Virus record (IMG/VR): IMGVR_UViG_3300045976_000117
Coordinates: 1 to 64,000 of that record
Strand: one strand, 5' to 3'
Origin: a virus
Length of the DNA: 64,000 nucleotides
Program-made: the position numbers and the translations under genes
In this document: positions 1 to 64,000 of the stretch, piece after piece
Numbering within the stretch: position 1 is the first letter of the stretch
How the letters are laid out: every line of letters starts with the position of its first letter
Notes under the pieces: generated by a model
Told to the model about the DNA's origin: nothing
Database searches by the model: none
What the model saw: the letters and a program-made list of their open reading frames with translations, nothing else

Positions 1-53
1 CTGCCGTCCGCGGTGTCCGTAAGTCTGGGCATTAAAATTGGAGGTTAAGGATC

Positions 54-521
54 ATGGCTGGAAGGGGTCCGGCGCCACAGTCGACACGGGTCAGACAAGA
101 CGACAACGCGCGGCGACAGGCTGAGTTAACAGAGCTCGAGGATACTGGCGAGCTTCATGGTCCGGCACTGCCAGAGGGAATGCTTCCGGACAATGATCCT
201 TGGCACCCGCGGACAGTAGCTCTGTGGGACTCCCTCCGGCGATCCCCTCTGCTGGCTGATGAGCCTGATCTAGGCTGGGAATTTCTGCTCGATACCGCGT
301 TGATGCATCACACCATGTGGACTAAAGGTCGCTGGGAATTTGCTTCAGAGGTCCGGCTTCGACTGGCCAAGTACGGTGCCACGCCGGAAGACCGCATGAG
401 GCTCAAGCTCAAGATCAAAACTCCGGTCGATAAGCAGCCAGTCAAGCAGGCTCCGGCAGCCTCGGCAGACGGCAAGGTCTCCGACATCGCCAGTCGGAGA
501 GCTCGCCTCCGCGGGGATTAG
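54..521 (+). CDS. terS: Terminase small subunit
   Basis: Likely DNA-recognition subunit of the packaging motor, 155 residues. The central part (about residues 45-120) has the pattern I know from actinophage small terminases: a Trp-His-Pro-Arg-Thr stretch, then a Trp-Asp-Ser-Leu-Arg-Arg-Ser segment, and an LLDTALMHHTMW helix followed by LRLAKYGATPEDR. The N terminus is basic and disordered-looking; the tail is Lys/Ala-rich. Start ATG 54 has a strong GGAGG upstream at 41-45. The large subunit lies 5.8 kb downstream, separated by fibre genes, which is unusual. Confidence 0.8.
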   Translation: MAGRGPAPQSTRVRQDDNARRQAELTELEDTGELHGPALPEGMLPDNDPWHPRTVALWDSLRRSPLLADEPDLGWEFLLDTALMHHTMWTKGRWEFASEVRLRLAKYGATPEDRMRLKLKIKTPVDKQPVKQAPAASADGKVSDIASRRARLRGD

Positions 522-538
522 GTCTTGAGCTTCGGCGG

Positions 539-736
539 CTAGATAGGTTTGGCCGTCGGTCCGGTGAAGTTGGACAGATCAACCCACCGCTCTCCGTGGG
601 TTGGTCCCTTGACCCGGACTTGCCAGCGTCCAGGGCCTTCGCCGGTACCGGTGACGACTACTGTCTCAGAGGCCCATGGTGCGCCAGGATCCATCTTCCA
701 ACGTGAGCCCACCGCGGGTAGTTGCTTGGCTGTCAT
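539..736 (-). CDS. Small protein, tandem paralogue 3 of 3
   Basis: 65-residue protein of unknown function. It shares a skeleton with the next two leftward genes: a Trp near residue 14, an Asp/Asn-x-Gly pair, a Val-x-Val strand, a central Gly-rich turn and a final Trp-Val-x-Leu-x-x-Phe. ATG 736 is preferred over the GTG at 745 because AAGGTG lies 7 nt upstream of it. Last gene of a four-gene leftward operon that converges on terS. Confidence 0.7.
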   Translation of the reverse strand: MTAKQLPAVGSRWKMDPGAPWASETVVVTGTGEGPGRWQVRVKGPTHGERWVDLSNFTGPTAKPI

Positions 737-750
737 GTTCTGCACCTTAG

Positions 751-945
751 CTATCGTTTGAGCTTCGGCGGCACCGCGTGGGCTAGGAAGTCCCAGATCG
801 ACACTCGCCGGGGGAACGGCGCCGGACCGTCCAGCACGACGGACATGGTCTCAGGATCGGTGTTGGCCACCCGGACCGCCACGCGGCCTAGTTGAGTGCC
901 TAGGTCGTACTCCCACCACGTATCGATTGTGGGCAGGTCACTCAT
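751..945 (-). CDS. Small protein, tandem paralogue 2 of 3
   Basis: 64-residue unknown protein, paralogous to its two neighbours (Trp-Trp-Glu-Tyr-Asp-Leu-Gly, then Val-x-Val-Arg-Val and Val-Ser-Ile-Trp-Asp-Phe). Start ATG 945 overlaps the stop of the upstream gene in the 8-base string ATGAGTGA, so translation is probably coupled. A longer in-frame start at 975 would overlap the upstream gene more and is less likely. Confidence 0.7.
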   Translation of the reverse strand: MSDLPTIDTWWEYDLGTQLGRVAVRVANTDPETMSVVLDGPAPFPRRVSIWDFLAHAVPPKLKR

Positions 946-1123
946 GGGCAGGTGTGGCGTCGGCGTGGAAGACATCTAGCGGCACCCATGTAATGCCGTC
1001 GCCAGCTTCGATGCACACCGCAGCTAGAGGCACGGCGTGCTCGATAACCCGCACCTTCTCTGTGCCTCTGGGTGCTCCCCAGTTCATCTCCCACATGCTG
1101 TGCAGCTCTGGCCAGTCAGTCAT
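938..1123 (-). CDS. Small protein, tandem paralogue 1 of 3
   Basis: 61-residue unknown protein (MTDWPELHSMW at the N terminus), same strand pattern as the two downstream paralogues with a closing Trp-Val-Pro-Leu-Asp-Val-Phe. ATG 1123 overlaps the preceding stop in ATGACTGA, giving the same 8-base coupling as the next gene pair. The fold could be a small beta-barrel, but I have no direct evidence of function. Confidence 0.7.
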   Translation of the reverse strand: MTDWPELHSMWEMNWGAPRGTEKVRVIEHAVPLAAVCIEAGDGITWVPLDVFHADATPAHE

Positions 1124-1304
1124 GGCCGGGATTTTGCCATTGCTGGTCAAGCCAGGCTCGGTCCTCTGGGGTAAGTGCCTCAAGTGCAGCTAGTTCTGAT
1201 CGAAGATCTTGTAGCTGTGCTTCAACTTGTTTGATCTTTCGACCAAGTTGCCACTTGAGGATCACGATCCGTACACATAGCACGACTGGTATACCTACGC
1301 CCAC
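1116..1304 (-). CDS. Small membrane-anchored coiled-coil protein
   Basis: 62 residues: a hydrophobic N-terminal segment (residues 3-17, GIPVVLCVRIVIL), then a heptad-like helix (about 22-45, with KIKQVEAQLQDLRSELAALE) and an acidic Trp-rich end. First gene of the leftward operon. GTG 1304 is the only reasonable start after an in-frame TAG a few codons upstream; its Shine-Dalgarno is poor, so the start is uncertain. Confidence 0.6.
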   Translation of the reverse strand: MGVGIPVVLCVRIVILKWQLGRKIKQVEAQLQDLRSELAALEALTPEDRAWLDQQWQNPGHD

Positions 1305-1345
1305 CGCTATCTACACAGATACAAACCAGTTCACAGATGAATTGT

Positions 1346-1376
1346 ACCTAAGGGGGTAATCGCTTTAATGATTACC
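1346..1376. promoter_or_regulatory. Divergent region with start-site hairpin
   Basis: The 63-bp gap between the leftward operon (starts 1304) and rightward gene 1368 contains GTACCTA, a half-site of the 20-bp dyad family seen elsewhere in the window. It also contains GGTAATC (1355-1361) paired with GATTACC (1370-1376), an inverted repeat that encloses ATG 1368 and could lower its translation. No clear -35/-10 was recognised. Confidence 0.4.
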
Positions 1377-1679
1377 CTCGGATCTGATGTCGAACAATTA
1401 ACAGTAGTCATTCCGGTAGGCGCATCTTTCATCACGAAACTCACCGCGGCGACACCATGGCCGAACGGCACAATTATTGAGCTTCACTTGATGAATGATA
1501 TAGCGGATGATCCGGTGATCTGGTCAGCCACCATATCAAGTACGGACGCTACGTTTAATATTCCACCGAGTCAAGTGCAGACAGTCACAGATGCACGTTT
1601 GTCTTTGGCGAGACTTATCTATAATCCCGGCGGTACCGGTGCGTTATTGTGGGCTCACGGCACAGTGAGGTATGTTTAA
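1368..1679 (+). CDS. LtfC-like small beta-sandwich virion protein
   Basis: 103 residues, rich in Thr, Val and Ile with alternating strand pattern. The opening Leu-Thr-Val-Val-Ile-Pro-x-Gly-Ala-Ser-Phe and the TPWPNGTIIELHL strand resemble the LtfC/p132 beta-sandwich proteins of actinophages; this is by memory of pattern only. First gene of the fibre cluster. AGGGGG lies 11 nt before the ATG. Confidence 0.55.
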   Translation: MITLGSDVEQLTVVIPVGASFITKLTAATPWPNGTIIELHLMNDIADDPVIWSATISSTDATFNIPPSQVQTVTDARLSLARLIYNPGGTGALLWAHGTVRYV

Positions 1680-2089
1680 TGCCCATAGTGCTAGCTCCTG
1701 ACATTACAGTTGAAATAGATCCTCCGGATATCCCCGTAATAACTACGGTACTGCCTAGTCCATTAACGATCACCGTTGCACCACCAAGCGCGCCTGCAAT
1801 AGGCGCGACGCCTCCCGCGGTCTCGTCGGTGACCGTGGTACCAGTTGTAGGACCGCCAGGTCCTAGAGGTCCGGCCGGGACTTCGACTAATGCGTCTTGT
1901 GTGTGGCCAGTACAAACGCCAGTGTATTTAGTGCAGGTCATCCATGAACTTGGATTTTATCCGGCAGGTGTTCTCGCGGTGGACACCCAAGGCAACCCAG
2001 TTGAATACGCAAAGTTGACTTACATCTCAGTAAACATTGCTGAGATTTCTTTTGATGTGCCTTTCTCAGGCACTATTTATCTGAGCTAG
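1679..2089 (+). CDS. Collagen-like virion fibre or decoration protein
   Basis: 136 residues. N-terminal Pro/Val/Ile-rich spacer, a short collagen-like GPPGPRGPAG at about residues 59-68, then a compact C-terminal domain with the pattern YLVQVIHELGF..PAGVLAVD..GN..EYAKLTYIS, which looks like the small trimerising head-fibre domain of phages. The ATG overlaps the previous stop (TAATG). Probably exposed on the virion; partner unknown. Confidence 0.6.
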   Translation: MPIVLAPDITVEIDPPDIPVITTVLPSPLTITVAPPSAPAIGATPPAVSSVTVVPVVGPPGPRGPAGTSTNASCVWPVQTPVYLVQVIHELGFYPAGVLAVDTQGNPVEYAKLTYISVNIAEISFDVPFSGTIYLS

Positions 2090-2097
2090 GGGTAATT

Positions 2098-3270
2098 ATG
2101 CCGCGCCGGTTCGCAACCAGCATTGACTTAATGGGCCTGGCGCTGCTCAATGCTGCCCTCAATCCGGTATCGTCTGATCCTGCTGGCCTTGGCTCTGGCG
2201 ATATCGGCCGGGTATGGGTCAACACGACAGTACCTACGGTTAAATACTGGAATGGTACGACTGCAATTGATTTGCTAGCTCGAGCCAACCAGACTGGTAC
2301 TCAGCTGGCCAGTACGATCTCGAACTTCACCGCGGCTGTCCAGGCTATTCAATGGTCATCCATGGCGACGCCTACGGGCTCTGTCAACATGGGAAGTCAG
2401 AATTTCACTAACTTGGCCGCTGCTAGCGGTTCTGGCCAAGCTGTTGAATACGCACAATTTAATAACGCGATTGCTGCTGTGCAGTCCGGCATGGATTTCA
2501 AAGCACCGCCAGCCACGGTGGTTGTTACTACCAATATGTCGCTGAGCTCGCCCGGCTCAACCATTAACGGTCACACCATGACCGTCGGTGACACGGTGCT
2601 GCTTACCGGACAGACTACAGCCAGCCAGAACGGCATCTATACTTGGAATAGCTCGACAAGCTTGACGCGACGTTCAGATGCGAACACTAATACGTCGATC
2701 TATTCCGGCACCATGATTTCGGTTACAGGTGCTGATAACACTAATCCAGATACTGTCTGGATGCAAACCGCAGTTGGTACGGGTACTAATGGTGCTCTGG
2801 TTTTAGGTACAGACTCTCAGACTTGGATTAAACCTTTCAGTGCCATAACGTACACGGCGGGCAATGGTATTAACATTGCCGGTAGTACTATTTCTGCCAA
2901 GCAGGGTACTGGTACAGCCCAGTCGGCTAATGCGGCCGCCCAGGTCAATAATGGTATTCTGGTAGATGCTAATGGTATCTACATTGATCCGGCTACTGGC
3001 GTTAAGAAAGTCTACGGTACTATTCCGGCATCAACTACAGGTATTTACACTGTTTCTGGTGCTGTAGTGACGATTGCCCATGGTATGAACAATAAGTATG
3101 TTCAGGTGCGCGTCTTCGCGGGCTCTTCACCTCCTACCATTGGCGGGTCTACCCCATCAGCTGGTGAGGAAATCGAAGTGCAGATTATTCGCAGCGACAC
3201 CAACAATGTACAACTGACTTTCCCCGCGGCGCCAGCAACTAATAACTACGACTTTTCGATTCAGGGTTAG
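2098..3270 (+). CDS. Fibre or minor structural protein
   Basis: 390 residues, Thr/Ser/Asn/Gly-rich and almost without charged residues, as in phage fibres. It has an N-terminal anchor-like part (to about 130), a middle beta-rich region with GDTVLLTGQTTASQNGIYTW (about 165-185), a motif common in phage fibre proteins, and a C-terminal domain containing the VTIAHGMNNKYVQVRVF strand pair (about 325-341). Probable receptor-binding or decoration role. Confidence 0.6.
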   Translation: MPRRFATSIDLMGLALLNAALNPVSSDPAGLGSGDIGRVWVNTTVPTVKYWNGTTAIDLLARANQTGTQLASTISNFTAAVQAIQWSSMATPTGSVNMGSQNFTNLAAASGSGQAVEYAQFNNAIAAVQSGMDFKAPPATVVVTTNMSLSSPGSTINGHTMTVGDTVLLTGQTTASQNGIYTWNSSTSLTRRSDANTNTSIYSGTMISVTGADNTNPDTVWMQTAVGTGTNGALVLGTDSQTWIKPFSAITYTAGNGINIAGSTISAKQGTGTAQSANAAAQVNNGILVDANGIYIDPATGVKKVYGTIPASTTGIYTVSGAVVTIAHGMNNKYVQVRVFAGSSPPTIGGSTPSAGEEIEVQIIRSDTNNVQLTFPAAPATNNYDFSIQG

Positions 3271-3273
3271 CCT

Positions 3274-3459
3274 ATGGCTAGGTATTTTGGCACACAAATC
3301 CAATTGCCAGCTGACCCTTCTGGCGCAATGCAGGCGGCAACGAAACACTATGTAGATACTCAAGTGGCTTCGGTTTCGTCAGGTGCACTTGTCGACGGCG
3401 GAACACCATCCACGTCTCCTACGGGAGTACTTAGAATAGACTTCGGCGCGGTGACCTAA
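3274..3459 (+). CDS. Short fibre-associated protein
   Basis: 61 residues, 4 bp after the preceding fibre gene. The [12 protein letters not shown] segment is the short motif often found where fibre modules attach in phage tail proteins. It may form the base of the fibre encoded next, with which it overlaps by one base (the stop ends on the A of ATG 3459). Confidence 0.6.
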
Positions 3460-4184
3460 TGTCTTTTGGTGTCTTTCAGTTCCGACGAGGCACGGCAGCG
3501 CAATGGAATTCTGCGAATACTGTTCTTGCGGCTGGCGAACTAGGACTAGAAACAGACACCGCTAAATTCAAGATCGGTGACGGAACCACCGTGTGGAGCT
3601 CGCTTGCTTACGGTGGTCTTCAAGGGCCTCAGGGCATTCAGGGTCCTACCGGAGCCACAGGCCCGCAAGGCACCACCGGAGCAACAGGGCCTCAGGGCCC
3701 GACCGGCGCGACCGGTGCAGGGGTTGCTACTGGCGGCACCACGGGTCAAGCACTGACGAAAAACAGCAGTACCGACTATGACACGGGTTGGTCTTCTGTA
3801 GTTCTCAACGGGTCCACTGCGGGTGGTGCTCTTAACGGCACATATCCTAATCCTAATCTTGATGTCGTCCCTTGGCCACCTGTGGTACTGACCGATCAAG
3901 CCACTATCGTCACGGATGCTTCTCAGGGCAATCTTTTCCGATGCACTCTGACCGCTGATCGCACTTTGGGGACGCCGACCAATCCGACTGATGGTCAAAA
4001 AGTGATGTGGGAGCTGACCGCCAGTGGTGCCAACAGAACACCCACGTTATCCGGTGGTTTTGTTATGGGCACTTCTGGTGTGACTATCTCGGCTATTGCG
4101 TCAGGAACCACAGACTACATCGGGGCTATCTATAACGCCACGGCCGGAGTGTGGCGGGTCATTGCTTACGCGAAGGGGTACTAA
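3459..4184 (+). CDS. Fibre with tropism-type N-terminal domain and collagen repeats
   Basis: 241 residues. Residues 1-50 match the common phage N-terminal fibre domain ([20 protein letters not shown], then [18 protein letters not shown]). A run of Gly-x-Pro/Ala collagen triplets follows (about 54-86), then a beta-rich C-terminal domain. Collagen-like triplets usually make trimeric stalks. Antisense frames over the triplets are also open but only reflect the GC-rich repeats. Confidence 0.7.
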
Positions 4185-4724
4185 GTGGCTCTGACTTTGG
4201 ACCAAGGTGCGAAACTTCGCACGGACACATCATTCACAGACCGAATCCGTATGGCGATGATGCGGCAGGCCACCACGGTGGCGAATGAGGCGATCGGCGG
4301 GCAAACAACTACGAGATGGGCTAAACGCACCCAGCTAGCGAACCGGGTGATCACGTCTCCGGATTCGTGGTTGACGATGTTCGTGGCAATGGTCGCGTCG
4401 GATCCGGGTTTGTCGTTGACGTGGTACACCCCAGTCAGTATTTCGTCATCCACGAACGCGAACCCAAGTGTGATCACCACCGCCGCGGCGCACGGGTACT
4501 CCACGGGTGATGTGGTGGAGATCCTGGGCCATGCGGTGAACACGAACGCGAACGGCACGTGGACGATCACCGTGCTCACCACCACCACCTTTTCAATTCC
4601 ACAACCCGCTAATGGTGTGGGCACCACTTCGGGGACTGTTCAGAAGATGGAAACCGACGTGAACTTGAACTTCACTATTCAGAATCAGTGGAATGCGATG
4701 GCAGGGGTGCTCAGTGGTGAATGA
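4185..4724 (+). CDS. Virion structural protein
   Basis: 179 residues, GTG start directly after the preceding stop. The N-terminal ~70 residues are helical; residues about 90-125 contain AHGYSTGDVVEI and GTWTITVLTTTTFSI, a beta repeat frequent in phage virion proteins (turn, strand, NGTWxV strand, TFxI strand). Role unknown, presumably in the fibre or decoration complex. Confidence 0.55.
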   Translation: MALTLDQGAKLRTDTSFTDRIRMAMMRQATTVANEAIGGQTTTRWAKRTQLANRVITSPDSWLTMFVAMVASDPGLSLTWYTPVSISSSTNANPSVITTAAAHGYSTGDVVEILGHAVNTNANGTWTITVLTTTTFSIPQPANGVGTTSGTVQKMETDVNLNFTIQNQWNAMAGVLSGE

Positions 4725-4947
4725 CGAGACCCACCCATTCGTCCCGTTTAAAGTGCCAACTGGGCCTGATGATACCCCGCTGGTGCAATGGGACCGGGAC
4801 AACTACAAGTGCACCGGGTGCGGGGGGCCGGTCCCGGATGGGGTGTGGCTCCACGAAACAGTTGAGGACGGCATGGTTGTTGGTTTGCTGGCCCGTGTGG
4901 GTGCGGACGGCCCGGTTGTGCACCAATGCGGCAAGGCTGGTGAGTAG
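4714..4947 (+). CDS. Small zinc-ribbon-like protein
   Basis: 77 residues with a CTGCGG knuckle near residue 35 and a later Cys near the end. GTG codons at 4714 and 4717 follow AGGGG; 4714 is chosen for spacing. It overlaps the previous gene's end and the next gene's GTG. Unknown role; it breaks an otherwise purely structural run. Confidence 0.6.
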   Translation: MVNDETHPFVPFKVPTGPDDTPLVQWDRDNYKCTGCGGPVPDGVWLHETVEDGMVVGLLARVGADGPVVHQCGKAGE

Positions 4948-5396
4948 TGGCTAATCAATACGTCATTGCCACCGGATCGGTCACCACGGTCGCCGCGACC
5001 GCGAAGACGTGTATCGAGCTACCGACCGGGGCGACTACCCCCATCATCATTACCGCACTGGAGGTGATGAGCGCGGCCACCGCAGCAGGGACGTTGATCG
5101 TTGAATGGGGAACTTACACGACAACAGGTACAGGAACTACTGTTACCCCCCAGAAATGGGGCCAGGATCAGTCGATTGCCGCGATCGTGGGCACGGTGAA
5201 GATTGCGGACACGGTCGAGCCCACGGGATTCGCGGTCGGTACCCTACCGAACTATGTGATTCCGTTACCCGGCATGTACAGTATTATTTACCCGTTCGGG
5301 CGGGAGTTCTATCAGCCGATTTCGGTTAACCGGGCATTGCGGGTGACATCATCATTAGCGTCTCCGGTTCGCATCAACTTGTATTTCGAGCACTGA
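4947..5396 (+). CDS. Virion structural protein
   Basis: 149 residues, small hydrophobic and Thr-rich with regular beta-strand alternation, e.g. TPIIITALEVMSAATAAGTL and YVIPLPGMYSIIYPFG. GTG start overlaps the previous TAG by one base. No recognised family; composition and position suggest a fibre or decoration subunit. Confidence 0.55.
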   Translation: MANQYVIATGSVTTVAATAKTCIELPTGATTPIIITALEVMSAATAAGTLIVEWGTYTTTGTGTTVTPQKWGQDQSIAAIVGTVKIADTVEPTGFAVGTLPNYVIPLPGMYSIIYPFGREFYQPISVNRALRVTSSLASPVRINLYFEH

Positions 5397-5398
5397 TC

Positions 5399-6181
5399 AT
5401 GCGGGTTGTTAACAATTTCAACGGTGGCCCGGATGGGACCACGATCAGCACATCTAACTCGAACCAGTACGGTGATACTGCGTTTAATACGGTGAACAGT
5501 GCTAGTAACACATTGCAGTTCGCCAGCGTTGGTCTTAATGGCCTTGATCGGCCTACCGCGGAGTATGTTCTTCGGATGCAGACCGGGTCTTCCGCTTACA
5601 CTCCCTACGTGATGTGGGGTAGCGCGACCTTAGGTACTCAGTCACAGATGTGGACTAGGTTTTATGCGTACTTCTCGACTGTGGCGTCGAACGCCAGCGA
5701 TCTGTGTTTGATGTGGTTCTCGGCGAATGCTCTCAGCGACATTTCTAGCGTGTGGCTACGCACTTCGTCGTCACCGTACTATCTGTATGTTCAGGCGAGT
5801 ACGTCCGCTGGGTCAACGAAAACATTGATGTCGACACCGTTGGCTGCGGGAGAATGGGTTCGGGTTGAGTTCACCAGCACGCCCAGCACGAACTTTACTG
5901 GGATCAACGACTTGTATCTGTATCAAGGTGACGATGTTGACACCGTGAACTACACAGACCATGCCGGGCAAACGGGACTCTACACCGGCAACACGTCTTA
6001 TAACACGATCCAGCTTGGGCAAAGCAGCAATTTCGGTGGCGGACAAGCGAACACTCCAGCTGTTTACTTCTCGAATTGGGAAGTGAACAACACGGGTTGG
6101 CCTGGTCCGGCACCCTTCCGACAAGGACTCGGCGTGCCAATGAATAATCAACCTAACCCGATTGCTTATCACATGATATAG
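5399..6181 (+). CDS. Lectin/glucanase-like (jelly-roll) virion protein
   Basis: 260 residues. The sequence order (N-FNGGPDGTTIS, a long Ser/Thr-rich first sheet, a QMWTRFYAYF strand, then GEWVRVEFTS and INDLYLYQGDD) resembles concanavalin-like jelly-roll proteins, where EWVRVE is a core strand. A cell-surface glycan-binding role is likely but inferred. Last of the fibre cluster. Confidence 0.55.
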   Translation: MRVVNNFNGGPDGTTISTSNSNQYGDTAFNTVNSASNTLQFASVGLNGLDRPTAEYVLRMQTGSSAYTPYVMWGSATLGTQSQMWTRFYAYFSTVASNASDLCLMWFSANALSDISSVWLRTSSSPYYLYVQASTSAGSTKTLMSTPLAAGEWVRVEFTSTPSTNFTGINDLYLYQGDDVDTVNYTDHAGQTGLYTGNTSYNTIQLGQSSNFGGGQANTPAVYFSNWEVNNTGWPGPAPFRQGLGVPMNNQPNPIAYHMI

Positions 6182-6195
6182 CAGGAGTATAGATT

Positions 6196-6324
6196 ATGTC
6201 GACCATTAGCCGTGCATATCCACGCGCGACTAGATATAATCCGAGACAGCCTCAGTTTATCCAACCTAAGGTAACGACACCGCCCACTCCTGATCTGACA
6301 GGATTTCTTGCTTTCTTCCGGTGA
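6196..6324 (+). CDS. Short basic/proline-rich protein
   Basis: 42 residues (MSTISRAYPRATRYN at the start, ending GFLAFFR). AGGAG at 6183-6187 is 8 nt before the ATG, so it is probably translated. Arg/Pro/Gln-rich with an aromatic hydrophobic end; function unknown. Nine bases separate it from terL. Confidence 0.55.
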   Translation: MSTISRAYPRATRYNPRQPQFIQPKVTTPPTPDLTGFLAFFR

Positions 6325-6333
6325 GGTGACGAC

Positions 6334-7992
6334 ATGCCACGACGTGTCATTACCGCTAAAGAACACGATCGTGATCTGTCGTTAGGTTGGCTACTGCTTT
6401 CATGGATGGAGTATTTCTGTGTCCATGGGCCAGGGGATGTCCAAGGCGAGCCAGTCCGACATGGTGATGAAGTGTCAGGCTTCATTGTCGACTGCTACGC
6501 GTTGGACAACGACGGGCGACGACTGTATGACAGTGCATTCTTTAGTCGCCCTAAAGGGTGTGACAAATCCGGTCTTGGTGGCAGACTTGGACTCGTTGAG
6601 GCTTTTGCACCTTGCCGCTTTCTTTCCTGGGCTGAGGGTGGCGAAATCTATCGAGATCCATGGGGCTTAGGCTTCGAATACGAGTATCAGCCAGGCGAGC
6701 CTATGGGACGACTGGTCAAGGTACCTTACATCCGCTGCCTGGCCACCGAAGAAGGTCAGACCGGGCTTGTCTATGACACGATCTATTTCAACCTCACAGA
6801 GGGCCCGCTCGCGGAGGTTTCTGGCACCAATGCCGGTCTGACTCGCGTGCTCCTGCCTGGTGGTGGAGAGATCACCCCTAGCACCGCGAGCTCGGCATCG
6901 AAAGATGGTGGTAAGGAGACTTTCGTCGTCTTCGATGAGACGCACCTCTACAACTTGCCGGATCTCCGACGCATGTATACCACCGTTACCCGTAATCTTC
7001 GCAAGAGGAAGAAGATAGCGGGCACGTGGTACCTCGAGACGACCACGATGTTTGCCCCCGGTGAAGAATCCGTAGCCGAAGGTACTTATCGACTCTCTGA
7101 GGCAATCGAGGCAGGCAAGGCAAAAAGGGATCGGCTACTGGTTGATCACCGTTGGGGAGAATGCGAGAATCCGGAAAACGAGAGCGAGCTCCGCGCGGGG
7201 ATTATCGAAGCCTATGGCGACGCTATGGCTTGGAACGATCTCAATGGTTTGGTAGACGAGTTCTACGACCCTCGCCAGCACATCATAGATTCTCGCCGGT
7301 ATTTCCTCAACGCGGAAACCGAGCAATCCGACGCATGGATAGCAGCGAGAGAATGGGACCCATGCGCTAATCCTCTGGCTGTCTTGGCTGATGGCGATAT
7401 GATTGCACTCGGTTTCGATGGCTCTATTAGTGAGGATGCCACGGCGTTGGTGGCCTGCCGTATTGATGATGGGCATCTAGAACTTTTAGCGTGTGAGGAA
7501 AAGCCTCTTGATGCTCGTAATACTTGGCAGGTCGATCAAGAAGCCATAGATGCGGTAGTTAAGCAGGCCTTCGACCGATTTAAGGTGGTAGCTTTCTTCG
7601 CGGATCCGCCACACTGGCAAGATTATGTTGATGCATGGACTGCTGAATTTGCTGACGGCCTTGAGGTCAAGTCAAGTCAGGTACACCCCATTGAGTGGTG
7701 GACTAACCGGCCGTCTGCCATGGTGGCTGCTCTTGAGCGGTTCCGTGAGGCAGTAGCTAGTAAGCGGCTTACCCATGACGGTACGACGATCTTTCGACGG
7801 CATGTGCTCAACGCCCGGCGCCGGGTTACCAGGTCGGGTATCACCATTGCCAAGGAGTATCCGGGCAGTCCGAAGAAGATTGACTGTGCCATGGCCGCGG
7901 TGCTGGCTTACGAGGCTCGTGCTGCCGCGGTTGCTGCCGGGGTCGTTCAGCGAGCGAAGAAACCAAGGTCTAAGCGATTGGTGCGGTTCTAG
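6334..7992 (+). CDS. terL: Terminase large subunit
   Basis: 552 residues, the ATP-driven packaging motor and nuclease. Walker A-like SRPKGCDKSG at about 71-80, Walker B FVVFDE at 197-202 followed by a Thr-Thr-Val-Thr-Arg-Asn motif III region, and an RNase H-type nuclease with FDGS at about 361-364 and FADPP near 430. The adenine-binding and nuclease domains are in the usual order and length. ATG follows GAGGTGA closely. Confidence 0.9.
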   Translation: MPRRVITAKEHDRDLSLGWLLLSWMEYFCVHGPGDVQGEPVRHGDEVSGFIVDCYALDNDGRRLYDSAFFSRPKGCDKSGLGGRLGLVEAFAPCRFLSWAEGGEIYRDPWGLGFEYEYQPGEPMGRLVKVPYIRCLATEEGQTGLVYDTIYFNLTEGPLAEVSGTNAGLTRVLLPGGGEITPSTASSASKDGGKETFVVFDETHLYNLPDLRRMYTTVTRNLRKRKKIAGTWYLETTTMFAPGEESVAEGTYRLSEAIEAGKAKRDRLLVDHRWGECENPENESELRAGIIEAYGDAMAWNDLNGLVDEFYDPRQHIIDSRRYFLNAETEQSDAWIAAREWDPCANPLAVLADGDMIALGFDGSISEDATALVACRIDDGHLELLACEEKPLDARNTWQVDQEAIDAVVKQAFDRFKVVAFFADPPHWQDYVDAWTAEFADGLEVKSSQVHPIEWWTNRPSAMVAALERFREAVASKRLTHDGTTIFRRHVLNARRRVTRSGITIAKEYPGSPKKIDCAMAAVLAYEARAAAVAAGVVQRAKKPRSKRLVRF

Positions 7993-8298
7993 ATGGCGCA
8001 GCACGCCCGTGCCGACATCACCCTCTATGACCGTCTTGTCAACTTGGAGCTAGACATGACAGCAGTGACTGAGGCCATTGACCAATTGGCACAACGGCTT
8101 GACGAACTTGAGGATCTGGTTGCACAACGCGACCAGTCGCACTGTGATGCGGTACAGGCACAGATCTCTCGACTTGACAATCTCGCTGCTCGGCTTCGTG
8201 ATGAACCTGCCGGATCCAGTGACCGCCAAGCTCCGGAGTTGACTGCCAGCGGTCTACTGGACCCGACATCGGAAACAACTCCTCCGACACATTTTTAG
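7993..8298 (+). CDS. Coiled-coil protein
   Basis: 101 residues; residues 15-70 form an almost continuous heptad pattern (VTEAIDQLAQRLDELEDLV and QISRLDNLAARLRDE), the tail is disordered. It starts immediately after the terL stop. It ends overlapping the leftward gene 8295-8504 by 4 bases. Role unknown. Confidence 0.65.
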   Translation: MAQHARADITLYDRLVNLELDMTAVTEAIDQLAQRLDELEDLVAQRDQSHCDAVQAQISRLDNLAARLRDEPAGSSDRQAPELTASGLLDPTSETTPPTHF

Positions 8299-8504
8299 TG
8301 CCTAGTCGTCCATGACAGCCAGCGAAACATAATGGCCAGCAGAACAGCTATAAAGCAGCTCATGCCACTAACCAGGTTATGCGTCGCAACCACGATGGCG
8401 AACAAGGTGCCGCACGTGCCGACGATGATCAGGCTAATGACCATCTCCTGCTTGCTCACCTGAGACAACGGAACAGTCTTGATCCGCCATCTTCGGCAAC
8501 TCAT
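8295..8504 (-). CDS. Two-helix membrane protein
   Basis: 69 residues with two hydrophobic segments (about 25-40 and 48-64). It is the only leftward gene between terminase and portal. ATG 8504 has AAGGG 9 nt upstream and is preferred over a start at 8513. It lies next to regulatory element A (8530-8567), whose leftward reading contains a possible -10 box, so it is probably controlled separately from the head genes. Confidence 0.65.
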   Translation of the reverse strand: MSCRRWRIKTVPLSQVSKQEMVISLIIVGTCGTLFAIVVATHNLVSGMSCFIAVLLAIMFRWLSWTTRH

Positions 8505-8529
8505 TGAGATCATCCCTTTCGCTAGTTTC

Positions 8530-8567
8530 TTGTCTTGTATATCGGATCTAAGGTACAGGACGTTACA
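8530..8567. promoter_or_regulatory. 38-bp regulatory element A
   Basis: Aligned without gaps to elements at 36133-36170 and 42749-42786 (23 of 27 core bases shared pairwise). It contains the imperfect dyad GTATATC-GGATCT-AAGGTAC (8537-8556) and ends in ACGTTACA, which read leftward is a possible -10 (TAACGT). It lies between the divergent starts of 8504 (-) and 8591 (+). Operator, promoter or both. Confidence 0.6.
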
Positions 8568-8590
8568 TCTTGGAGGAGAGGCGATTATTC

Positions 8591-10060
8591 GTGCTTTATA
8601 ATGCCTCTCAACCAGGACACCCGGAATGGTGGTTGCTCAGGCTGGGCAAGAAACTGGAGAGTGACCGGGCACGGTTTGAAACACTGGACTGCTACTGGCG
8701 CGGTGACGCTCCTCTGCCTTTCGGCAATCAAAAAATGAGGGAAGCCTACCGTCGATTCCAGCAACAGGCTAAGACCAATTTCATGAAATTGGTTGCCGAG
8801 TCAGTTATCGAACGTCTCAAGGTGACAGGTTTCCGTACCGGGTCTGATGGCAATGAGAATCTAGATAAGGATGCCTGGGGATGGTGGCAGGCAAACCACC
8901 TCGACTCAGACTCTGGTCTCGTGCACCGCGCGGCTGTTGTTATGAGTCGGGCTTATGTCATTGTCGGTGAAGACCCGAACCGGCCAGGACAGCCCAAAGT
9001 TACCGGCGAGGACCCGCGGCAGGTCATCCACGAATCAGCACCGGACGATCGGCGAAACATCGTGGCCGCGCTCAAGACCTGGTTTGACGATATCCAGAAG
9101 CGAAACATCGCGGTTGTTTATCTTCCTGACAAGGTCTATTACTACCGTAGCATTCAGTCATCGGATGATGCACAACCACAATTGTTCGGTGGTCCGGCCA
9201 AGTGGGAGATAGACACTGAGGACTTTGAGGATGGTTCGGCAGATAATCCTCTAGGCGTTGTACCTGTAGTGCCGTTCCTGAACTGTCCTGATCTGAGCGG
9301 TAACACGCTTGGAGAATTTGAGTCTGAGACACCTATTCAGGATCGGATCAACACCGAAGTACTTGACCGGCTGGTGATCTCCGCAATGCAGGCTTACCGG
9401 CAACGGTGGGCTACTGGTGTTGATCTGACAGACGAACAAGGCAATGCTGAAGGTTTCGATCCTGGTGCTGATCTGCTCTGGAATGTCAGTGACGAGCGAG
9501 CTAAATTCGGTGAGTTCAATCCGGCCGACATAGCTGGCGTACTCAAGGCTGTCGATACGGATGTTCAGCACCTCGCGGCCATTACTCGGACACCTCCGCA
9601 TTATTTGCTTGGAGCCATGATTAATGCGAGCGGGGATGCGCTCGCTGCCGCGGAAACAGGTCTCACATCCAAGGTCATTGAACGAGCGATTGAGTTCGGT
9701 GAGTCCTGGGAGCTTGTTTATCAGTTGGCGGGCCGGGTCATGGGCAAGGAGATTCCGGACGATTGCGAAGTCGTTTGGCAGAACCCGCAGTTCCGGACCT
9801 TGACTGAGCTCGCGGCAGCTAACGTCCAGTTGATGCAGGCTCAGGTGCCATGGCGTACTCGTATGGAGCTTCTCGACTTCACTCCGGCACAGATCGACCG
9901 GATGCAGGCTGAACGAGCTTCTGACGCGCTACTGACTGCCGCTATGACTCCTCAACTGCCGACGCCTAACCAGGGCCCTCCTGGCGGTGCCGCCGCGGAG
10001 GCTTCGAGGACAGCTCGAGCTCAGTTGCCAGTCGGTAGTAGGAATGGTGCTACGGCATAA
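8591..10060 (+). CDS. Portal protein
   Basis: 489 residues from GTG 8591, dodecameric head entry ring. The HPEWWLLRLGKKL opening, the AKTNFMKLVAESVIERLKVTGFR segment and the late DALAAAETGLTSKVIERAIEFGESWE helix are typical of actinophage portals. GGAGGAGAGG lies 10 nt before GTG 8591; a TTG at 8570 is an alternative but sits inside that Shine-Dalgarno. Followed by head genes. Confidence 0.88.
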   Translation: MLYNASQPGHPEWWLLRLGKKLESDRARFETLDCYWRGDAPLPFGNQKMREAYRRFQQQAKTNFMKLVAESVIERLKVTGFRTGSDGNENLDKDAWGWWQANHLDSDSGLVHRAAVVMSRAYVIVGEDPNRPGQPKVTGEDPRQVIHESAPDDRRNIVAALKTWFDDIQKRNIAVVYLPDKVYYYRSIQSSDDAQPQLFGGPAKWEIDTEDFEDGSADNPLGVVPVVPFLNCPDLSGNTLGEFESETPIQDRINTEVLDRLVISAMQAYRQRWATGVDLTDEQGNAEGFDPGADLLWNVSDERAKFGEFNPADIAGVLKAVDTDVQHLAAITRTPPHYLLGAMINASGDALAAAETGLTSKVIERAIEFGESWELVYQLAGRVMGKEIPDDCEVVWQNPQFRTLTELAAANVQLMQAQVPWRTRMELLDFTPAQIDRMQAERASDALLTAAMTPQLPTPNQGPPGGAAAEASRTARAQLPVGSRNGATA

Positions 10061-10078
10061 ACAGAAAAGGAGCATGGC

Positions 10079-10282
10079 ATGAGTGAGTCGGTAGAACAAC
10101 CATGGCCAGATAGAAACATGCTGGATGCCGCTATGGGGATCATCTCTAATGTCAGCGGTGGTAATTGGTGGGGACAAAGTCAAGAGTGGCAAGATGCTGC
10201 CCGACAGTGGCTAGATTCCTATGCCAAGCTCGGCAAGTTAGAAGCAACTCGTGACAAGCCCACAGCCTCAGCCGTTCACTGA
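10079..10282 (+). CDS. Small conserved-looking head-module protein
   Basis: 67 residues with a tryptophan-rich centre (GGNWWGQSQEWQDAARQWLD). AAGGAG precedes ATG 10079. It overlaps the following MuF gene by 32 bases. Small proteins of this shape sit after portals in several Streptomyces phages as I remember them; the function is unknown. Confidence 0.6.
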   Translation: MSESVEQPWPDRNMLDAAMGIISNVSGGNWWGQSQEWQDAARQWLDSYAKLGKLEATRDKPTASAVH

Positions 10283-11249
10283 TACACCCCATGACCAGAG
10301 CACGGCAGCAATCCTCAGCGCCTACCTCGCTACCTCCGCGGCGCTGAGGTCTCGTCTGCTGGCTTTGGTGGCAGCTGCCTATGCCGCGCAGGGCAACTAT
10401 CGGGACGCTGCCGCCGATGCTTTCGTGGCCAGCGTGGTGCCAGCTGTGTTGGCCGCTCAGCAGACGATGGCACACCTCACAAGCGCTTATCTGGCCCATC
10501 TCATCTCCGCGGCAGGGGGAGGCACCACGGCGCCGGTAGCCATCCCACGGGAGGCAGTGAGCAATCTGCGGGGAGTCGATCCGGTGCAGGTCTACCGGCG
10601 ACCTTACGAACAGATCTGGTACGACCTGAGCCAGGGCAAGTCGTTTGAGGATGCCGTGCAAGCCGGCGAACGACGCGCTCTCAGTCTGGCGGCTACCGAT
10701 GTGCAACTAGCCAAAACGAGAGCCTCACAGATTGTGCTAGCAAATGATCGCAGGGTTGTTGGTTATCGTCGCGTTCTGGTTGGCACGCATTCTTGCGGCC
10801 TTTGTGTCGTCGCGTCGTCGGTGAGATATCATAAAAATGATCTACTTCCGCTCCATCCAATGTGCGATTGTGCGACGGCACCGATATTAGCTAGCAGAGA
10901 CCCTGGTCGCACCATTAATTCTGCGATTCTCGCGGATGGGTCGACAGAGCAGGCTATCGGGTCTCAAGGCATGAAGTTCTTTAGCCATGATGATGTGATC
11001 GAGGTGGGAGATCTTCTCACCGAGGCACATGACGCCGTGCGAGACACTTTTGGCGAAGCTGCCGCGGATGCACATCAGATTGACTACCGAAAAATAGTCA
11101 TGGTTCGTGAGCATGGTGAACTAGGACCAGTGCTGACAGTGTCACACCATAATTTTACCCAGTCACAGATTGAGTCCGGAGATCTCAAGGCCAAGGCCGG
11201 TACCTTCCATACAGTCAAGGGTCGGGAAGTGACAAATATTGGGGAGTGA
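10251..11249 (+). CDS. MuF-like minor head protein
   Basis: 332 residues. Helical N-terminal half, then a SPP1 gp7/MuF-like region with THSCGLCVVAS and PLHPMCDC (about 178-206), Cys/His motifs typical of actinophage MuF proteins. The C-terminal VMVREHGELGPVLTV stretch is often found in this family. GTG 10251 start. It probably enters the capsid with portal and scaffold. Confidence 0.75.
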   Translation: MTSPQPQPFTDTPHDQSTAAILSAYLATSAALRSRLLALVAAAYAAQGNYRDAAADAFVASVVPAVLAAQQTMAHLTSAYLAHLISAAGGGTTAPVAIPREAVSNLRGVDPVQVYRRPYEQIWYDLSQGKSFEDAVQAGERRALSLAATDVQLAKTRASQIVLANDRRVVGYRRVLVGTHSCGLCVVASSVRYHKNDLLPLHPMCDCATAPILASRDPGRTINSAILADGSTEQAIGSQGMKFFSHDDVIEVGDLLTEAHDAVRDTFGEAAADAHQIDYRKIVMVREHGELGPVLTVSHHNFTQSQIESGDLKAKAGTFHTVKGREVTNIGE

Positions 11250-11251
11250 TG

Positions 11252-11449
11252 ATGCAGCTAAGAATTTCGATTTTTGGGCGACAGGTGCTGCATATTACTA
11301 CTGAGCCTGACCAAGACTCCTCACAAAGACCTACGCTCGAGGCTACCTCCGGCGGCCAGTTTGAGATTGGTTTTAGTAATACCAGAGACGCAGAGGTTAT
11401 GAGCCAGAGGAGACATGGTGGGCAATTACAATGCCGAGCAACGCCGTAA
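11252..11449 (+). CDS. Small hypothetical protein
   Basis: 65 residues beginning MQLRISIFGRQVLHI. GGGGAG at 11241-11246 precedes; in-frame GTG 11246 and ATG 11249 are alternative starts, overlapping the previous stop. It overlaps the next gene by 35 bases. The short 'LRIFGR..L.I' opening recurs in small genes next to MuF in actinophages. Confidence 0.55.
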   Translation: MQLRISIFGRQVLHITTEPDQDSSQRPTLEATSGGQFEIGFSNTRDAEVMSQRRHGGQLQCRATP

Positions 11450-11654
11450 ATTGCTCAAGCAAGGCAAGGCTCTTCCTCCGGCCAAGGTTGGCGAGCCACC
11501 ACGATTCCCCATTGATGATGCTTCCGACGTAAATAGTGCCGTGCATCTAGCTCGCACCGATGAAGAGCGTAGGCACACTTATAAGCAGGCTAAACGGTTA
11601 GGCGTTTTAGGTCGTATACCGTCTAGTTGGAAACCGGACGGCTCATTAAGGTAA
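11415..11654 (+). CDS. Small basic helical protein
   Basis: 79 residues; RFPIDDASDVNSAVHLARTD followed by EERRHTYKQAKRLGVLGRIP is a pattern I associate with a small domain (DUF6582-like) attached to phage head proteases. Standalone here. CCAGAGGAG precedes ATG 11415. Possible assembly or regulatory role, uncertain. Confidence 0.6.
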   Translation: MVGNYNAEQRRKLLKQGKALPPAKVGEPPRFPIDDASDVNSAVHLARTDEERRHTYKQAKRLGVLGRIPSSWKPDGSLR

Positions 11655-11659
11655 AACTT

Positions 11660-11743
11660 CCCGCGATCCTGCGGGTATGCGTGTACGGCCACGCCTAAGA
11701 GCCGTAGGTATTTGAAATTGCCGCCGACATGGCGGCTTTTCTT
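11660..11743 (+). terminator. Three hairpins with terminator before scaffold gene
   Basis: Three consecutive inverted repeats: CCCGC/GCGGG (11660-11675), TACGGC/GCCGTA (11684-11706) and GCCGCC-GACAT-GGCGGC (11720-11736), the last followed by TTTTCTT as in an intrinsic terminator. It lies 30 bp before the scaffold start, so it either ends upstream transcription or attenuates the scaffold-capsid operon. Confidence 0.65.
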
Positions 11744-11773
11744 ATGCCTATTCCCGACATGGGAGGTAACACC

Positions 11774-12373
11774 ATGGCTGATGACGACACCGGTACATCA
11801 ACGGATACCGGCGCCGACGACGCAGGCCAACAGCAAGACGGCAAGTCTACTGATCAAAGTCAGCAGACCGATAGGACTGCGACCGGGACAGGTAGTGATG
11901 CCGATAATCAGCAAGACAGTAAGGGTGACGACTCCGACAAGGATAAGGAACCTGACTGGAAAGCTGAAGTAGCAAAGTGGAAGGCTCTTGCTCGCAAACA
12001 TGAGGCTCGAGTCAAGGAACTTTCTCCCGCCGCGGTGAAGCTAAAAGAGATTGAGGACTCACAGAAGTCTGAGCTCGAAAAAGCACAGGAACGTGAAACC
12101 GCTCTGCAAGTCGAATTGCAGAAGTATCGCGTTGCTGAAGTTCGGCGCGCTGCCGCATCGGCGGCCGGTCTCGATCCGGAGTTAGCCGAGTTTATTACCG
12201 CGGTGGATGAGGAAGAAGCCAAGGCTCAGGCTGAGAAATTGGCCGAGCGATTCAAGACTTCCGCAGCCAATAGTAAATCAGCAGATTTTAAGCAGGGCAC
12301 TCGCACTACGGCGCCAGTTGCCAGGTCCCGTGATGATCTCTTGCGGACTCTAGCAGGTTATGGCCCTCGGTAA
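11774..12373 (+). CDS. Scaffolding protein
   Basis: 199 residues. Acidic, Asp/Ser/Gln-rich N-terminal ~70 residues, then a long charged helix (about 70-130) and a C-terminal helical capsid-binding part. This composition and its place just before the major capsid gene are typical. GGGAGGT precedes ATG 11774; a longer in-frame opening at 11729 lies across the terminator and is rejected. Confidence 0.8.
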   Translation: MADDDTGTSTDTGADDAGQQQDGKSTDQSQQTDRTATGTGSDADNQQDSKGDDSDKDKEPDWKAEVAKWKALARKHEARVKELSPAAVKLKEIEDSQKSELEKAQERETALQVELQKYRVAEVRRAAASAAGLDPELAEFITAVDEEEAKAQAEKLAERFKTSAANSKSADFKQGTRTTAPVARSRDDLLRTLAGYGPR

Positions 12374-12425
12374 GTAGCGAGCAGATAGACCCTGCTTTCC
12401 GAAGTAATAGAAAGGTAGGGCTATC

Positions 12426-13388
12426 ATGCCCACTTATAATACTGGTATTTTCCGCCAGACTCCTCCGACGACTGATCCACTTGTTCCGGAGCCGTTGTCT
12501 GAGGACATTATTCAGCAGTTGCCGGAGGCATCTTCGGTTCTTCGCATGGCGCGTACTGTTCCAATGTCTACGCGCACTCAGCGGCTTCCTGTGCTGGATG
12601 TTCTGCCGCAGGCCTACTGGGTGTCTGGTGACAGTGGCCTCAAGCAGACGACTAGTCAGATTTGGAAGAACGTTACCTTGGTGGTCGAAGAGCTGGCCGC
12701 TTTGGTGCCGATTCCTGACGCTTACCTGGCTGACACCAACATTCCGTTGTGGGACGAGGTCCGGCCTCGACTGGTCGAGGCTATTGGTCGAGCTATTGAT
12801 GCTGCCTGCTTGTTCGGTGTGAACAAGCCAAGCACCTGGCCTACGGCTATTGTTCCCGCTGCTATTGCCGCGGGTAACGTGATCACCGATATTAACCAGG
12901 ATATTCCAAAGTCGGTTGCCCAGTTGGCTGAGCGTGTCGCGTTGGACGGTTACACCAACATCAATGGCTGGCTTATTCGTCCGGGCTTCAAGTGGCGTTT
13001 GCTTCAGGTTCGGTCTTCTGGTTCTGGCGAGCCTATTTACATGCCAGATCTTCAGAATGGCCGCGGTGGCAGCCTTTATGGTTACCCGCTGGAAGAGGTA
13101 TCTAACGGTGCCTGGGATCCGACCGTGGCTGACCTTTTGCTGGGTGACTGGTCAATGGCCATCATCGGTACACGTCAAGATATCACGTTCAAAATGTTCG
13201 ATCAGGGCGTGATCGTTAATGACAGTGGCCAGGTCATTTACAACGCTGCCCAACAGGACGGCCAGATCATGCGTGTGGTTATGCGTCTTGCTTTTGCGAC
13301 CGCTAACCCGGTGACGAATCTTCAGGCCAACTCTGCCAGTCGGTATCCGTTCGGTGTGCTGGCTACTGGCTCGGCTTCAGCCAGCTAG
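12426..13388 (+). CDS. Major capsid protein (HK97 fold)
   Basis: 320 residues, position after the scaffold. HK97-type features: N-terminal arm, GDSGLKQTTSQIWKNVTLVV (E-loop and spine region, about 68-87), a central DGYTNINGWLIRPGFKWRLL segment, and a C-terminal VVMRLAFATANPVTNL. AAAGGTAGGG precedes the ATG; GGGC/GCCC around the start could form a short hairpin. Confidence 0.85.
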   Translation: MPTYNTGIFRQTPPTTDPLVPEPLSEDIIQQLPEASSVLRMARTVPMSTRTQRLPVLDVLPQAYWVSGDSGLKQTTSQIWKNVTLVVEELAALVPIPDAYLADTNIPLWDEVRPRLVEAIGRAIDAACLFGVNKPSTWPTAIVPAAIAAGNVITDINQDIPKSVAQLAERVALDGYTNINGWLIRPGFKWRLLQVRSSGSGEPIYMPDLQNGRGGSLYGYPLEEVSNGAWDPTVADLLLGDWSMAIIGTRQDITFKMFDQGVIVNDSGQVIYNAAQQDGQIMRVVMRLAFATANPVTNLQANSASRYPFGVLATGSASAS

Positions 13389-13401
13389 TACGAGGGGGAT
13401 G

Positions 13402-13468
13402 GGTTTCCGGGCTTGTTCGAGAAGTCTGTTCTCGTCAGAGCCGATCGTATCGCACAAGCCCGGAAACC
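13402..13468 (+). ncRNA. Three-way-junction-like RNA between capsid and glycosyltransferase genes
   Basis: A perfect 15-bp stem (13402-13416 with 13454-13468, GGTTTCCGGGCTTGT and its complement) encloses two further hairpins: CGAGAA-GTCTG-TTCTCG (13418-13434) and CGAT-CGT-ATCG (13442-13452). No U-tract follows, so it is not an ordinary terminator. Its 3' end is 2 nt before the Shine-Dalgarno of gene 13480. It may stabilise capsid mRNA, block ribosomes or direct processing. Confidence 0.7.
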
Positions 13469-13479
13469 TAGGAGCATAG

Positions 13480-14508
13480 ATGCGTGTTCTTGCTTTACTT
13501 CACTTGTATCCACCGCGGCATAATGCCGGAGGGGACATCACCGCACACATTTTGTTGCGGGAGTTGGTACGTCATGGGCATCAGGTGGTCGTGCAACTCA
13601 CGATGCCCCATCCTATGTACACGCTGGATCCGTACACTTACGAAGGCGTGAAAGTTTTTCCGTACATGGGTCAGGCAGACCCTCTGCGGTGGCTTGAGAT
13701 GTCTGACAAGCCTGATATCATTGTCACCCATCTTATGTCATCTCTCCGCGCGGCAATACTGGGTGACATTCATAAGATTCCGGTGATTCACCTTGTTCAC
13801 AATACACATGGAAAAACTAAGGCGGATCTTCGCTGGAAAACTGATCTGGCGGTTTACAATACAGAATGGATGAAAGTAGATGTTGAAAGTTGGTGGAGAG
13901 ATTATCAAGGCACCGAACCTCCACCAAACATCGTGGTTCATCCGCCGGTATTTAGAACGGATTATCAGGTCACTCCTCCCACCGCTGGCAAGGGCTGCGT
14001 CACTCTCATCAATCTGTTTGAAGACAAAGGCGCCAGTCTTTTTTACCAACTCGCGGAGAAATTTCCGCGACTGAGGTTTCTTGGTGTGACTGGTGCTTAC
14101 GGTAAACAAGATATTCGGCACGGCTTGCCCAATGTGGAGATCATACCTCATGTCGGACCAGCCGATATTAAAAATCTTGTCTACGCGAGAACACGAGTCC
14201 TCCTCATGCCCAGTGTGTACGAGTCGTACGGGCGTTGTGGGGTCGAGGCAGCGTGTTCCCGAATCCCTACCATCTACCACCCAACGCCAGGCCTTCTCGA
14301 GGCCCTAGGTGATGGTGGTATTGCCTGTGACCGTGATGACTTGAATGCCTGGGTAGCCACGTTGGCAGGTCTGACCACGTCGTCAGGGTGGCTGACCGCG
14401 TCTCAACGGGCCAAGGCGATAGCCGACCGGCTCACGCCGGAGGCCGACCTAGAGCGCTGGGTACAGGCCGCAGAGCAGACAGCTAGGGTGCCCGTTTCAA
14501 TAGGATAA
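13480..14508 (+). CDS. GT4-like glycosyltransferase
   Basis: 342 residues, GT-B fold. The N-terminal Rossmann domain has PPRHNAGGDITAHILLREL; the C-terminal domain has GPADIKNLVYARTRVLLMPS and the donor-binding E-x7-E motif in YESYGRCGVEAA. Membership of the GT4 family is by pattern. Placed inside the head operon, it may glycosylate the capsid or another virion protein. AGGAG precedes the ATG right after the junction structure. Confidence 0.8.
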   Translation: MRVLALLHLYPPRHNAGGDITAHILLRELVRHGHQVVVQLTMPHPMYTLDPYTYEGVKVFPYMGQADPLRWLEMSDKPDIIVTHLMSSLRAAILGDIHKIPVIHLVHNTHGKTKADLRWKTDLAVYNTEWMKVDVESWWRDYQGTEPPPNIVVHPPVFRTDYQVTPPTAGKGCVTLINLFEDKGASLFYQLAEKFPRLRFLGVTGAYGKQDIRHGLPNVEIIPHVGPADIKNLVYARTRVLLMPSVYESYGRCGVEAACSRIPTIYHPTPGLLEALGDGGIACDRDDLNAWVATLAGLTTSSGWLTASQRAKAIADRLTPEADLERWVQAAEQTARVPVSIG

Positions 14509-14523
14509 GGAGGTATAGTAATT

Positions 14524-15150
14524 ATGTCCTTGCCTCCTCTCGCAACAATCAATGATGTCACCTCGCGGCTGCCCAGTGGTGTATCTATTGACGAGAATCG
14601 TGCAATCTCGCTGATACGTGATGCGTCGGCAACCGTTCGACGTTACACAAAGCAAGATTTCACTATCGGTACGACCATCGCGAATATCCGGCCAATCGGG
14701 TATAGGCTTAGATTGCCGCAACGACCGGTGCTTGATGTAATCAGTATTGAGATTAAATTGCCAGGTTCCCAGCCAGGCACGTACACCTCCATACCATCTT
14801 GGTACTGGGACGGGTCCGATGAAGTCTGGCTAGTCGACGGTAGCGCAGTGGTCAATCTTGCTGAGGAAATCATCTCCGCGGTGGAGTACATGACGCCTGT
14901 GTGTCGGGTTACCTGGCAACACGGTTACACCGAAGTTCCTGATGACATTGTTGGCGTTGTTTGTTCGATGGTGAATCGTCTTATCACGGCGCCGGGGCTT
15001 GGCGGAGTGATTTCAGAAACGGTAGGCGAGTTTAGCTACCGATTGTCTGACGCGGCTGCTCAGGGTCCTATGACTTTGACGCAGTCGGAAAAAGACATTC
15101 TGAATGACTACCGGCCTAAAGGTGGTAGGACTGTCGAGTTGAGAGGGTAA
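14524..15150 (+). CDS. Head-tail connector (adaptor)
   Basis: 208 residues, first of the neck genes. Helical N terminus (ATINDVTSRLPSGVSIDENR..LIRDASATVRRYTKQDF) as in gp6-type adaptors, then a beta domain and a C-terminal helix. AAGGAGG precedes the ATG and could pair with CCTCC at 14532-14536 inside the gene, a mild version of the start-site hairpins seen elsewhere. Confidence 0.75.
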   Translation: MSLPPLATINDVTSRLPSGVSIDENRAISLIRDASATVRRYTKQDFTIGTTIANIRPIGYRLRLPQRPVLDVISIEIKLPGSQPGTYTSIPSWYWDGSDEVWLVDGSAVVNLAEEIISAVEYMTPVCRVTWQHGYTEVPDDIVGVVCSMVNRLITAPGLGGVISETVGEFSYRLSDAAAQGPMTLTQSEKDILNDYRPKGGRTVELRG

Positions 15151-15155
15151 GTGCA

Positions 15156-15500
15156 ATGTACTTCCCCTTCGGTATGACAGTTACGGTCAACCATCGACAG
15201 ATCGATCGTAACGGCGATTATCAGATTACTGACTCTTATCAGTTGCCAGGATGCGTTATTAGCTATGCTGGTCGTGCCGGATCAGCTCGGGGCAGCGAGC
15301 AAGAATCGTTTGAGCGGGACACAATTCGTGCATCAACCGTTCTTTTCGCACCTACCGGCGCGGACATTCGCGTTAATGACACGATTACGCTTGATGACAA
15401 TACTACATGGCACGTCTGGGGATTGCCTACTGATTTTCGAAGTCCTTTTACCGGCTGGGCACCTGGCAAGGTAGCTGCACTTCGACTCTATGAAGGCTGA
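15156..15500 (+). CDS. Head-tail stopper-like protein
   Basis: 114 residues with a beta-barrel pattern: MTVTVNHRQIDRNGDYQITDS, then TVLFAPTGADIRVNDTITLDD and TWHVWGLP. This is the usual shape of gp16/FII-type connectors, and it stands in the right place after the adaptor. It ends 5 nt before the tRNA-like element. Confidence 0.7.
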   Translation: MYFPFGMTVTVNHRQIDRNGDYQITDSYQLPGCVISYAGRAGSARGSEQESFERDTIRASTVLFAPTGADIRVNDTITLDDNTTWHVWGLPTDFRSPFTGWAPGKVAALRLYEG

Positions 15501-15505
15501 TCCAT

Positions 15506-15608
15506 GGTGGGGCGGTCCCGATGGAGAGACAGCAGTTATCGCCTCCTATGCTCCGGGCGGTATCTGTGTACGTGGGTTCGATTCCCACCCCCACCTCTTT
15601 GAGAGGTG
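15506..15608 (+). ncRNA. tRNA-like element with competing Shine-Dalgarno hairpin
   Basis: 15506-15596 folds in part like a tRNA: 7-bp acceptor (GGTGGGG/CCCCACC), a perfect T arm (GTGGG-TTCGATT-CCCAC) and a possible 3-bp D stem (GTC/GAC). The anticodon arm is abnormal: either a 7-bp stem (15537-15543 with 15556-15562) and 12-nt loop, or a 4-bp stem with 14-nt loop, so no anticodon can be assigned. The 3' acceptor bases 15592-15595 also pair downstream: CACCTCT-TTG-AGAGGTG (15592-15608) hides the GAGAGG of gene 15615. The two folds exclude each other. Confidence 0.65.
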
Positions 15609-15614
15609 TACTCA

Positions 15615-15953
15615 ATGACATGGACACGCGTAGATATCAGTTATAGCGGATTGCATAGGTATCTGTGGGAATCCGCTGAGCTTGGCGCCGCGCTGCTGGC
15701 TCATGCCGAGAAAGGCGTAGCCTTCGCCAAGGCTATCGCTCCTGAGGGGCCAGCTCGAGATCCCCACCGTGGGGAGTTCAAAGAGTCGATTCGAGCTCGA
15801 GTTGGTAAAGGTCCTCGAGGCGGTATGGCAGCCATTATCGAGGCATCTCCTCCCTGGGTGGAGTTCGGACGCAAACACCGTGAACCGTACCGAGGTGCCC
15901 ATGTGCTGGCGCGCACTGCCCAGTACCTGAACGCTCCCAAACGTCGTGCATAG
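15615..15953 (+). CDS. HK97 gp10-like neck or tail-completion protein
   Basis: 112 residues: AHAEKGVAFAKAIAPEGP..DPHRGEFKESI then ASPPWVEFGRKHREPYRGAHVLART, the pattern of gp10-type connector proteins (basic, FGT/EFG turn near the end). ATG 15615 lies 8 nt after GAGAGG; an in-frame GTG at 15606 overlaps it. Its start may be controlled by the upstream tRNA-like element. Confidence 0.75.
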   Translation: MTWTRVDISYSGLHRYLWESAELGAALLAHAEKGVAFAKAIAPEGPARDPHRGEFKESIRARVGKGPRGGMAAIIEASPPWVEFGRKHREPYRGAHVLARTAQYLNAPKRRA

Positions 15954-15961
15954 GAGGTCAT

Positions 15962-16369
15962 ATGGGTCAAGACCTACCCTCCTTCGCGGATGCCGAAGAA
16001 GTGGCCTACTCCCTGCTCAAAGATACGGGTGTCATTCTTAAAGGCACTCCGGCCAATTTCAATCCTCCGGTCTACATCATTCGACGTATTGGCGGGCATA
16101 GTGATTACGTGACTGATTTTGCACACATTCAAGTAACGGCCATTGGCGATAAACGACCACAGTCAGTCACGATGCAGTTAGATGCTCAACGGGTCATCGA
16201 AAATTCATTTGCAACTGAAGTAACGCTTGAAGATAACTCCGTGGTGCTCATCGACGGCACGACGGTTCTCTCCGCAGGATATATCCAGCCGTACGAAAAC
16301 ATTGACATGCGTGAAGTAGTCGGTATCTACGAATTACGCATGAGACGGCCGATAGTCCCTGCTCATTAG
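15962..16369 (+). CDS. Tail terminator-like protein
   Basis: 135 residues, helical start (DAEEVAYSLLKDTGVIL) then a sheet with VYIIRRIGGHSDYVTDFAHIQVTAIGD, the order seen in gpU/gp17-type tail terminators. AGGAGG precedes the ATG. Position between neck protein and major tail protein supports this. Confidence 0.75.
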   Translation: MGQDLPSFADAEEVAYSLLKDTGVILKGTPANFNPPVYIIRRIGGHSDYVTDFAHIQVTAIGDKRPQSVTMQLDAQRVIENSFATEVTLEDNSVVLIDGTTVLSAGYIQPYENIDMREVVGIYELRMRRPIVPAH

Positions 16370-16370
16370 T

Positions 16371-16427
16371 TCCCGCCTGGGAATAGGGCGGTCTGAGAAA
16401 GAGATATTAACCCTACCTAGGAGGGTA
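16371..16427 (+). promoter_or_regulatory. Leader hairpins before the major tail gene
   Basis: TTCCC-GCCT-GGGAA (16371-16384) and CTACC-TAGGAG-GGTAG (about 16412-16427), the second carrying the AGGAGGG Shine-Dalgarno of gene 16430. No terminator U-tract. Possibly a weak translational control or an mRNA 5' end stabiliser. Confidence 0.4.
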
Positions 16428-16429
16428 GT

Positions 16430-17101
16430 GTGGCTGATTATACGAGCATTGCACACCGTCAGGCTACTCTGATTCGCAAAGCTCTTCAGGGAAGTGTGTT
16501 CATTGCTCCGTACACCGCGGCAGCAGTCACGAGCATCACGACCGGCGCGAGTCAGGATATTGCTCCGTTGCCTGCCGGTTATGTCGATGTGGGCATGATC
16601 GACAAGAAGAATGCGCCGACCTGGGCAAGCAAGGTAACGACGCAGGAAGTCATGGCCTGGGGCGATGTTTATAGCGCACGGCGAGACATCACCAAGGTTG
16701 ATGGCTCGCTGAAGTTCGTCATGCTTGAGACTAATAAGACATCTCTTCAGTTGTATCTAGGGCAGGATCTTTCGACGGCTCCGTTGGCGCCGACCACTCG
16801 TGAGCTCATTATCAATCAAGCATCCCGGCCTCAGCCGATTCCTTATCGGGTGCTCGGCATTACGCAGGACGGTACTGGATCGAATGCTATTTATGTTGGT
16901 CGGTTCTACCCACGAGCGTTCGTTACCGATATCGGCGACCAGAAGTGGGATGACGACGCCGAGGCTTTGGTCTGGGATGTTACGTTTACTCCGCAGAATG
17001 ATCCGGTTCTTGGCACGCCAGTTGTGCATATGTTTGGTGGACCTGGCTGGTTCGCCCAGTTGGCAGCTACGGGCTTTAATGCGAACCCAGGCGGCAGCTA
17101 A
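16430..17101 (+). CDS. Major tail protein
   Basis: 223 residues, tail-tube subunit. N-terminal arm, then GYVDVGMIDKKNAPTWASKVTTQ, REDITKVDGSLKF-like strands and a final EALVWDVTFTPQNDP strand, typical of actinophage tube proteins. GTG 16430 with AGGAGGG upstream. Placed between terminator and chaperone genes. Confidence 0.8.
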   Translation: MADYTSIAHRQATLIRKALQGSVFIAPYTAAAVTSITTGASQDIAPLPAGYVDVGMIDKKNAPTWASKVTTQEVMAWGDVYSARRDITKVDGSLKFVMLETNKTSLQLYLGQDLSTAPLAPTTRELIINQASRPQPIPYRVLGITQDGTGSNAIYVGRFYPRAFVTDIGDQKWDDDAEALVWDVTFTPQNDPVLGTPVVHMFGGPGWFAQLAATGFNANPGGS

Positions 17102-17141
17102 TAGTTTATTTTCCAGACAAAGGAGCATGAGGTACACAAGA

Positions 17142-17489
17142 ATGGCAACGTACAAATTAGATGACTACATTGCCGAGGCCGATATCGAGCCTTTTGAGCT
17201 CGATCTAGGAGGGGACAAGGGAGTCGTATCCATCGCGGCTCCCACCTCCGAGGCAATGGTAGAAATCACTGAGACCCCCCTGAACGAAACAAAGCACATC
17301 TTCGAGCTCGTCTGCGGTGAAGAAGAGTTCGGCAAGGTTTGGGAGGCAGTTCGATTCCTGCCCGCCACTGTGCTTCAAAACATCATGCTTGACATGCTGA
17401 AACACTTTAAGATTATTGCTCAGGTTCGTGATATATCGGGGGGATCCAGGGCCTCGCTACGCTCTTCGAGAAACACGGCGAGGCTATAG
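17142..17489 (+). CDS. Tail assembly chaperone, zero-frame product (G-like)
   Basis: 115 residues. Acidic beta start, then ETKHIFELVCGEEEFGKVWEAVRF and a helical end. It ends at the TAG 17487-17489, 44 nt after the slippery heptamer; the last 15 or so residues are unlike a domain, as expected for the short product of a frameshift pair. Confidence 0.85.
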   Translation: MATYKLDDYIAEADIEPFELDLGGDKGVVSIAAPTSEAMVEITETPLNETKHIFELVCGEEEFGKVWEAVRFLPATVLQNIMLDMLKHFKIIAQVRDISGGSRASLRSSRNTARL

Positions 17490-17896
17490 AATACGACTTT
17501 CGGCATGAACTGGGCATTGATGTTCACGAGTACCTCCGTGGTGAGCGTCCATGGGCTCAGTTTTATCGATTTCTGGCCCGTCTCCCTCGGCATAGCCATT
17601 TCTACGCGGGGATGATGGAAGACCCGGAAGCGGTCGAGAGATTAATGCAACGGTCATCCGGGGGCGATAAGAAAGGGTTAACACTTGTCGGGTGGAGGAC
17701 CGAGCATGACCTACTCACTACTATTATCGATCTGTTGAATCATTTACATGCCACACTTATTCAGGTCAATGATGAAAAAGGCAGGCGACCTGATGTGACT
17801 CTCATGCCGAGACCAGGAACCGCATTGACAAAGGTCGAGGCCAAGAAAGCAATTCAGCAGCATCGTGATTTAGTGGCTCGATTTTTACCGCAATAG
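17142..17896 (+). CDS. Tail assembly chaperone, -1 frameshift product (GT-like)
   Basis: Fusion made by a -1 shift at 17438-17444. After ...DISGG it continues in the -1 frame as IQGLATLFEKHGEAIEYDFR, giving about 250 residues with a conserved-looking FYRFLARLPRHSHFYAGMM core and a basic helical tail ending VARFLPQ. The position between the tube and tape-measure genes and the lambda-type heptamer support it strongly. Confidence 0.85.
17438..17484 (+). promoter_or_regulatory. Programmed -1 frameshift signal
   Basis: G-GGG-GGA is in the X-XXY-YYZ phase (17438-17444), the same heptamer used by phage lambda. A stem GCCTCGC (17451-17457) with GCGAGGC (17478-17484) starts 6 nt later, the right distance for a stimulatory structure; CTC-TTC-GAG forms a smaller hairpin in its loop. 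Confidence 0.85.
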
Positions 17897-17913
17897 CATA
17901 GAGGAGGGCGGTA

Positions 17914-20900
17914 ATGGCCGATTATCAGGCTGGCACCGCTTTTCTCACCGTGCTACCGGATATGTCGGGATTCGGCGCCAAGGTCCGCGAAGAGTTAGCC
18001 AAGGATCAGACCGAACTTAAAATTCCGGTCAAGCCTGATGTAGACACCACCAAGGGTGCCAAGGACGGAGAAGAGTACGGCGGTGCCTTCGGCGATGCAA
18101 TGAAGGCGCGCATTGAGGCTGCTCTCAAGTCACTGCCCAAGGCACAGATCGACGCAGACTCGACAGAAGCTGATCGAAAGATTGATGAGCTTCGTACTCG
18201 GCTTGAAGAGCTCCGTGACAAGAGAATAGGAATCGATCTCTCCGCGGAGGAAGCACTAGCTGAGATAGCCGGTATCAAAACTGATCTGGACGAATTAGGG
18301 CGAAAGTCGCCTAACGTTCAGGTCAAGGTCGATGCTCTCAAGGCCGCTGCGGATTTAGCCGGTATCAGGGCTGAGGTCACTGCGCTTGATGGCAAGAACG
18401 TCGATATCAGGGTTAGTGATGGCGGATCTGCCCGTCAAGCCACGAGTGACGTTAATGGTCTTCTCTTGGCAGGTCTGTCGCTAGGTCCGGCGCTGATTCC
18501 CATAGGCTCCGCGGTTGCTGCCGCGTTCGCCAGTATCGGCACTGGCGCGGTGATCGGCGCGGGTGCTATTGCTACGGTTGTTCTTGGCTTCCATGGCGTC
18601 ACTGACGCACTGAAAGACATGGACACTGCTCAGCAGAGCAGTGGCAAGACCGCGGCTCAGACGGCAGCTCAGCAGATATCTTCGGCTAACAGTGTTGCGT
18701 CGGCTCAGGACGGCGTACGAAACGCGGTAAGAGCCGTTGCCGACGCTCAGCACGAAGCTGCTATTTCTGCTCAGCAAAGTGCTCAGCAGGTAGCCAGTGC
18801 ACAGCAGTCATTGCAAGATGCCTATATTCAGTCGGGCATTGCGATGCGCGGTGCCCTTCAATCCGAAGAGCAAGCTCGGCAGTCGTTACAAAGTGCTATC
18901 TATTCTCAGACGGTCGCTGAGCAGACATTAGCTAACGCTCAGCAACAGGAGCAACTAGCTCAGGAGTCATTGACTCTGGCTAGGCAGGCTGCTCAGCGGC
19001 AAATCGAGTCACTGACTCTGGCCGTCGAAGACGGAGCATTGGCGGAACGGCAAGCCGCACTTAACATTCAGCAGACCAAACAGCAGCTTGATCAAACGCT
19101 TGCCAATCCTCAAGCATCACAACTTCAGCGTGATCAAGCTCAACTGAGCTATGACCAGGCTGTTCAGCAACTCAAGGACGTTCAGGCTCGTAACAAGAAT
19201 CTGCAAGAGGATCAGGCTGCTGCGGCCAAGGCCGGAGTAGACGGTTCTCAGCAGGTACAAGCTGCTCAGCGCGGAGTGCAGCAGGCTACTCAAGGCGTCG
19301 CGGCAGCTCAGCACGGCGTGCAACAAGCTGCTCAAGATGTGGCTAACGCTCAGCAGAATTTAGCGAATGCCCAAGCCAATGTAGCAGAAACACAGCGTAC
19401 CAATACGGAACGCATTGCTCAGGCGCAGCAGGCATTAGCTAGTGCGGAGCAAAATCAGGCTGAGACGGCTCGCAAGAACGCGGAGTCTATTCAAAAGGCT
19501 CAGGAAGGTGTTGTTTCTGCTCAGCGGGCCCTGGCCGGAGCACTCGCTCAGCAAGCAGCTCAACAGGACACCGTAAGCGCTTCAGCCAATAAACTGGCTA
19601 AGGATATGGCCGATCTGTCTCCGGCCGGACGCCAGTTTGTCACCTTCCTTCATGATGAGATGGAGCCTAAGGTCAAAGACCTTCAGGCCACCGCACAAGA
19701 AGGATTGTTACCGGGAGTCGAGGACGGGCTTCGTGCCCTGTTCCCGGTATTCCCTGAAATCACTAGTTTTGTCAATGTTTTCGCTACGTCGTTAGGTGAT
19801 CTAGCCCGGCGTGCGGGTCAGGCATTGACTGATCCTTTCTGGCGCAATTTCTTCGGGTTTATTAAAGACGAAGCCGGTCCGTCGATTCAGACCTTCGGCA
19901 CCATTATCGGCAATATCTTTACAGGTATTGCCGGTATGCTCCAAGGTTTTAAGCCCATCTGGGACGCGATGGGCGTAAGCATCGAGAATTTTACGGACAA
20001 ATTCGCTGCATGGGGCAAGGCTGTTGCTTCGGGGGATAGTGAAGGGTTTAACAAATTCCTTCAGTATGTGCAAGAGTCAGCACCGGTCGTAATAGATTTC
20101 CTCAAGCAATTTGGCACACTCATTGGCCATATTGTTGATGCGTTTGCTGGTCAAGGCATCAGTACTCTGCAAGTTCTTACCGAGACACTGCGGATCATCA
20201 ATGGCCTTCCTTTGCCGGTAATTCAGGCATTGATTGACCTGTACATCGCTATTAAGGCTGCCACATTGGTGTCTAATGGACTGAAGTCCATTAGTGACAC
20301 TTTCATCACAATCGGTAAACTACCGGGACAGATCAAGGATTTTGCAGGAACCATTAGAGATCTGCCCGGCGATATTGCCAAGATCGGTGCATCACTCAAG
20401 ACCAACATCAGTGATGCTCTAGATAAAATCAAGAGTGGTGGTGGCCTGAAGGGTGCCCTAGGGCTTACCGGCATCGCGGTGGGTGCCTATGTGGCGGGAT
20501 CCGCACTCGAAGCGGCTGGCTCACCTTTGCCGGAGGGGCAGTCATTCGGCACGGCCAGCACGGGCGCCAAGGTGTCCGACGCGGCAGACACGGCGGGCAA
20601 GCTGCTTACCCTTGATATTCCCGGCCTGTTCGACAAAATTAGTCAGAATATCAAGCAGTTGCCCGATGACCTGCACACCGCGGGTGATCGGATCTCCGGA
20701 TTTGCTCAAGGCATTAAGGATGCCTTCGGAGGTATTGGTGACGGGGTAGGTCAGCTGAGGACTGATCTTGGCGTCGCATGGTCGAACATAGCTGACAATG
20801 CATCTACCCGGTGGAATGGAATCAAGAATGCTGTAAGTAATGCTGCCGGTGATTTCAGGAACACGGTATCCGATCACGTCACTTCACTCGGTAAAACGCT

Positions 20901-22338
20901 CCATGATGACTGGGATTCTTTCTGGCAAAACGCTAGTGACCGCTGGTCGAACATTCGGGACACTGTCAGCGACAGGGCTAGGGAACTTCGTGACAACGCA
21001 AGTAACCATGCCGCGGAGTTGCGAGACTGGTTGGGTGGCCATTGGCAGACTATCTGGCAAAGTGCCACGGACAGATGGAACACGATACGAACTGACGTAA
21101 GCAATATCGCTGGCAGCATCCGTGATGGAGTCAGCAGTGCTATCGGTGCTTTACGAGACAATGTCACTGGAGCATTCCAGACCGCGGTAGACAATATCCA
21201 GAACATCTGGAATCGCCTTGGTGACATAGCGAAAGTGCCCGTCAATTTCGTTATCAACACTGTCTACAATGCGGGCATCGTTCCCATGTGGAACGGTATT
21301 GCCGGGCTCTTCGGACTGGCCAAGCTCAATCCAGCAGTGCCCCTCGCAACTGGCGGTGTGCTGCCGGGCTACTCGCCTGGCCGGGACTCCGTACCAGCTA
21401 TCCTGTCTCCCGGTGAGGGCGTACTCGTACCGGAGGCTGTGCGTGGCCTAGGGCCTGACTTCGTTCACTCAGCGAACGCCTATTTCTCCGGAGGTAGGAG
21501 TACAGGTGGCCGGAGCAGTGCCGGAGGGGTCAGCTACTTTGCCGATGGCGGCATAGTCGGCAGTGTCATAGGCGGAATTGCTGACTTCGTTGCCGATCCT
21601 ATCGGCGCGGTGAAGAAGGCCTTTAACTCGGTACTAGGTGCGACTATTCCTGGCATCGGGCTATTGCATGACGCTCTGGCCGCAATTCCCGCCAAGGTGG
21701 TGGACGGAGCAGTCAGCCTGGTCAAGGGAGCAGTAGCTAAGATCGGTAGCTTCTTCTCCGCAGCCTTCACCGGGTCACCGGATCTCCAAGGCTGGATCAT
21801 GCAAGCGATCCAGTTGACCGGAGTACCCGCAAGTTGGGCAGGCCCATTGTCAGTTCTCATTATGAGAGAGTCGGGTGGCAATCCCAACGCAATTAACAAT
21901 TGGGATAGTAATGCAGCGGCCGGGCATCCGTCTCAAGGCCTTATGCAGACTATCCCTAGCACTTTCTCGGCATACCACCAACCGGGAACGAGCTGGAATA
22001 TACTTGATCCTATTGCCAACATCGCGGCAGGTATTAACTATATTCGAGCTGTGTATGGGGATATTAGCAATGTGCAGCAAGCTAACCCCAACCTGCCACC
22101 GAAGGGATACGACTCCGGAGGTTGGCTACCGCCTGGGATAACAGTGGCCTACAACGGCACTGGGCAGCACGAAAGAATATTGACCGGACCGCAGTATCAG
22201 CAACTCACCGCGGCTGCTTCCCGTAGCGAGTTGCAGCCGGTCACGGTCAATGTTTACCCACGTGCTGAACATTCAGAAGCCGATATAGCGGACATGGTGA
22301 GCCGACGACTCGAGTTTGCCATGCGAGCCAACACCTAA
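17914..22338 (+). CDS. Tape measure protein with lytic transglycosylase domain
   Basis: 1474 residues, sets tail length. Ala/Gln-rich coiled coil (about 230-560), hydrophobic middle, repeated Asp-Trp-x-x-x-Trp/Ser-x-Arg-Trp motifs (about 960-1080), and an SLT-type lysozyme-like domain near 1290-1390 with catalytic Glu in MRESGGNPNAIN and the GLMQTIPSTF motif. The enzyme domain may open the cell wall during DNA entry. Nearly every frame antisense to the Gln/Ala coil is also open; those are artefacts. Confidence 0.9.
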   Translation: MADYQAGTAFLTVLPDMSGFGAKVREELAKDQTELKIPVKPDVDTTKGAKDGEEYGGAFGDAMKARIEAALKSLPKAQIDADSTEADRKIDELRTRLEELRDKRIGIDLSAEEALAEIAGIKTDLDELGRKSPNVQVKVDALKAAADLAGIRAEVTALDGKNVDIRVSDGGSARQATSDVNGLLLAGLSLGPALIPIGSAVAAAFASIGTGAVIGAGAIATVVLGFHGVTDALKDMDTAQQSSGKTAAQTAAQQISSANSVASAQDGVRNAVRAVADAQHEAAISAQQSAQQVASAQQSLQDAYIQSGIAMRGALQSEEQARQSLQSAIYSQTVAEQTLANAQQQEQLAQESLTLARQAAQRQIESLTLAVEDGALAERQAALNIQQTKQQLDQTLANPQASQLQRDQAQLSYDQAVQQLKDVQARNKNLQEDQAAAAKAGVDGSQQVQAAQRGVQQATQGVAAAQHGVQQAAQDVANAQQNLANAQANVAETQRTNTERIAQAQQALASAEQNQAETARKNAESIQKAQEGVVSAQRALAGALAQQAAQQDTVSASANKLAKDMADLSPAGRQFVTFLHDEMEPKVKDLQATAQEGLLPGVEDGLRALFPVFPEITSFVNVFATSLGDLARRAGQALTDPFWRNFFGFIKDEAGPSIQTFGTIIGNIFTGIAGMLQGFKPIWDAMGVSIENFTDKFAAWGKAVASGDSEGFNKFLQYVQESAPVVIDFLKQFGTLIGHIVDAFAGQGISTLQVLTETLRIINGLPLPVIQALIDLYIAIKAATLVSNGLKSISDTFITIGKLPGQIKDFAGTIRDLPGDIAKIGASLKTNISDALDKIKSGGGLKGALGLTGIAVGAYVAGSALEAAGSPLPEGQSFGTASTGAKVSDAADTAGKLLTLDIPGLFDKISQNIKQLPDDLHTAGDRISGFAQGIKDAFGGIGDGVGQLRTDLGVAWSNIADNASTRWNGIKNAVSNAAGDFRNTVSDHVTSLGKTLHDDWDSFWQNASDRWSNIRDTVSDRARELRDNASNHAAELRDWLGGHWQTIWQSATDRWNTIRTDVSNIAGSIRDGVSSAIGALRDNVTGAFQTAVDNIQNIWNRLGDIAKVPVNFVINTVYNAGIVPMWNGIAGLFGLAKLNPAVPLATGGVLPGYSPGRDSVPAILSPGEGVLVPEAVRGLGPDFVHSANAYFSGGRSTGGRSSAGGVSYFADGGIVGSVIGGIADFVADPIGAVKKAFNSVLGATIPGIGLLHDALAAIPAKVVDGAVSLVKGAVAKIGSFFSAAFTGSPDLQGWIMQAIQLTGVPASWAGPLSVLIMRESGGNPNAINNWDSNAAAGHPSQGLMQTIPSTFSAYHQPGTSWNILDPIANIAAGINYIRAVYGDISNVQQANPNLPPKGYDSGGWLPPGITVAYNGTGQHERILTGPQYQQLTAAASRSELQPVTVNVYPRAEHSEADIADMVSRRLEFAMRANT

Positions 22339-22341
22339 TCG

Positions 22342-22393
22342 CTAAAGAGACGGAGGGGAGAGATAATGGCCGGATTCCCCTCCGTCTCTTTAG
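22342..22393 (+). promoter_or_regulatory. 18-bp hairpin hiding the RBS of the distal tail gene
   Basis: Bases 22342-22359 pair perfectly with 22376-22393 (18 bp plus a G-U). The 5' arm contains the whole GGAGGGGAG Shine-Dalgarno; the 14-nt loop holds ATG 22366; the 3' arm is codons 4-10 of the gene. The tape-measure stop is at 22336-22338, so a terminating ribosome would reach into the stem. No U-tract, so not a terminator. Confidence 0.85.
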
Positions 22394-23301
22394 ATGGCCA
22401 GCAGTTCTACTATCGACTTAACAGTGTGTTTGGCAGTTCGATTCCTGTGGACAGTAACGGGGTCGAATGGCTTCTGACTAAATTTGATGGATGGTCTGGC
22501 CGTCCTGCACCACGCACCGCACGTACCGACAAACCTGGGCATTCCGGTCAGTTTCGCAGTTCGGCCTATCATGGCCCAAAGATTATCAATCTGGAAATTG
22601 TCGCCACCGCGCCGGATGATTTGACCATGCGGGTTGCCGAGACCGCAGTAGAAGCACTGTGCTCCGACCCTGCTCGGCTGTATCCCCTAGTGGTAGACGA
22701 GTCTGGCATGACCAGAACCATGATGGTCGAATTGGATGATGCGATACAAATCGCGCCACGTACTTGGAATAGTTCACTCATCGGCATGCGGTTGGCGGCA
22801 CCGGACCCTCGAAAGCATGACAATGCCTGGCAGTCTCCAAGTGTGAATCTCGGTATACCTCCCAGTGGCGGTGCCGACTTCTCAGCGCCCGGCCTGAATT
22901 ACTCAGTTGTCCCTGGTGTCGACTTCGGCACACCAGGAACACCAGCCGTGGCAACCGTACATAATTCGGGCACAGCTATCGCCTACCCTATTTTCGCAGT
23001 ACAAGGGCCTTTATCGGCAAACTGGCAAATCTATGATGTGACCAACGGTGTGGTACTGACTTATACCAAAGCATTGAGTGCTACGGATTTTGTCACGATC
23101 AATACCGATGATTTTCCGGCTCAGGGATTTCCCGGCCATGGCGTGTATCTCAACAGCACAAATAATCAACGGGCTTCGCTGCTGACCACTGCGGGATGGC
23201 CCTATGTGTTGCCTGGCCAGACTGTGACGTACAACCTCCGCGCACCTAACTACTCCGCGGCTGCCTTGATGACTATTTCATTGAGGAGTGCTTGGCACTG
23301 A
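22366..23301 (+). CDS. Distal tail protein (Dit-like)
   Basis: 311 residues, first tail-tip protein after the tape measure. WLLTKFDGWSGRPAPRTAR near 30-48 is typical of actinophage distal tail proteins, followed by a galectin-like insertion and a C-terminal beta domain (GQTVTYNLRAPNYSAAALM). Its translation start is inside the hairpin described above. The 3' end overlaps the leftward gene 23278-23526 by 24 bases. Confidence 0.8.
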   Translation: MAGFPSVSLDGQQFYYRLNSVFGSSIPVDSNGVEWLLTKFDGWSGRPAPRTARTDKPGHSGQFRSSAYHGPKIINLEIVATAPDDLTMRVAETAVEALCSDPARLYPLVVDESGMTRTMMVELDDAIQIAPRTWNSSLIGMRLAAPDPRKHDNAWQSPSVNLGIPPSGGADFSAPGLNYSVVPGVDFGTPGTPAVATVHNSGTAIAYPIFAVQGPLSANWQIYDVTNGVVLTYTKALSATDFVTINTDDFPAQGFPGHGVYLNSTNNQRASLLTTAGWPYVLPGQTVTYNLRAPNYSAAALMTISLRSAWH

Positions 23302-23526
23302 ATAATCTTTACACATTTCTGGCCAGCCAAAGTCACAAGTTACACAACGTCGTAAAAGCCAATCAGTCATGTCTGAGCTAGACGACCATAAAAATTGGTG
23401 TGCTCCTTCGATGAATCCACGATATATCGTCTGCGGGGGTTGGTAGTCACTAGTGATCCTCCCTCCACATTTGGGGCAGCTCACATTATCTCCGCTAAAT
23501 AGCGGGTATGGCGTTGAGTTTGTCAT
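23278..23526 (-). CDS. Leftward zinc-ribbon protein in the tail operon
   Basis: 82 residues with CPKCGG near 17-22 and a CVTC pair near 61-64, giving one four-cysteine zinc ribbon; Trp-rich. It is the only leftward gene within the 15-kb tail module and overlaps the end of the distal tail gene. Transcribed against the operon, so it may be expressed at another time or be a recent insertion. Confidence 0.6.
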   Translation of the reverse strand: MTNSTPYPLFSGDNVSCPKCGGRITSDYQPPQTIYRGFIEGAHQFLWSSSSDMTDWLLRRCVTCDFGWPEMCKDYSVPSTPQ

Positions 23527-23552
23527 GCCAAGATTATAGCGAAGAGGTTTTT

Positions 23553-24743
23553 ATGTCGAATACTGCTCCGCATCAGCAACCGGGTTTTGTTGACAGAGAC
23601 ACCACCAACAGCAACGGCAACACTGCTCAGAGCTTCCGGTATGCGCTGGGTGGCTTGATGCAGCCTGCGCCGTTGCAGACCTTCCAGTGGGCATCCGGAG
23701 TACTGCCGGGTGACGCCTCAGGCAGTACCATTACGGACTACCAGGTCACACAGGCCAGCCCGTCAGCCAACATGACGGTACTGGTCCAACCTGGCCAGCT
23801 CGTCATTGCTCGAGCCTCAGCCGGGCCCTACATCGGCACCAGCAACGCGGCATTCAACGTCACCATTCCTGCTGCGAACACCCTGCCTCGGATCGACTAC
23901 GTCTGTATGCGGGTACGCGACCTAGGAGTGGATGGCGTCGGCGCGGCAGCTCAAACCTACTTTCCGGTCGTGCTGTCCGGCACTCCAGCCGGTAGCCCCT
24001 CCGAGCCCGTCAGTCAGCTCACAGACGGAGATTTCGTCCTCGCCGCGGTGACTGTGCGGGCCAACACTACAAGCATCCTCAACAGTGATATTTCAGATCG
24101 GCGCCTCTATGTGGCGGCACAAGGCGGCATTTATCCCGCGGGGACACAAGATACCCGCATTGGCGCCTACCCCGGTCATACCCGATTTAATCAGAACACT
24201 GGGTCTACCGAGCAATGGAACGGCGCAGCATGGGTGGTCATCGCTTCACCGAGTGTCTGGTCATCATGGAATCCGACCCTCACTTATGCCGGAGCCGGAG
24301 CCATCACCGCAGGGACTGTTAATCTGGGATCTGGTTCGGTCGTGACTGGTCGTTATATGCTCCAGGGCAAAAAGTTACAACTAGCCTACACATTCCAATA
24401 TGGTACGTCAGGATACAACTCCGGTGCCGGAGCAATCCGTACCACATTGCCGCCCGGCATGGTTTCACGCGCGGTGGGTGAGACACAGATTCTTTGCCAG
24501 TTATACACTGGTAGCACCACCGCGCTGGTATGGGCGGGTACTGCCCACATACCGCCAAACAGCAATAGTATCCGTCCCCAATTCCCGCAGAGTGCCAGTC
24601 AGGCGAATATCGGCGCGTGGGCGGCATCCGGTACTCAAGGCACGGCAGGTGCAGCGGGTACAGGCTGGCCACTCATTCCCGGTCAGTTCAGTGACGGGCC
24701 AGGTGCCATTTTGAATGTCAACGGGACGATTGAGATTCAGTAA
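23553..24743 (+). CDS. Minor tail or fibre protein
   Basis: 396 residues, uncharged and Ala/Gly/Thr-rich. N-terminal part resembles attachment domains of tail proteins (FRYALGGLMQPAPLQTFQWASGV, VLVQPGQLVIARA), then a linker with GHTRFNQNTGSTEQWNGAAW, a motif shared by many phage tail fibres, and a C-terminal beta domain. ATG 23553 follows GAAGAGG. Confidence 0.65.
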   Translation: MSNTAPHQQPGFVDRDTTNSNGNTAQSFRYALGGLMQPAPLQTFQWASGVLPGDASGSTITDYQVTQASPSANMTVLVQPGQLVIARASAGPYIGTSNAAFNVTIPAANTLPRIDYVCMRVRDLGVDGVGAAAQTYFPVVLSGTPAGSPSEPVSQLTDGDFVLAAVTVRANTTSILNSDISDRRLYVAAQGGIYPAGTQDTRIGAYPGHTRFNQNTGSTEQWNGAAWVVIASPSVWSSWNPTLTYAGAGAITAGTVNLGSGSVVTGRYMLQGKKLQLAYTFQYGTSGYNSGAGAIRTTLPPGMVSRAVGETQILCQLYTGSTTALVWAGTAHIPPNSNSIRPQFPQSASQANIGAWAASGTQGTAGAAGTGWPLIPGQFSDGPGAILNVNGTIEIQ

Positions 24744-24795
24744 GTAATTCATAAACCGGGGGAGCCGGGCTGCCCTGAATTTGGAGGATTAAGCC

Positions 24796-25422
24796 GTGTC
24801 TTTTCGCTGGTACAGGCAAGCCCCGGTCAAGGCTTGGAATCAAGAAATCAAGTTCACAACTGACACAATCAAAGCGACGTTGCACACGGCAACATACTCG
24901 CCTAATCAGGACACGCATGCTTATGTGTCAGATCTGAGTAATGAGCTTACGACCGCTAACGGGTACACCGTAGGTGGTATGACACTGGCGTCCTGTACTT
25001 GTTCCTACACCGCGGCTAACTCCTGGTCGACAACCTGGCAGGCCAGCACCGCATACGCAGTTGATTTTGTTATCAGACCGGCAACTGGTAACGGGTTCCT
25101 GTACCGGTGCGCGGTGGCGGGTACCTCCGGCGGCAGTGCACCTACCTGGCCGACTGTGGTAGGCACCACAGTCACCGATGGCGGTGTGACCTGGGAATGT
25201 ATCGGTTCCGGCATCATCGTATTCAATGCCACGTCGCCTAGCTGGGCTACCGCGACCTTTGGTCCCTGTCGTTATCTGGTCCTCTCTGACCGAACTCCCT
25301 CCACCGCGGCGACTCAGCCGTTAATCGGGTATTTCGATTTTGGATCTGACAAGACGGGTCAGGGTGGCGCTTTCACATTCAACTTCAACCCGCAGGGTAT
25401 CGCTCATATTTTCGTGCCGTAA
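24796..25422 (+). CDS. Virion protein with carbohydrate-binding-like module
   Basis: 208 residues. Outer part resembles phage tail proteins with TIKATLHTATYSPNQDTHAYVSD; an inserted module (about 75-140) has WQASTAYAVDFVIRP...GFLYRCAVAGTSG..PTWPTVVGTTVTDGGVTW, a widespread CBM5/12-like tail module. Probably binds cell-wall sugars. GTG start with TTGGAGGA upstream. Confidence 0.65.
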   Translation: MSFRWYRQAPVKAWNQEIKFTTDTIKATLHTATYSPNQDTHAYVSDLSNELTTANGYTVGGMTLASCTCSYTAANSWSTTWQASTAYAVDFVIRPATGNGFLYRCAVAGTSGGSAPTWPTVVGTTVTDGGVTWECIGSGIIVFNATSPSWATATFGPCRYLVLSDRTPSTAATQPLIGYFDFGSDKTGQGGAFTFNFNPQGIAHIFVP

Positions 25423-25440
25423 TAGAACGGTAATTTAGCC

Positions 25441-26190
25441 GTGATTACTGAAGACATCGCGGATACTCCTAACGCATTGACTGTGGCAGGGCTATCAGGT
25501 CCTATTACATCAGCTTCGTTCACTCCTCCTCCCCTATCTTTAGTCGCGGTTTGCGCGGCTGCCGGGTGGTCAGGAGCGACACAGGCTGTTATTAGTTGTT
25601 CGGATTCCGGGTCGCACACCTGGTCAAACCCGATTAAAGCTACGGGCACATCGGGCAATGGTGGGACATCTTCAATTTTCACCTCTTACTTTGCCACATC
25701 GCCAGGGGCTATCACGGTTACTGTCTCGTTTTCTGGATTTTCATCCGGAACCGGAGGCATGTTTGCTGATTTCTTTGTTTTCCAAGGGGCTGCTGCGAGT
25801 CAGACAGGAGCCGGTACCGGATCGAAACTTTCCACAACCGGCTTGAATGGTACCTTTAACATCACCACAACCCAGAAAAATTCATGGATTGTGGGTGTCA
25901 GTGATGATTCTACCAACGGTGCTTTATGGACTCCAGCAACTGGTGTTGCAGTGTGGACTCAATGGCAAGATGTGGCGACACCCCCTGCCGGAGATAATAT
26001 TACTTCTGTTTCTTGGTTTGCTAATGTGTTACCTACCGCGACTTCGTACACTGTCGGCGGTACCTGGGCTGCCAATGGTTCATCGAACCACACAACACAA
26101 CAGTGTGCACTAGAGATTATCCCGGCGGCTGATTTACCATTACGGCCGGTTATTAATTACATTCCGGCAGTACGGTCGTCCTATCTGTGA
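25441..26190 (+). CDS. Tail-associated beta-rich protein
   Basis: 249 residues, GTG start. Low charge, Ser/Thr/Gly-rich, with strands such as LVAVCAAAGWSG and SYTVGGTWAANGSSNHTTQQCALEI, like phage proteins with an immunoglobulin or jelly-roll fold. No Shine-Dalgarno close by. Function assumed structural. Confidence 0.55.
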   Translation: MITEDIADTPNALTVAGLSGPITSASFTPPPLSLVAVCAAAGWSGATQAVISCSDSGSHTWSNPIKATGTSGNGGTSSIFTSYFATSPGAITVTVSFSGFSSGTGGMFADFFVFQGAAASQTGAGTGSKLSTTGLNGTFNITTTQKNSWIVGVSDDSTNGALWTPATGVAVWTQWQDVATPPAGDNITSVSWFANVLPTATSYTVGGTWAANGSSNHTTQQCALEIIPAADLPLRPVINYIPAVRSSYL

Positions 26191-26202
26191 AGGAAAATAT
26201 AT

Positions 26203-26703
26203 ATGCCTGATATCTACTGGGCGGCCAATGGAGCAATGCCTACGACTGCTGCTCTAGCTAAAGTCGCTACGGGCACGTCTATTAAAACAATGCTTCAAAT
26301 TGCTACACCATCGACTAGGCCTCTTACTGTCGTAGGCTGGGGCGTTAGTTTCGACGGTTCCGCCGCGGGCACTCCAATCATATGTGAGCTTATTGAGACG
26401 GACGTAGCTGCCACGGTTACTGCACATGTGGCATCGGGCATTATGAAATACAATGACCCGAACGCTCCGCCATCACTTGTCACTTTGGGTACTTCCGCTA
26501 CCGGATATACGGCCACCGCGGAGGGGACTATTACGGCGGTACGGTACGGTGATTTAGAAGATGTGCAACCGACGAACCAATACGCAATGTGGTTCCCTGA
26601 AGGCCGTGAATTTCAGGTAGCGGTATCTAAGTTTTTGAGAGTTCGTGTCACAGCGGGTGCCTCTGTCGGTTGTCACACATGGATAGCATGGATTGAAGCA
26701 TAA
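26203..26703 (+). CDS. Virion structural protein
   Basis: 166 residues; sheet-rich with TRPLTVVGWGVSFDGSAAGTPI and EGREFQVAVSKFLRVRVTAG, a pattern seen in small actinophage structural proteins. AAGGAAAA precedes ATG. It ends 9 bases before the next start-site hairpin. Confidence 0.6.
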   Translation: MPDIYWAANGAMPTTAALAKVATGTSIKTMLQIATPSTRPLTVVGWGVSFDGSAAGTPIICELIETDVAATVTAHVASGIMKYNDPNAPPSLVTLGTSATGYTATAEGTITAVRYGDLEDVQPTNQYAMWFPEGREFQVAVSKFLRVRVTAGASVGCHTWIAWIEA

Positions 26704-26711
26704 ATAAAATA

Positions 26712-26776
26712 AGTGGCTGAATGGGGTGTTAAGTGCCTTACCATCTCGGGCATAGCCGACGTCCCATTCAGCCACT
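26712..26776 (+). promoter_or_regulatory. Hairpin hiding the RBS of the tail hub gene
   Basis: AGTGGCTGAATGGG (26712-26725) pairs perfectly with CCCATTCAGCCACT (26763-26776); five more pairs, three of them G-U, extend it to 19 bp. The GGGGTG Shine-Dalgarno is in the 5' arm, the GTG start 26733 in the loop and the 3' arm inside codons 11-15. Same design as 22342-22393. Confidence 0.8.
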
Positions 26777-28820
26777 CAGTAAGGGACTGCTGTTTACGAC
26801 CGGAGTGCCGGTCACCGTCACGGATACACCGTCAGCTAGACGCAATTATGGGCCTGACGGTTCTCTTGTTATAGACGTTGTTCCGACGGACACACCTGGT
26901 GATCAACGGAGTACCGGGCCCGATGGGTCTCTTGCTATCGGGATCACACTCACTGACAGTCCGGCAGCAAGCCGCTACTACGGACCAGACGGTACCGCAG
27001 CAGTAGGTGTCACCTTCGGAGGGGATACTCCGGCCGCGCTACGGGACTACGGGCCCGATGGAGCAGCCACCCCGGATTTCGTCATCACCGATCGGCCTCG
27101 AGCTCTCCGGATGGCCGGGCCTGATGGTGCTGTGGCCTTTGGCCTGATCTTCACAGATACACCCTCCGCGGGGAGGCATTACGGGCCGGATGGCACCGTT
27201 CAGGCCGATTTACCGGGCGCGTTTAATGTCCAGCTAGATCCTCCATCGGCCGAACGTCATGGCGGCTCTGATGGCTCCGTAGCCCTGGGCGTGGCCTTCA
27301 GTGACCTACCTTGCGGTGCTAGGTATTACGGACCTGATGGCACACTGATTTATGACATTGTGTTGTCGGATTCTCCGACCGGAAGCCGGTTCGGCGGTCC
27401 GGATGGCATTGTCATTTCGTTGCTGGGGGACACTCCTGGTGACCTGCGTTATTACGGGCCGTCTGGGTCGATGGGCATTGATCTGCCCATCGCGGCCGAC
27501 CAGCCTTCTGGCAGTCGCTTAGGTGGTCCATCCGGCCTAGTCAACCTCGGTATTGGTGCCGCCACCAACCTCGCGGACACCCCTTCAGCCACCCGTGGTA
27601 GTGGGCCTGACGGCGTGCTTTTGCTGGCTTTCTTGCCCAGCAAGCCACCTTACATCCCTGTGGCGCCGCTCATTGCCCCGTCATACTCGTTGTGGCTGGC
27701 TGATACGGTAACTGGCCGCATGCTGTGGGGTCTGCCCATGGACACCATGTCATGGGATCTCAAACTCAACGATATCGGTTCTCTGCGAGCAACTCTGGTC
27801 GCGGAAGATGCCTGGGATGCCTTATCGGACCAGGATGAACGTAACCCTCGGACCATGCTCCGAGAAATTCTCTCCGGTACTTGGCGATTTTGCTTTGTGC
27901 TCAAATGGGGAAATAACATCGTCTGGGCTGGTCCCTATCTCAGTTTCACTCGATCAGGGCCAGGCAAAGTCGAGGTACTCGCCGCGGAGATACAGAAAAT
28001 GCTCACCCGACGAGTACTCATCAAGCCAGGGGCCACGGCACCAGGCGATATCACCGGAGACACGGTGATGGGCCCCAATGTGAATAAACGATTCATCGCG
28101 GCGAGTCTGGTATCGCAAGCTCTGGTCGGTACCGGTAAATCTCTGCCGATTAACATTATGACTGATACGACTCCTGGTGTAGAGTATCGGACCTATTACG
28201 GATACGATCTGGCTACTTACTGGGATCGGCTTCGTGAACTGGCTAACGAGTCTGACGGGCCAGAAATTCGGTTTGATCCGAAAATTACGCAAGGAGCTGA
28301 CGGCAATTATCTCAGTTGGGATCTGCAAGTCGGCAATCCGCATCTCGGCAGAGAAGTCACCCCCTGGGTGTTTGACAGCGATGTCAACTCCATTGTTGGA
28401 CTTGACAGCGACGGGTCGAACATCGCTCTGAGCGTGTTTTCCGCAGGTAATGGCCAGTCTCGAGACAAACTCATCACCTCGGCATCGGACACCTCGTTGC
28501 TCAGTGTCGGATGGCCCATTCTCGAGTCTGTTGACAACTCACATACGAGTGAAGTGAGTTACCCAGTACTACAGGCACAGAGTACGGCCATTCTCACCGC
28601 GTGGAAGAAACCGGCTATTTCTTTCAAAACGACGGTACCGGCTGACATAGATCCGATGGTGGGAACTTATCGAGTGGGAGAAGATTTCGCCATCGACATC
28701 AAAAAAGATCCCATCATTCCGGATGGTCTTTATTCACGTCGGATTGCCGGTCTGTCCGGCAGTGAGAAGCCCTGGGTGACCATCACTGATATTGACCCGT
28801 TGCCTGTAGGAGCAAGCTAA
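26733..28820 (+). CDS. Tail hub protein with twelve GPDG repeats
   Basis: 695 residues. Residues about 28-300 are 12 imperfect repeats of roughly 21-27 residues with consensus T-D-T-P-S-A-x-R-x-Y-G-P-D-G followed by two hydrophobic strands. Residues about 320-695 resemble Tal/gp27-like hub proteins (MSWDLKLNDIGSLRATL, WAGPYLSFTRSG, then a LADESDGPE-like segment). The repeats may form a rod. GTG start is in the hairpin loop. Confidence 0.7.
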   Translation: MPYHLGHSRRPIQPLSKGLLFTTGVPVTVTDTPSARRNYGPDGSLVIDVVPTDTPGDQRSTGPDGSLAIGITLTDSPAASRYYGPDGTAAVGVTFGGDTPAALRDYGPDGAATPDFVITDRPRALRMAGPDGAVAFGLIFTDTPSAGRHYGPDGTVQADLPGAFNVQLDPPSAERHGGSDGSVALGVAFSDLPCGARYYGPDGTLIYDIVLSDSPTGSRFGGPDGIVISLLGDTPGDLRYYGPSGSMGIDLPIAADQPSGSRLGGPSGLVNLGIGAATNLADTPSATRGSGPDGVLLLAFLPSKPPYIPVAPLIAPSYSLWLADTVTGRMLWGLPMDTMSWDLKLNDIGSLRATLVAEDAWDALSDQDERNPRTMLREILSGTWRFCFVLKWGNNIVWAGPYLSFTRSGPGKVEVLAAEIQKMLTRRVLIKPGATAPGDITGDTVMGPNVNKRFIAASLVSQALVGTGKSLPINIMTDTTPGVEYRTYYGYDLATYWDRLRELANESDGPEIRFDPKITQGADGNYLSWDLQVGNPHLGREVTPWVFDSDVNSIVGLDSDGSNIALSVFSAGNGQSRDKLITSASDTSLLSVGWPILESVDNSHTSEVSYPVLQAQSTAILTAWKKPAISFKTTVPADIDPMVGTYRVGEDFAIDIKKDPIIPDGLYSRRIAGLSGSEKPWVTITDIDPLPVGAS

Positions 28821-29750
28821 ATGCCTGTTAACACTGCACCGGAATCGTGGCTATCATCGAAACTCGCCGCGATGCAGCGTCAATTAGACGAAGTAACGAG
28901 AGCGGTCGGTAGGCCAACGGATCAGATCAGAGATGTCAATGACAATGTTGTGACCATGCCTGGATCTGGCTCTCCCGCCATTGTCGGCCGCGGTCACGAC
29001 GTAGGTATCAGTTTTCAGGATGGCGTGGCTACGGTCACTGATGAACAGGGTCAAAGCGTTCGACAACTCAAGGCATCGCTTATCACGAGCGACGTTGTTG
29101 GCAATGTGTCAGGTACCCACTTTGGAGACGTAGGCACACCTAGTTTTACCTACAATCATTACGGCGATCTTCATGGCAACTCATTCGGATTCCATTATGG
29201 CGCGGTGGGCGATGGCACAACACAGAATCAAGTCAACGCGCTTAATGTCTTCCACACTGGCGCCTACGGAACGGTCTTTGGAGAAATTGGCGTTCCGGGC
29301 CAACTCTGGAATGCCTATGTCACCGTCCGCGGTCGTTGCCTGGCTGAAGTGGGCCAAGCCGGAGGGCCTTTCTTCACTACCTATGGGGACGTGGGAAACA
29401 GCACTAATTTCTTCAATCTATTCGGTACCGTCCACGCGCCATCAGAACGAAGGATGAAGACAGAGATCCGTACTCTTTACGAGGCCGGATCCATCATTGA
29501 TCATGTGCCTTCCCTGCGGTGGCGATGGCGACCGGACATGCAGCATGCCGATGAGTATGAGCACGTCGGACCTATGGTTGACGACATTGCTGAGGTAGCT
29601 CCTTGGCTGGTGAGGCACTCAGACGGCGAGGGCCCCCGCACGCTGCAAGATCGTGATCTGATCGGTGTTCTCTGGGCAGCTCTCCGTGAAGAAAGGCAGA
29701 GGACCACTCGACTCGAAGAACGCATAGCCCTGCTGGAGTCGCGCTCGTAG
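28821..29750 (+). CDS. Tail spike/fibre with S74 intramolecular chaperone
   Basis: 309 residues. N-terminal helix, beta-rich shaft, and a C-terminal S74 domain (from about 210): SERRMKTEIRTL at the cleavage site with catalytic Ser, then SLRWRWRP, YEHVGPMVDDIAEV and a final helix. S74 domains trimerise fibres and cut themselves off. It starts directly after the hub stop. Confidence 0.8.
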   Translation: MPVNTAPESWLSSKLAAMQRQLDEVTRAVGRPTDQIRDVNDNVVTMPGSGSPAIVGRGHDVGISFQDGVATVTDEQGQSVRQLKASLITSDVVGNVSGTHFGDVGTPSFTYNHYGDLHGNSFGFHYGAVGDGTTQNQVNALNVFHTGAYGTVFGEIGVPGQLWNAYVTVRGRCLAEVGQAGGPFFTTYGDVGNSTNFFNLFGTVHAPSERRMKTEIRTLYEAGSIIDHVPSLRWRWRPDMQHADEYEHVGPMVDDIAEVAPWLVRHSDGEGPRTLQDRDLIGVLWAALREERQRTTRLEERIALLESRS

Positions 29751-29762
29751 AAAGGCTCCGGC

Positions 29763-30050
29763 ATGGGCCTTAAAGATCTTCTTGATTATTTCAGTAAATA
29801 CGGTCCAGTCGGAGTTGCGTTTGCTGTCCTGCTGTTCGTCGTCGGTGCACTATATCTTCAGATACTCAAAGGGTACAAAGAACGTCTTGAAGAGGCGAAT
29901 AAGCGCGTTGAGGAGGCCAACAAGCGGGCTGAGCGTCTAGAAAACGAAGTCAAAGATCTGAATGACGAAATACAGAAGTTCTTTGCGCTCGGTACCCGTT
30001 GGCAAAGCACCGTAGGAGAAGCTACCAACGAGATAAGGCGTCTTACATGA
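29763..30050 (+). CDS. Membrane-anchored coiled-coil protein
   Basis: 95 residues: hydrophobic helix 15-33 and a strongly heptadic charged helix 36-70 containing repeated EEANKR. AAAGG lies before the ATG, and AAGGC/GCCTT could form a small hairpin round the start. Its place after the fibres and before the lysin suggests a lysis-related or spanin-like role, not proven. Confidence 0.6.
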   Translation: MGLKDLLDYFSKYGPVGVAFAVLLFVVGALYLQILKGYKERLEEANKRVEEANKRAERLENEVKDLNDEIQKFFALGTRWQSTVGEATNEIRRLT

Positions 30051-30229
30051 GTGAGCCAATGCACTGCTCTTCAAATGAGGATTGTGGTTTGGTTACCACA
30101 TGGGAAAAGACTATCGAAACGTCTTTACAGACTCGTAAAAAGCTGGCTGAACTCATGGACCAAATAGATGAGACAGTAATTGCTTTACGTGCTGAGATCG
30201 AACACGCTCAAATGCGTAGGAGTGAGTAA
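30047..30229 (+). CDS. Small helical protein
   Basis: 60 residues, ATG overlaps the preceding TGA (ATGA). Two Cys near the N terminus (MHCSSNEDCG) then a long amphipathic helix. No recognised family. It lies between two membrane coiled-coil genes and may belong to the same complex. Confidence 0.6.
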   Translation: MSEPMHCSSNEDCGLVTTWEKTIETSLQTRKKLAELMDQIDETVIALRAEIEHAQMRRSE

Positions 30230-30744
30230 TGGCCAATGAGGAGTACCGTGATCCTGTCATTAACCCTGCTAACGATCCGGCATTGAGCCCCCACGCTGAG
30301 ATGCTGGCGGATGCACAATCCGCGGATGCTGCCCTGGCTGAACGTGTCGAGGCCTTGCGTAAAACTCTGTCAAAACTTCCACAAGAAATCACGGATCTCA
30401 AGAACGAACAGAAGTCTGTATGGAGCTGGCTCAAGGGCGGTGGTGTTCTTATCGCCTTCGACCTATTAGTGACCATTGCTGGCGTGATCTTCGGTATTTA
30501 CCTGCATCGGGTGCAGAACAATAACGAGGCTCTTATTGAGCAAGTGCAAAACAACCAGACGCGGCTAAACACTAGTATTCATGAGACGTGCAACCTGTAC
30601 GGCACATTTTTGGGTTTCTATTCGGATGCTGCTAAGGCTCGATTCGTGGGTGGTCCGGCTCAGTACGACCAGTTATATCTGACTCTGCAAAGCAGCTCTG
30701 ATCGTTTGCAGTGCGGCACGAAGCACGTAGTACCGAGAACCTAA
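30229..30744 (+). CDS. Membrane protein with flanking coiled coils
   Basis: 171 residues: helical N-terminal half (AERVEALRKTLSKLP), one membrane segment (about 74-95, GGGVLIAFDLLVTIAGVIFGIYL) and a C-terminal helix with a pair of Cys. Overlaps the previous TAA by one base. Lysis-cassette or envelope role possible. Confidence 0.6.
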   Translation: MANEEYRDPVINPANDPALSPHAEMLADAQSADAALAERVEALRKTLSKLPQEITDLKNEQKSVWSWLKGGGVLIAFDLLVTIAGVIFGIYLHRVQNNNEALIEQVQNNQTRLNTSIHETCNLYGTFLGFYSDAAKARFVGGPAQYDQLYLTLQSSSDRLQCGTKHVVPRT

Positions 30745-30749
30745 GGGGA

Positions 30750-30854
30750 ATGATGAAAAAGCTCATCAAATGGGTTGCCGAATGGAAACTGATTAAAACA
30801 GCACTGAGGAAACTCCGTGGTGATGGTAATGAGAATACTCGTAGCAACTCCTGA
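30750..30854 (+). CDS. Short basic amphipathic peptide
   Basis: 34 residues, MMKKLIKWVAEWKLIKTAL then a polar tail. AAGGGGA overlaps the start region; ATG 30753 is an alternative. The basic amphipathic helix could sit on the membrane; a lysis role is speculative. Confidence 0.5.
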   Translation: MMKKLIKWVAEWKLIKTALRKLRGDGNENTRSNS

Positions 30855-31020
30855 TCCGGAACCTGAGCGGCAGTGGCCTTGGCCATCATTAAGTATTAAT
30901 TACGCTACCGGGGGATTCTCTCTTACTTGGCCTCCTCCTGCCACAAGCAATTCTTTGTTCCGAGGGAGCATGTATTCCTATGATTCCATCGCCAAACTAT
31001 CAGAGCCGGGGGAGTGCTAG
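30826..31020 (+). CDS. Small proline/tryptophan-rich protein
   Basis: 64 residues (MRILVATPDPEPERQWPWPS near the N terminus). It overlaps the genes on both sides and lacks a good Shine-Dalgarno, so it is uncertain, but the frame is open and non-random in composition. Translation coupling with gene 30750 is possible. Confidence 0.4.
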   Translation, partial: VMRILVATPDPEPERQWPWPSLSINYATGGFSLTWPPPATSNSLFRGSMYSYDSIAKLSEPGEC

Positions 31021-31855
31021 AGTTAGACTGATCGTACTGCATACTGCCGAAGGTGCTCGAGATGTTGTCAGTCTTGGCAGATACTTGCAGAATCCTTCAG
31101 TTCAGGCGTCCTATCATATAGCATTTGATGATAGTCAGATGATGCAATATGTGGACTATCAGTACGAATCATGGGCCACATTGTCGGCAAATCCGATTTC
31201 AGACAGCGGATGCTGTTGTGGTTTCGCCGCGTGGACTCGGGATCAGTGGCTGAATAGTCATAAGAACATGCTCGAGTTAGCGGCTCAGTGGGTAGCTGCT
31301 CGGTGCAAAGCTCGAAGTGTGCCCATTCGACACTTATCACTATCAGAAGTCGCCGCGTGCAAGGCAAACCCTGATCATCCGGGCGGCGTGATCGGACATT
31401 GGGACTGGACTCGAGGGGCACAAGACGGCACACATACCGATCCTGGCGAAAATTTCCCATGGGATTGGGTCATCACTCGTGCTCAGCAGATTGCCGGACA
31501 AACCACGGACACCGCGGAGGAATCGATGGTCTACAACAGGGAGATCGCAGGTACGGGCAAAATCATCTGGAATTGTCCGACCGGCTCCGCGGCTGCCGAT
31601 CAGCGTGATTCTTGGGTGTCGGCCTCAGTTCTTGACGCTACCGGGCCTGTGTGGGTTCAGGTATTTGTGCAGAGTGATACGTCTGGTATCACATCATGGA
31701 AATGGGCAGATGCCGACTTACATCAATCTTCGTCAAATCTCTACAAGCGGCCATATCGACAACTGGCCAGCGGAGCTACGAAGTTGATTATCAGTTGGGA
31801 CGTGACCGCCTCTGCTGGTGGCACGATCTGTCTAGAAACCAAACCACAAGGTTAG
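30980..31855 (+). CDS. Endolysin: N-acetylmuramoyl-L-alanine amidase
   Basis: 291 residues. Amidase_2/PGRP fold in the first ~180: VRLIVLHTAEG (first zinc His), ASYHIAFDDSQ, then GVIGHWDWTRGAQDGTHTDPGENFPW with the further zinc ligands. Residues about 190-291 form a beta-rich C-terminal domain, probably wall-binding. Cleaves the glycan-peptide amide bond at lysis. No signal peptide seen, so a holin is needed. Confidence 0.88.
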   Translation: MIPSPNYQSRGSARVRLIVLHTAEGARDVVSLGRYLQNPSVQASYHIAFDDSQMMQYVDYQYESWATLSANPISDSGCCCGFAAWTRDQWLNSHKNMLELAAQWVAARCKARSVPIRHLSLSEVAACKANPDHPGGVIGHWDWTRGAQDGTHTDPGENFPWDWVITRAQQIAGQTTDTAEESMVYNREIAGTGKIIWNCPTGSAAADQRDSWVSASVLDATGPVWVQVFVQSDTSGITSWKWADADLHQSSSNLYKRPYRQLASGATKLIISWDVTASAGGTICLETKPQG

Positions 31856-31859
31856 TCTC

Positions 31860-32264
31860 GTGCGCCGGTCACGGCCACTCAGATCTATCTTGATTGCCTG
31901 GCACATCACCACGGCTGCCGGATGGTTTGCGCTGCTAGCTGTGCAGGTCATCGTGCCGTGGCAGGATCTTAAAATCTACTTGCTCGAGACCGTTGCTATC
32001 GCCGTAGTTACCGGCCTCTGGTTGGCCTTGGGTAGTCGAATAGGTCTGTTCCGGCATTGGTGGATGATCGGCAAGCTGCTAGGCACCATGGGACTTCTAA
32101 CCCTAGGTGGTCTGACTCTGAGAGGTCATACAGTGCCCTACGGTCGATGGGCCGGTCTCATGACACTCTGGCTGCTTGTCTGGCTGTCCGTGGCCCGGCC
32201 AGTCGGCAAGACACCTTACGGCCGGAGGGTTGCCCACCGTGGGCGACATGGAAGCAGTACGTAA
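31860..32264 (+). CDS. Four-helix membrane protein, possible holin
   Basis: 134 residues with hydrophobic segments near 10-30, 38-58, 68-86 and 96-113 and a basic tail. It follows the endolysin by 4 bases (GTG start). Position suggests a lysis role; a second holin candidate is 36191-36454. The pattern also resembles DUF2269-type membrane proteins. Confidence 0.6.
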   Translation: MRRSRPLRSILIAWHITTAAGWFALLAVQVIVPWQDLKIYLLETVAIAVVTGLWLALGSRIGLFRHWWMIGKLLGTMGLLTLGGLTLRGHTVPYGRWAGLMTLWLLVWLSVARPVGKTPYGRRVAHRGRHGSST

Positions 32265-32473
32265 GGGAGTCCAGAGAGAGGTACGCCAATCTGTGACCAA
32301 ACCAGCCCGTCACGCTCTCTCTGGCTCTTCAGATCGTTGATCCTTATCCTGGCTGTCCGGTCCCCCTTGAGGTAGAAGTGCAAGAAGATACCGGCCAATT
32401 CACAGCCAACCGACATGCTGTGATCTTCTTGCCTCTTGGTTATCCCTGTCGTCTGGTCCTACCTCAAGTCTAG
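32239..32473 (+). pseudogene. Apparently frameshifted small gene
   Basis: A short frame (GTG 32239 or ATG 32248, VQREVRQSVTKPARHALSG, stop 32338-32340) is followed in the +1 frame by a coherent stretch up to TAG 32471: LALQIVDPYPGCPVPLEVEV, then TGQFTANRHAVIFLPLGYPC. The second part has no usable start codon of its own. One extra base or a +1 shift near 32300-32335 would join them. Confidence 0.45.
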
Positions 32474-32555
32474 GCGCGGGAGGAGCTTCGCTCATCTTAG
32501 GAGGGTGGCTCGGTGGGGAGGTCCCCTCCGTATCTGGCCTACCAGTCCCGCGCCT
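32472..32555. terminator. Branched inverted repeat between convergent genes
   Basis: Outer stem AGGCGCGGGA (32472-32481) with TCCCGCGCCT (32546-32555) encloses GAGC-TTC-GCTC and GGGG-AGGT-CCCC hairpins, again a three-way-junction layout. It lies between rightward lysis genes and leftward gene 32561. Little U follows, so termination may need a factor, or the RNA has another role. Confidence 0.5.
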
Positions 32556-32560
32556 GCATC

Positions 32561-32743
32561 CTAGCGGCGACTGTGACAATCATCAGAGTCATGGGGCCCA
32601 GGAGCTACCCGGCCGTCCGCGGTGATATTGGACAGTCGAGTTGCCCCGTCGTCACGACGTATGGTCATAGCCACCTTGCTGCCGCATGATTCACACGGCT
32701 CAGGCGTTGTGACAATGTCAACCGGTCGTCGTCTTAATCCCAT
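32561..32743 (-). CDS. Small zinc-ribbon protein
   Basis: 60 residues with CESCGS (about 17-22) and HDSDDCH near the end, a plausible zinc site of mixed Cys/His. GGAAGA precedes ATG 32743. Last gene of the leftward operon containing WhiB. Confidence 0.65.
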   Translation of the reverse strand: MGLRRRPVDIVTTPEPCESCGSKVAMTIRRDDGATRLSNITADGRVAPGPHDSDDCHSRR

Positions 32744-32758
32744 GTTCTTTCTTCCTTT

Positions 32759-33286
32759 CTAGGCAACCTGCCGTACCAACTTCCGGCGTTCTGCCGGAGT
32801 CATGCCTCCGGCGATGGCGTAAGCATCATCAGTGGTAATGGCCCACTCGAGGCACTCAGCCGAGACGGGGCATTCCCGACACACGGCCTTAGCTGCCCTC
32901 ATGTTCGGTCGGTTACCAGGCTGCGACCACATGGTGTCAATCGGGAAGAAAATCGACTTGTCTTCCACATCCCGGCAAGCTGCCTTGTGGCGCCAGTCCT
33001 TCTCGTACATCGGAATTACCCTCCTCTCGAGCCAACAGATAGGACAACGTTGTGATGCGCCGTTACGCTTGAGCTCGCGCTCTCGGTAACGGTCTCCTTT
33101 CCATACCCGTGCTAGTTCCCAGGTAATACCCTCCGCGGCTGCCACTTGAAGTAGGCGAGCTCCATGAACTTTACCGTGCTGCCCTAGCCGATCAGCTAGA
33201 TTCAATGCCCATCCTGTGTAGTGCTTTGCGTGTTTGAATGGACGATGAAAATGCAGCAGGTAGATATATCCCTGGACGTTTCGCAC
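32759..33286 (-). CDS. GIY-YIG nuclease domain fused in frame to a WhiB-like protein
   Basis: 175 residues. Residues 1-84: GIY-YIG-like domain (GYIYLLHF, KHYTGWALNLADRL, ERELKRNG) ending CPIC as small Streptomyces GIY-YIG proteins do. Residues 93-175: WhiB-like iron-sulphur protein with Cys 104, 136, 139 and 145 in the C-x31-C-x2-C-x5-C pattern and an AIAGGMTPAERRKL end. ATG 33010 (Met93) has its own AGAGGAGGG 8 nt upstream, so WhiB alone is probably also made. The codon after CPIC is TGG where a TGA might once have stood. Confidence 0.75.
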   Translation of the reverse strand: MRNVQGYIYLLHFHRPFKHAKHYTGWALNLADRLGQHGKVHGARLLQVAAAEGITWELARVWKGDRYRERELKRNGASQRCPICWLERRVIPMYEKDWRHKAACRDVEDKSIFFPIDTMWSQPGNRPNMRAAKAVCRECPVSAECLEWAITTDDAYAIAGGMTPAERRKLVRQVA

Positions 33287-33303
33287 GGTACTTCTTTCTT
33301 AAA

Positions 33304-33519
33304 TTATTTATTTGGCCATGATGGTAGTTTTCTGAGGTCGATTATTTCATAAGGTTGCCAACCCTGCCCATCACGTTCGTCAACGAAAACCTCACAAATT
33401 GGTAGACGATGTTCGAGTCCCTCAGCGGCCTCGGATATAACAATTTCGTATGCTTTTTTGCAGGACGTAGGCCGCCATGTTTGGCCGTCTCGTTCTACTT
33501 TCCACAATTTCTTATTCAT
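33304..33519 (-). CDS. Small hypothetical protein
   Basis: 71 residues, LWKVERDGQTWRPTSCKK start, mixed alpha/beta. AGGAG lies 7 nt before ATG 33519 (33525 is an alternative). First gene of the leftward WhiB operon, directly downstream of the promoter at 33546-33574. Confidence 0.6.
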   Translation of the reverse strand: MNKKLWKVERDGQTWRPTSCKKAYEIVISEAAEGLEHRLPICEVFVDERDGQGWQPYEIIDLRKLPSWPNK

Positions 33520-33545
33520 TTTCATGCTCCTCTCATCTCCCGTCC

Positions 33546-33574
33546 ACGGTACCTAAGTTCCTAGGCACTGTCAA
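33546..33574 (-). promoter_or_regulatory. Leftward promoter with operator-like dyad in the spacer
   Basis: Read leftward: TTGACA (33574-33569), 17-bp spacer, TACCGT (33551-33546). The spacer region is the dyad GTGCCTA-GGAACT-TAGGTAC (33549-33568), a member of the 20-bp family also at 47679-47698. It would drive 33519, the WhiB fusion and 32743. It lies between divergent genes. Confidence 0.7.
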
Positions 33575-33593
33575 CCACCAACTAGGAGATCAT

Positions 33594-34589
33594 ATGGCTA
33601 CAGCGCCGACACGCCATGTTGAGACTTTTACTCACCCCCATTATCGGCTAGGTCGACGGCCACATGACCCTGATCGACCAGTGCTCAAGCTCGGACCTTT
33701 ACTGACTGGTGTGGTCCCCGACCATCCGGCCACCGTGGACCACCTTAATCTCATTCCTCCCTCGCGGTGGGGAATGCTCGGCAATGACAAGTACGGGGAC
33801 TGTGGTCCAGCAGATATCTTTCACGATCGAATGCTGGTAGCCAAGTACCTGGCTGATACCGACATCTACCCTGACGAGACGGCCACCCTCGATCTTTACC
33901 GGCGCTCCGGCAACCCTAACTTTCCCCGTGATGACAATGGCGTTGTCATGGCCGACATGTTGAGCGAAGTACACAAGAATGGCATCAAGTGCGGCGGCAA
34001 GATGGTTACCTGCACCGCATACGCTCAGGTCAACGTCAATGACTTAGATGAAGTTCACGCGGCCATCGCCATCTTTGGTTCGTTGTCGACCGGTTCTGAT
34101 CTTCAGCAGATCCAGTCCGAGCAGACTGACGCTGGAGAGCCATGGGACTACGACCCGAACTCCGAGGAGTGGGGTGGACATGCCCACCTGACCGGCCGGT
34201 ACGAATCCGGCACTTCAGGGCCTAGACCAGGGCTCGGGGGTGTGTCCTGGGGAGCGCCGGTCTCCTACACCGATCGATGGTGGGCGCACTGTGCCCAAGA
34301 GGCCTGGGTTGTCATCTGGCCGGAACATCTCACCAATCGCTCATTTCTGACTGGTGTTGATCAGAATCTACTGGCAAAGAACTACAAAATTCTGACCGGT
34401 CGTGATCTGCCAATAGCTCCAACACCGACTCCGAATCCAGTTCCAGCCGGGAATATCACTGCTGCACAGGACGCAGCAAACCACCAGTTTGCTTCAGCCG
34501 CGCACAACTGGCTGAAGTATTCACACGCGGGGACAAACCACCAGTTTGCCTCCGCGGTCAATCAGTGGCTCACAGCTTGGGGGCTGTAA
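33594..34589 (+). CDS. Papain-like cysteine-peptidase-fold protein
   Basis: 331 residues. GNDKYGDCGPADIFHDRM (about 62-79) presents a Gln/Asn-x-Gly-Asp-Cys-Gly motif, with a later His in EWGGHAHLTGRY and YTDRWWAHCAQEAWVVIWPEHL, consistent with a C39/papain-like fold. C terminus has two NHQFASA repeats with Trp-Leu-x-x, possible wall- or protein-binding units. Could be a lysin or envelope protease; no signal peptide seen. AGGAGATCAT precedes ATG 33594. Confidence 0.6.
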   Translation: MATAPTRHVETFTHPHYRLGRRPHDPDRPVLKLGPLLTGVVPDHPATVDHLNLIPPSRWGMLGNDKYGDCGPADIFHDRMLVAKYLADTDIYPDETATLDLYRRSGNPNFPRDDNGVVMADMLSEVHKNGIKCGGKMVTCTAYAQVNVNDLDEVHAAIAIFGSLSTGSDLQQIQSEQTDAGEPWDYDPNSEEWGGHAHLTGRYESGTSGPRPGLGGVSWGAPVSYTDRWWAHCAQEAWVVIWPEHLTNRSFLTGVDQNLLAKNYKILTGRDLPIAPTPTPNPVPAGNITAAQDAANHQFASAAHNWLKYSHAGTNHQFASAVNQWLTAWGL

Positions 34590-34909
34590 TGAGCTCGTTG
34601 ACCGATTTTCTAGAAATCATCCTGCAACCGTTATTTGCGGAGCGGGATCGGAGAATCACCAGATTGGAGAAACAAATGTCCGCATTTGATGACGCTCTGA
34701 CCGAGCTCGATTCCGCGACGACTGACGTTGCTAATGAGCTTGAGTCTCTCAAGGGTCAGATTTCCGGCCTTGACTCTTCCCTGGCTGCTCGGCTTGATGC
34801 GCCGATTGCTCGGCTCAAGGCCATGGCCAGTGACCCGAATAACGTAGACCCTAACCCGGTACCCACGCCGGAGCCAGGTCCCGTTAGTCCGTCTGACACT
34901 GGCGTATGA
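34589..34909 (+). CDS. Coiled-coil protein
   Basis: 106 residues; near-continuous helix (about 15-75) with heptads, then a Pro-rich tail (PVPTPEPGPVSPSD). Start ATG overlaps the preceding stop (TAATG). Pro tail resembles the Pro-rich linker of the upstream protein, so the two may work together. Confidence 0.6.
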   Translation: MSSLTDFLEIILQPLFAERDRRITRLEKQMSAFDDALTELDSATTDVANELESLKGQISGLDSSLAARLDAPIARLKAMASDPNNVDPNPVPTPEPGPVSPSDTGV

Positions 34910-34919
34910 TCTAATGATT

Positions 34920-34956
34920 GAGGGAGGAGCCTTGGTAGCGGGCTCCTCCCTCTTTC
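34920..34956 (+). terminator. Intrinsic terminator
   Basis: GAGGGAGGAGCC (34920-34931) pairs with GGCTCCTCCCTC (34941-34952), 12 perfect bp, followed by TTTCC. Ends the rightward unit 33594-34909. Confidence 0.85.
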
Positions 34957-34961
34957 CTTAT

Positions 34962-35120
34962 TTACCGTGACGAGTAGACAATTACTCTGCGACCATTCAC
35001 CATTCCTGTGTACTTACGCAGAGGCTTGCCATCCCGCGGAGACGGATCTCCCTCTTTCGGACCTTCAGGATCAGTCCAGCCAAGAGATTTCCAATCGAAT
35101 GTACTAGCCGTGTTTCTCAC
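34962..35120 (-). CDS. Small hypothetical protein
   Basis: 52 residues, FDWKSLGWTDPEGPKEGD then RKYTGMVNGRRVIVYSSR, a coherent small protein. GTG 35120 abuts AGAGGAG with no spacing, and the frame is open further upstream without a good start, so the start is uncertain. Confidence 0.5.
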   Translation of the reverse strand: MRNTASTFDWKSLGWTDPEGPKEGDPSPRDGKPLRKYTGMVNGRRVIVYSSR

Positions 35121-35127
35121 CTCCTCT

Positions 35128-35265
35128 TTAATCAGGTCGATTTGAGCCGGGCACTCCGGCGGCTCCCTTCATTGTCCAGGCTGGCTGTGCTGTGATCCGG
35201 CGCCCGTCAAGTCCCCGATAGACTCGCGTGTGCCGATCTTCGGCCTTGCTGTTTCTCCGCGGCAT
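35128..35265 (-). CDS. Small basic protein
   Basis: 45 residues, Arg-rich (MPRRNSKAEDRHTRVYRGLD), ends just upstream of the next leftward gene. The Shine-Dalgarno is weak. Function unknown. Confidence 0.5.
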   Translation of the reverse strand: MPRRNSKAEDRHTRVYRGLDGRRITAQPAWTMKGAAGVPGSNRPD

Positions 35266-35291
35266 GCTATTACTCTATTCTTTCGTTCACC

Positions 35292-35753
35292 TTAAAAATT
35301 TCCATCTGCAACTTGGAACGTAGTTATACCAAGTTGACGCCAGAGCTTGACTACCTGGTTGCGGTCATCGAACGCTGCCAATATGTTGTAGCGGTCTCGC
35401 ACATGCTCATTGAACAGTTCTAGCTTAGCTTCCCAATCTGGGCGGTAGTCTCCATTCTTACGCATGTACAGAGCCCATGGGTACCCGTGAGGGATGACGT
35501 GTCGATAGAGCCAATTCGAAGTAGCTTCTATGCATTTTACCGGCCGTCCGGACACAAAGACAGACACCAAACCACGGTTTACAACAAAAGATCGAATCAC
35601 CTCGATAACCGGCTTGTTAGGTAAATCATTGAGGCAGATGGTTTGATCGTACGGATCACGGCCATTGAGATTAGCAACTGTACCATCGATATCAATCAGT
35701 ACGGCCTTGGATGTGTCAGGTAAAGCTACATAAGGCAGTACACCAGGATACAT
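35292..35753 (-). CDS. HAD-type phosphatase similar to the 3'-phosphatase domain of T4 Pnkp
   Basis: 153 residues. DIDGT at about 21-25 (catalytic Asp pair), FVSGRP (motif II), Lys in EAKLELF and AAFDDRNQVVKLWRQLG (motif IV). The whole order, including YMRKNGDYRPDWEAK, matches the phosphatase half of T4 polynucleotide kinase; no kinase domain is present. Probably trims 3' phosphates on RNA or DNA ends, useful against tRNA-cleaving defences. ATG 35753 overlaps the stop region of the previous gene. Confidence 0.75.
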   Translation of the reverse strand: MYPGVLPYVALPDTSKAVLIDIDGTVANLNGRDPYDQTICLNDLPNKPVIEVIRSFVVNRGLVSVFVSGRPVKCIEATSNWLYRHVIPHGYPWALYMRKNGDYRPDWEAKLELFNEHVRDRYNILAAFDDRNQVVKLWRQLGITTFQVADGNF

Positions 35754-35754
35754 A

Positions 35755-35985
35755 TCACACTTCGACTTTCTGATCATGTTTGATAACTGCGAGAGCCTCA
35801 TCTAAATCATAGAACAGCCCTACACGTGTAATTGGTACGTGATTTTGGTCAAGTTGAATAACCATATACGATGTGTGTACACCATCTGATATCTGATTGA
35901 TCCGGTAATTTCTGATGACGACATAGCGGCACAAATGACCAGGCGGCCAGTCAAGATTATTCGGGTCAAGGATCCGGATGCTCAT
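35755..35985 (-). CDS. Small hypothetical protein
   Basis: 76 residues, mixed alpha/beta with RYVVIRNYRINQISDG and a C-terminal DLDEALAVIKHDQ helix, the layout of small phage 'DUF' proteins. AGAGG before ATG 35985 is part of an AGAGG-A-CCTCT hairpin. Confidence 0.6.
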   Translation of the reverse strand: MSIRILDPNNLDWPPGHLCRYVVIRNYRINQISDGVHTSYMVIQLDQNHVPITRVGLFYDLDEALAVIKHDQKVEV

Positions 35986-35986
35986 T

Positions 35987-36118
35987 CTAGAGGTCCTCTC
36001 TATCGGTGGCTGGCATGAAAATACACACATTATCCCAGCCGCATATGGGACAAATACCGGCGATTACGAGCTCTGTTGGTCCTTCCCAGTTGCAATCTTG
36101 ACATACGGCATATTCCAT
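35987..36118 (-). CDS. Rubredoxin-like zinc ribbon
   Basis: 43 residues with CQDCN (6-10) and CPICGW (about 27-32): one complete four-Cys zinc ribbon. GAGGAG lies 8 nt before ATG 36118. First gene of a leftward run starting at element B. Confidence 0.65.
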   Translation of the reverse strand: MEYAVCQDCNWEGPTELVIAGICPICGWDNVCIFMPATDREDL

Positions 36119-36132
36119 CGTTCTCACTCCTC

Positions 36133-36170
36133 TTGTCTACTACATCGAATCTTAGGTACTGGTCGTTACA
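36133..36170. promoter_or_regulatory. 38-bp regulatory element B
   Basis: Gapless match to elements A and C: TTGTCT at the left end, dyad CTACATC-GAATCT-TAGGTAC (36140-36159) and CGTTACA at the right end. Leftward it offers TAACGA as -10, with a poor TGGAAA 17 bp behind it. CTGTCAAG (36172-36179), a half-site of the 16-bp palindrome family, follows. Between divergent 36118 (-) and 36191 (+). Confidence 0.6.
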
Positions 36171-36190
36171 CCTGTCAAGGAGGAATTTCC

Positions 36191-36454
36191 ATGGCCACTC
36201 CTGTTTCATCACCTGGCAACCCGCTCACTCAGGCCTGGGCTATCGGTACTCTTGACCGGCTGATCGGCACCTTCGTGGTGGCCTTCGTAGCGCTGATCGG
36301 TTTGGGTGCACCTGGCTTCGATGTGATGCACGTCGACTGGAAAGCGGCTCTTGCTGCCGCGGGGTCAGCCACCGCGTTGACCCTGGTCAAGTCCCTGATT
36401 GCTGCCTTCGTTGGTGATACCGGCACCTCGAGCCTTCTGCCGGGCGGTAAGTGA
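36191..36454 (+). CDS. Holin (r1t-like)
   Basis: 87 residues, two hydrophobic segments (about 22-43 and 51-74) with WKAALAAAGSATALTLVKSLIAAFVGDTGT, the pattern of actinophage r1t-type holins (Trp-containing second helix and a Gly-Thr-Ser-Ser-Leu-Leu-Pro end). Forms the membrane lesion that frees the endolysin. AAGGAGGAA precedes ATG. Confidence 0.75.
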   Translation: MATPVSSPGNPLTQAWAIGTLDRLIGTFVVAFVALIGLGAPGFDVMHVDWKAALAAAGSATALTLVKSLIAAFVGDTGTSSLLPGGK

Positions 36455-36456
36455 CA

Positions 36457-36476
36457 CTACCTCGGATCTTAGGGTC
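36457..36476. promoter_or_regulatory. 20-bp dyad element D
   Basis: CTACCTC-GGATCT-TAGGGTC, a diverged member of the dyad family, between holin stop and PadR gene. It could be a site for autoregulation by the PadR-like protein; no good -35/-10 pair was found beside it. Confidence 0.45.
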
Positions 36477-36493
36477 TGTGTTACCATGCCAGT

Positions 36494-36811
36494 ATGGCAG
36501 AGACCAAACGTGAACCACTATTGACATACGAAGGTTATCGAGTAGCGGAAGCTCTCATGAGTGACATCAACGGAGAACATACCGGCTATCGCATCTCACA
36601 GCAGACCGGAGTGAGCCAAGGAGCGATCTACCCACTGCTCCATCGATGGACCGAAGCGGGGTGGCTTGTTACCCGCGATGAGACTTCTGCGGAGCATGCC
36701 GCGCGGGCTGGTCGTAAGGGTCGCCTTCGCAAATTAATCACCGTGACCGAGCTCGGCCGTGAGAAGATTCCGGCCTACTGGCATCGCTGGCAGGAGCGAA
36801 CCAGTGCGTAA
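36494..36811 (+). CDS. PadR-like transcription regulator
   Basis: 105 residues. Winged helix with YEGYRVAEALM, TGYRISQQTGVSQGAIYPLLHRWTEAGWL (about 34-61, typical PadR recognition helix) and a basic wing ending ITVTELGREKIPAYWHRW. Lacks the long C-terminal dimer helix of full PadR. Possible controller of the intergenic dyads. GTG of the next gene overlaps its stop. Confidence 0.75.
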   Translation: MAETKREPLLTYEGYRVAEALMSDINGEHTGYRISQQTGVSQGAIYPLLHRWTEAGWLVTRDETSAEHAARAGRKGRLRKLITVTELGREKIPAYWHRWQERTSA

Positions 36812-37406
36812 ACTCATCATCCCTGCAGTGGCGACTGGGCTGCTCTTGACCGGCTGTGGTCCGGCAAATAATCATCCCGCTACGGAGTTCACCAGCTCTG
36901 CTCAAGGTACGACGGCTCCGGCCACAATAGATGCCATCCGAGCTCAAACCGGCAAGCCCTGCCACGCTCGCCACGTCAACGAAGCTGATCCGGAAGCCTG
37001 GGAACCTGACCTGGCGTGTACGCCCGGCAAGGCTAATCCCGCAGTGACCATCGGCCAGCTATGCCCCGTAGCCCACACACGCCAGTGGCGCGTTGACATC
37101 AGCAAGCAGAAAAAAGAAGCTCTTGCTCGTTACGACTACATAGACAGCCAGGGCAACCATCCGCAGACTTTGGCCAGCACTGAAGGCGATCATGCTGTGG
37201 CGCTGGTCGATGGTGGGGACCCTACGGCGCCGGAGAACATCTGGGCTGAACCGGAGCTTGGTCATCCGAACGAGAAAGACAAGGTAGAGGTGGCAGCGCA
37301 CGCAGCGCTGTGTCGTGGTGCGATGACACTCCCACAGGTGCAAGCTGGCCTTGCTACCGATTGGTACGGGCTTGGTCAGCGACTTGGAGTCATCAAAACT
37401 GATTGA
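36804..37406 (+). CDS. Lipoprotein with HNH-nuclease-like domain
   Basis: 200 residues. Signal peptide with lipobox LLTGC (Cys18), Thr/Ala/Ser-rich linker, then about 85-195 resembling secreted actinobacterial HNH proteins: EGDHAVALVDGGDP (His130), PENIWAEP (Asn145), KDKVEVAAHAALC (His166). Spacing fits an HNH beta-beta-alpha zinc-finger nuclease core, although the usual ELDH is EGDH. It would sit outside the membrane. GTG overlaps the PadR stop by 8 bases, so the two are coupled. Confidence 0.7.
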   Translation: MRKLIIPAVATGLLLTGCGPANNHPATEFTSSAQGTTAPATIDAIRAQTGKPCHARHVNEADPEAWEPDLACTPGKANPAVTIGQLCPVAHTRQWRVDISKQKKEALARYDYIDSQGNHPQTLASTEGDHAVALVDGGDPTAPENIWAEPELGHPNEKDKVEVAAHAALCRGAMTLPQVQAGLATDWYGLGQRLGVIKTD

Positions 37407-37432
37407 TCACCCACTCAGAGTAATTACATTGA

Positions 37433-37460
37433 CTGATACGTCCTACTGATGACGTATCAG
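37433..37460. promoter_or_regulatory. Perfect 10-bp inverted repeat
   Basis: CTGATACGTC (37433-37442) and GACGTATCAG (37451-37460) with an 8-nt loop, 27 bp after the lipoprotein gene. No U-tract on either strand. TTGACT at 37429-37434 with ACGTAT 17 bp on could be a promoter for gene 37484, overlapped by this operator-like repeat. Confidence 0.5.
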
Positions 37461-37483
37461 CTCCCCCAATTGGCGCTAGTGGT

Positions 37484-37735
37484 ATGTCTACCGTGCGTGC
37501 TACTACTGTGCAAATGCACGTGCGAACGCACTTAGCTTCTGGGGGAAATTGCATCGTGTCTTGGGTGACCGATGTCTTGCGCCGTGAGCATTGGGTGACC
37601 GACGACGCGATGACCCTGGGTAAGATCATTGGCACGTACGTAGGCATCTGTGGTCAAGAATTTTTACCGGCCAGCCTGACGGAGCCCCCGCGGGGGAGAT
37701 GTGTGGTATGTGTGAAGTCTCACCTTTTCCCATGA
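37484..37735 (+). CDS. Small zinc-binding protein
   Basis: 83 residues with HWVTDDAMTLGKIIGTYVGICG and a final PPRGRCVVC; the Cys/His layout (H..C..C..C) recurs in small Streptomyces proteins. A perfect CCCCCGCGGGGG palindrome (37686-37697) lies in its 3' part. Shine-Dalgarno weak. Confidence 0.5.
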   Translation: MSTVRATTVQMHVRTHLASGGNCIVSWVTDVLRREHWVTDDAMTLGKIIGTYVGICGQEFLPASLTEPPRGRCVVCVKSHLFP

Positions 37736-37740
37736 TTTTA

Positions 37741-37765
37741 CCCGTTTAGCGGGACAGGAAACGGG
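37741..37765 (+). promoter_or_regulatory. Leader hairpin before the STAS gene
   Basis: CCCGTTT (37741-37747) with AAACGGG (37759-37765), 11-nt loop, ending 11 nt before ATG 37777; the AGGAAG Shine-Dalgarno is just outside. Not a terminator. Possible translation or stability control. Confidence 0.45.
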
Positions 37766-37776
37766 CAGGAAGCGAC

Positions 37777-38145
37777 ATGATACGAGTCATGCCCGCGGAG
37801 TCTCAGTTTGAATTTTCAGAAAGTCTACCTTTTCCTGAGATAGATCTTTCTCGTTTGGTTGATGGCACTATTGTCACCATCGCAGTGGCTGGTGATATTG
37901 ATCTAACCACGGCTGCAATCATTCGTCGTCATCTCCAGCGCACACTCCGATCACCTCCGTCCAGACTTATTATTGATCTGACTAAAGTGACTTTTCTAGG
38001 GTCAGAAGGTATAGCTTTGCTTATTGATCTACACAAGGTTGCGACAGCACTCGGCACGGTTGTCGTACTGCGAGGAACGACGCGCAGAGTAACACATCAG
38101 ATACTACGAGTGACCGGACTGACGAGTATGTTTGTGGTAGAGTGA
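37777..38145 (+). CDS. STAS-domain protein, anti-sigma factor antagonist-like
   Basis: 122 residues, SpoIIAA/BldG-like: TIVTIAVAGDIDLTTAAIIRRHL, LIIDLTKVTFLGSEGIALLIDLH, then GTVVVLRGTTRRVTHQILRVTGL. The usual Asp-Ser-Ser-Gly phosphorylation motif is Gly75-Ser76-Glu77-Gly78, so the residue phosphorylated in SpoIIAA is a Glu here. It could bind a host anti-sigma factor or RsbT-like kinase permanently or not at all. Ends at a terminator. Confidence 0.8.
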   Translation: MIRVMPAESQFEFSESLPFPEIDLSRLVDGTIVTIAVAGDIDLTTAAIIRRHLQRTLRSPPSRLIIDLTKVTFLGSEGIALLIDLHKVATALGTVVVLRGTTRRVTHQILRVTGLTSMFVVE

Positions 38146-38180
38146 CAGATGCATCACTGTTTTCCCTTTCCACTTCAGGT

Positions 38181-38217
38181 AACGGGCCTGGCTCTTCGGA
38201 GTCGGGCCCGTTTTTTC
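38181..38217 (+). terminator. Intrinsic terminator after the STAS gene
   Basis: AACGGGCC with GGGCCCGTT, extended by GGCTC/GAGTC around a TTCG loop, followed by TTTTTTC. Strong rightward terminator. Confidence 0.85.
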
Positions 38218-38250
38218 ATGCCCAGATACTCCCGGTAACCTGCACTGCCT

Positions 38251-38595
38251 GTGACGGGGAGGCACTCATCGATACCACGGCGACGGGGCTGGCTGGTCTG
38301 TGCTCAGGTAGGGGTCGACCCGATCAGCCATCCAAGCAACATCCGAGAGTGCCGGGACCCAAACTGTGATGATCCTCCAGTACAGGTATGGGTCTCCGCA
38401 GGGAGAAGCTCTGAGCTAGTCGACTCCGGCGAGTTGTGGCCCCGTTGCCCCACATGCTGGACTGAGGCTGGCCAGCTTGCCACGTTGCACCCTGAGACGA
38501 TTGCTGAGCTTCGTAGCATGCGCCGGTTGGACGCAGGCTGGCGCCGGGTTGGCGAGCTCAACGCGGCGCTCGAGGAGTGGACAACGGAACAATAA
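38251..38595 (+). CDS. Small zinc-binding protein, start uncertain
   Basis: 114 residues from GTG 38251; ECRDPNCDDPPVQVWV and WPRCPTCWTEAG give a zinc-ribbon-like Cys4 site, then a helical end. In the -1 frame just upstream, CTACDGEALIDTTATGLAGLC (here cut: CTACDGEALIDTT) also looks like coding, without a start after the terminator, so this may be a longer gene with a frameshift near 38310. Confidence 0.5.
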   Translation: MTGRHSSIPRRRGWLVCAQVGVDPISHPSNIRECRDPNCDDPPVQVWVSAGRSSELVDSGELWPRCPTCWTEAGQLATLHPETIAELRSMRRLDAGWRRVGELNAALEEWTTEQ

Positions 38596-38604
38596 CCAGA
38601 ACTA

Positions 38605-38775
38605 CTATTCGCTATTCTCTCCAAGATCGTACGCTATACCTATCGCAACACCTAAAATCACCGTAATCAGAGCAATGGTTAATAAGTGATGACTAGCTTC
38701 GAGGAAATCAATAAGAAGTATTATGAATATAGCTGACACTATGCCGAGAAGTGATTTCTTTACAAACGGAGTCAT
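38605..38775 (-). CDS. Two-helix membrane protein
   Basis: 56 residues with two hydrophobic helices (about 8-23 and 31-49). ATG 38775 overlaps the stop of the previous leftward gene (ATGA). End of the leftward operon that begins near 42 kb. Confidence 0.65.
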   Translation of the reverse strand: MTPFVKKSLLGIVSAIFIILLIDFLEASHHLLTIALITVILGVAIGIAYDLGENSE

Positions 38776-38984
38776 CGGTACAGACTCCTTACATATGACC
38801 GGGTGCAGTCATTTTGTCCTAGATAGTAAAGTCTCTTACCTATCCGCCGATCGACTTCTTTCTGATCTTCATCAAGTTCGTCCCATTCCACTAGCCATGA
38901 CGGCTTAGGGTTGGACTGTTGACGAGCCCACTCAAGCCATATTTTTCGTACTTCCTGGCCAAGCTGCTCTCTACTTTTTACCAT
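38772..38984 (-). CDS. Small conserved-type protein
   Basis: 70 residues; KIWLEWARQQSNPKPSWL and WDELDEDQKEVDRRIG match a small protein frequent in Streptomyces phages as I remember it. Function unknown. Overlaps the upstream gene's end by 7 bases. Confidence 0.65.
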   Translation of the reverse strand: MVKSREQLGQEVRKIWLEWARQQSNPKPSWLVEWDELDEDQKEVDRRIGKRLYYLGQNDCTRSYVRSLYR

Positions 38985-39388
38985 GGCTCCGCTCCTACTC
39001 CCATAATCTCGGCAAACATGTCCTCGTCGTCAATCGTGATATTAAGCCTATGATTCTGGTGTCCTGGTCTGCACACAGGATCGTAGAGTAAATCTCTGAA
39101 CGCTGCCAAGGAGAACCGATCAGACTCCGCGGTGATAAAATCTCCATCTCCAGCGTCCGGCCCTGAGGTCACAAAAAATAAATTGTTTACAGACGCAGGT
39201 ATTACTAGCGGGTTAGTGTTTCGTTCGCCAGTCATCACCCAATAGATCTCATCATCCTCGCGGTAGAGAGGGTAGCGACCTGGCTGCACAACAATCTCCG
39301 GACGGCACACACTGTTATCACCGGGGGTGATGGGGTACACGCGGAGCCGAGTGATTTCTATAGTGCCGATTTTGGCAACGCTTTCCAC
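38978..39388 (-). CDS. Hypothetical beta-rich protein
   Basis: 136 residues from GTG 39388, preferred because AAGGAG is 7 nt upstream. Strand-rich (EITRLRVYPITPGDN, VVQPGRYPLYREDDEIYWVM) with a C-terminal DDEDMFAEIMGV helix. Layout like small regulatory/decoy phage proteins; no family recognised. Confidence 0.6.
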   Translation of the reverse strand: MESVAKIGTIEITRLRVYPITPGDNSVCRPEIVVQPGRYPLYREDDEIYWVMTGERNTNPLVIPASVNNLFFVTSGPDAGDGDFITAESDRFSLAAFRDLLYDPVCRPGHQNHRLNITIDDEDMFAEIMGVGAEPW

Positions 39389-39512
39389 CAAGTATCTCCT
39401 TCCGCCAGCCAATCAGAATGGCCAGCAACGGGTCTGAGCTTCGTGTCATACGATCTGTGCCGATGAGGTCGAGGGTACGGTCAGTGCTTAAAATCTCCTT
39501 TATGGTATCCAT
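39318..39512 (-). CDS. Small protein overlapping its downstream gene
   Basis: 64 residues from ATG 39512; the first ~40 (TIKEILSTDRTLDLIGTDRM..LLAILIGWRKEIL) look real, the last ~24 run through the next gene's ribosome binding site and start. This suggests a lost stop codon, as in the GIY-YIG/WhiB fusion. Confidence 0.45.
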   Translation of the reverse strand: MDTIKEILSTDRTLDLIGTDRMTRSSDPLLAILIGWRKEILGGKRCQNRHYRNHSAPRVPHHPR

Positions 39513-39542
39513 GCTTTTCTATCGCGGTATGCTTCTATTCTG

Positions 39543-39665
39543 TTACTGATCTGTTCCTTTTTTATTTGTAATAATATCCCAGCTAGGGCAATCATCGTGG
39601 CAAGGTTCGCCAGCGTCAGCACCGCACCAGTGACATCCGCAATCCATATTTTTCATATCTTCCAT
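39543..39665 (-). CDS. Small Cys-rich zinc protein
   Basis: 40 residues with CGCHWCGADAGEPCHDDC: six Cys/His ligand candidates in 18 residues. ATG 39665 follows the previous gene's stop; GGAAGGA is upstream. The CHWCGA..GEPC motif is typical of small actinophage zinc proteins. Confidence 0.6.
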   Translation of the reverse strand: MEDMKNMDCGCHWCGADAGEPCHDDCPSWDIITNKKGTDQ

Positions 39666-39666
39666 T

Positions 39667-40050
39667 CTAATCCGTTCCTTCCTTTTCATGACCCTTACAC
39701 TTGTCTCGGCAATTGCCGCACTCACCACAGACGCCCGGACATTCAAGAACACAACGACCGCAGACGGAGCAGGTTTGATGATCATGATCTAGACAGATAT
39801 TGCAGACCGGGCAGAACTCGCAACACGCGGAACCGCCCGAGTGAGTCCGCGGCACAGGATCTGGCAAGTAATGAGCTGCCCTGCCGCACAGAGCGTGAAT
39901 AGCTCCTTTTGGTGCTCGATGATAGCAAGCAGTGCACTTCGGCCAGTCATTGACCCGGCCACTCTTGCCGCCCAATGTGCCGCCAGAAGGGCCAGCCATG
40001 CCAACCCCTATGGGAGGGTTACTGCTTTTCTTTTGCCACGGCCAGCGCAT
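39667..40050 (-). CDS. Cysteine-rich multi-zinc-ribbon protein
   Basis: 127 residues; after a basic N terminus there are about 15 cysteines, including CTACYHR, CCEFCPVCNICLDHDH, CSVCGRCVLECPGVCGECGN. Several knuckles suggest a RING- or B-box-like array. It overlaps the upstream gene by 32 bases. Binding partner unknown. Confidence 0.65.
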   Translation of the reverse strand: MRWPWQKKSSNPPIGVGMAGPSGGTLGGKSGRVNDWPKCTACYHRAPKGAIHALCGRAAHYLPDPVPRTHSGGSACCEFCPVCNICLDHDHQTCSVCGRCVLECPGVCGECGNCRDKCKGHEKEGTD

Positions 40051-40240
40051 AAGGATGCCTCTTCAAAGCCTCATTGATTAATTCAGGGGTAATGTCCCAC
40101 GCTTGTCCGTGGTCATCTACACAATAACCAGCGTAGATTCCATGACGATAGCCAGGAGTGCAACTCAAAATTTCTAATCTCTTGTAACCGGATAACTGCA
40201 ACAAGTCAATAAGCTGTTTCAATACATCTTCTCTATCCAT
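40019..40240 (-). CDS. Small hypothetical protein
   Basis: 73 residues, helix-strand layout (KQLIDLLQLSGYKRLEIL, GIYAGYCVDDHGQAWDIT). Overlaps the Cys-rich gene by 32 bases and follows 40240-40581 by overlap of one base. Function unknown. Confidence 0.6.
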   Translation of the reverse strand: MDREDVLKQLIDLLQLSGYKRLEILSCTPGYRHGIYAGYCVDDHGQAWDITPELINEALKRHPYALAVAKEKQ

Positions 40241-40581
40241 TACACATCCTCTCCTAATCTTACCGTATTATTAATTTGTGCCTGTTCTTCTGCCTTTGAA
40301 TAAGCCTCGAGAAGTCTGGGATCAGCCAAGCTGTTTACCGTGATACGTACCGGATCAAACTCAGCGAGCTTCTCTCGTCGTCCGAACAATTTGGCCACCC
40401 GGCGCACAGTCACTGACGCTTCCTGGGCGCCGGTCATCTCTGCATATGGTTCCCATTTGGCCTGTCGCTTAGCTCGACGCCACAAGGCTCGATAAATGGC
40501 CTGCGCGATAGCGGTAACCGCTACATAGGCGATGAGACAAACAATAATAAATATAACTGTTACCGCTATCGCCTTGCCCAT
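40240..40581 (-). CDS. Membrane-anchored protein next to the SPFH lipoprotein
   Basis: 113 residues: membrane helix 5-30 (VTVIFIIVCLIAYVAVTAI), basic stretch, then a soluble helical part ending in an acidic tail. Two bases after the SPFH-like gene, so it is probably made with it and may be its membrane partner. Confidence 0.6.
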   Translation of the reverse strand: MGKAIAVTVIFIIVCLIAYVAVTAIAQAIYRALWRRAKRQAKWEPYAEMTGAQEASVTVRRVAKLFGRREKLAEFDPVRITVNSLADPRLLEAYSKAEEQAQINNTVRLGEDV

Positions 40582-40583
40582 AA

Positions 40584-41477
40584 TTAGTGACCTCCTCCGA
40601 CAATGACGGGAGACCCGGCCGGTACTGGCACGGCCTGAACTTTGCCATCCGCGATAGCTCGTGCTACGGCCAGTTGCATCTGGTAAGCCGTATAACCAGT
40701 AATGCCGCCAGGGAAGTTCGCTGCGGTGTTCTTATCAGTCTCTGCGGTGGTAGCCCTCAGTTGCGCGGCTTGGTTGTTCGCAAGTTCGGCCTTCAGTGCG
40801 TCATTGGGATCCGGTTTTTGAAGGACGATGCTGTCAATGATGAAGTAATCTTCACCGGTTTGCTCTTTAACGATTTTCGGAATCTCAGCTTTAGAGGCAT
40901 TCTCCCAGTTCCCTTTAGTCACCGGATCCGTAAACAACTGCGACCAGCCGAATCCAAGAGCGGCATTACTGACTCCACGTTCGGCCGGAGCTCGGAGGAA
41001 TTTGTCAAGTACCTGATCCCAACCCTGACCAGGCTCAGCCCCTCCTTCTGTGGCGTAGGCCACATATTGCATGCCGATAGTCTCATGGAATTTCTGTAAA
41101 ATACCGCCTGGCCAGTTCTTGCCAAAAGCATCAGTATATGACTGGCAACTCGCGTTGAGATGGAAAGTGATATTCGCGGGAACACTCATGATCTGACCTT
41201 CTTTTGAAGTGATCGTAAGTGCTTGAAAATCACCACCTGGACCGAAGGTCAGGGTACGTTGAGCTGTCGTCGCAGGATAATAGAAGTAATCATCATTGAT
41301 TTTGTGGTACTCGAGCCTGCTAGGCTGCACACAACCCATGTACACCCGATTACTGAACGGACCATTCTTGTAATGCAGACCCACCTGATTAGCCGCGGTG
41401 TCTGCGATGGAGCAGCCAGCAACCGCCAATGTCACAGGAATGGCAATAATTGCTGACCAGCGTTGCCACCGTTTCAC
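40584..41477 (-). CDS. Lipoprotein with SPFH/band-7-like domain
   Basis: 297 residues from GTG 41477 (AAAGGA 7 nt upstream). Signal with lipobox AVAGC (about residue 21), then an SPFH-like core: strand DFQALTITSKEGQIMSVPAN, helices with FLRAPAERGVSNAALGF and a KAEIPKIVKEQTGEDYFIIDSIVLQKPDP segment, followed by a long helix. SPFH proteins organise membranes and assemble rings; here it would be on the outer face. Role in exclusion or envelope stress is a guess. Confidence 0.65.
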   Translation of the reverse strand: MKRWQRWSAIIAIPVTLAVAGCSIADTAANQVGLHYKNGPFSNRVYMGCVQPSRLEYHKINDDYFYYPATTAQRTLTFGPGGDFQALTITSKEGQIMSVPANITFHLNASCQSYTDAFGKNWPGGILQKFHETIGMQYVAYATEGGAEPGQGWDQVLDKFLRAPAERGVSNAALGFGWSQLFTDPVTKGNWENASKAEIPKIVKEQTGEDYFIIDSIVLQKPDPNDALKAELANNQAAQLRATTAETDKNTAANFPGGITGYTAYQMQLAVARAIADGKVQAVPVPAGSPVIVGGGH

Positions 41478-41517
41478 ACAAATTCCTTTCCGAGTCGGAA
41501 TAGTGCGACGCATCTTA

Positions 41518-41607
41518 TCATCTCCTCCAATTGAGGAAGAAACAGATCACCAGCCCTACGAGCACAGCGTAAGCCGTGCCGATAATTAAAAACTCTGCGA
41601 TATTCAT
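41518..41607 (-). CDS. Single-helix membrane micropeptide
   Basis: 29 residues, MNIAEFLIIGTAYAVLVGL then ICFFLNWRR: one membrane helix with basic end. It ends 40 nt before the SPFH-like lipoprotein start and overlaps the upstream gene's stop. Confidence 0.55.
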   Translation of the reverse strand: MNIAEFLIIGTAYAVLVGLVICFFLNWRR

Positions 41608-41801
41608 ACTCGTATCAGAGTTCTATATTTCTGGTCATCCCAGAAATCGGCGTGATCCTGACACAATGGAATATCGTAGATTGTTGGCAATGATTGAGCC
41701 AACATAATCTCTCTGGTTGTCACCGCGAGCTCTAGGCACCGCCCATGACTAGGGAACCGGTGAGCACACTGCCCGTTCGCTAGTTTCGTGTGTATGTTCA
41801 T
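41604..41801 (-). CDS. Small zinc-type protein
   Basis: 65 residues with CAHRFPSHGRCLELA and a later CQDHADFWDD, giving a Cys-His-Cys-Cys-His set of possible ligands. ATG 41801 overlaps the stop of the previous gene. Confidence 0.6.
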   Translation of the reverse strand: MNIHTKLANGQCAHRFPSHGRCLELAVTTREIMLAQSLPTIYDIPLCQDHADFWDDQKYRTLIRV

Positions 41802-41947
41802 CAGTTTATCGTTCCTGGTCTCCAGTTGGTACCGGTCACTGCGTCGAAAGTATTGGGCTCTTCCCAGTCTTCCAGGTATACAAGTTCTTCTTTTGTTTGT
41901 TCCCTGTCAGGGTTGTCTGTCTCATTTCTCCAAGGTCGTAGTCCCAT
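41801..41947 (-). CDS. Small acidic protein
   Basis: 48 residues, RNETDNPDREQTKEELVYLED. GAGGAA lies before ATG 41947; a longer frame to 41986 lacks a Shine-Dalgarno. Function unknown. Confidence 0.55.
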   Translation of the reverse strand: MGLRPWRNETDNPDREQTKEELVYLEDWEEPNTFDAVTGTNWRPGTIN

Positions 41948-41949
41948 TG

Positions 41950-42072
41950 TTAGTTTCCTCGCTTCTTGTATACCCAGTCCTGCCACATCTGCTCGCGGTC
42001 TGACCGTTGCTGGTCGCGCTCAGTCTGAGTGCTCGTGTCCTGCCGTTCGACTTGCTGACTGATATACTGCAT
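41950..42072 (-). CDS. Small Gln/Arg-rich helical protein
   Basis: 40 residues, MQYISQQVERQDTSTQTERD then a WQDWVYKKRGN end. AAGGAAACC lies upstream. Charged helix; partner unknown. Confidence 0.55.
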   Translation of the reverse strand: MQYISQQVERQDTSTQTERDQQRSDREQMWQDWVYKKRGN

Positions 42073-42105
42073 GTGCCTGGTTTCCTTCCTACTCGGTTAC
42101 TAGGT

Positions 42106-42148
42106 GCCTCGGGTTGGTGTTTCTTAACGGGTTATGCCAGCCCGAGGC
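42106..42148. terminator. 12-bp hairpin with U-rich tail on the plus strand
   Basis: GCCTCGGGTTGG (42106-42117) pairs with CCAGCCCGAGGC (42137-42148), one G-U, then TTATTTTATTA on the plus strand. Both neighbouring genes are leftward, so it is an antisense terminator or, leftward, an intergenic hairpin directly after the stop of 42149-42241. Confidence 0.5.
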
Positions 42149-42241
42149 TTATTTTATTATGTGAAGTGTGTTAAACACTTCATCTCGCCATTCATCGATA
42201 TGATCTTCAGTATATTCTTTAGGGTCCGTCAAACTGTTCAT
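42149..42241 (-). CDS. Acidic micropeptide downstream of the tandem RNA repeats
   Basis: 30 residues, MNSLTDPKEYTEDHIDEWRD then EVFNTLHIIK. AAAGGAG is about 13 nt upstream of the ATG. It is the first leftward gene after the two structured repeats, whose RNA would form its leader. Confidence 0.5.
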   Translation of the reverse strand: MNSLTDPKEYTEDHIDEWRDEVFNTLHIIK

Positions 42242-42265
42242 GTAATCTCTGCACTCCTTTATTAG

Positions 42266-42380
42266 AAATTGGGGCCCGCGTCGGAGGCGCTGCTTACCTA
42301 CCCTGCCAGTTTCTTTTAATTCCGATACTGTGTGTTTACTCGCGCGGGCCCACTGTTTAGTTTAAGTTTGGGGTTTGGTT
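42266..42380. ncRNA. Structured tandem repeat, copy 1
   Basis: About 115 bp: AAATTGGGGCCCGCG start, internal GGAGGC, CCCTGCC and TTCTTTTAATTCC, then CGCGGGCCC and a GTTTAGTTTAAG/GTTTGGGGTTTGG tail. GGGCCCGCG (42272-42280) pairs with CGCGGGCCC (42343-42351). Shares layout and sequence with copy 2. No open frame follows both copies, so I read it as structured RNA; the strand is undecided. Confidence 0.6.
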
Positions 42381-42404
42381 GAGGTCGGACATTTATTTTC
42401 TTCA

Positions 42405-42510
42405 AAATTGGGGCCCGTGCGGGAGGCTGCGTGAACCCTGCCGCTACGCTCTTTTAGATTCCCTGATTTTCACACGGGCCCGCTGTTTAGTTTGGGTTTG
42501 GGGTTTGGTT
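42405..42510. ncRNA. Structured tandem repeat, copy 2
   Basis: About 106 bp, same order as copy 1: AAATTGGGGCCCGTG, GGAGGC, CCCTGCC, CTCTTTTAGATTCC, CACGGGCCC, then the G/T-rich tail. The stem is GGGCCCGTG (42411-42419) with CACGGGCCC (42473-42481); the C-G pair of copy 1 is a T-A pair here, a compensatory change. Confidence 0.6.
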
Positions 42511-42715
42511 ACCGTAAGGGCAACAGCCATGGTTGCTGGTTGATAATCCACTCCTTGGTGGAGGTGTACATATCAGTGCTAGGCGAGTCGTACCAGGCAT
42601 CAAGAGCCTGTACGACTTGGCCACCCTCGCGGGTGTCCAGTAGACCGTAGACCTGAGACAAGTCCAGCAAGCAGGTAAACATAGCGCTGCGGTCTAGTCC
42701 GTTCTTAGCCTTCAT
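42509..42715 (-). CDS. Small hypothetical protein
   Basis: 68 residues, KNGLDRSAMFTCLLDLSQVYGLLDT, helical with a Trp-rich end. Directly downstream of the regulated promoter at 42779-42807. Its stop overlaps the end of repeat copy 2, so both repeats are probably in its transcript. Confidence 0.65.
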   Translation of the reverse strand: MKAKNGLDRSAMFTCLLDLSQVYGLLDTREGGQVVQALDAWYDSPSTDMYTSTKEWIINQQPWLLPLR

Positions 42716-42748
42716 TTCTAGCTCCTCAGTTCTTGTGTTCCTGCTCTG

Positions 42749-42816
42749 TTGTCTAGTACATCGGATCTGATGTACTAGACGTTACAGACAGAGGGATCAC
42801 CTGTCAAGCTGGACAG
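42749..42816 (-). promoter_or_regulatory. Leftward promoter C with two palindromic operators
   Basis: Read leftward: TTGACA (42807-42802), 17 bp, TAACGT (42784-42779). The -35 lies in the palindrome CTGTCAAGCTGGACAG (42801-42816). The expected transcription start lies in a perfect 11-bp dyad, TCTAGTACATC (42752-42762) and GATGTACTAGA (42769-42779) round GGATCT. 42749-42786 is the third copy of the 38-bp element. Drives 42715. Confidence 0.75.
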
Positions 42817-42841
42817 CTCAAGATTTTTAGTCCAGACAGCA

Positions 42842-42876
42842 AGAGACCGGTACCCCGCGTCTGGGCACCGGTCTCT
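42842..42876. terminator. Terminator-like hairpin after the Lsr2 gene
   Basis: AGAGACCGGT (42842-42851) with ACCGGTCTCT (42867-42876), 10 bp with further GC pairs inside. It follows the leftward Lsr2-like gene; the U-tract is short. Confidence 0.65.
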
Positions 42877-42891
42877 GTGGAGAGTTTGACT

Positions 42892-43284
42892 CTAGGCCGC
42901 GGCAGCCTGCTTGGTCCTCAGGTGCTCGAGAATCTGCGGGTTTTGCGTTCGCCACGCGGTCACAGCGAGCTCCGGCAGGCGACCCCGCTGAGCCAGGCTG
43001 ACGCCATTGGCAGCCGCATACTCGCGTACCGCACTTCGCTCTTCCGGGGTCAGACCGGATCCAGTCGGCGCTGCCGTGGTGGACTTGGCCGGACGGCCAC
43101 GCTTGCCAGTACTGGCCTTGCGACCAGCCTCAACATATCGACCAAGGAAATTCCGAAGCTCGTCCTCCTCCGCAGGAGTCAAGTCGATCTCGTAAGTCAC
43201 CCCCGCAAGACCGAACTCCACATTGCGGGCATCGCCTTCGCCACTGAGATCACTGGCGATCTCTACAGTAACCTTCTGTGCCAT
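42892..43284 (-). CDS. Lsr2-like nucleoid protein
   Basis: 130 residues. N-terminal dimer domain: MAQKVTVEIASDLSGEGDAR then VEFGLAGVTYEIDLTPAEEDELR, the Lsr2 pattern. Linker with KRGRPAKST, and a C-terminal DNA-binding helix pair with the Arg-Gly-Arg motif at 100-102 (GVSLAQRGRLPELAV). It binds AT-rich DNA minor groove in the family; a phage copy could silence early genes or counteract host Lsr2. Confidence 0.85.
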   Translation of the reverse strand: MAQKVTVEIASDLSGEGDARNVEFGLAGVTYEIDLTPAEEDELRNFLGRYVEAGRKASTGKRGRPAKSTTAAPTGSGLTPEERSAVREYAAANGVSLAQRGRLPELAVTAWRTQNPQILEHLRTKQAAAA

Positions 43285-43364
43285 AGGTGCTCCTTTGATA
43301 GGGGGTCCTGACCTAAGGCGATTATTACACCATTAGGCTAATTTATGTCAACTTTGGGGGGTCT

Positions 43365-43535
43365 GTGACCGGTTTAGCAAGCTATCTGCTAGGAGTTTTA
43401 GTGATGACCGGACTCACCGCGTTGATGCTGGCAGGAGCTCTGACACTGATAACCGGGTATGTCGTGCTGTGGTGGGGGATCCTGCTCATGGCCGTCAAAA
43501 TCGCCCATTGGACGGACATCTGGTCTAACAGCTAG
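43365..43535 (+). CDS. Two-helix membrane protein
   Basis: 56 residues from GTG 43365 after GGGGGG (alternatives GTG 43401, ATG 43404 after AGGAG). Hydrophobic segments about 4-24 and 28-46, end KIAHWTDIWSNS. The only rightward gene between Lsr2 and the terminator at 43574. Confidence 0.55.
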   Translation: MTGLASYLLGVLVMTGLTALMLAGALTLITGYVVLWWGILLMAVKIAHWTDIWSNS

Positions 43536-43573
43536 TTGCTACCCTTGAGTTGCGTGCGTTACATGATCCTGAC

Positions 43574-43636
43574 AAAGCAGGGCCCCTAGGGTGCTCCCCA
43601 GCCACGTGGCCGGTCCCTAGGGGCCCTGCTTTTTGT
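43574..43636. terminator. Strong bidirectional terminator
   Basis: 18 perfect bp (43574-43591 with 43615-43632, core GCAGGGCCCCTAGGG), inner GCCACGTGGC palindrome, followed by TTTTTG rightward and, in reverse, by T-poor sequence after AAAG. Separates converging genes 43365 and 43639. Confidence 0.9.
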
Positions 43637-43638
43637 TG

Positions 43639-44001
43639 TTACTCGTCAGTCGGAGGCTCCACCTCGATCCCTGTTGGGTGGGCCATGCGCCATGCCCGCG
43701 TCTTGATCCGATAGCGCCACTTGCGCCGTTCAGCCGGATCTGTGGGCTCTTCTTCCTGCGTCACATGCAGGCCCACGTTAAGCCACACATCGGAGTTGTC
43801 CGGCTTGAGCAGGCCATACAACTTGTGATAAGCGACTTTCTGAGCACGCTCCAACCAGGCCAACCGCTCTTCGATCGCTCGAGCTGCCTGAACAAAAAGA
43901 TCAATATCGGTCTCTCGGTTGCCGCTGACTTGTTGCCCCAGTACGCGCGACACCACCTCCCCCTCGGTCACCCCATGTGACGTGACTTCCTGATTGCTCA
44001 C
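43639..44001 (-). CDS. Helical hypothetical protein
   Basis: 120 residues; long helices (ETDIDLFVQAARAIEERLAW, AYHKLYGLLKPDN), a basic RRKWRYRIKTRAWRMAH segment and an acidic tail. Divergent from the translocase operon. May be a replication or transfer accessory protein; no family recognised. Confidence 0.6.
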   Translation of the reverse strand: MSNQEVTSHGVTEGEVVSRVLGQQVSGNRETDIDLFVQAARAIEERLAWLERAQKVAYHKLYGLLKPDNSDVWLNVGLHVTQEEEPTDPAERRKWRYRIKTRAWRMAHPTGIEVEPPTDE

Positions 44002-44038
44002 TGCTGGCGTTCCTCCTGACGGTCTGTCCGATCCTGCC

Positions 44039-44083
44039 GGACCGGGTTTCAGTTACGTAATTGAAACTGTAGTATGCCGGTCC
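44039..44083. promoter_or_regulatory. Operator-like nested dyad in the divergent gap
   Basis: GTTTCA (44046-44051) and TGAAAC (44062-44067) surround TTACGTAA (44053-44060), giving a 22-bp near-perfect dyad; GGACCGG (44039-44045) and CCGGTCC (44077-44083) add an outer 7-bp repeat. It lies in the 199-bp gap between divergent 44001 (-) and 44201 (+). Nothing else was recognised in that gap. Confidence 0.6.
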
Positions 44084-44200
44084 AAGGTAGTCCTGACTAC
44101 CCCACGGGCGGATGACGGTCCGTCCGTAGGCACCCGGCAGGGTCTTGACTCCGGCCGTGCCGGGTGCCGCCACCAACGGAGTCAGCTAGGCGTAACGAAT

Positions 44201-45070
44201 GTGATCGATCTTGCCGCGGTTCGGAAGACCCAGAGCCAGATTAATGCGGCTATCTGGGGCTGTGCCGGTATCGCCATGTCTGCTTCAGCTATCGCAGGAA
44301 TTACCGGATTTTGGAACCTGCAACACGATGGCTGGGGTCTTGCCTCAGGTCTCACTACTTCGGTAGCCGTGGACACGGCTCTTTGGGTAGCTCTGACCTC
44401 TGATCAACTCATGGAGCGCGCGGGCCTGGCCGCAGACGGGCCTTGGGCTCGCGCCGTACGCTGGGGCACCGCGGTGATGTCGATCTTCCTCAACGTGCTG
44501 GCTGCGGTGCTATCTCCTATCGAAGCCGGTTTCAAATTTCTTCTGATCGTGATTCATGCCTTTGCGCCATTGATCATGGTTGGTTTGGCAGAGCTCCGAA
44601 CGGAGAACGGTCGCAAGCTGGCTGCCAGGGAGCGCGAGGCTCTCGAGCAAGAAGAGGCCCGACGTAGGGCCCTTGATACTCCGATCGTTGCTCCATCCGA
44701 GCGAATCTCACCCCCGGTGCCGATCGTCTCTGTTCCGGACCCCCGGCTGGCCAGTGAGGTTGCCGAACTTCGCGCGGAGCTTGCTCGAGTCAAGACGTTG
44801 ACCCCGGCTCCTCCCACGCCCAAGCCTCCGCAGACGGTAGTGACTCCCTTGCGGCCTGCAACTGAATCCTCAAAAAATCACCGTGGGGCCTCAGTAACCG
44901 ATCGGATCGTTACTTATCTCAACACTCATCACTGTGGGGACCCTTATGGAATCACCGCGGAGATTTTAGCGTCTAAAACTAAACAAAATGTACACACCTG
45001 TAAAAAAGTTCTCACCGATTGGCGTCGGGGGCAAACTGACAAATCACAACGTAGGACGGCGACACCATGA
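44201..45070 (+). CDS. DUF2637-like membrane protein with C-terminal winged helix
   Basis: 289 residues from GTG 44201. Four membrane segments in the first ~150 with AVDTALWVALTSDQLMERAG between them, then a coiled coil (GRKLAAREREALEQEEARRR), Pro linker, and a helix-turn-helix-like end (SVTDRIVTYLNTHHCGD, ITAEILASKTKQNVHTCKKV). This layout is known from spread/transfer proteins of Streptomyces plasmids and integrative elements. It overlaps the translocase gene by 4 bases (ATGA). Confidence 0.65.
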   Translation: MIDLAAVRKTQSQINAAIWGCAGIAMSASAIAGITGFWNLQHDGWGLASGLTTSVAVDTALWVALTSDQLMERAGLAADGPWARAVRWGTAVMSIFLNVLAAVLSPIEAGFKFLLIVIHAFAPLIMVGLAELRTENGRKLAAREREALEQEEARRRALDTPIVAPSERISPPVPIVSVPDPRLASEVAELRAELARVKTLTPAPPTPKPPQTVVTPLRPATESSKNHRGASVTDRIVTYLNTHHCGDPYGITAEILASKTKQNVHTCKKVLTDWRRGQTDKSQRRTATP

Positions 45071-47220
45071 CTATCACTGATATTTCTCAGCCACCGGAGC
45101 CTGAGAACGAGGAACAACGGCAAAGTGCCATGCGACGGGCCCTCAATCGATGGTTCCGAAGGCCAGAGCCTGAAGACTATGAAGAGGTGACCGGCACTGA
45201 ACTGTCACCATACGTGCCAACACCGCGAGAGCCCGAGCTCGAGCCACTGGCTTGGCTGGAAAAGCACAAGCTCACATTGCCTGACCGGCGACGGGTCAAG
45301 GCTCGAAGCAAGGAAGTAGCCAGGCACCTGCCCGGTATGGCCGTCAAGTTTGCTTTTACCACCCTCCCACGGAGAGCTTGGGACGAAGGCGTAACTCCCG
45401 TCTGGCGTGGTTGCGGCAAATGTGCAATGGCTTACTACAACTGGTTGACCTCCGCCTATCTCGCGGAGGCTCACAAAGACGCCGAAGGCACCCGTAAATC
45501 AGCGATTAACCAGAATAGGCACAAGAGTCATGGCTACAAGCTCTGGGCTTCGGTCTTCGGCGCTTGTACTGCTGCCGGAGGCATGGCCTACCTGTACTTC
45601 TATCATTTTATTCCGTTTCTGGTCGTACTGGGTGTAGTGCTATTTCTTCTCGATGTGCTTGGCCGTGTGGGAGAAGAGAAGAAACAAGAGATTGCTCCGG
45701 TTCACACTCAGCCACTTAGTGAAGGTATGGAGTACGGACAGCTCACCGCGACGATTCAAGCTGGCCTCAATGAGACTATTGGACTGGACAGCGAGGGTAA
45801 GCCACTTGCGCGTGTTTCAGGTCTTGTTACTTATGATTTTGAGCGTGGAGAGTTCCGACAGCCGATCACTACATATCACGACTTCGAAGAAAAACACATT
45901 CGCTATCTAGAACGTCGGGTGGCGGCACGACCCGGCAGCATATTCGTCTTGCAGGAACCGAAAATCTCTACTCAGCGAACCATGGTCATCAAATATCGTG
46001 ACCCGTTCCGAGATGTGCCGTCTGCTCCGTTTATCAAGCCTGGTACGAAATCTATTACCGAGGGTTGTGTTATCGGAGTATCGCAGACTGACCGACAGTT
46101 CCTTGTGCATGTAGCTGGTCTGCATGTTGGCGTGGTGGCCCAGTCGGCAGGTGGCAAGTCCGAAGGGATCATTGCCTCTTTGATCGAGGCTATCCTTGCG
46201 ACACACAATGCTGTGCCGGTTGGCATTGACCTTACCGAAGGACCACTATTTCCAATTTATGAAGGTCTTGTTCAAAAAGTTGCATACACTCCCAAAGATG
46301 CGGAGGAACTTCTCGGTTGGCTGATAGATGAAAAAAGTCGTAGAGCTAAAATTTTGCAGAATATTGCTCGCAGTGATGATCCGAACGTCAAGGGCCGTGA
46401 GTGGAACGCAGATCTCGCGGCGCTGTATAACGCTCCGAGCATCCATGTCATTATCGATGAATTAGCAATGACAACAAAATTCGATGGTAAGGGCGGCAGT
46501 ATTAATCTGCGGGCACCGATCGAAGAGCTCGCCCGTACCGGGTCCAAGCACTGGATCACTCTTATCACTGGCCAGCAGAAGACCGGTAACAATGACGCAG
46601 GTTCTACTGGTATCACCGACAACATGCACGTCTGGCTAGTAGGTCCTTGCTCCCCAGATGACGCTAATGCAATCTTCACCGCGGAGGGGCGTAAGCAGGG
46701 ATATGCACCTAACTTGCTGAAGTCGGCAGAACGGGGCAAGTCTCCTAATGATGCTGGTCGATGCTATGTCAAGGCTCCCGGCTATGGCCCGGACGTGTAT
46801 TGCTCCTATCGGCCGATGCCGGAAGACGAACTCAAGCGTCGCCGCAAGATGCGCCTTGAAATCGGAATACCGATGTTAAAACACTGTGGTGAAGATGATA
46901 ATGATGAAATTATGGAGGCTGAGGTGGTTCCAAGCAGGCCAGTGCTCGAGGCTCTCGCGGCAGCCTTCGAAGATATTAATCCGCCGGACGGCAGATTGCC
47001 GAGTGCTTTGGCTGCTCAATGGATCAGTGAAAGGACCGATATGGAATTTACTCAAGAATCTCTGGCCGCTGCTCTAAAGAAGGAGCTCGGTGATGACCGG
47101 GCACCGCGGACGTACAGCAACCGGTGCAAGATCGTGAAGATCCTTAATCCGGAGGCTGAGAACACCAACCGCAAGTACTACGCACATGCGGACATTTCGA
47201 GCCTCATGGCGGGGGTGTGA
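45067..47220 (+). CDS. FtsK/SpoIIIE/TraB-like DNA translocase
   Basis: 717 residues. Two membrane helices (about 158-198), a beta linker, then the motor: Walker A VAQSAGGKSEG (about 357-367) and Walker B SIHVIIDELAM (458-468), followed by RTGSKHWITLITGQQ (sensor-like) and a C-terminal helix-turn-helix part with WISERTDMEFTQESLAAAL (about 652-670, gamma-like). Membrane-anchored hexamers of this family pump double-stranded DNA. Domain order fits conjugative TraB better than bacterial FtsK by length. Confidence 0.8.
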   Translation: MTITDISQPPEPENEEQRQSAMRRALNRWFRRPEPEDYEEVTGTELSPYVPTPREPELEPLAWLEKHKLTLPDRRRVKARSKEVARHLPGMAVKFAFTTLPRRAWDEGVTPVWRGCGKCAMAYYNWLTSAYLAEAHKDAEGTRKSAINQNRHKSHGYKLWASVFGACTAAGGMAYLYFYHFIPFLVVLGVVLFLLDVLGRVGEEKKQEIAPVHTQPLSEGMEYGQLTATIQAGLNETIGLDSEGKPLARVSGLVTYDFERGEFRQPITTYHDFEEKHIRYLERRVAARPGSIFVLQEPKISTQRTMVIKYRDPFRDVPSAPFIKPGTKSITEGCVIGVSQTDRQFLVHVAGLHVGVVAQSAGGKSEGIIASLIEAILATHNAVPVGIDLTEGPLFPIYEGLVQKVAYTPKDAEELLGWLIDEKSRRAKILQNIARSDDPNVKGREWNADLAALYNAPSIHVIIDELAMTTKFDGKGGSINLRAPIEELARTGSKHWITLITGQQKTGNNDAGSTGITDNMHVWLVGPCSPDDANAIFTAEGRKQGYAPNLLKSAERGKSPNDAGRCYVKAPGYGPDVYCSYRPMPEDELKRRRKMRLEIGIPMLKHCGEDDNDEIMEAEVVPSRPVLEALAAAFEDINPPDGRLPSALAAQWISERTDMEFTQESLAAALKKELGDDRAPRTYSNRCKIVKILNPEAENTNRKYYAHADISSLMAGV

Positions 47221-47410
47221 GGGGGCTACGAGGGGGTCAACTGTTGCGGGTCTGTTGCGCAACATCAGGTGCCCTGTTGACCCTCTCTGTCAACCCCCTG
47301 GCTACATGGTCATACCTCCCGATTGTCCGGGTATCCGAGCGCGTACTCCAGTGCGCATCCGCAGGTACTGACCGGGTACTCACGCGAGTACTCAGGGGAG
47401 GTGAGTACCC

Positions 47411-47620
47411 GTGGGCATTGCACTTCTGATACTCGTGGGAGTACTCGCGGTTTGGGCGCGTCATTGCTGGCGTTGGCCCTATGTGACCTGCAAACATTGC
47501 GAGGGCAAGAAGCGTGAGTACTCGTCGGACGGCGCGTACTTCCGAGACTCTGAGTGCGCGTTCTGCCTCACCAACGGGTATCGGTACCGGTGGGAGCTTC
47601 GATGGCTGACCCTGCTGTGA
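47411..47620 (+). CDS. Small membrane protein with zinc knuckle
   Basis: 69 residues: membrane helix 2-18, CKHCEGKKREYSSDG and CAFCLTNGYR making a Cys4 site, Trp-rich end. AGGGGAGG lies 8 nt before GTG 47411. Small proteins of this type often follow transfer genes in actinobacterial elements. Three of the GAGTAC repeats lie inside it. Confidence 0.65.
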   Translation: MGIALLILVGVLAVWARHCWRWPYVTCKHCEGKKREYSSDGAYFRDSECAFCLTNGYRYRWELRWLTLL

Positions 47621-47640
47621 GTACCCGCAACATCGCTGAC

Positions 47641-47698
47641 CTGTCCAGCTTGACAGGGGTCATCTGTCCGGGTACTTTGTGCCTAGGAACTTAGGCAG
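47641..47698 (+). promoter_or_regulatory. Rightward promoter F with two palindromic operators
   Basis: TTGACA (47650-47655), 17 bp, TACTTT (47673-47678). The -35 lies within palindrome CTGTCCAGCTTGACAG (47641-47656); the dyad GTGCCTAGGAACTTAGGCAG (47679-47698) covers the expected start. Same architecture as promoter C, opposite direction. Drives 47714 onward. Confidence 0.78.
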
Positions 47699-47713
47699 TT
47701 GAGAGGTAGAAAG

Positions 47714-48014
47714 ATGAGTACTCGGAAAAGTGTCAAATCGACCCATGCGGGGACTTGTTCGCAGCGTCTGCAAGATCGTACGCAATGGGTCCGAAACACC
47801 GGACAGAAGGCCGGACAGTTTGGGGCTGTAGGGCTGTTTACTTTGACTCTGGCGGGCTGTGGTGGCCATGCATTCCTCGACAACAGCCCGACCTGCGGCT
47901 GGTGGATGGTACGGCGTCACCCATGTCAACGTGGACGGCAAAATGGTTCCGTGCGTGACTTGGAAAAATGGCCACGCGGGCGGAATCAGTTGTGATTTTG
48001 CGGGGTCGAAGTGA
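47714..48014 (+). pseudogene. Lipoprotein-type gene split by a frameshift
   Basis: ATG 47714 opens a frame with basic N terminus and GLFTLTLAGCGG (lipobox), but after about 47885 its product looks random and ends at 47995. In another frame, ARPAAGGWYGVTHVNVDGKM and VPCVTWKNGHAGGISCDFAG reads coherently to TGA 48012-48014, which overlaps the next GTG. Alternatively a separate 48-residue gene starts at ATG 47868. Confidence 0.5.
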
Positions 48015-48229
48015 CTATTCATTGTGATCCTGGCTATCACCCGGATGATTTTACCTATCGTTTTCACGTTATCCACTATTGCTCACCCGATGTGCCAGGC
48101 AATGGACTTCCGTGGGACGCACCCACCGCGTGGTCGGCCATCGGCACGGGCGCCTTCTTCCTAGTGATTCTTCTCTGTCTTGCTTACCTCATAATTTTCG
48201 ATAACAAAGATCGGGGGCAACAAGAATAA
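48011..48229 (+). CDS. Single-helix membrane protein
   Basis: 72 residues; extracellular-type start with Cys (TIHCDPGYHPDD, HYCSPDVPGNG), membrane helix about 44-65, short charged tail. GTG overlaps the preceding TGA (GTGA). Confidence 0.6.
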   Translation: MTIHCDPGYHPDDFTYRFHVIHYCSPDVPGNGLPWDAPTAWSAIGTGAFFLVILLCLAYLIIFDNKDRGQQE

Positions 48230-48411
48230 TGGCTATGCATCCAGCGATTGACGCACTCAAACAAGAACTGGAAAAACGACACAAAAATGCTGACCAGTAT
48301 CAAGATAGTGGACTATACGCCGCGGCATATAACGAACGTCGCGAGGCTAACGGTATTGAGCGAGCTATCGCCATCATAGAGCCTTGGCTTGGAGGTGAAC
48401 GCGGATTATAA
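48229..48411 (+). CDS. Small helical protein
   Basis: 60 residues, IDALKQELEKRHKNADQYQD, Tyr/Ala-rich middle. ATG shares a base with the preceding TAA (TAATG). Coupled operon member of unknown role. Confidence 0.6.
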   Translation: MAMHPAIDALKQELEKRHKNADQYQDSGLYAAAYNERREANGIERAIAIIEPWLGGERGL

Positions 48412-48685
48412 GTGAGCGCGGACTGCGTGACTTGGACTGGATCGTTGCCCAGATCCAATACGACTTTGAAGAAGACAACGATGACGTTAACGGCAATTGG
48501 CGAATAGTGCGGGGCCTGGAGATAATATCTATATTCTTTTTGAGCCATACGATGATGGCTCTGCGGAGTTTGTCTATCCACCTAAAGCCACTCATTATCG
48601 CCTTACGCCCATTGTTGTAGAAGAGGGCGATAACGCAGTGCAGAAATTTGAGGAATGGACTAAAGGTCTACAGGAGGAGGAATGA
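48408..48685 (+). pseudogene. Small gene with lost start and frameshift
   Basis: The frame SERGLRDLDWIVAQIQYDFE, DDVNGNWRIV is preceded by ATA (48408-48410) where ATG would be expected after the overlapping stop, and breaks near 48505. The -1 frame then continues NIYILFEPYDDGSAEFVY to TGA 48683-48685. TTG 48432 could serve as a start. Two lesions suggest decay, or a programmed shift plus a rare start. Confidence 0.5.
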
Positions 48686-48810
48686 GTTTATTATGGCAGA
48701 TATTACTGCCAGTGATATTACTGCTGATCGCGATTCTAGGGATACTGATCTGGGCCTGGATCGCAGCACCCCGCGAGGAGCCGTGGGTACAGGACGAGGA
48801 AGAAGAGTGA
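48682..48810 (+). CDS. Single-helix membrane micropeptide
   Basis: 42 residues, hydrophobic LLPVILLLIAILGILIWAW followed by a short acidic tail (DEEEE). AGGAGGAGG just before the ATG. The +2 frame over the same bases was rejected as a shadow. Confidence 0.65.
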   Translation: MSLLWQILLPVILLLIAILGILIWAWIAAPREEPWVQDEEEE

Positions 48811-48977
48811 TTCTCGCCTGGATTTTTCTTCAGCTGGCCGAGATCGCGACACTGGTTGCTGTTGTTATGGAAATGTGGGGTTTCTTTTTCGGACCGAATG
48901 AGTGGGTATATCCCGCCGGGATTTCAGCACTCGTTTTGCTCGTCATTATCTGGTTCGTCCCGTGGAATATTGACTGA
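48807..48977 (+). CDS. Two-helix membrane protein
   Basis: 56 residues from GTG 48807, which overlaps the preceding TGA (GTGA). Helices about 2-24 and 33-51. A longer frame to 48693 duplicates the previous gene and is unlikely. Confidence 0.6.
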   Translation: MILAWIFLQLAEIATLVAVVMEMWGFFFGPNEWVYPAGISALVLLVIIWFVPWNID

Positions 48978-49004
48978 GACTCGGTGGGATGAGGAGACGT
49001 AATT

Positions 49005-49103
49005 ATGAGTGACGTTGTGTTCGTTGGGGCTATGCAAAGCATTTTTATTGGAGCTCTTGTGACACTGGGCATAGTTGTAATTGTCGAGATTTTAAGGAGG
49101 TGA
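49005..49103 (+). CDS. Single-helix membrane micropeptide
   Basis: 32 residues, GALVTLGIVVIVEILRR at the end. GAGGAG precedes ATG 49005. Its last codons are the AAGGAGG Shine-Dalgarno of the next gene. Confidence 0.6.
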   Translation: MSDVVFVGAMQSIFIGALVTLGIVVIVEILRR

Positions 49104-49114
49104 AGTAACTAATC

Positions 49115-50125
49115 ATGATGGGCCACGGACACACCTCGTTTAACCTGGTTAACGGCCTGGCATTGGGTGATGCACTTGCCCTGCCTCCGTTAGTCACTCT
49201 CACCATGGGCGTGTGTCTTGCTGGCGCCGGAACACTGCCAGACATTGACTGCCATGGATCGACAGCCAGCACAGCGTTCGGACCTTTCTCCGATGCTGTT
49301 CACCATGCGTCGAAGCATTTACATCACATGGTTGCTGCGTCCCTGTACTCCGAACATGATTTCGAGAATGGGCACAGTGAGCACCGCGGGTTGACGCACT
49401 GGTGGCCGTTCTGGATTGTCTGCGGGGGCGGGGTAGAGATTGGCTGCCTCACCGTTGGGCGATGGTTCGTTATGGGAGTCATTGCCATACTCTTCGCGCT
49501 GGCCGCGCGGGGACTTTCTATTCCGGACGTGCCAACTGAGCGACAAGATCGGTTTCTTGACTCACTCAAACATGAATTTGCGATGCGCTGGGCTTACCGA
49601 CTTCTACTCCTGTGCCCGTTCACGTGGTGCATGCGACTTTTGAACAAACGGGTACGTCGCACTCGCCGTTACACCTTGTTCAGTATCTTCAGTCATGACT
49701 TCGGTTTCCGATTCGGAATCGGTAAAGTAGTCACCCTGGGAGTCTCGGTACTGATTTCATATGCTCTTGTGACTCAGGGAGTGGCGTCCACCATTGGCCC
49801 CTGGCTTGGCCTTATTGTCTTCGCGGGTATGCTCCTTCACTGGCTAGGTGACTCACCTACGCACATGGGCGTGCCCGGTTTTCTGCTTCACCACAAGTGG
49901 AAGCTGCCGTTTTGGGCCAGCTTCTACGCGGGCGGTCCTTTCGAGGTTGCGGTGATCTGGTTCTGCCTTGGATGGCTCAACCTTCTTCTGATTCCTGGTC
50001 TTGCGCCACGGTGGCTCGAGATGGATGTCATCACCTGGGGCGGTTTGTTCTTAGGACTAATAATTTTGTTGGCCATCATTGTGGAAGGCACACAACGAAC
50101 GAAACAGAGGAGGTATGCAACATGA
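49115..50125 (+). CDS. YdjM-like membrane metal-dependent hydrolase
   Basis: 336 residues. MGHGHTSFNLVNG, LPDIDCHGSTAS (about 42-53), HRGLTHWWPFW (about 92-102) and later HWLGDSPTHMGV (about 243-254) give the His/Asp metal-ligand pattern of YdjM/DUF457 proteins; several membrane helices lie between. In this family the substrate is unknown (a LexA-regulated envelope hydrolase in bacteria). Confidence 0.75.
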   Translation: MMGHGHTSFNLVNGLALGDALALPPLVTLTMGVCLAGAGTLPDIDCHGSTASTAFGPFSDAVHHASKHLHHMVAASLYSEHDFENGHSEHRGLTHWWPFWIVCGGGVEIGCLTVGRWFVMGVIAILFALAARGLSIPDVPTERQDRFLDSLKHEFAMRWAYRLLLLCPFTWCMRLLNKRVRRTRRYTLFSIFSHDFGFRFGIGKVVTLGVSVLISYALVTQGVASTIGPWLGLIVFAGMLLHWLGDSPTHMGVPGFLLHHKWKLPFWASFYAGGPFEVAVIWFCLGWLNLLLIPGLAPRWLEMDVITWGGLFLGLIILLAIIVEGTQRTKQRRYAT

Positions 50126-50499
50126 GGATTAAGAAGCAAAAGAATAAAGCCAGAATCGCGTTTCCGGCTTACGGGAATGCGTGGTTTGTTGTTAGTACTA
50201 TCAATGGTGCGTGTTATTTATCGGACGTTCATGGCATAGAAAGTAATGAATGGACAGAGCTTTATGTAGCAGAACTACCAAATCCTGACGGTTACTGGAG
50301 ATATTCCACGAGTGAGATATTGCCAGTATGGGATCTTGGCGATGGACTAGAACTAACAATCAGTGATGACTTAGAAGGTCTGACTCTGAGTGGTGCAGGT
50401 ACTCGATATGATTTAGATGATCTCGAAAAAGAGGCTCTCATGACACTCGCCGCGGTAGCAGCTTTGCGGAAAATACTCAAGGAGCGTGATAGTCAGTGA
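50122..50499 (+). CDS. Hypothetical protein
   Basis: 125 residues; basic start (MRIKKQKNKARIAF), sheet-rich middle, helical end (LEKEALMTLAAVAALRKIL). AGGAGG precedes; ATG overlaps the previous TGA (ATGA). No family recognised. Confidence 0.6.
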   Translation: MRIKKQKNKARIAFPAYGNAWFVVSTINGACYLSDVHGIESNEWTELYVAELPNPDGYWRYSTSEILPVWDLGDGLELTISDDLEGLTLSGAGTRYDLDDLEKEALMTLAAVAALRKILKERDSQ

Positions 50500-50945
50500 C
50501 TCAAGCTGTTCAGCCTTACCAGGAGCCTCCTCGAGAGCTCCCGCATCCTCCTACGGAATTTAATCTAGGAGGGCATCGTTACGTACTCATTCCTACGGAG
50601 CAATCACCTCTTCCTGTCCCTCAGCATCAGGGTCCAGTCATTAATGGGATTCCTCATGTGCCAGGACCTCATGGCTACCAGCCGTATCGAGCTCCTTACC
50701 ATGCCCACCCGGCCAATCCTCCCTGGTTGCGAAACCACTATACCCGCGGGACGGGGATTTTGATCGGAGCAGCCTGCATCGGAGTTGTTCTTTTCATCGT
50801 AACGGCTGCACTCTTTACTTTGGTGACATGGGCCCTGGCCAACCTCATGGCCATTGCAGTGACGGTAGTGATCGTCTTTTTCGGCGGCTTAATCCTTTTA
50901 GGCAAGCTCGCATCCGTGCGGCACGGACACCCGATAAGGAGGTGA
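50496..50945 (+). CDS. Proline-rich membrane protein
   Basis: 149 residues: Pro/His-rich N-terminal 80, two hydrophobic helices (about 88-110 and 115-135), basic end. GTG overlaps the preceding TGA. The layout resembles small integral proteins of actinobacterial mobile elements. Confidence 0.6.
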   Translation: MTQAVQPYQEPPRELPHPPTEFNLGGHRYVLIPTEQSPLPVPQHQGPVINGIPHVPGPHGYQPYRAPYHAHPANPPWLRNHYTRGTGILIGAACIGVVLFIVTAALFTLVTWALANLMAIAVTVVIVFFGGLILLGKLASVRHGHPIRR

Positions 50946-50951
50946 TAATTA

Positions 50952-51410
50952 ATGGGATGGCTATGGCCCACAGCTACTGAAGAGGAAGAAGACGAAGAGC
51001 TCACCTATACCCGCGGATTGGTCGCTGTTCATGAGTCGGGACACGCAGTGGCGTGCGACGCCTACGGCATTCCTTATTCAGAGATCCACGTCTCCGTGAG
51101 TCGTACCTACTGGACTGGCCAGCTTGAGTACACGGGTTACGTTCACACAGCAGACAACTATCATGGTCAGGAAATGCAGTACGCGGCCATGTGTTTGGCA
51201 GGTAGAGAGGCCGAAGCTCTATGGCTGATGGATAAATACGGCTGGCGCAAGGGAAAAGCCCGTTCTTTTGCAGAGGACCACGCGGGTACTGATATGCGTA
51301 ATGCTCAGTTCCTTGTGGGTCGAGGTGGAATGTATCAGGCTGAAAAACAAGCTCGACGTTTAGTCGAGTCTCATTGGTCAAGAATTACCCGGTTAGCGGG
51401 ACAACTCTAA
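50952..51410 (+). CDS. M41 (FtsH)-like metalloprotease domain without AAA part
   Basis: 152 residues. HESGH at 27-31 fits the HExxH zinc motif (VAVHESGHAVACDAYG), with GYVHTAD and CLAGREAEAL downstream and an Asp in HAGTDMRNAQ as third-ligand candidate, all as in FtsH peptidase domains. No ATPase domain here, so it may act alone or borrow a host or phage unfoldase. AAGGAGG precedes the ATG. Confidence 0.75.
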   Translation: MGWLWPTATEEEEDEELTYTRGLVAVHESGHAVACDAYGIPYSEIHVSVSRTYWTGQLEYTGYVHTADNYHGQEMQYAAMCLAGREAEALWLMDKYGWRKGKARSFAEDHAGTDMRNAQFLVGRGGMYQAEKQARRLVESHWSRITRLAGQL

Positions 51411-51428
51411 AAGAGAGGAATTAGTACA

Positions 51429-51689
51429 GTGGCACGTCGAGATGAATCACCTTGTGAGAACAACTGCGGTCATGCAAAGTCCGACCATCATTGTCGATAC
51501 AAAGACATCAACACAAGCAGGGAAGTATGGAAGTGCCAGTATTGCTCTTGTAAGGTATATCCTCAACAAATGGCCAATGGTGATCCTAATTTCATCTATG
51601 TTGAAGGTGTTGGCTGGGATTACGCATCAAACGCCCATAAATACAATAAATCAGCTAGTAGTGGCCGTCGATTTTTTGGACTATTCTAG
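51429..51689 (+). CDS. Zinc-finger protein
   Basis: 86 residues with CENNCGHAKSDHHC and CQYCSCKVYP, eight possible ligands in 35 residues. GAGAGGAA precedes the GTG start. The Cys/His layout recalls small phage zinc fingers; no DNA-binding helix obvious. Confidence 0.65.
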   Translation: MARRDESPCENNCGHAKSDHHCRYKDINTSREVWKCQYCSCKVYPQQMANGDPNFIYVEGVGWDYASNAHKYNKSASSGRRFFGLF

Positions 51690-51740
51690 AAGGCACATTG
51701 GTAGGTCTAATCATTTGGAGTCATGAAAAAGGGACTTTTG

Positions 51741-51926
51741 ATGAAATTAGGATTATTAACCGGCGATAGCAGAGAGGGTACGAGTGAACAAGCCCCTCGG
51801 CACTACCACCACGCACCATCCCGCGGGGACTTCACTTACTGTGGCATGAGTCTGGTTGGTGCAGTGCCTAGTGGCCCTCCGGCTCGTGGCGTGACAGAGT
51901 GCCCTATCTGCGCTGCCAGGAGGTGA
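51741..51926 (+). CDS. Small zinc-binding protein
   Basis: 61 residues with HYHHAPSRGDFTYCG and CPICAARR. ATG 51741 has AAGGGA upstream; ATG 51723 is a poorer start only 2 nt after GGAG. C-terminal Cys pair with upstream Cys/His suggests zinc. Confidence 0.55.
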   Translation: MKLGLLTGDSREGTSEQAPRHYHHAPSRGDFTYCGMSLVGAVPSGPPARGVTECPICAARR

Positions 51927-51931
51927 GTTAG

Positions 51932-52147
51932 ATGAGGCTGTTTGATCCTGATGATGGAGTCTTGCCAGCACTTGAGCCGGATGCTCGTAAGGTAGCCATT
52001 GCAGAGCTACAAGCCTTGGCCAATACCTTTCATCGCTCCGCGGTGGCTTCTGGAAGCCTCTCAATCAGAGTGACCTACACGTCCTGTGCTGAGTATGTGG
52101 AAGGCCGGATTAGGGCACTTCAGCGAGGCGACCAGTTCCACGTCTAG
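51932..52147 (+). CDS. Small helical protein
   Basis: 71 residues; DARKVAIAELQALANTFHRSA then a sheet and AEYVEGRIRALQRGDQ. AGGAGG precedes ATG 51932. Typical of small phage 'helix bundle' genes; role unknown. Last gene before the promoter at 52169. Confidence 0.6.
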   Translation: MRLFDPDDGVLPALEPDARKVAIAELQALANTFHRSAVASGSLSIRVTYTSCAEYVEGRIRALQRGDQFHV

Positions 52148-52168
52148 TGTCACCCGTTCAGGGTATTG

Positions 52169-52207
52169 CTGTCTAGCTGGACAGGTGGGTACTGTCTAGC
52201 TAGACAG
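52169..52207 (+). promoter_or_regulatory. Promoter with two tandem 16-bp palindromes
   Basis: CTGTCTAGCTGGACAG (52169-52184) and CTGTCTAGCTAGACAG (52192-52207), centres 23 bp apart. TGGACA (52178-52183), 17 bp, TAGACA (52201-52206) could be the -35/-10, each inside one palindrome. Same family as 42801 and 47641. Precedes gene 52236. Confidence 0.75.
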
Positions 52208-52235
52208 CTTGAAACGAAAGAACAAGGGGCCAGCA

Positions 52236-52427
52236 ATGAACGCAACGCAAATGACAAAGATGATCGGCCAGACAGGTAATATCTTCGGTTCTGGTGACAT
52301 GCGTATTTCTGTTCGCATTATTGATGTCAAGGTGTCTTATGGCAGCGTTCGTTATCAGGTCAAGCCTGTAGCCGGTTGTGGTACGGCATGGATTGACGCT
52401 GACTCAATTAAGCTCTACGAGGACTGA
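52236..52427 (+). CDS. Small hypothetical protein
   Basis: 63 residues, small sheet protein (IFGSGDMRISVRIIDVKVSYG). AAGGGG precedes ATG 52236. First gene under the operator-controlled promoter. Confidence 0.6.
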   Translation: MNATQMTKMIGQTGNIFGSGDMRISVRIIDVKVSYGSVRYQVKPVAGCGTAWIDADSIKLYED

Positions 52428-52432
52428 TACCA

Positions 52433-52858
52433 ATGACCACGACAGTTGAGCGCAGCGCTTTTCGAATCTGGCGCCTATTCCGAACTGATGGTGAAGTGTC
52501 AGGGGTAACAATTGAGTTTACTATCTCCGCGAGGACAGAGCAGCAAGCCCGTGAATTGGCTTGCGACACTGTTAAGCCCGAAGACAGTAGGACGTGGCTT
52601 GATCGGCGTACTTCTCGAGCTATCGAACTAGGTAAGGCTGATAGTAAATTTCAGGAGTTGCAGGTCATTTCACAATACGCGGTACCAACAATGAAAATAT
52701 CTTTCGAATGGTCGGTTAGGCCTCCTCAGTATGATGTCGATGCCTGGCCCGCATGGATAGGTCCCGAAGCTGAAGCACGGCGCATTTTGGAAGATGGCTG
52801 GACTTTACATAAGCGGCCTCGTTTCTCCATGTACGGGAAGTGGGAAGAAGTGAAATGA
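52433..52858 (+). CDS. Hypothetical protein
   Basis: 141 residues; opening sheet (FRIWRLFRTDGEVSGVTIEF), helix TEQQARELACDTVKP, Trp-rich C terminus with DAWPAWIGPEAEARRILEDGW. No known motif. Coupled with the next gene (ATG 52855 in its last codons). Confidence 0.6.
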   Translation: MTTTVERSAFRIWRLFRTDGEVSGVTIEFTISARTEQQARELACDTVKPEDSRTWLDRRTSRAIELGKADSKFQELQVISQYAVPTMKISFEWSVRPPQYDVDAWPAWIGPEAEARRILEDGWTLHKRPRFSMYGKWEEVK

Positions 52859-53034
52859 TCGAATTAATAGCAGAAGCGTCAGGTCCTACGATAACTATTC
52901 TCGGTGTATTAGGGTCTATAGCTTTTATCATGGGCCAGCCTGAATACGGAGTGAGTCTTCTAATCTTCGCCGGGGTGCTGATTGTAGTAGCTTTATTATC
53001 TATTTGGGTCTTAAAACGACGTGGTGAGTGGTAA
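52855..53034 (+). CDS. Two-helix membrane protein
   Basis: 59 residues, helices about 11-27 and 34-52, basic end (LKRRGEW). ATG overlaps the preceding stop (ATGA). Confidence 0.65.
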   Translation: MIELIAEASGPTITILGVLGSIAFIMGQPEYGVSLLIFAGVLIVVALLSIWVLKRRGEW

Positions 53035-53090
53035 TTCGCAAAATTAAATAATCTGATTTACCTCGCACCGGGTATAGGTGTTAAGTGGAG

Positions 53091-53132
53091 AGGAGGTGAG
53101 AACAATGCCACCGCGGTAGGGAAAGCCTACCG
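53091..53132 (+). promoter_or_regulatory. Perfect Shine-Dalgarno with four-codon leader and hairpin
   Basis: AGGAGGTGA (53091-53099) is the full complement of the 16S anti-Shine-Dalgarno. Five nt later ATG-CCA-CCG-CGG-TAG (53105-53119) would encode Met-Pro-Pro-Arg. Then CGGTAGG-GAAAG-CCTACCG (53114-53132) forms a hairpin that overlaps the stop and ends 3 nt before the tRNA. Confidence 0.5.
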
Positions 53133-53135
53133 GGA

Positions 53136-53209
53136 TGCGGGATAGCTCAGTCAGGTAGAGCGCCGGTTTCATACTCCGGTGGTCGGGAGTTCAAATCTCC
53201 CTCCCGCAA
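53136..53209 (+). tRNA. tRNA-Met/Ile2 (anticodon CAT)
   Basis: Canonical cloverleaf: acceptor TGCGGGA/TCCCGCA, D arm GCTC/GAGC, anticodon arm 53163-53179 with CAT at 53170-53172 and a T-T mismatch at the loop-closing pair, 5-nt variable loop, T arm GGGAG-TTCAAAT-CTCCC, discriminator A; CCA not encoded. U1-A72 makes an initiator unlikely. It could be elongator Met or a lysidine-modified Ile tRNA. Confidence 0.9.
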
Positions 53210-53251
53210 CGTGAGAAAGGAGAAAGATGTGAAAGGAAAGGGGAAGGGTAA

Positions 53252-53449
53252 ATGAATCCTACTGGATGGTGCTGCACAGCATGGTCTCACTGCACCTGCG
53301 GCAACCTCGATGCTCACACACCCGATGACCCCGGCCCAACGACTGACTATGACTTTTCCTCCAGTCATCCCTCACTGTGCCGGTTCTATCGGTCCGGGCT
53401 GGTTGACAGAACACGAAACCGTCCGAATGAATCTCATCACTATTGTTGA
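53252..53449 (+). CDS. Small Cys-rich protein, uncertain
   Basis: 65 residues from ATG 53252 with AGGGGAAGGG upstream; the first 35 (TGWCCTAWSHCTCGNLDAH) look like a zinc motif, the rest overlaps gene 53349 in another frame and looks random. Could be the 5' part of a gene with a frameshift near 53350. Confidence 0.4.
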   Translation: MNPTGWCCTAWSHCTCGNLDAHTPDDPGPTTDYDFSSSHPSLCRFYRSGLVDRTRNRPNESHHYC

Positions 53450-53636
53450 TGCCAGTATTGTTCAAGAAAACATTGATTGGGGCATGCTGGCCAATGACAT
53501 TGGCGAGGCCATCGAAAAGACGAGTGTCGAACAGCATGGACTGACTTTTGAAGATCGGGCCATTGTTCGTGTACTTCCTCAGTTCATAGCCGCAGTGACT
53601 GCGGCACAGAAAGAATTAATAGAAAGTGGAGAATGA
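53349..53636 (+). CDS. Small helical protein
   Basis: 95 residues from ATG 53349 or 56 fewer bases of start at 53427 (MNLITIVDASIVQENIDWG). Helices in NDIGEAIEKTSVEQHGL and VLPQFIAAVTAAQKEL. No clear Shine-Dalgarno for either start. Coupled to the next gene. Confidence 0.5.
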   Translation: MTFPPVIPHCAGSIGPGWLTEHETVRMNLITIVDASIVQENIDWGMLANDIGEAIEKTSVEQHGLTFEDRAIVRVLPQFIAAVTAAQKELIESGE

Positions 53637-53863
53637 TGGTACAGATCGGAATCGAAACCGGGCCGGAACCTTTCGAGCCTAATGAAGAGCATATAGCACA
53701 CTATGAGGACTATCGTAAATCAGCGCGTAAGGCTGGAAATTTTGGCAATTATGACGCCGCGGTGGCTACGGCACTTCTTGCGTTAGCTGCTCAAGTCGCT
53801 CGGCTCGCGGACGTAGCAGAGTATCAAACTAAGATCAATGCAAAACACAGGTATGAGGGATAA
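53633..53863 (+). CDS. Small helical protein
   Basis: 76 residues; EEHIAHYEDYRKSARKAGN and AVATALLALAAQVARLADVA helices. ATG overlaps the preceding TGA. Unknown role. Confidence 0.6.
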   Translation: MMVQIGIETGPEPFEPNEEHIAHYEDYRKSARKAGNFGNYDAAVATALLALAAQVARLADVAEYQTKINAKHRYEG

Positions 53864-53866
53864 AAT

Positions 53867-54331
53867 ATGACACATCGATTCTTTGAGCCATCACCTCATG
53901 ACGTAAACATGGGCAAAGTACGGTCTTCTCATGATGTCAGGATTATAAATTTCAGAGATGAGTCAACCTGCAATCAGTGGCATGGCGGAACGATTATTTA
54001 TGTTGATGATTCTGCTTATGTACGTAACTTCGTCACTGATACTATTGCATGTTGGCCCGACACTAGCATCCCGATCGATCAGCTCATTATTGACGTGCAA
54101 ACTGATAACGGGGTAGGCAGACTCTTCTTTCGGCACGAAAGCATGCTTGACGAGTATGGTCAGCCTAAGCTAGGTACCAAGTATCGGGCACTTGTCGAGG
54201 CTCTTGAGTCAGCAGATCATGCCGGTCGGTTACCTATGGTGGGAGCGCAGCTGTGGGTGCGTTGGACAAACATCACCCCTAACGGTCGGAAACTCTGGGA
54301 AGTGAGATATGAAGATGGGGTCTGTAAATGA
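53867..54331 (+). CDS. Hypothetical protein
   Basis: 154 residues, mixed alpha/beta (TIIYVDDSAYVRNFVTDTIA, WVRWTNITPNGRKLWEV). No motif recognised. Start 3 nt after the preceding stop, next ATG in its last codons (ATGA). Confidence 0.6.
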   Translation: MTHRFFEPSPHDVNMGKVRSSHDVRIINFRDESTCNQWHGGTIIYVDDSAYVRNFVTDTIACWPDTSIPIDQLIIDVQTDNGVGRLFFRHESMLDEYGQPKLGTKYRALVEALESADHAGRLPMVGAQLWVRWTNITPNGRKLWEVRYEDGVCK

Positions 54332-54525
54332 TCCAAACTGGAATCTGGACCGGCCAAAAATGGGCGGCTCGACTTGGGCATGGACCCTCCGTGCGAGTCA
54401 AATACTTCAAATTCGATAGAGGTGAAGTTGTCTTCGAATACATCAGCACTTGCATCAAATATCCTCAAGACGTTATGGATCTGACAAGTTTTACTCAACG
54501 ATTTGAACTGGTGAGCAATGGATGA
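54328..54525 (+). CDS. Small beta-barrel-like protein
   Basis: 65 residues: GQKWAARLGHGPSVRVKYF, VVFEYIST, MDLTSFTQRFELV. The strand order (Trp, Val-x-Val, Phe-Glu-Tyr, Leu-x-x-Phe) resembles the three paralogues at 539-1123, so these may be one small fold family. Confidence 0.6.
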   Translation: MIQTGIWTGQKWAARLGHGPSVRVKYFKFDRGEVVFEYISTCIKYPQDVMDLTSFTQRFELVSNG

Positions 54526-54796
54526 TTACGGGCTCACTACTGAGGATTATCTGCGGGCACTCCGACAGGCCTCCTCAAAGCTCTCAGAAGCTCTGAGCTT
54601 TTATCAACAAGCCATCACCTCAGCTCGTGAGGCCGGAGCCACCTGGGAGCAACTGAGCACCGCGGCTGACATCCCTACGGCCACCGCGCGAAGTCGTCAT
54701 AGAACAGCGGTACAGGGTGGTGAGATGCACCTGCACATCGATCCCTTGAAAGATCCTTTGGAGGAGCAAGATGGAAAAAGCAATTTTGTGCGCTGA
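54518..54796 (+). CDS. Helix-turn-helix-like small protein
   Basis: 92 residues; helices in [20 protein letters not shown], then [20 protein letters not shown] as a short HTH-like pair. Weakly similar to transcription regulators; could also be structural. Overlaps the Nudix gene by 26 bases. Confidence 0.55.
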
Positions 54797-55208
54797 CATG
54801 GTAGTTTGGAATGAAGAACAACTACCTTTTAAGGTGCTCATGATTTATCGTAAATGGCCTCCTTACGAAGGTATGTGGGCCTTGCCGGGAGGTCATGTCG
54901 ACCGTGGTGAAACATTCGAACAAGCTGCAATAAGAGAACTTAAAGAGGAAGCGGGCTTGGATTTGGCCAAAGTGCACCGTGTAGGTATTTATGACACACC
55001 AGACCGTGACCCTCGAGGCCGTGTTGTATCCGTAGCATTCACCGCGCGGGCTCCTTTGGGCGCACAACTCATAGCCGGAGATGACGCGGCAAAGGTTGCC
55101 TGGATACCCGCGAGGCAAATAATTTCAGGTGAGGTACCTGTGGCCTTCGATCATCAACAGATCGTTTTTGATGCCTATCAACTAGGCAGTTTTCCGGAGG
55201 AAATGTAA
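54771..55208 (+). CDS. Nudix hydrolase
   Basis: 145 residues. Full Nudix box [20 protein letters not shown] continuing EAGL (about 41-64), preceded by MWALPGG. Cleaves nucleoside diphosphates linked to another group; the substrate cannot be told. GGAGGAG is 4-8 nt before ATG 54771. Confidence 0.85.
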
Positions 55209-55981
55209 TGTATAAACGATTATGGGCTTTTCTTGTGGCCCTGTCCCTGGCTATCGGCGCCGGAGCGATCCTCGCGGCGTGTGGCCGCGACGATGATGAC
55301 TACACCGCGGCGCCCGCTGCTTTCGCCATGCCTAATGGTGAGCAGTGCTACGGGTGGATGAATAACCCGCATGAGACTGATAACTTCGGTCCGGCCTGCC
55401 CGTTCGCCATGCCCCAAAGTCAGCCAGTGCGTCAACCTGGCATGTCGGATATGGACTGGGCCATTTTGGGCGGTCTGTTCGGGTACTACATGGGTCACCA
55501 CTCCTACTACAACCGACCTTGGTATTACGACAACTACATTGGGCCCGCGTGGACTCGTTACCCGGCCGGTAATTACCTGGCTTATCCTGGCCACCCGGTC
55601 ACCAGAATCACCAACGTCACTGTCTACAACGGCGTCACTCGAGATATCGACACCCGCAATGCTGTCTTCGAAAAGAAGTACTCCGCGGATCCTAAATACT
55701 CGACATACAAGACCGCCAACGGCAAGACTTACAATGGCAAGACCGTTCCGAGCAAAGCATTTAGTGGGACGAACGTGCCGGTTAAGAAATCGCCTCTTGG
55801 CAACGCGGGATATGGCACGAGCAATACAATCAAACCAAACACAAGCACCAACACGGGTACGAGTAGATCAGGATATGGCAAGAGCTACGGCGGGTCTGGC
55901 GGTAGTTGGTTCAATAGCAGACCTAGCTCAGGCTCAAAATCATATGGCAGTTTCAGCAGCGGAAGTAGAAGGAGTAAATAA
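55208..55981 (+). CDS. Tyr/Gly/Ser-rich lipoprotein
   Basis: 257 residues. Signal peptide and lipobox ILAAC (about residue 25), a Cys-containing middle with YYMGHHSYYNRPWYYDNYIG (aromatic cluster) and a low-complexity Ser/Gly/Thr/Lys end (SGGSWFNSRPSSGSKSY). Surface-exposed; possible exclusion or adhesion role. ATG overlaps the Nudix stop (TAATG). Confidence 0.65.
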   Translation: MYKRLWAFLVALSLAIGAGAILAACGRDDDDYTAAPAAFAMPNGEQCYGWMNNPHETDNFGPACPFAMPQSQPVRQPGMSDMDWAILGGLFGYYMGHHSYYNRPWYYDNYIGPAWTRYPAGNYLAYPGHPVTRITNVTVYNGVTRDIDTRNAVFEKKYSADPKYSTYKTANGKTYNGKTVPSKAFSGTNVPVKKSPLGNAGYGTSNTIKPNTSTNTGTSRSGYGKSYGGSGGSWFNSRPSSGSKSYGSFSSGSRRSK

Positions 55982-55983
55982 CC

Positions 55984-56277
55984 ATGAATAAAATCACAGA
56001 ACTAACTGACGAGCAGCTGGTTCAATTCGCAAAAGAATTGACACCAGGCACGAAGGTACTAGCAGTAACAGATGATCCGGACAATCCTGACCAGATTGGT
56101 ATCATCGTTAAGCCCACTGCGGAGGAATTGGCGTATGCCAAAGAGAATCTCTGTGGGTTTGATGACGATGATGTTCCGTGCTACACCCTCGTTGCTTGGT
56201 CATGGTCTGATGAACCCAATGAAGTGTTTGGTCGATACTGGGAAGCCTTGGATGATTTGCAAAAGGTGGAGGATTAA
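55984..56277 (+). CDS. Small acidic protein, tandem paralogue 1
   Basis: 97 residues: QLVQFAKELTPGTKVLAVTD, DQIGIIVKP, YTLVAWSWSDEPNEV and an end DDLQKVED. Paralogous to the next gene over its whole length. AGGAG precedes ATG 55984. Confidence 0.65.
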   Translation: MNKITELTDEQLVQFAKELTPGTKVLAVTDDPDNPDQIGIIVKPTAEELAYAKENLCGFDDDDVPCYTLVAWSWSDEPNEVFGRYWEALDDLQKVED

Positions 56278-56285
56278 GAGTAATT

Positions 56286-56585
56286 ATGGCTTATTACGCG
56301 GAACTGATCGGTGATCAATTCGTTCAGTTCACAAAAGAATTACCACCCAACACAAAAGTACTGCTAATAGAAGACGATCTAAACAGTCCTAGTCAAATTG
56401 GTATTATTGTCAAGCCTGCTAGAGATGAACGGGTCGATCACGATCAATATCGTGATCGTGTATGTCGTAGAAAAGAATCGGCTTGCTGTGTCCTCGTTGC
56501 CTGGTCATGGCCAGACACGCCAGACGAGACTAACTGTCGACTCTGGGAGCCTATCGGAGGTTTGCAGAAGGTCGAGGACAGTTGA
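56286..56585 (+). CDS. Small acidic protein, tandem paralogue 2
   Basis: 99 residues, aligns with the preceding gene (FVQFTKELPPNTKVLLIED, SQIGIIVKP, CVLVAWSWPDTPDET, IGGLQKVEDS). The variable middle has replaced acidic residues by a basic stretch (RDRVCRRKESACC). Recent duplication. Confidence 0.65.
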   Translation: MAYYAELIGDQFVQFTKELPPNTKVLLIEDDLNSPSQIGIIVKPARDERVDHDQYRDRVCRRKESACCVLVAWSWPDTPDETNCRLWEPIGGLQKVEDS

Positions 56586-56587
56586 CC

Positions 56588-57130
56588 ATGCCCATTATCC
56601 CGGTTACCTTCTGCGGAAACATCGCTGAAATCGGCGTCGAGCCTAATGCGTGGAAGTCCGCTTACTATCAACTCGAGCTCGCAGAACCTGACACAGTCAC
56701 CGCGGTGGCATTGGCTAAGACCATGTACCTCGACAAGGAGCTTGCTCAGCTTGGTCAGGCTGACCTTATTGTATCGACCATTCATCCGGACTATGTACCG
56801 CGGTGTCAGGCAATCACTCACGCAGATATGGAGGTGGACGAAGACCGAGAGCTTGCCCTTTACCCTATCGAAAGCCTCTACACCGTCTGTGGATGGATTA
56901 AAGAGACCGGAGAGACCTACTGTGACTACTGGGTAGCCAACGGGCCCAAGCTGGCTTATGCGATGGCTTGGCATCACTTGTTGACTTCTGTTGGTGAGTT
57001 AATGGTCTCCTGTGTCCATGAGGGTGAGCTCGTTCGGGTGGAGTGGACTCCTCCCTATATAGACCCGATATGCAAGACTGAGGGAGACATTGAGGCACGG
57101 CTTAAAGAGTTAATGGGAGACAGCCCATGA
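56588..57130 (+). CDS. Hypothetical protein
   Basis: 180 residues; VTAVALAKTMYLDKELAQLG and DYWVANGPKLAYAMAWHHLL helices between sheets. No known motif. ATG 56588 follows the preceding stop; next ATG overlaps its stop. Confidence 0.55.
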   Translation: MPIIPVTFCGNIAEIGVEPNAWKSAYYQLELAEPDTVTAVALAKTMYLDKELAQLGQADLIVSTIHPDYVPRCQAITHADMEVDEDRELALYPIESLYTVCGWIKETGETYCDYWVANGPKLAYAMAWHHLLTSVGELMVSCVHEGELVRVEWTPPYIDPICKTEGDIEARLKELMGDSP

Positions 57131-57156
57131 CCGCGGCAGAAGTGGCAAGTAAATGA
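57127..57156 (+). CDS. Nine-codon open frame bridging two genes
   Basis: ATG 57127 overlaps the previous TGA (ATGA) and its own TGA overlaps ATG 57153 (ATGA), encoding MTAAEVASK. It may only carry coupled ribosomes across the gap; no upstream Shine-Dalgarno apart from coupling. Confidence 0.35.
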   Translation: MTAAEVASK

Positions 57157-57452
57157 CAAAGAACAAGCAAGAGGAGGTCTGTCCTAATCTTCTTCACGAG
57201 CTAGAAATTCTTGCTGTACGATGGACTAATTTAGGTTTACACCAGATGTCTGAAGAATTACGGACTGTCCTTGCCGGACACCTGAGGCCAGGTCTTAAAG
57301 TCAGATATTACTATGCCAGTGAGTGGCGTATCGGAGTGCTACTTACCCGGCCTGGCAAAGATAATCCTTGCTGGCAGATTCAACGCAATGGTTTCGGTGG
57401 GTGGGTCGATCAAGTAAGACCAGGCCCCAATACAATTAGGGTTTACATATGA
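57153..57452 (+). CDS. Hypothetical protein
   Basis: 99 residues; helix in LLHELEILAVRWTNLGLHQM, then SH3-like strands (LKVRYYYASEWRIGVLLTRP, WVDQVRPGPNTIRVYI). Unknown role. Confidence 0.6.
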   Translation: MTKNKQEEVCPNLLHELEILAVRWTNLGLHQMSEELRTVLAGHLRPGLKVRYYYASEWRIGVLLTRPGKDNPCWQIQRNGFGGWVDQVRPGPNTIRVYI

Positions 57453-57889
57453 GACGGCTTCTTATCACCGGATCACGGATGTGGGCTGACTGGGATATTA
57501 TCTACCATGCCCTCGCCGCGGAGTGGCTGCTGTTCGTGGAGAAACCCATACTCGTTTCCGGGCATTGCCCTCCGCGGAAAGATGAGAAAAACACTCCCGG
57601 CGCTGACTACATCTGTGAGTACTACTGGAATAACTGGGGAGGGCCAATAGAACGATACCCTGCTAAGTGGCGAGAGAATGGAGTACTAAATCGGGCAGCC
57701 GGTTTCGAGCGTAATCACTATATGGCCAATCTGCCGGATGTCTACAAGTGTCTAGCATTTCAGCTAGACGGCTCCGGCGGCACTCAGAATTGTGTGGACG
57801 AAGCACGAAAGAACAACATACCTGTCAATATTTATGAGCGATGGAGCGTATACAGTGACGAGTCGCAAAGAAATAAGTTACCGATTTGA
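57449..57889 (+). CDS. SLOG/YspA-like (DUF2493) protein
   Basis: 146 residues. RRLLITGSRMWADWDIIYHAL, VSGHCPPRKDEKNTPGADYI and a final basic helix match the Rossmann-like SLOG family, which binds nucleotide-derived signals. An insertion round residues 60-100 makes it longer than average. Possible role in nucleotide-signal immunity or its evasion is inferred. Confidence 0.7.
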   Translation: MRRLLITGSRMWADWDIIYHALAAEWLLFVEKPILVSGHCPPRKDEKNTPGADYICEYYWNNWGGPIERYPAKWRENGVLNRAAGFERNHYMANLPDVYKCLAFQLDGSGGTQNCVDEARKNNIPVNIYERWSVYSDESQRNKLPI

Positions 57890-57974
57890 GTCATGGCTCC
57901 CTGACTGGTTCACTCCCTGGGTCGCACTCGTAATTATTTGTCTTGGTACCGGCTTTTTGGTGATTATTTCATGA
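57855..57974 (+). CDS. Single-helix membrane micropeptide
   Basis: 39 residues from GTG 57855 with GGAG 8 nt upstream; polar start and a membrane helix (FTPWVALVIICLGTGFLVII). Overlaps the SLOG gene's end by 35 bases. Confidence 0.55.
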   Translation: MTSRKEISYRFESWLPDWFTPWVALVIICLGTGFLVIIS

Positions 57975-58189
57975 TTCATAATAAACATCAGCGCTCCATG
58001 CTCCGCGTACCAGTTCACGTGCTTATCGGCGTTCAGCCACGGGCCGGACTTGGATGGGAGTGGGACTGCAAATTTGAAAGCTGCCGCGGGAGAGGAGTCA
58101 CTATCAATCGTGACGAAGCATATGACGCCGGAGTGACACACTGGCATAAAGCGCATGCCGCCACGGGAGGAGGTATCAAGAATGAGTGA
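57971..58189 (+). CDS. Small basic protein
   Basis: 72 residues, MLRVPVHVLIGVQPRAGLGW, WDCKFESCRGRG. ATG overlaps the preceding TGA. Two Cys might bind metal; no family recognised. Confidence 0.5.
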   Translation: MIHNKHQRSMLRVPVHVLIGVQPRAGLGWEWDCKFESCRGRGVTINRDEAYDAGVTHWHKAHAATGGGIKNE

Positions 58190-58319
58190 TGAGACCAGCC
58201 AGCCTATTCAGCCGGGCAAAGATCAGCCTAACGGTCAAAAGGATAAAGGCAACTTGGACGAACCTGCCCATTCAGGGAACAAAGATAATGGAGATGTCCG
58301 GCCAGAGGAGGAACGATGA
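58182..58319 (+). CDS. Small acidic disordered protein
   Basis: 45 residues, almost only Asp/Glu/Lys/Gln/Asn/Pro/Gly (QPIQPGKDQPNGQKDKGN). GGGAGGAGG lies upstream of the ATG. Could mimic DNA charge, but this is unproven. Confidence 0.55.
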   Translation: MSDETSQPIQPGKDQPNGQKDKGNLDEPAHSGNKDNGDVRPEEER

Positions 58320-58576
58320 CGAGCCCTGTGCCTCGAACTGTTGCCTTAGGTGGCGTGTATCGTCACTACAAAGGTGACCATTACGTGGTGCTCTTCATCG
58401 GCAAAGACTCCAATAACGATCGCAACGGTGAACCAACAGTAGTCTATATGTCGATGGACGAGCCTTGCCGTGGTGCTGTCCGTGTGCGCCAGCTGGACGA
58501 GTTTCTTGAGCAGGTATCGGTTGACGGTCGGAGGGTCAACCGGTTCGAATTTCTCTATCTGGCTAAGAGGATGTGA
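58316..58576 (+). CDS. DUF1653-like protein
   Basis: 86 residues; VALGGVYRHYKGDHYVVLFIG then EPTVVYMSMDEP and VRQLDEFLEQVSVDG match DUF1653 (GxYRHYKG..Y.V, VVY, R.L.EF). Function of the family is unknown. ATG overlaps the previous TGA. Confidence 0.7.
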   Translation: MTSPVPRTVALGGVYRHYKGDHYVVLFIGKDSNNDRNGEPTVVYMSMDEPCRGAVRVRQLDEFLEQVSVDGRRVNRFEFLYLAKRM

Positions 58577-58579
58577 AAG

Positions 58580-58735
58580 ATGAAGTGCTACCACGGTGAT
58601 GGCAATGAAGAAGAACTGAATAAATTAGTTCAAACTGGCGAGCTAACGCAGCATGACGCTGACGCTATTCGAGGTCTTAGAAATTTTTTACGAGAGCAGG
58701 CGAGGAAAGAAAATAATGACCCTCTACGTGGATAA
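58580..58735 (+). CDS. Small helical protein
   Basis: 51 residues, charged helix (NEEELNKLVQTGELTQHDAD, AIRGLRNFLREQARKEN). Fair start context. It overlaps the next gene's ATG by 20 bases. Confidence 0.55.
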   Translation: MKCYHGDGNEEELNKLVQTGELTQHDADAIRGLRNFLREQARKENNDPLRG

Positions 58736-59075
58736 CGTTAATATCCCCGCGGTGGTACCTAATCCCTGGACTGGCCGCGCGGTACGAGGCAAGTGGTGTC
58801 ATCTCATATCCGACCTTCTTGACCCTGAGCTTGAGTTGCATCCTTTCGCAGTAAATGTCCTTGGATTGAAGAAAGCCTATTTTCAGCAAGGTACTGGCCT
58901 CCGCGGTGAGTACTGCCCTGGGCACGATCATTATGACCTAGTGGAAAGTAAGCGAAATCTCGCCATCAAGCACGGCGCCCGGCCTATCTCAGCGGTCCAA
59001 CTGGGGCAGATCACCGTCATGAAGACAGAGTTATGGCGTGCACTGGTAGCCGCGAAAGCACAAGAACTAGCGTGA
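58716..59075 (+). CDS. DUF4031-like protein
   Basis: 119 residues. MTLYVDNVNIPAVV, RGKWCHLISD, ELHPFAVNVLGL, HYDLVESKRNLAIKHGAR give the DUF4031 sequence order; these proteins are small, widespread in actinobacteria and phages, function unknown. ATG 58716 is chosen because the motif begins there. Confidence 0.75.
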   Translation: MTLYVDNVNIPAVVPNPWTGRAVRGKWCHLISDLLDPELELHPFAVNVLGLKKAYFQQGTGLRGEYCPGHDHYDLVESKRNLAIKHGARPISAVQLGQITVMKTELWRALVAAKAQELA

Positions 59076-59293
59076 CTGAAGACCTTGAGCACTTCGTGCA
59101 AAAGCATGTAGACGGATGCAGTGCCGCACTGGTCGTAGACGGCAATGCGGACGAAATAATAACCCGCTTGCTAGCGGCTGGCTGGACGTGGGCTGATCGA
59201 TCGTCCGTGCACTGCGCTGGCAAGCGGGTTAGATATTTATGTCCTCCTAGGGGGTCGACTGACCGGCCGGAGCCGGAGGGGCAGCTCCTTTAG
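59072..59293 (+). CDS. Small hypothetical protein
   Basis: 73 residues from GTG 59072, overlapping the preceding TGA. Helices DLEHFVQKHVDG and ADEIITRLLAAGWTWADR. Its end overlaps the leftward gene 59247 by 47 bases. Confidence 0.55.
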   Translation: MTEDLEHFVQKHVDGCSAALVVDGNADEIITRLLAAGWTWADRSSVHCAGKRVRYLCPPRGSTDRPEPEGQLL

Positions 59294-59954
59294 ATCTGGT
59301 CTTCTTTGGCCCCGTGTTGCCTCCTGAGGCAGTCTTCTTGTTGCCTGCCGACGTTCCTGTACCTTGACCTCCTGGGTGCTCCCAGCAGTTATCAGAGGCG
59401 TTCTTGACCGGCCGGTTACAGGGTGAGCCGTCTTGTGTCGGAGCTCCACACCTGTGCCCTGCTGACTTCTGCGGAGGCTTGGGCTGTTGCCGCTGACGTG
59501 GCTGCTTGGGCGGCTGACTGACGTTCTGAGCCTTCTTCAGCTTGGCCCGGTCGGACGGCTCCCCAAAGCAGTAAGCCGTCAGCATGGAGACGCCCTCCGC
59601 TGCGAGACCCAGCTCTGTAGCGGCAGTCCATGAGACAAATTCGACAGTGGCCAGAGTAAGCGCAGTAGCAGCTATCGCCACACCCAACACCGCGGCAATT
59701 GTCCCCCGGCGCGGCTTGCGCCGATAGGTGTGCCCTCGAGGCAGCCGAGTAGTCCGACGACGGCGCTGAGCAGGTGTGGTCTGCTGGCCGTTCCCTCCGA
59801 GGTTGATGTTGATAGGTCTCTTCGGCCTGGCCAGCTTCTGAGCACGGCGCTTGCGGTTCCAATGAAAGAGCCGCTCCCTCAGCGTGGGGTGAGAAATTTG
59901 TCCGGTGAAACTCGTTGGCGGGGGAGCCGGAGCCGTCGCCTTCTTCGTCGCCAT
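59247..59954 (-). CDS. Basic membrane protein with Cys-rich end
   Basis: 235 residues: basic N-terminal ~85 (RRRRTTRLPRGHTYRRKPRR), a membrane helix (about 87-110), Gln/Pro/Lys linker and CGAPTQDGSPCNRPV..CWEH zinc-like motif near 170-190, then a Lys/Gly tail. Lone leftward gene between rightward blocks. Could be a DNA-binding or wall-facing protein. Confidence 0.6.
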   Translation of the reverse strand: MATKKATAPAPPPTSFTGQISHPTLRERLFHWNRKRRAQKLARPKRPININLGGNGQQTTPAQRRRRTTRLPRGHTYRRKPRRGTIAAVLGVAIAATALTLATVEFVSWTAATELGLAAEGVSMLTAYCFGEPSDRAKLKKAQNVSQPPKQPRQRQQPKPPQKSAGHRCGAPTQDGSPCNRPVKNASDNCWEHPGGQGTGTSAGNKKTASGGNTGPKKTRSKGAAPPAPAGQSTP

Positions 59955-59980
59955 TACCACCTGGTTCCGTCCATGCTTTG

Positions 59981-60241
59981 ATGATCTATCCCTTGCGTCT
60001 CATGACCGGACAGCTCAGCACATACCTGCCAATCGTCCGTAGGGGCAAACGGGTGGCCAGTCCGGTCACCACACCTCTGAGCAGGGATGACACTGGAATC
60101 CTGATCGGCTTGACGAGCCATGCTAACCTCCGCGGGGACTGGACATCTTACGGTGTGTCAGAATACAGTTTCAGAATTGTAACCCGCAATGAGGGAGGAG
60201 TGTCCACGTGTCCAGTCTGGTTGTCGATGACCGGCAGCTAA
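59981..60241 (+). CDS. Possible small protein in the divergent gap
   Basis: 86 residues, TGQLSTYLPIVRRGKRVASP and a later SRDDTGILIGLTSHA. No Shine-Dalgarno, overlaps 60208. Otherwise the gap 59955-60207 holds no recognised signal except GGACAGCT half-sites and GTTTCAGAATTGTAAC near 60168. Confidence 0.3.
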   Translation: MIYPLRLMTGQLSTYLPIVRRGKRVASPVTTPLSRDDTGILIGLTSHANLRGDWTSYGVSEYSFRIVTRNEGGVSTCPVWLSMTGS

Positions 60242-60747
60242 TAGAGGTGCTGTGCTCACCGATGACCGAGACAGCACGGGCCGAAGCATTGGGGCTGACC
60301 AGGCCTAGTTACTACCGGCTGCTTGACCGGCTCAATCGAGAGGGCATCCTCCGACGCCGTGGGGACTTGGACGCAGACATGTCACTCCGTGGTGCCCACC
60401 CTCGGACACGACACTCTGGCACTCATCATGCGCCGGTACTACGCATCACGTGGTCTGACGACACTGGTCAGTGGGAAGTGCAAGGGGCTCTGCTCGACAA
60501 GTGGCAAGACGAAACTCACAACAATGTGGCTGTCGTTATCCGGTACCACAATCCGGACATTGTTACTTTCGCTTTTGAGGTACGGCCTGTCAATCGGTGG
60601 TCTACTGCAAGCACATTGACTCATCTGCCTATTTATCTTCCATGGGCCCGTTTGCACCCGGAAGTTTTGAGAAAACTCACCATCGCCATAGCCAGACTTA
60701 TTGACGCGGAGGCCATAATTGCGCCGGAGAATGGGAGCATGGGATAG
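60208..60747 (+). CDS. Helix-turn-helix protein with sheet domain
   Basis: 179 residues. N-terminal winged-helix (RQLIEVLCSPMTETARAEAL, GLTRPSYYRLLDRLNREGIL), then a beta-rich domain (VLRITWSDDTGQWEVQGAL). Probable transcription regulator. GTG start with GAGGGAGG upstream. Confidence 0.65.
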   Translation: MSSLVVDDRQLIEVLCSPMTETARAEALGLTRPSYYRLLDRLNREGILRRRGDLDADMSLRGAHPRTRHSGTHHAPVLRITWSDDTGQWEVQGALLDKWQDETHNNVAVVIRYHNPDIVTFAFEVRPVNRWSTASTLTHLPIYLPWARLHPEVLRKLTIAIARLIDAEAIIAPENGSMG

Positions 60748-60826
60748 GACATTAATAGTTGTCGAGGGTATCATCTGGCTTATCTTTAGCCTGGCCCTCG
60801 TCAGTATGGTATTTCACATTCACTGA
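60731..60826 (+). CDS. Single-helix membrane micropeptide
   Basis: 31 residues, LIVVEGIIWLIFSLALVSMV helix. It starts inside the preceding gene; CCGGAG sits close before the ATG. Another of the several tiny membrane peptides in this phage. Confidence 0.5.
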   Translation: MGAWDRTLIVVEGIIWLIFSLALVSMVFHIH

Positions 60827-60839
60827 AAGGAGCATACCT

Positions 60840-61148
60840 GTGGAGGAAGGGAAACCTCAGGAAGAGAGACCTTGGACACCTGAGGAGACCGCTGTCTACG
60901 CGCTGGCTGAGGCCATGGCATACCGTGCCAATCCGTTGGACCCTCACATGACGAAAGACATTTTCGAACGTGCCCAAGAGATTATTCGAGGTACGCTCGA
61001 CATTGCCGGGCGCCGGTTTGTGGTACTGGTCCGGGATTCTGAGGCCGATGCTGAGCGACTGGCACTGGCGTGTGGTAAGAATGGTAGTGGCCATATCAGT
61101 GAGGGACTACGGGCCATTGCCAAGCTCACGGAGCTACCTGTCGATTAG
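60840..61148 (+). CDS. Helical hypothetical protein
   Basis: 102 residues from GTG 60840 with AAAGGAG upstream. TAVYALAEAMAYRANPLDPH, KDIFERAQEIIRGTLDIAG helices, then a short basic end. Unknown. Ends at a terminator-like hairpin. Confidence 0.6.
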   Translation: MEEGKPQEERPWTPEETAVYALAEAMAYRANPLDPHMTKDIFERAQEIIRGTLDIAGRRFVVLVRDSEADAERLALACGKNGSGHISEGLRAIAKLTELPVD

Positions 61149-61151
61149 GGA

Positions 61152-61181
61152 AGCTAAGCCCTGACGGGGCAGGGCCTAGCT
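61152..61181. terminator. Hairpin between convergent genes
   Basis: AGCTA-GCCCTG pairs with CAGGGC-TAGCT (one A/C mismatch) round a GC-rich loop, between 61148 (+) and 61183 (-). Little U follows. Confidence 0.6.
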
Positions 61182-61182
61182 A

Positions 61183-61758
61183 TCAGACGTAATTCTTATA
61201 ACCCAGTGACGCTGAAGGTCCGTCTTGACCCTGATATTTGCTGTCAAGTTCAGGGTGTCCATAGGGTCGTGCTGATGGACTGGACATCGCAATAATGGAT
61301 AGCTGACCTATCCACATGTCAGGCCATAAGAATACAGGCATCATGCCGATGTTCGATATCTCGAGGGTGATGTTGCCCTTAAAGCCAGGGTCAATAAATC
61401 CCGCAGTGGAATGTACCTGAATACCGAGACGGCCATTGCTGCTCTTGCCCTCGATCCTCGCGGCGAGATCATCCGGCAAGGTAATCCTCTCGAGAGTAGA
61501 CCCGAGAACAAAATGACCTGGCTGAAGAATATACGTATCAGCAATCAATTCTTTGGTGATATCGGTTTGAGCCGCCAGCGGGTCGATGTGAGTAAACTTA
61601 GTGCAGTCGAATACTCGAAACCGATTACTCAACCTGACATCTATCCCCGCGGGCTGAATCTGCTTACTGAGTGGCACCTCGCCTAGGTCGATGACTGGGT
61701 CAATGACTATTTTTTGCTGATAGAGTGCACGGCGTAAGTCACGGTCTGATAAAATCAC
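61183..61758 (-). CDS. dcd: dCTP deaminase
   Basis: 191 residues from GTG 61758. MILSDRDLRRAL opening, QPAGIDVRLSNRF, LGSTLERITLP, EGKSSNGRLGIQVHSTAGFI and DPGFKGNITLE, the full dCTP deaminase/dUTPase core including the catalytic-site KSS..R and the Glu in ITLE. Makes dUMP or dUTP from dCTP, feeding thymidylate synthesis and keeping nucleotide pools during replication. Longer frame to 61890 lacks homology. Confidence 0.88.
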   Translation of the reverse strand: MILSDRDLRRALYQQKIVIDPVIDLGEVPLSKQIQPAGIDVRLSNRFRVFDCTKFTHIDPLAAQTDITKELIADTYILQPGHFVLGSTLERITLPDDLAARIEGKSSNGRLGIQVHSTAGFIDPGFKGNITLEISNIGMMPVFLWPDMWIGQLSIIAMSSPSARPYGHPELDSKYQGQDGPSASLGYKNYV

Positions 61759-61934
61759 CAGACACCTACCAAGACATAAGGAATGATATGGGTCAGCCAA
61801 AGACTGAAGAGAAACGCTGTCCCCAGAACAACCACCAGAAGAATTAATTGAGTCCATGGCGGCAGTGACCGTGCAGTGTTGTCGATCCAATCGAGTATCT
61901 TGTAAGTGCGAGAATTGGTGTCGAGGTCAATCAT
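61755..61934 (-). CDS. Single-helix membrane protein
   Basis: 59 residues, helix LILLVVVLGTAFLFSLWL near the C terminus. ATG 61934 lies 7 nt after AAGGAG. It overlaps dcd by 4 bases (GTGA). Confidence 0.6.
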   Translation of the reverse strand: MIDLDTNSRTYKILDWIDNTARSLPPWTQLILLVVVLGTAFLFSLWLTHIIPYVLVGVW

Positions 61935-61948
61935 GGGCATGCTCCTTC

Positions 61949-62449
61949 TCAGTCAATAGCCGGACTCATGTTCGGTGGGACATAGGTATCAGGTTTGAGT
62001 ATTTTTCCGTCCTCTCTAACTTGATATGTTCCATCTGAATGAATCTTGGCCATGTTGCTGCGGTGAACCAGCCTAAAGGCCGTGTCAAGGTTGATACCCG
62101 GACGCTGAGCGGTACCAAAGCAAACATACACGAGATCGGCAAGCTCCTTGGCCAGCTTGTGAGAGTCACCGGTCTGGACATAAAAATGAAGAGCCTCGAT
62201 AACCTCGTCGTATTCCTCTGCTATAAGTTTTTCTCGAAGAGCTGCCCACTCTTCCCTATCCCTGGAATCGCCCCCAGTAGCTTCCGACCATTCATCCAAC
62301 ATGGCTGCGTAACTTGTCCTGGAGATATCATCATATAGAGTCAAACATTCAGCCAAAGCACGCATGACCCGTCCTTCACGTCTATGCTCCATGCCGGCAA
62401 GTTCATCTAACCTGCTTATCACCTTAGGCGGTATTTGATCGACTCTCAT
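61949..62449 (-). CDS. MazG-like NTP pyrophosphohydrolase
   Basis: 166 residues. LREKLIAEEYDEVIEALHFY (EExxE) and KLAKELADLVYVCFGTAQRPG (ExxD) form the metal-binding MazG helices; the end SDGTYQVREDGKILKPDTYVPP matches small phage MazG proteins. It may cut (p)ppGpp or aberrant dNTPs. Adjacent to dcd: a nucleotide-pool module. Confidence 0.78.
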   Translation of the reverse strand: MRVDQIPPKVISRLDELAGMEHRREGRVMRALAECLTLYDDISRTSYAAMLDEWSEATGGDSRDREEWAALREKLIAEEYDEVIEALHFYVQTGDSHKLAKELADLVYVCFGTAQRPGINLDTAFRLVHRSNMAKIHSDGTYQVREDGKILKPDTYVPPNMSPAID

Positions 62450-62460
62450 ATTACTTACTC

Positions 62461-62644
62461 CTAATCTTCGTTATGTCGAGAACAATCGTGATTCTCTGAT
62501 GCCATGACATGGGCACACTCCGGGCATCTGATCCAGAAATTACACTCAACACATCTAAGTAGTACGGCATTACCGCATCTCTTTGACCTCCCTCATGCCC
62601 TGACAAGTATTGCATCGTTCTTTACGAACTTTGATTTCAGTCAT
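62461..62644 (-). pseudogene. Double zinc-ribbon gene with a frameshift
   Basis: ATG 62644 opens KVRKERCNTCQGMREVKEMR and stops at TAA 62570-62572. The +1 frame carries on as RCGNAVLLRCVECNFWIRCP then ECAHVMASENHDC to TAG 62461, four more cysteine pairs, with no start of its own. Removing one G of GGG at about 62591-62593 would join both. Total length fits a ~60-residue zinc protein. Confidence 0.55.
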
Positions 62645-63177
62645 CACTGACCACTTCCTAAATGTGCTAATTCTTTAGCTAGTTGTTTGTAACTACGTCG
62701 TTTCACCGCGTTGACACAGTAACCAAATTCTTGGACGATATCCTTATGGTCCATACCAGCCCAAAATTTAAGAAAAATATATTTGCGATAAGTAGGAATG
62801 AGATTATTCACCGTGGCTGCTATTTCCCCATGGTGATAAGCCATCTCTACTTCATCTAATGCCGCGGCTCTGCCCAGAATATCCTCAACAAATTCGGGCA
62901 CTAAATCAAACGATACCGTGTCATAAGATGACCGGCTCTGAGTTTGGTCCTTTCGGATGACATCTAGCATGGCGTACTCAGCCTTGCGTTTGAGCCATGT
63001 GTCTAATGAACATCCTTTGCCGTCTTCCCATGTCGGAATAGCTCGCCATATTGCAATCCATCCTTCTTGAGCTAGATCCTCAGCACGGGATAAGTTCTGT
63101 TTACACATTGATCTAGCAACTTTTCGAAGCCATGGCCGGTACTTTTGTAACAACTCTTTTTGCTCTTGTTCGGTCAC
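62644..63177 (-). CDS. Sigma-70-like RNA polymerase sigma factor
   Basis: 177 residues. Region 2: RKVARSMCKQNLSRAEDLAQ then EGWIAIWRAIPTWEDGKGCS and LDTWLKRKAEYAMLDVIRKD. Region 4: LIPTYRKYIFLKFWAGMDHK, DIVQEFGYCVNAVKRRSYKQ. No region 1 or 3, so ECF-like or phage-type. It probably redirects host polymerase to a set of phage promoters. It shares 65 bases with the endonuclease gene. Confidence 0.8.
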   Translation of the reverse strand: MTEQEQKELLQKYRPWLRKVARSMCKQNLSRAEDLAQEGWIAIWRAIPTWEDGKGCSLDTWLKRKAEYAMLDVIRKDQTQSRSSYDTVSFDLVPEFVEDILGRAAALDEVEMAYHHGEIAATVNNLIPTYRKYIFLKFWAGMDHKDIVQEFGYCVNAVKRRSYKQLAKELAHLGSGQ

Positions 63178-63646
63178 CGTTCATTTCCCCCTCAAATTCT
63201 TTCCACGAAGTCAATCGTAATTCCCGCAATAACTGCTGTGCAGGAGGATTGATGAGGTACTGGTACCCGCGGAGCATGGCTGCCGGATCATCGCGGAGCC
63301 AGCCTAGGTGCTGATTACACTTGGAGCACAGTAGCCCGCGGACGCACTTGCCACATGAGGTGGGCCCTGCACAGCATTTATGGTTATGGTCGATTGCGAG
63401 TCGCTTTTTCCGGCCAGTGGCTCGCTGACACCAGGCACACCTACCTTTCTGGTACCTGAACAACTTGGCATAGACACCGGTGACGAGGCCATAGACTCGC
63501 TGGGCCATGGCCTCATGATTTGCTTTTTTCTGCCGACGTTTGTGCTCCACATTGCAGGTATGACATCTTGGGCCTGGGAATGGTGCCGGTCTTTTTCGAT
63601 GGTTCTTGTCATCGAGCGCGTTGATGCAGATATTTGAGTTTGTCAT
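63113..63646 (-). CDS. Recombination endonuclease VII-like HNH protein
   Basis: 177 residues. CHTCNVEHKRRQKK, CAWCQRATGRKKRLAIDHNH, CVRGLLCSKCNQHLGWLRDD and a YQYLINPP end form the zinc-bound endonuclease VII core. Resolves branched DNA before packaging or acts as nicking endonuclease. The reading frame runs 65 bases into the sigma gene. ATG 63646. Confidence 0.85.
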   Translation of the reverse strand: MTNSNICINALDDKNHRKRPAPFPGPRCHTCNVEHKRRQKKANHEAMAQRVYGLVTGVYAKLFRYQKGRCAWCQRATGRKKRLAIDHNHKCCAGPTSCGKCVRGLLCSKCNQHLGWLRDDPAAMLRGYQYLINPPAQQLLRELRLTSWKEFEGEMNGDRTRAKRVVTKVPAMASKSC

Positions 63647-63664
63647 TGTTTATGCCTTAAGGAA

Positions 63665-63682
63665 GGGGCCCCGAAGGGCCCC
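63665..63682. terminator. Bidirectional terminator hairpin
   Basis: GGGGCCC-CGAA-GGGCCCC, 7 bp, followed rightward by GTTTGATT and leftward by TTCCTT. Ends the leftward gene entering from the right edge, before endonuclease VII. Confidence 0.8.
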
Positions 63683-63701
63683 GTTTGATTCCTCTCTTTC
63701 C

Positions 63702-64000
63702 CTACTGTTGGGGCTGACCCTGTGGATAAGGAGAAGTCAAAGGCTGCTGCGGCGACGGACCGAACGGATGTCCCTGGTTCTGTGCCTGCCACGGAGGGGG
63801 CTGCTGCCCCTGCGGTGCTGGCGCAGCCTGAGCAGGCCCTTGTGACTGCCACGGCGCTGCCTGAGCAGCGGGTTGCTGTGACTGTGGCGCTGGCGCTTGC
63901 TGTTGCCACGGAGCGGCAGCCTGAGGCTGAGCCGGTCCGTGCTGCATCCACGGGGCCTGTCCCTGGGGCTGTGGTGCCCCCTGTGGAGCGGGCTGATACT
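63702..64000 (-). CDS. C-terminal part of a Pro/Gln/Ala-rich protein (cut by window end)
   Basis: At least 98 residues open to the right edge: APW-Q repeats (APWMQHG, APWQQQ, APWQSQ, PPWQAQ) and QPQ/PQG linkers ending QGQPQQ. Low complexity tails like this occur on phage single-strand binding and primase proteins, but the main domain lies outside the window. Confidence 0.6.
   Translation of the reverse strand, partial: YQPAPQGAPQPQGQAPWMQHGPAQPQAAAPWQQQAPAPQSQQPAAQAAPWQSQGPAQAAPAPQGQQPPPWQAQNQGHPFGPSPQQPLTSPYPQGQPQQ

What the first reader, a model, noticed from the sequence alone, without database searches (positions are those of the whole stretch)
44201..47726. Plasmid-type DNA transfer module with an adjacent clt-like repeat locus in a phage
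Seen: a DUF2637-like membrane protein is coupled to a 717-residue membrane-anchored FtsK/TraB-like ATPase, and immediately after its stop come dyads (GGGTCAAC/GTTGACCC, TGTTGCGCAACA) and a cluster of 8-mers of the form G(A/G)GTAC(T/C)C, four of them exact GAGTACTC within 340 bp. Known: Streptomyces plasmid TraB translocases bind 8-bp repeats in a locus lying beside traB and move double-stranded DNA between hyphae. Inference: the phage may spread as a plasmid through mycelium, or use the motor to position or segregate its genome.
Basis: partly seen in the sequence, partly recalled or inferred. Interest (0 to 1): 0.82.

Follow-up and report, generated by a model that had tools for sequence, protein, structure and literature searches.

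The report
Phage-borne plasmid-type DNA transfer module
An actinobacterial virus from an environmental sequence record carries a membrane DNA pump of the kind Streptomyces plasmids use to pass DNA between cells, followed, as in those plasmids, by a patch of short repeated DNA words that probably marks the DNA to be moved; this suggests, but does not prove, that the virus can move its genome through a mycelium without making particles.

Summary
44201-45070 encodes a DUF2637-like membrane protein and 45067-47220 a 717-aa membrane-anchored FtsK/TraB-class motor, coupled by an ATGA overlap. Four of the record's five GAGTACTC sites lie at 47386-47723, far above chance. Added here: (1) the cassette is conserved in two related phage contigs (G006 FtsK 52% identical). 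They lack GAGTACTC but carry an array of another word (AGGGGTCA) at the same place. (2) Word arrays directly 3' of the translocase gene are general in Streptomyces plasmids. The same blind scan recovers words matching the published clt repeats of pJV1 and pWTY27, shows arrays after plasmid relatives of the phage gene, and mostly not after control genes; new loci agreed. (3) On the motor tree this phage pair lies among plasmid translocases, apart from the FtsK of BE-type Streptomyces phages, which have no array. So a clt-like locus is the best reading, moderately supported. Not shown: DNA binding, transfer, host. Cautions: the window word is palindromic, the sites overlap a conserved small gene and flank a promoter (operator rival), the C-terminal domain is not detectably TraB's DNA-binding domain, and no integrase or ParA was found. 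New variant of a known kind; interest 0.7.

The parts
44201..45070 (+). DUF2637-like protein, 289 aa: helical membrane N-terminal half and a C-terminal helical DNA-binding-like tail; stop overlaps the FtsK start (ATGA)
   Evidence: phrog_25954 E 1.4e-10; 49% identical in G006; AF2 mean pLDDT 67, long helices 4-159 and helices 232-285; tail of the G006 copy weakly matches KfrA_N, E 0.017
45067..47220 (+). FtsK/TraB-class membrane-anchored DNA translocase, 717 aa: hydrophobic hairpin ~158-204, degenerate Walker A AQSAGGKS (358-365), Walker B HVIIDE (460-465), C-terminal helical domain ~622-717
   Evidence: phrog_12531 E 3.7e-11; hhalign to TraB 97.1%, E 7e-11; nine-sequence profile hits FtsK 2ius at 1.8e-11 and TcpA; 52% identical in G006
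47221..47310 (.). dyads after the FtsK stop (GAGGGGGTCAAC/GTTGACCCTCTC, TGTTGCGCAACA)
   Evidence: RNA fold z -3.7; dyad-type sequence also after the stop in G006 and L126 (read by eye)
47323..47337 (+). TTGTCCGGGTATCCG, identical in G006 and partly kept in L126, between dyads and array
47341..47723 (.). clt-like repeat array: GAGTACTC at 47386, 47439, 47516, 47716; GRGTACYC also at 47374, 47403, 47619; weaker GTAC sites at 47341, 47534, 47670
   Evidence: other words at the same place in relatives
47411..47620 (+). conserved small protein, 69 aa: membrane helix plus CxxC...CxxC zinc-ribbon-like part; overlaps the array
   Evidence: 60% identical in G006, 64% best-segment identity in L126
47650..47678 (+). 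promoter-like site conserved in G006 (TTGACA, 17 nt, TACTTT), flanked by array words

Best explanation
This is a DNA-transfer module of Streptomyces-plasmid type carried by a virulent-looking actinobacterial siphophage. Best supported: a membrane-anchored FtsK/TraB-class motor (45067-47220), translationally coupled to a DUF2637-like membrane partner, with an element-specific array of short DNA words directly 3' of its gene, where plasmids keep clt. Inferred: the motor loads on this array through its C-terminal domain and pumps double-stranded phage DNA through a membrane channel, across septa or into neighbouring hyphae, so that the genome spreads in a mycelium without virions. Confidence by step: plasmid-type motor 0.93; array is a loading site for this motor 0.55; phage DNA moved between compartments 0.4.
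For: Motor. Tree: this phage pair groups with the plasmid pRVR1 translocase (91/87), BE-type phages with another plasmid (99/99). Array. Same cassette in G006 and L126 with AGGGGTC five and six times, all in one orientation, at the same place; GGGGTCA has 8 of its 15 copies in the 40-kb L126 record there. Arrays follow translocase genes in plasmids: 8 of 11 gaps at p<=0.02 against 6 of 40 control gaps (Fisher 0.0005); six further loci against 19 controls, Mann-Whitney 0.0015. The scan recovers CCGCACAC and CCTGACAC, which match the published clt repeats of pJV1 (CCGCACA[C/G][C/G]) and pWTY27 (TGACACC, 16 bp inside traA plus 159 bp beside it) (PMC3583192). Word and C-terminal domain diverge together: G006 and L126 share the word and 84.5% of that domain, the window has another word and 45-49%. 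DUF2637 genes are annotated near traB or plasmid ftsK.
Against: GAGTACTC is palindromic, whereas the clt words of pJV1- and pWTY27-type plasmids and the words of the two relatives are asymmetric direct repeats, so it gives no direction. Words also flank a conserved promoter-like site and overlap gene starts, as operators do. The C-terminal domain is not alignable to TraB's, and the window protein has no hit to the NCBIfam TraB model. The word/domain covariation is one contrast. No integrase or ParA found, so an episomal state is unsupported. Arrays are absent after some plasmid translocases (L011, L014, L131, L135) and in BE-type phages. The structure model failed (pLDDT 43.5).
Confidence: 0.5

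Rival explanations
1. The words are operators: a phage DNA-binding protein (possibly the DUF2637-like protein's tail or an unidentified repressor) binds the palindromes and controls the genes from 47411 rightward.
For: The window word is a perfect palindrome in mixed orientation. Words sit just upstream of the -35 of a conserved promoter-like site in all three phages and overlap the -10 region and next start codon in the window.
Against: The array spans about 380 bp and runs through a coding region, more than a simple operator needs. The same location holds arrays after translocase genes in unrelated plasmids. The only other GAGTACTC of the record (28012) lies inside a tail gene, not at a promoter.
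Confidence: 0.27
2. Stability or positioning system like SpdA/sps of pIJ101: a small DNA-binding protein binds palindromes in and around its own gene, and the module keeps phage DNA distributed along hyphae rather than transferring it.
For: In pIJ101 a conserved 12-bp palindrome lies within the spdA2 gene, is bound by SpdA2 and affects segregational stability, not transfer (PMC4170104). Here palindromes lie in and around a small gene with CxxC pairs.
Against: The small protein looks membrane-bound and was not matched to SpdA. The word is not conserved in the two relatives, whereas sps is strongly conserved between plasmids.
Confidence: 0.13
3. Inherited plasmid cargo acting on other DNA: the motor was captured from a plasmid and now excludes or mobilises resident plasmids, and the array is a remnant.
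For: The tree suggests capture from plasmid-type translocases at least twice in Streptomyces phages; BE-type phages keep a motor without an adjacent array.
Against: Array and motor are both maintained in three diverged phages, and the word pattern persists where the flanking DNA has changed.
Confidence: 0.1

Closest known systems
TraB/clt conjugation modules of Streptomyces plasmids (pJV1, pWTY27, pSVH1)
   Same: Membrane-anchored FtsK-class motor; array of short words plus inverted repeats directly after its gene; DUF2637 genes nearby in several
   Different: Carried by a tailed phage; motor only distantly related (26% over 129 residues in a pairwise BLAST match to pJV1 TraB); C-terminal DNA-binding domain not recognisable as TraB's; window word palindromic
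FtsK translocases of large Streptomyces/Kitasatospora plasmids (pRVR1, NBC_00285, HF10, K. cathayae) with DUF2637-type genes upstream
   Same: Closest clade on the tree; DUF2637 then FtsK gene order; word array after the stop codon
   Different: N-terminal region differs; several encode an RRQRL zinc protein between the two genes; many arrays are bracketed by GCAGGTCA...TGACCTGC, of which the phages have one copy, in a coding region
FtsK-like DNA translocase of BE-type Streptomyces phages (Tomas, Karimac, StarPlatinum)
   Same: Streptomyces phages encoding a plasmid-clade FtsK motor
   Different: Apparently separate acquisition; no DUF2637 gene annotated beside it in Tomas and no adjacent array
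SpdA2/sps of pIJ101
   Same: Short palindromes repeated in and around a small gene
   Different: 12-bp conserved palindrome; small protein here is membrane-bound and not shown to bind DNA

Membership tests
FtsK/SpoIIIE/TraB motor superfamily | RecA-like motor with Walker A and B in a membrane-anchored protein | tested here: met
   phrog_12531, Pfam FtsK_SpoIIIE only sub-threshold, hhalign to TraB, FtsK and TcpA by profile; Walker A degenerate in the window copy, canonical in G006
TraB (plasmid conjugation) | Reaches the NCBIfam plasmid_TraB model | tested here: not met
   No hit for the window protein
TraB (plasmid conjugation) | C-terminal winged-helix domain that reads 8-bp repeats | tested here: inconclusive
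   Helical C-terminal domain present, but no detectable similarity to TraB's; weak similarity (E 0.002) to that of plasmid FtsK relatives
TraB (plasmid conjugation) | clt: short repeats and inverted repeats adjacent to the translocase gene | tested here: met
   By position and statistics; binding not tested
TraB (plasmid conjugation) | Translocates dsDNA to a recipient | not testable with these tools
   Needs an experiment
Chromosomal FtsK/SpoIIIE | C-terminal FtsK gamma domain | tested here: not met
   No Pfam FtsK_gamma hit in the window protein
Phage-plasmid (episomal prophage) | Integrase absent, partition or replication-maintenance genes present | tested here: inconclusive
   No tyrosine or serine recombinase and no ParA (AAA_31) in G000 or G006; Samy's serine integrase was found as positive control
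SpdA/sps | SpdA-type DNA-binding protein with a conserved 12-bp palindrome | not tested
   SpdA sequences were not compared; the word here is 8 bp, sps is 12 bp (PMC4170104)

The most novel reading that the evidence does not exclude
A tailed phage of mycelial actinobacteria uses a plasmid-derived motor and its own clt to send naked double-stranded genomes across septa and between hyphae: a virion-independent route of infection.
Probability: 0.35. Interest if true: 0.92.

Novelty: new variant of a known kind. Interest (0 to 1): 0.7.

Why it matters
If true, it joins phage infection to conjugation-like dsDNA transfer in Streptomyces-type mycelia and gives a testable answer to how a phage could cross a multicellular, septate host. 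Independently of the phage, the comparison predicts clt loci (a word array directly after the translocase gene, often bracketed by GCAGGTCA...TGACCTGC) for a class of large Streptomyces and Kitasatospora plasmids whose translocases many records list only as 'hypothetical protein'.

Tried and rejected
AlphaFold2 of the translocase was too poor to use (pLDDT 43.5); its best Foldseek hits were TcpA, which agrees with the sequence but carries little weight. Fold search of the DUF2637-like protein: no match with E <= 0.001. Replication origin rejected as the favoured reading: in G006 an iteron-like cluster (GTTGGAAC/GTTCCAAC) lies after the primase-like gene at about 79.4-79.85 kb. Low-complexity coding artefact rejected: the relatives keep an array at this place with another word. 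Two genome-contig scans with the phage motor found no relative. Direct profile comparison of the DUF2637-like pair with plasmid DUF2637 proteins failed, so that link rests on PHROG and Samy gp86. A sequence-handling slip (wrong key for G000) was corrected; a one-base frame error for the L126 DUF2637-like protein makes its identity figures there invalid (the correct start is used).

Full report
The window is part of a 74,298-base IMG/VR record. The virus is a siphophage whose terminase is 63% identical to that of the temperate Streptomyces phage Samy and about 51% to Gordonia phages of about 92 kb. The closest long relative, G006 (IMGVR_UViG_3300035694_000001, 95,770 bases), is collinear with the record over most of its length, so G000 is probably incomplete by some 20 kb. 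The host is not known. A Streptomyces-type actinobacterium is likely from Samy and from the plasmid relatives, but this is inference.

Observation. GAGTACTC occurs five times in the record and four of these lie within 338 bp; GRGTACYC has 7 of its 13 sites there; the GTAC core is about fivefold over-represented in 47221-47760. A scan for any repeated 8-mer ranks the region among the strongest clusters of the record, and the ones that equal or exceed it lie in coding repeats.

The motor. Pfam only touches FtsK_SpoIIIE below threshold; phrog_12531 matches at 3.7e-11. Close relatives are absent from the named phages and plasmids searched: the best are Streptomyces plasmid translocases and BE-type Streptomyces phages at 22-28% identity over about half the protein. 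Profiles connect it to TraB (97.1%, E 7e-11), FtsK and TcpA. On a maximum-likelihood tree of the motor domain the window phage and G006 group with the pRVR1 plasmid protein (91/87), while BE-type phages group with another plasmid (99/99). This suggests two captures from plasmids, subject to rooting.

The cassette in relatives. G006 and a third contig, L126 (IMGVR_UViG_3300036829_000176), carry the DUF2637-like gene, the FtsK gene with ATGA coupling, dyads, an array and the small zinc-ribbon gene in the same order; in G006 an Lsr2 gene also lies to the left and a YdjM-like gene to the right, as in the window. Neither relative has the GAGTACTC array. Instead AGGGGTC occurs five and six times, all in one orientation, after the FtsK stop; in the 40-kb L126 record 8 of 15 GGGGTCA copies are there. 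G006 and L126 share 84.5% of the C-terminal domain and the word; the window has 45-49% of that domain and a different word. This fits co-evolution of a DNA-reading domain with its site, but it is a single contrast.

Is an array after a translocase gene more than coincidence? The same blind statistic on plasmid loci gives significant arrays in 8 of 11 gaps that follow translocase genes against 6 of 40 control gaps in the same loci. In a second set of six loci fetched afterwards, translocase gaps again had lower p values than 19 control gaps (Mann-Whitney 0.0015; 2 of 6 at p<=0.02, two more at 0.03-0.04). In traB plasmids the recovered words (CCGCACAC, CCTGACAC) match published clt repeats: pJV1 CCGCACA[C/G][C/G], and pWTY27 TGACACC in a clt of 16 bp inside traA plus the adjacent 159 bp (PMC3583192). 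That paper also states that clt sequences vary between plasmids but contain multiple direct and/or inverted repeats, which describes what is seen here. BE-type phages show no array. Upstream flanks were not enriched; in the finer test only L013 (against one of two null models) and L109 were.

Reading. A clt-like loading locus for the phage's own motor is the best single explanation, and movement of phage DNA across septa or between hyphae is the natural function, by analogy with plasmids. Shown: presence, conservation, position and statistics. Inferred: binding, loading, translocation, and what DNA is moved. The strongest rival is an operator array, because the window word is palindromic and words flank a conserved promoter-like site in the relatives too. 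The two are not exclusive. No integrase or ParA was found in G000 or G006 while Samy's integrase was detected, so the phages look virulent; a plasmid-like carrier state is possible but unsupported.

Membership. The protein belongs to the FtsK/TraB motor superfamily and to a clade of plasmid FtsK translocases; it is not filed as TraB, because it misses the TraB model and its C-terminal domain is not recognisably TraB's. It works like a TraB/clt module in its anatomy.

Noticed in passing
window 32759-33286 (-): 175-aa protein joining an N-terminal GIY-YIG-like part (Pfam E 0.016, below cut-off) to a full WhiB domain (E 3.5e-18); the combination looks unusual.
   Followed up: partly
record 66958-69690 (-) = L005:2958-5690: Helicase (ResIII/Helicase_C) interrupted at its Walker A (GKG...) by an insert with LAGLIDADG/Hom_end matches, probably an intein; the G006 homologue is uninterrupted.
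   Followed up: partly
L114:19370-19900 (G006 79370-79900): Iteron-like GTTGGAAC/GTTCCAAC repeats around an AT-rich stretch after a primase-like gene: candidate replication origin.
   Followed up: partly
L009, L013, L129, L130, L132, L133 after the translocase stop; single copies in L010 and L012: Plasmid arrays (GGAAC words in five of the six) bracketed by an inverted pair GCAGGTCA...TGACCTGC; a single TGACCTGC lies in the small gene of all three phages (window 47484), possibly only codon chance.
   Followed up: partly
window 44046-44067: Near-perfect palindrome GTTTCAGTTACGTAATTGAAAC between the divergent leftward (Lsr2 side) and rightward (DUF2637-FtsK) genes; possible operator. Not seen by eye in the G006 intergenic stretch.
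   Followed up: no
window 42892-43284 (-): Phage-encoded Lsr2 nucleoid protein (Pfam E 1.7e-18) next to the module; an Lsr2-like gene lies at the same place in G006.
   Followed up: partly
window 13480-14508 (+): Glycosyltransferase-like ORF inside the head gene block (named from its sequence by eye, no family search).
   Followed up: no
window 40584-41513 (-): SPFH/Band-7-like lipoprotein (phrog_200, E 2.6e-15) encoded by the phage.
   Followed up: no
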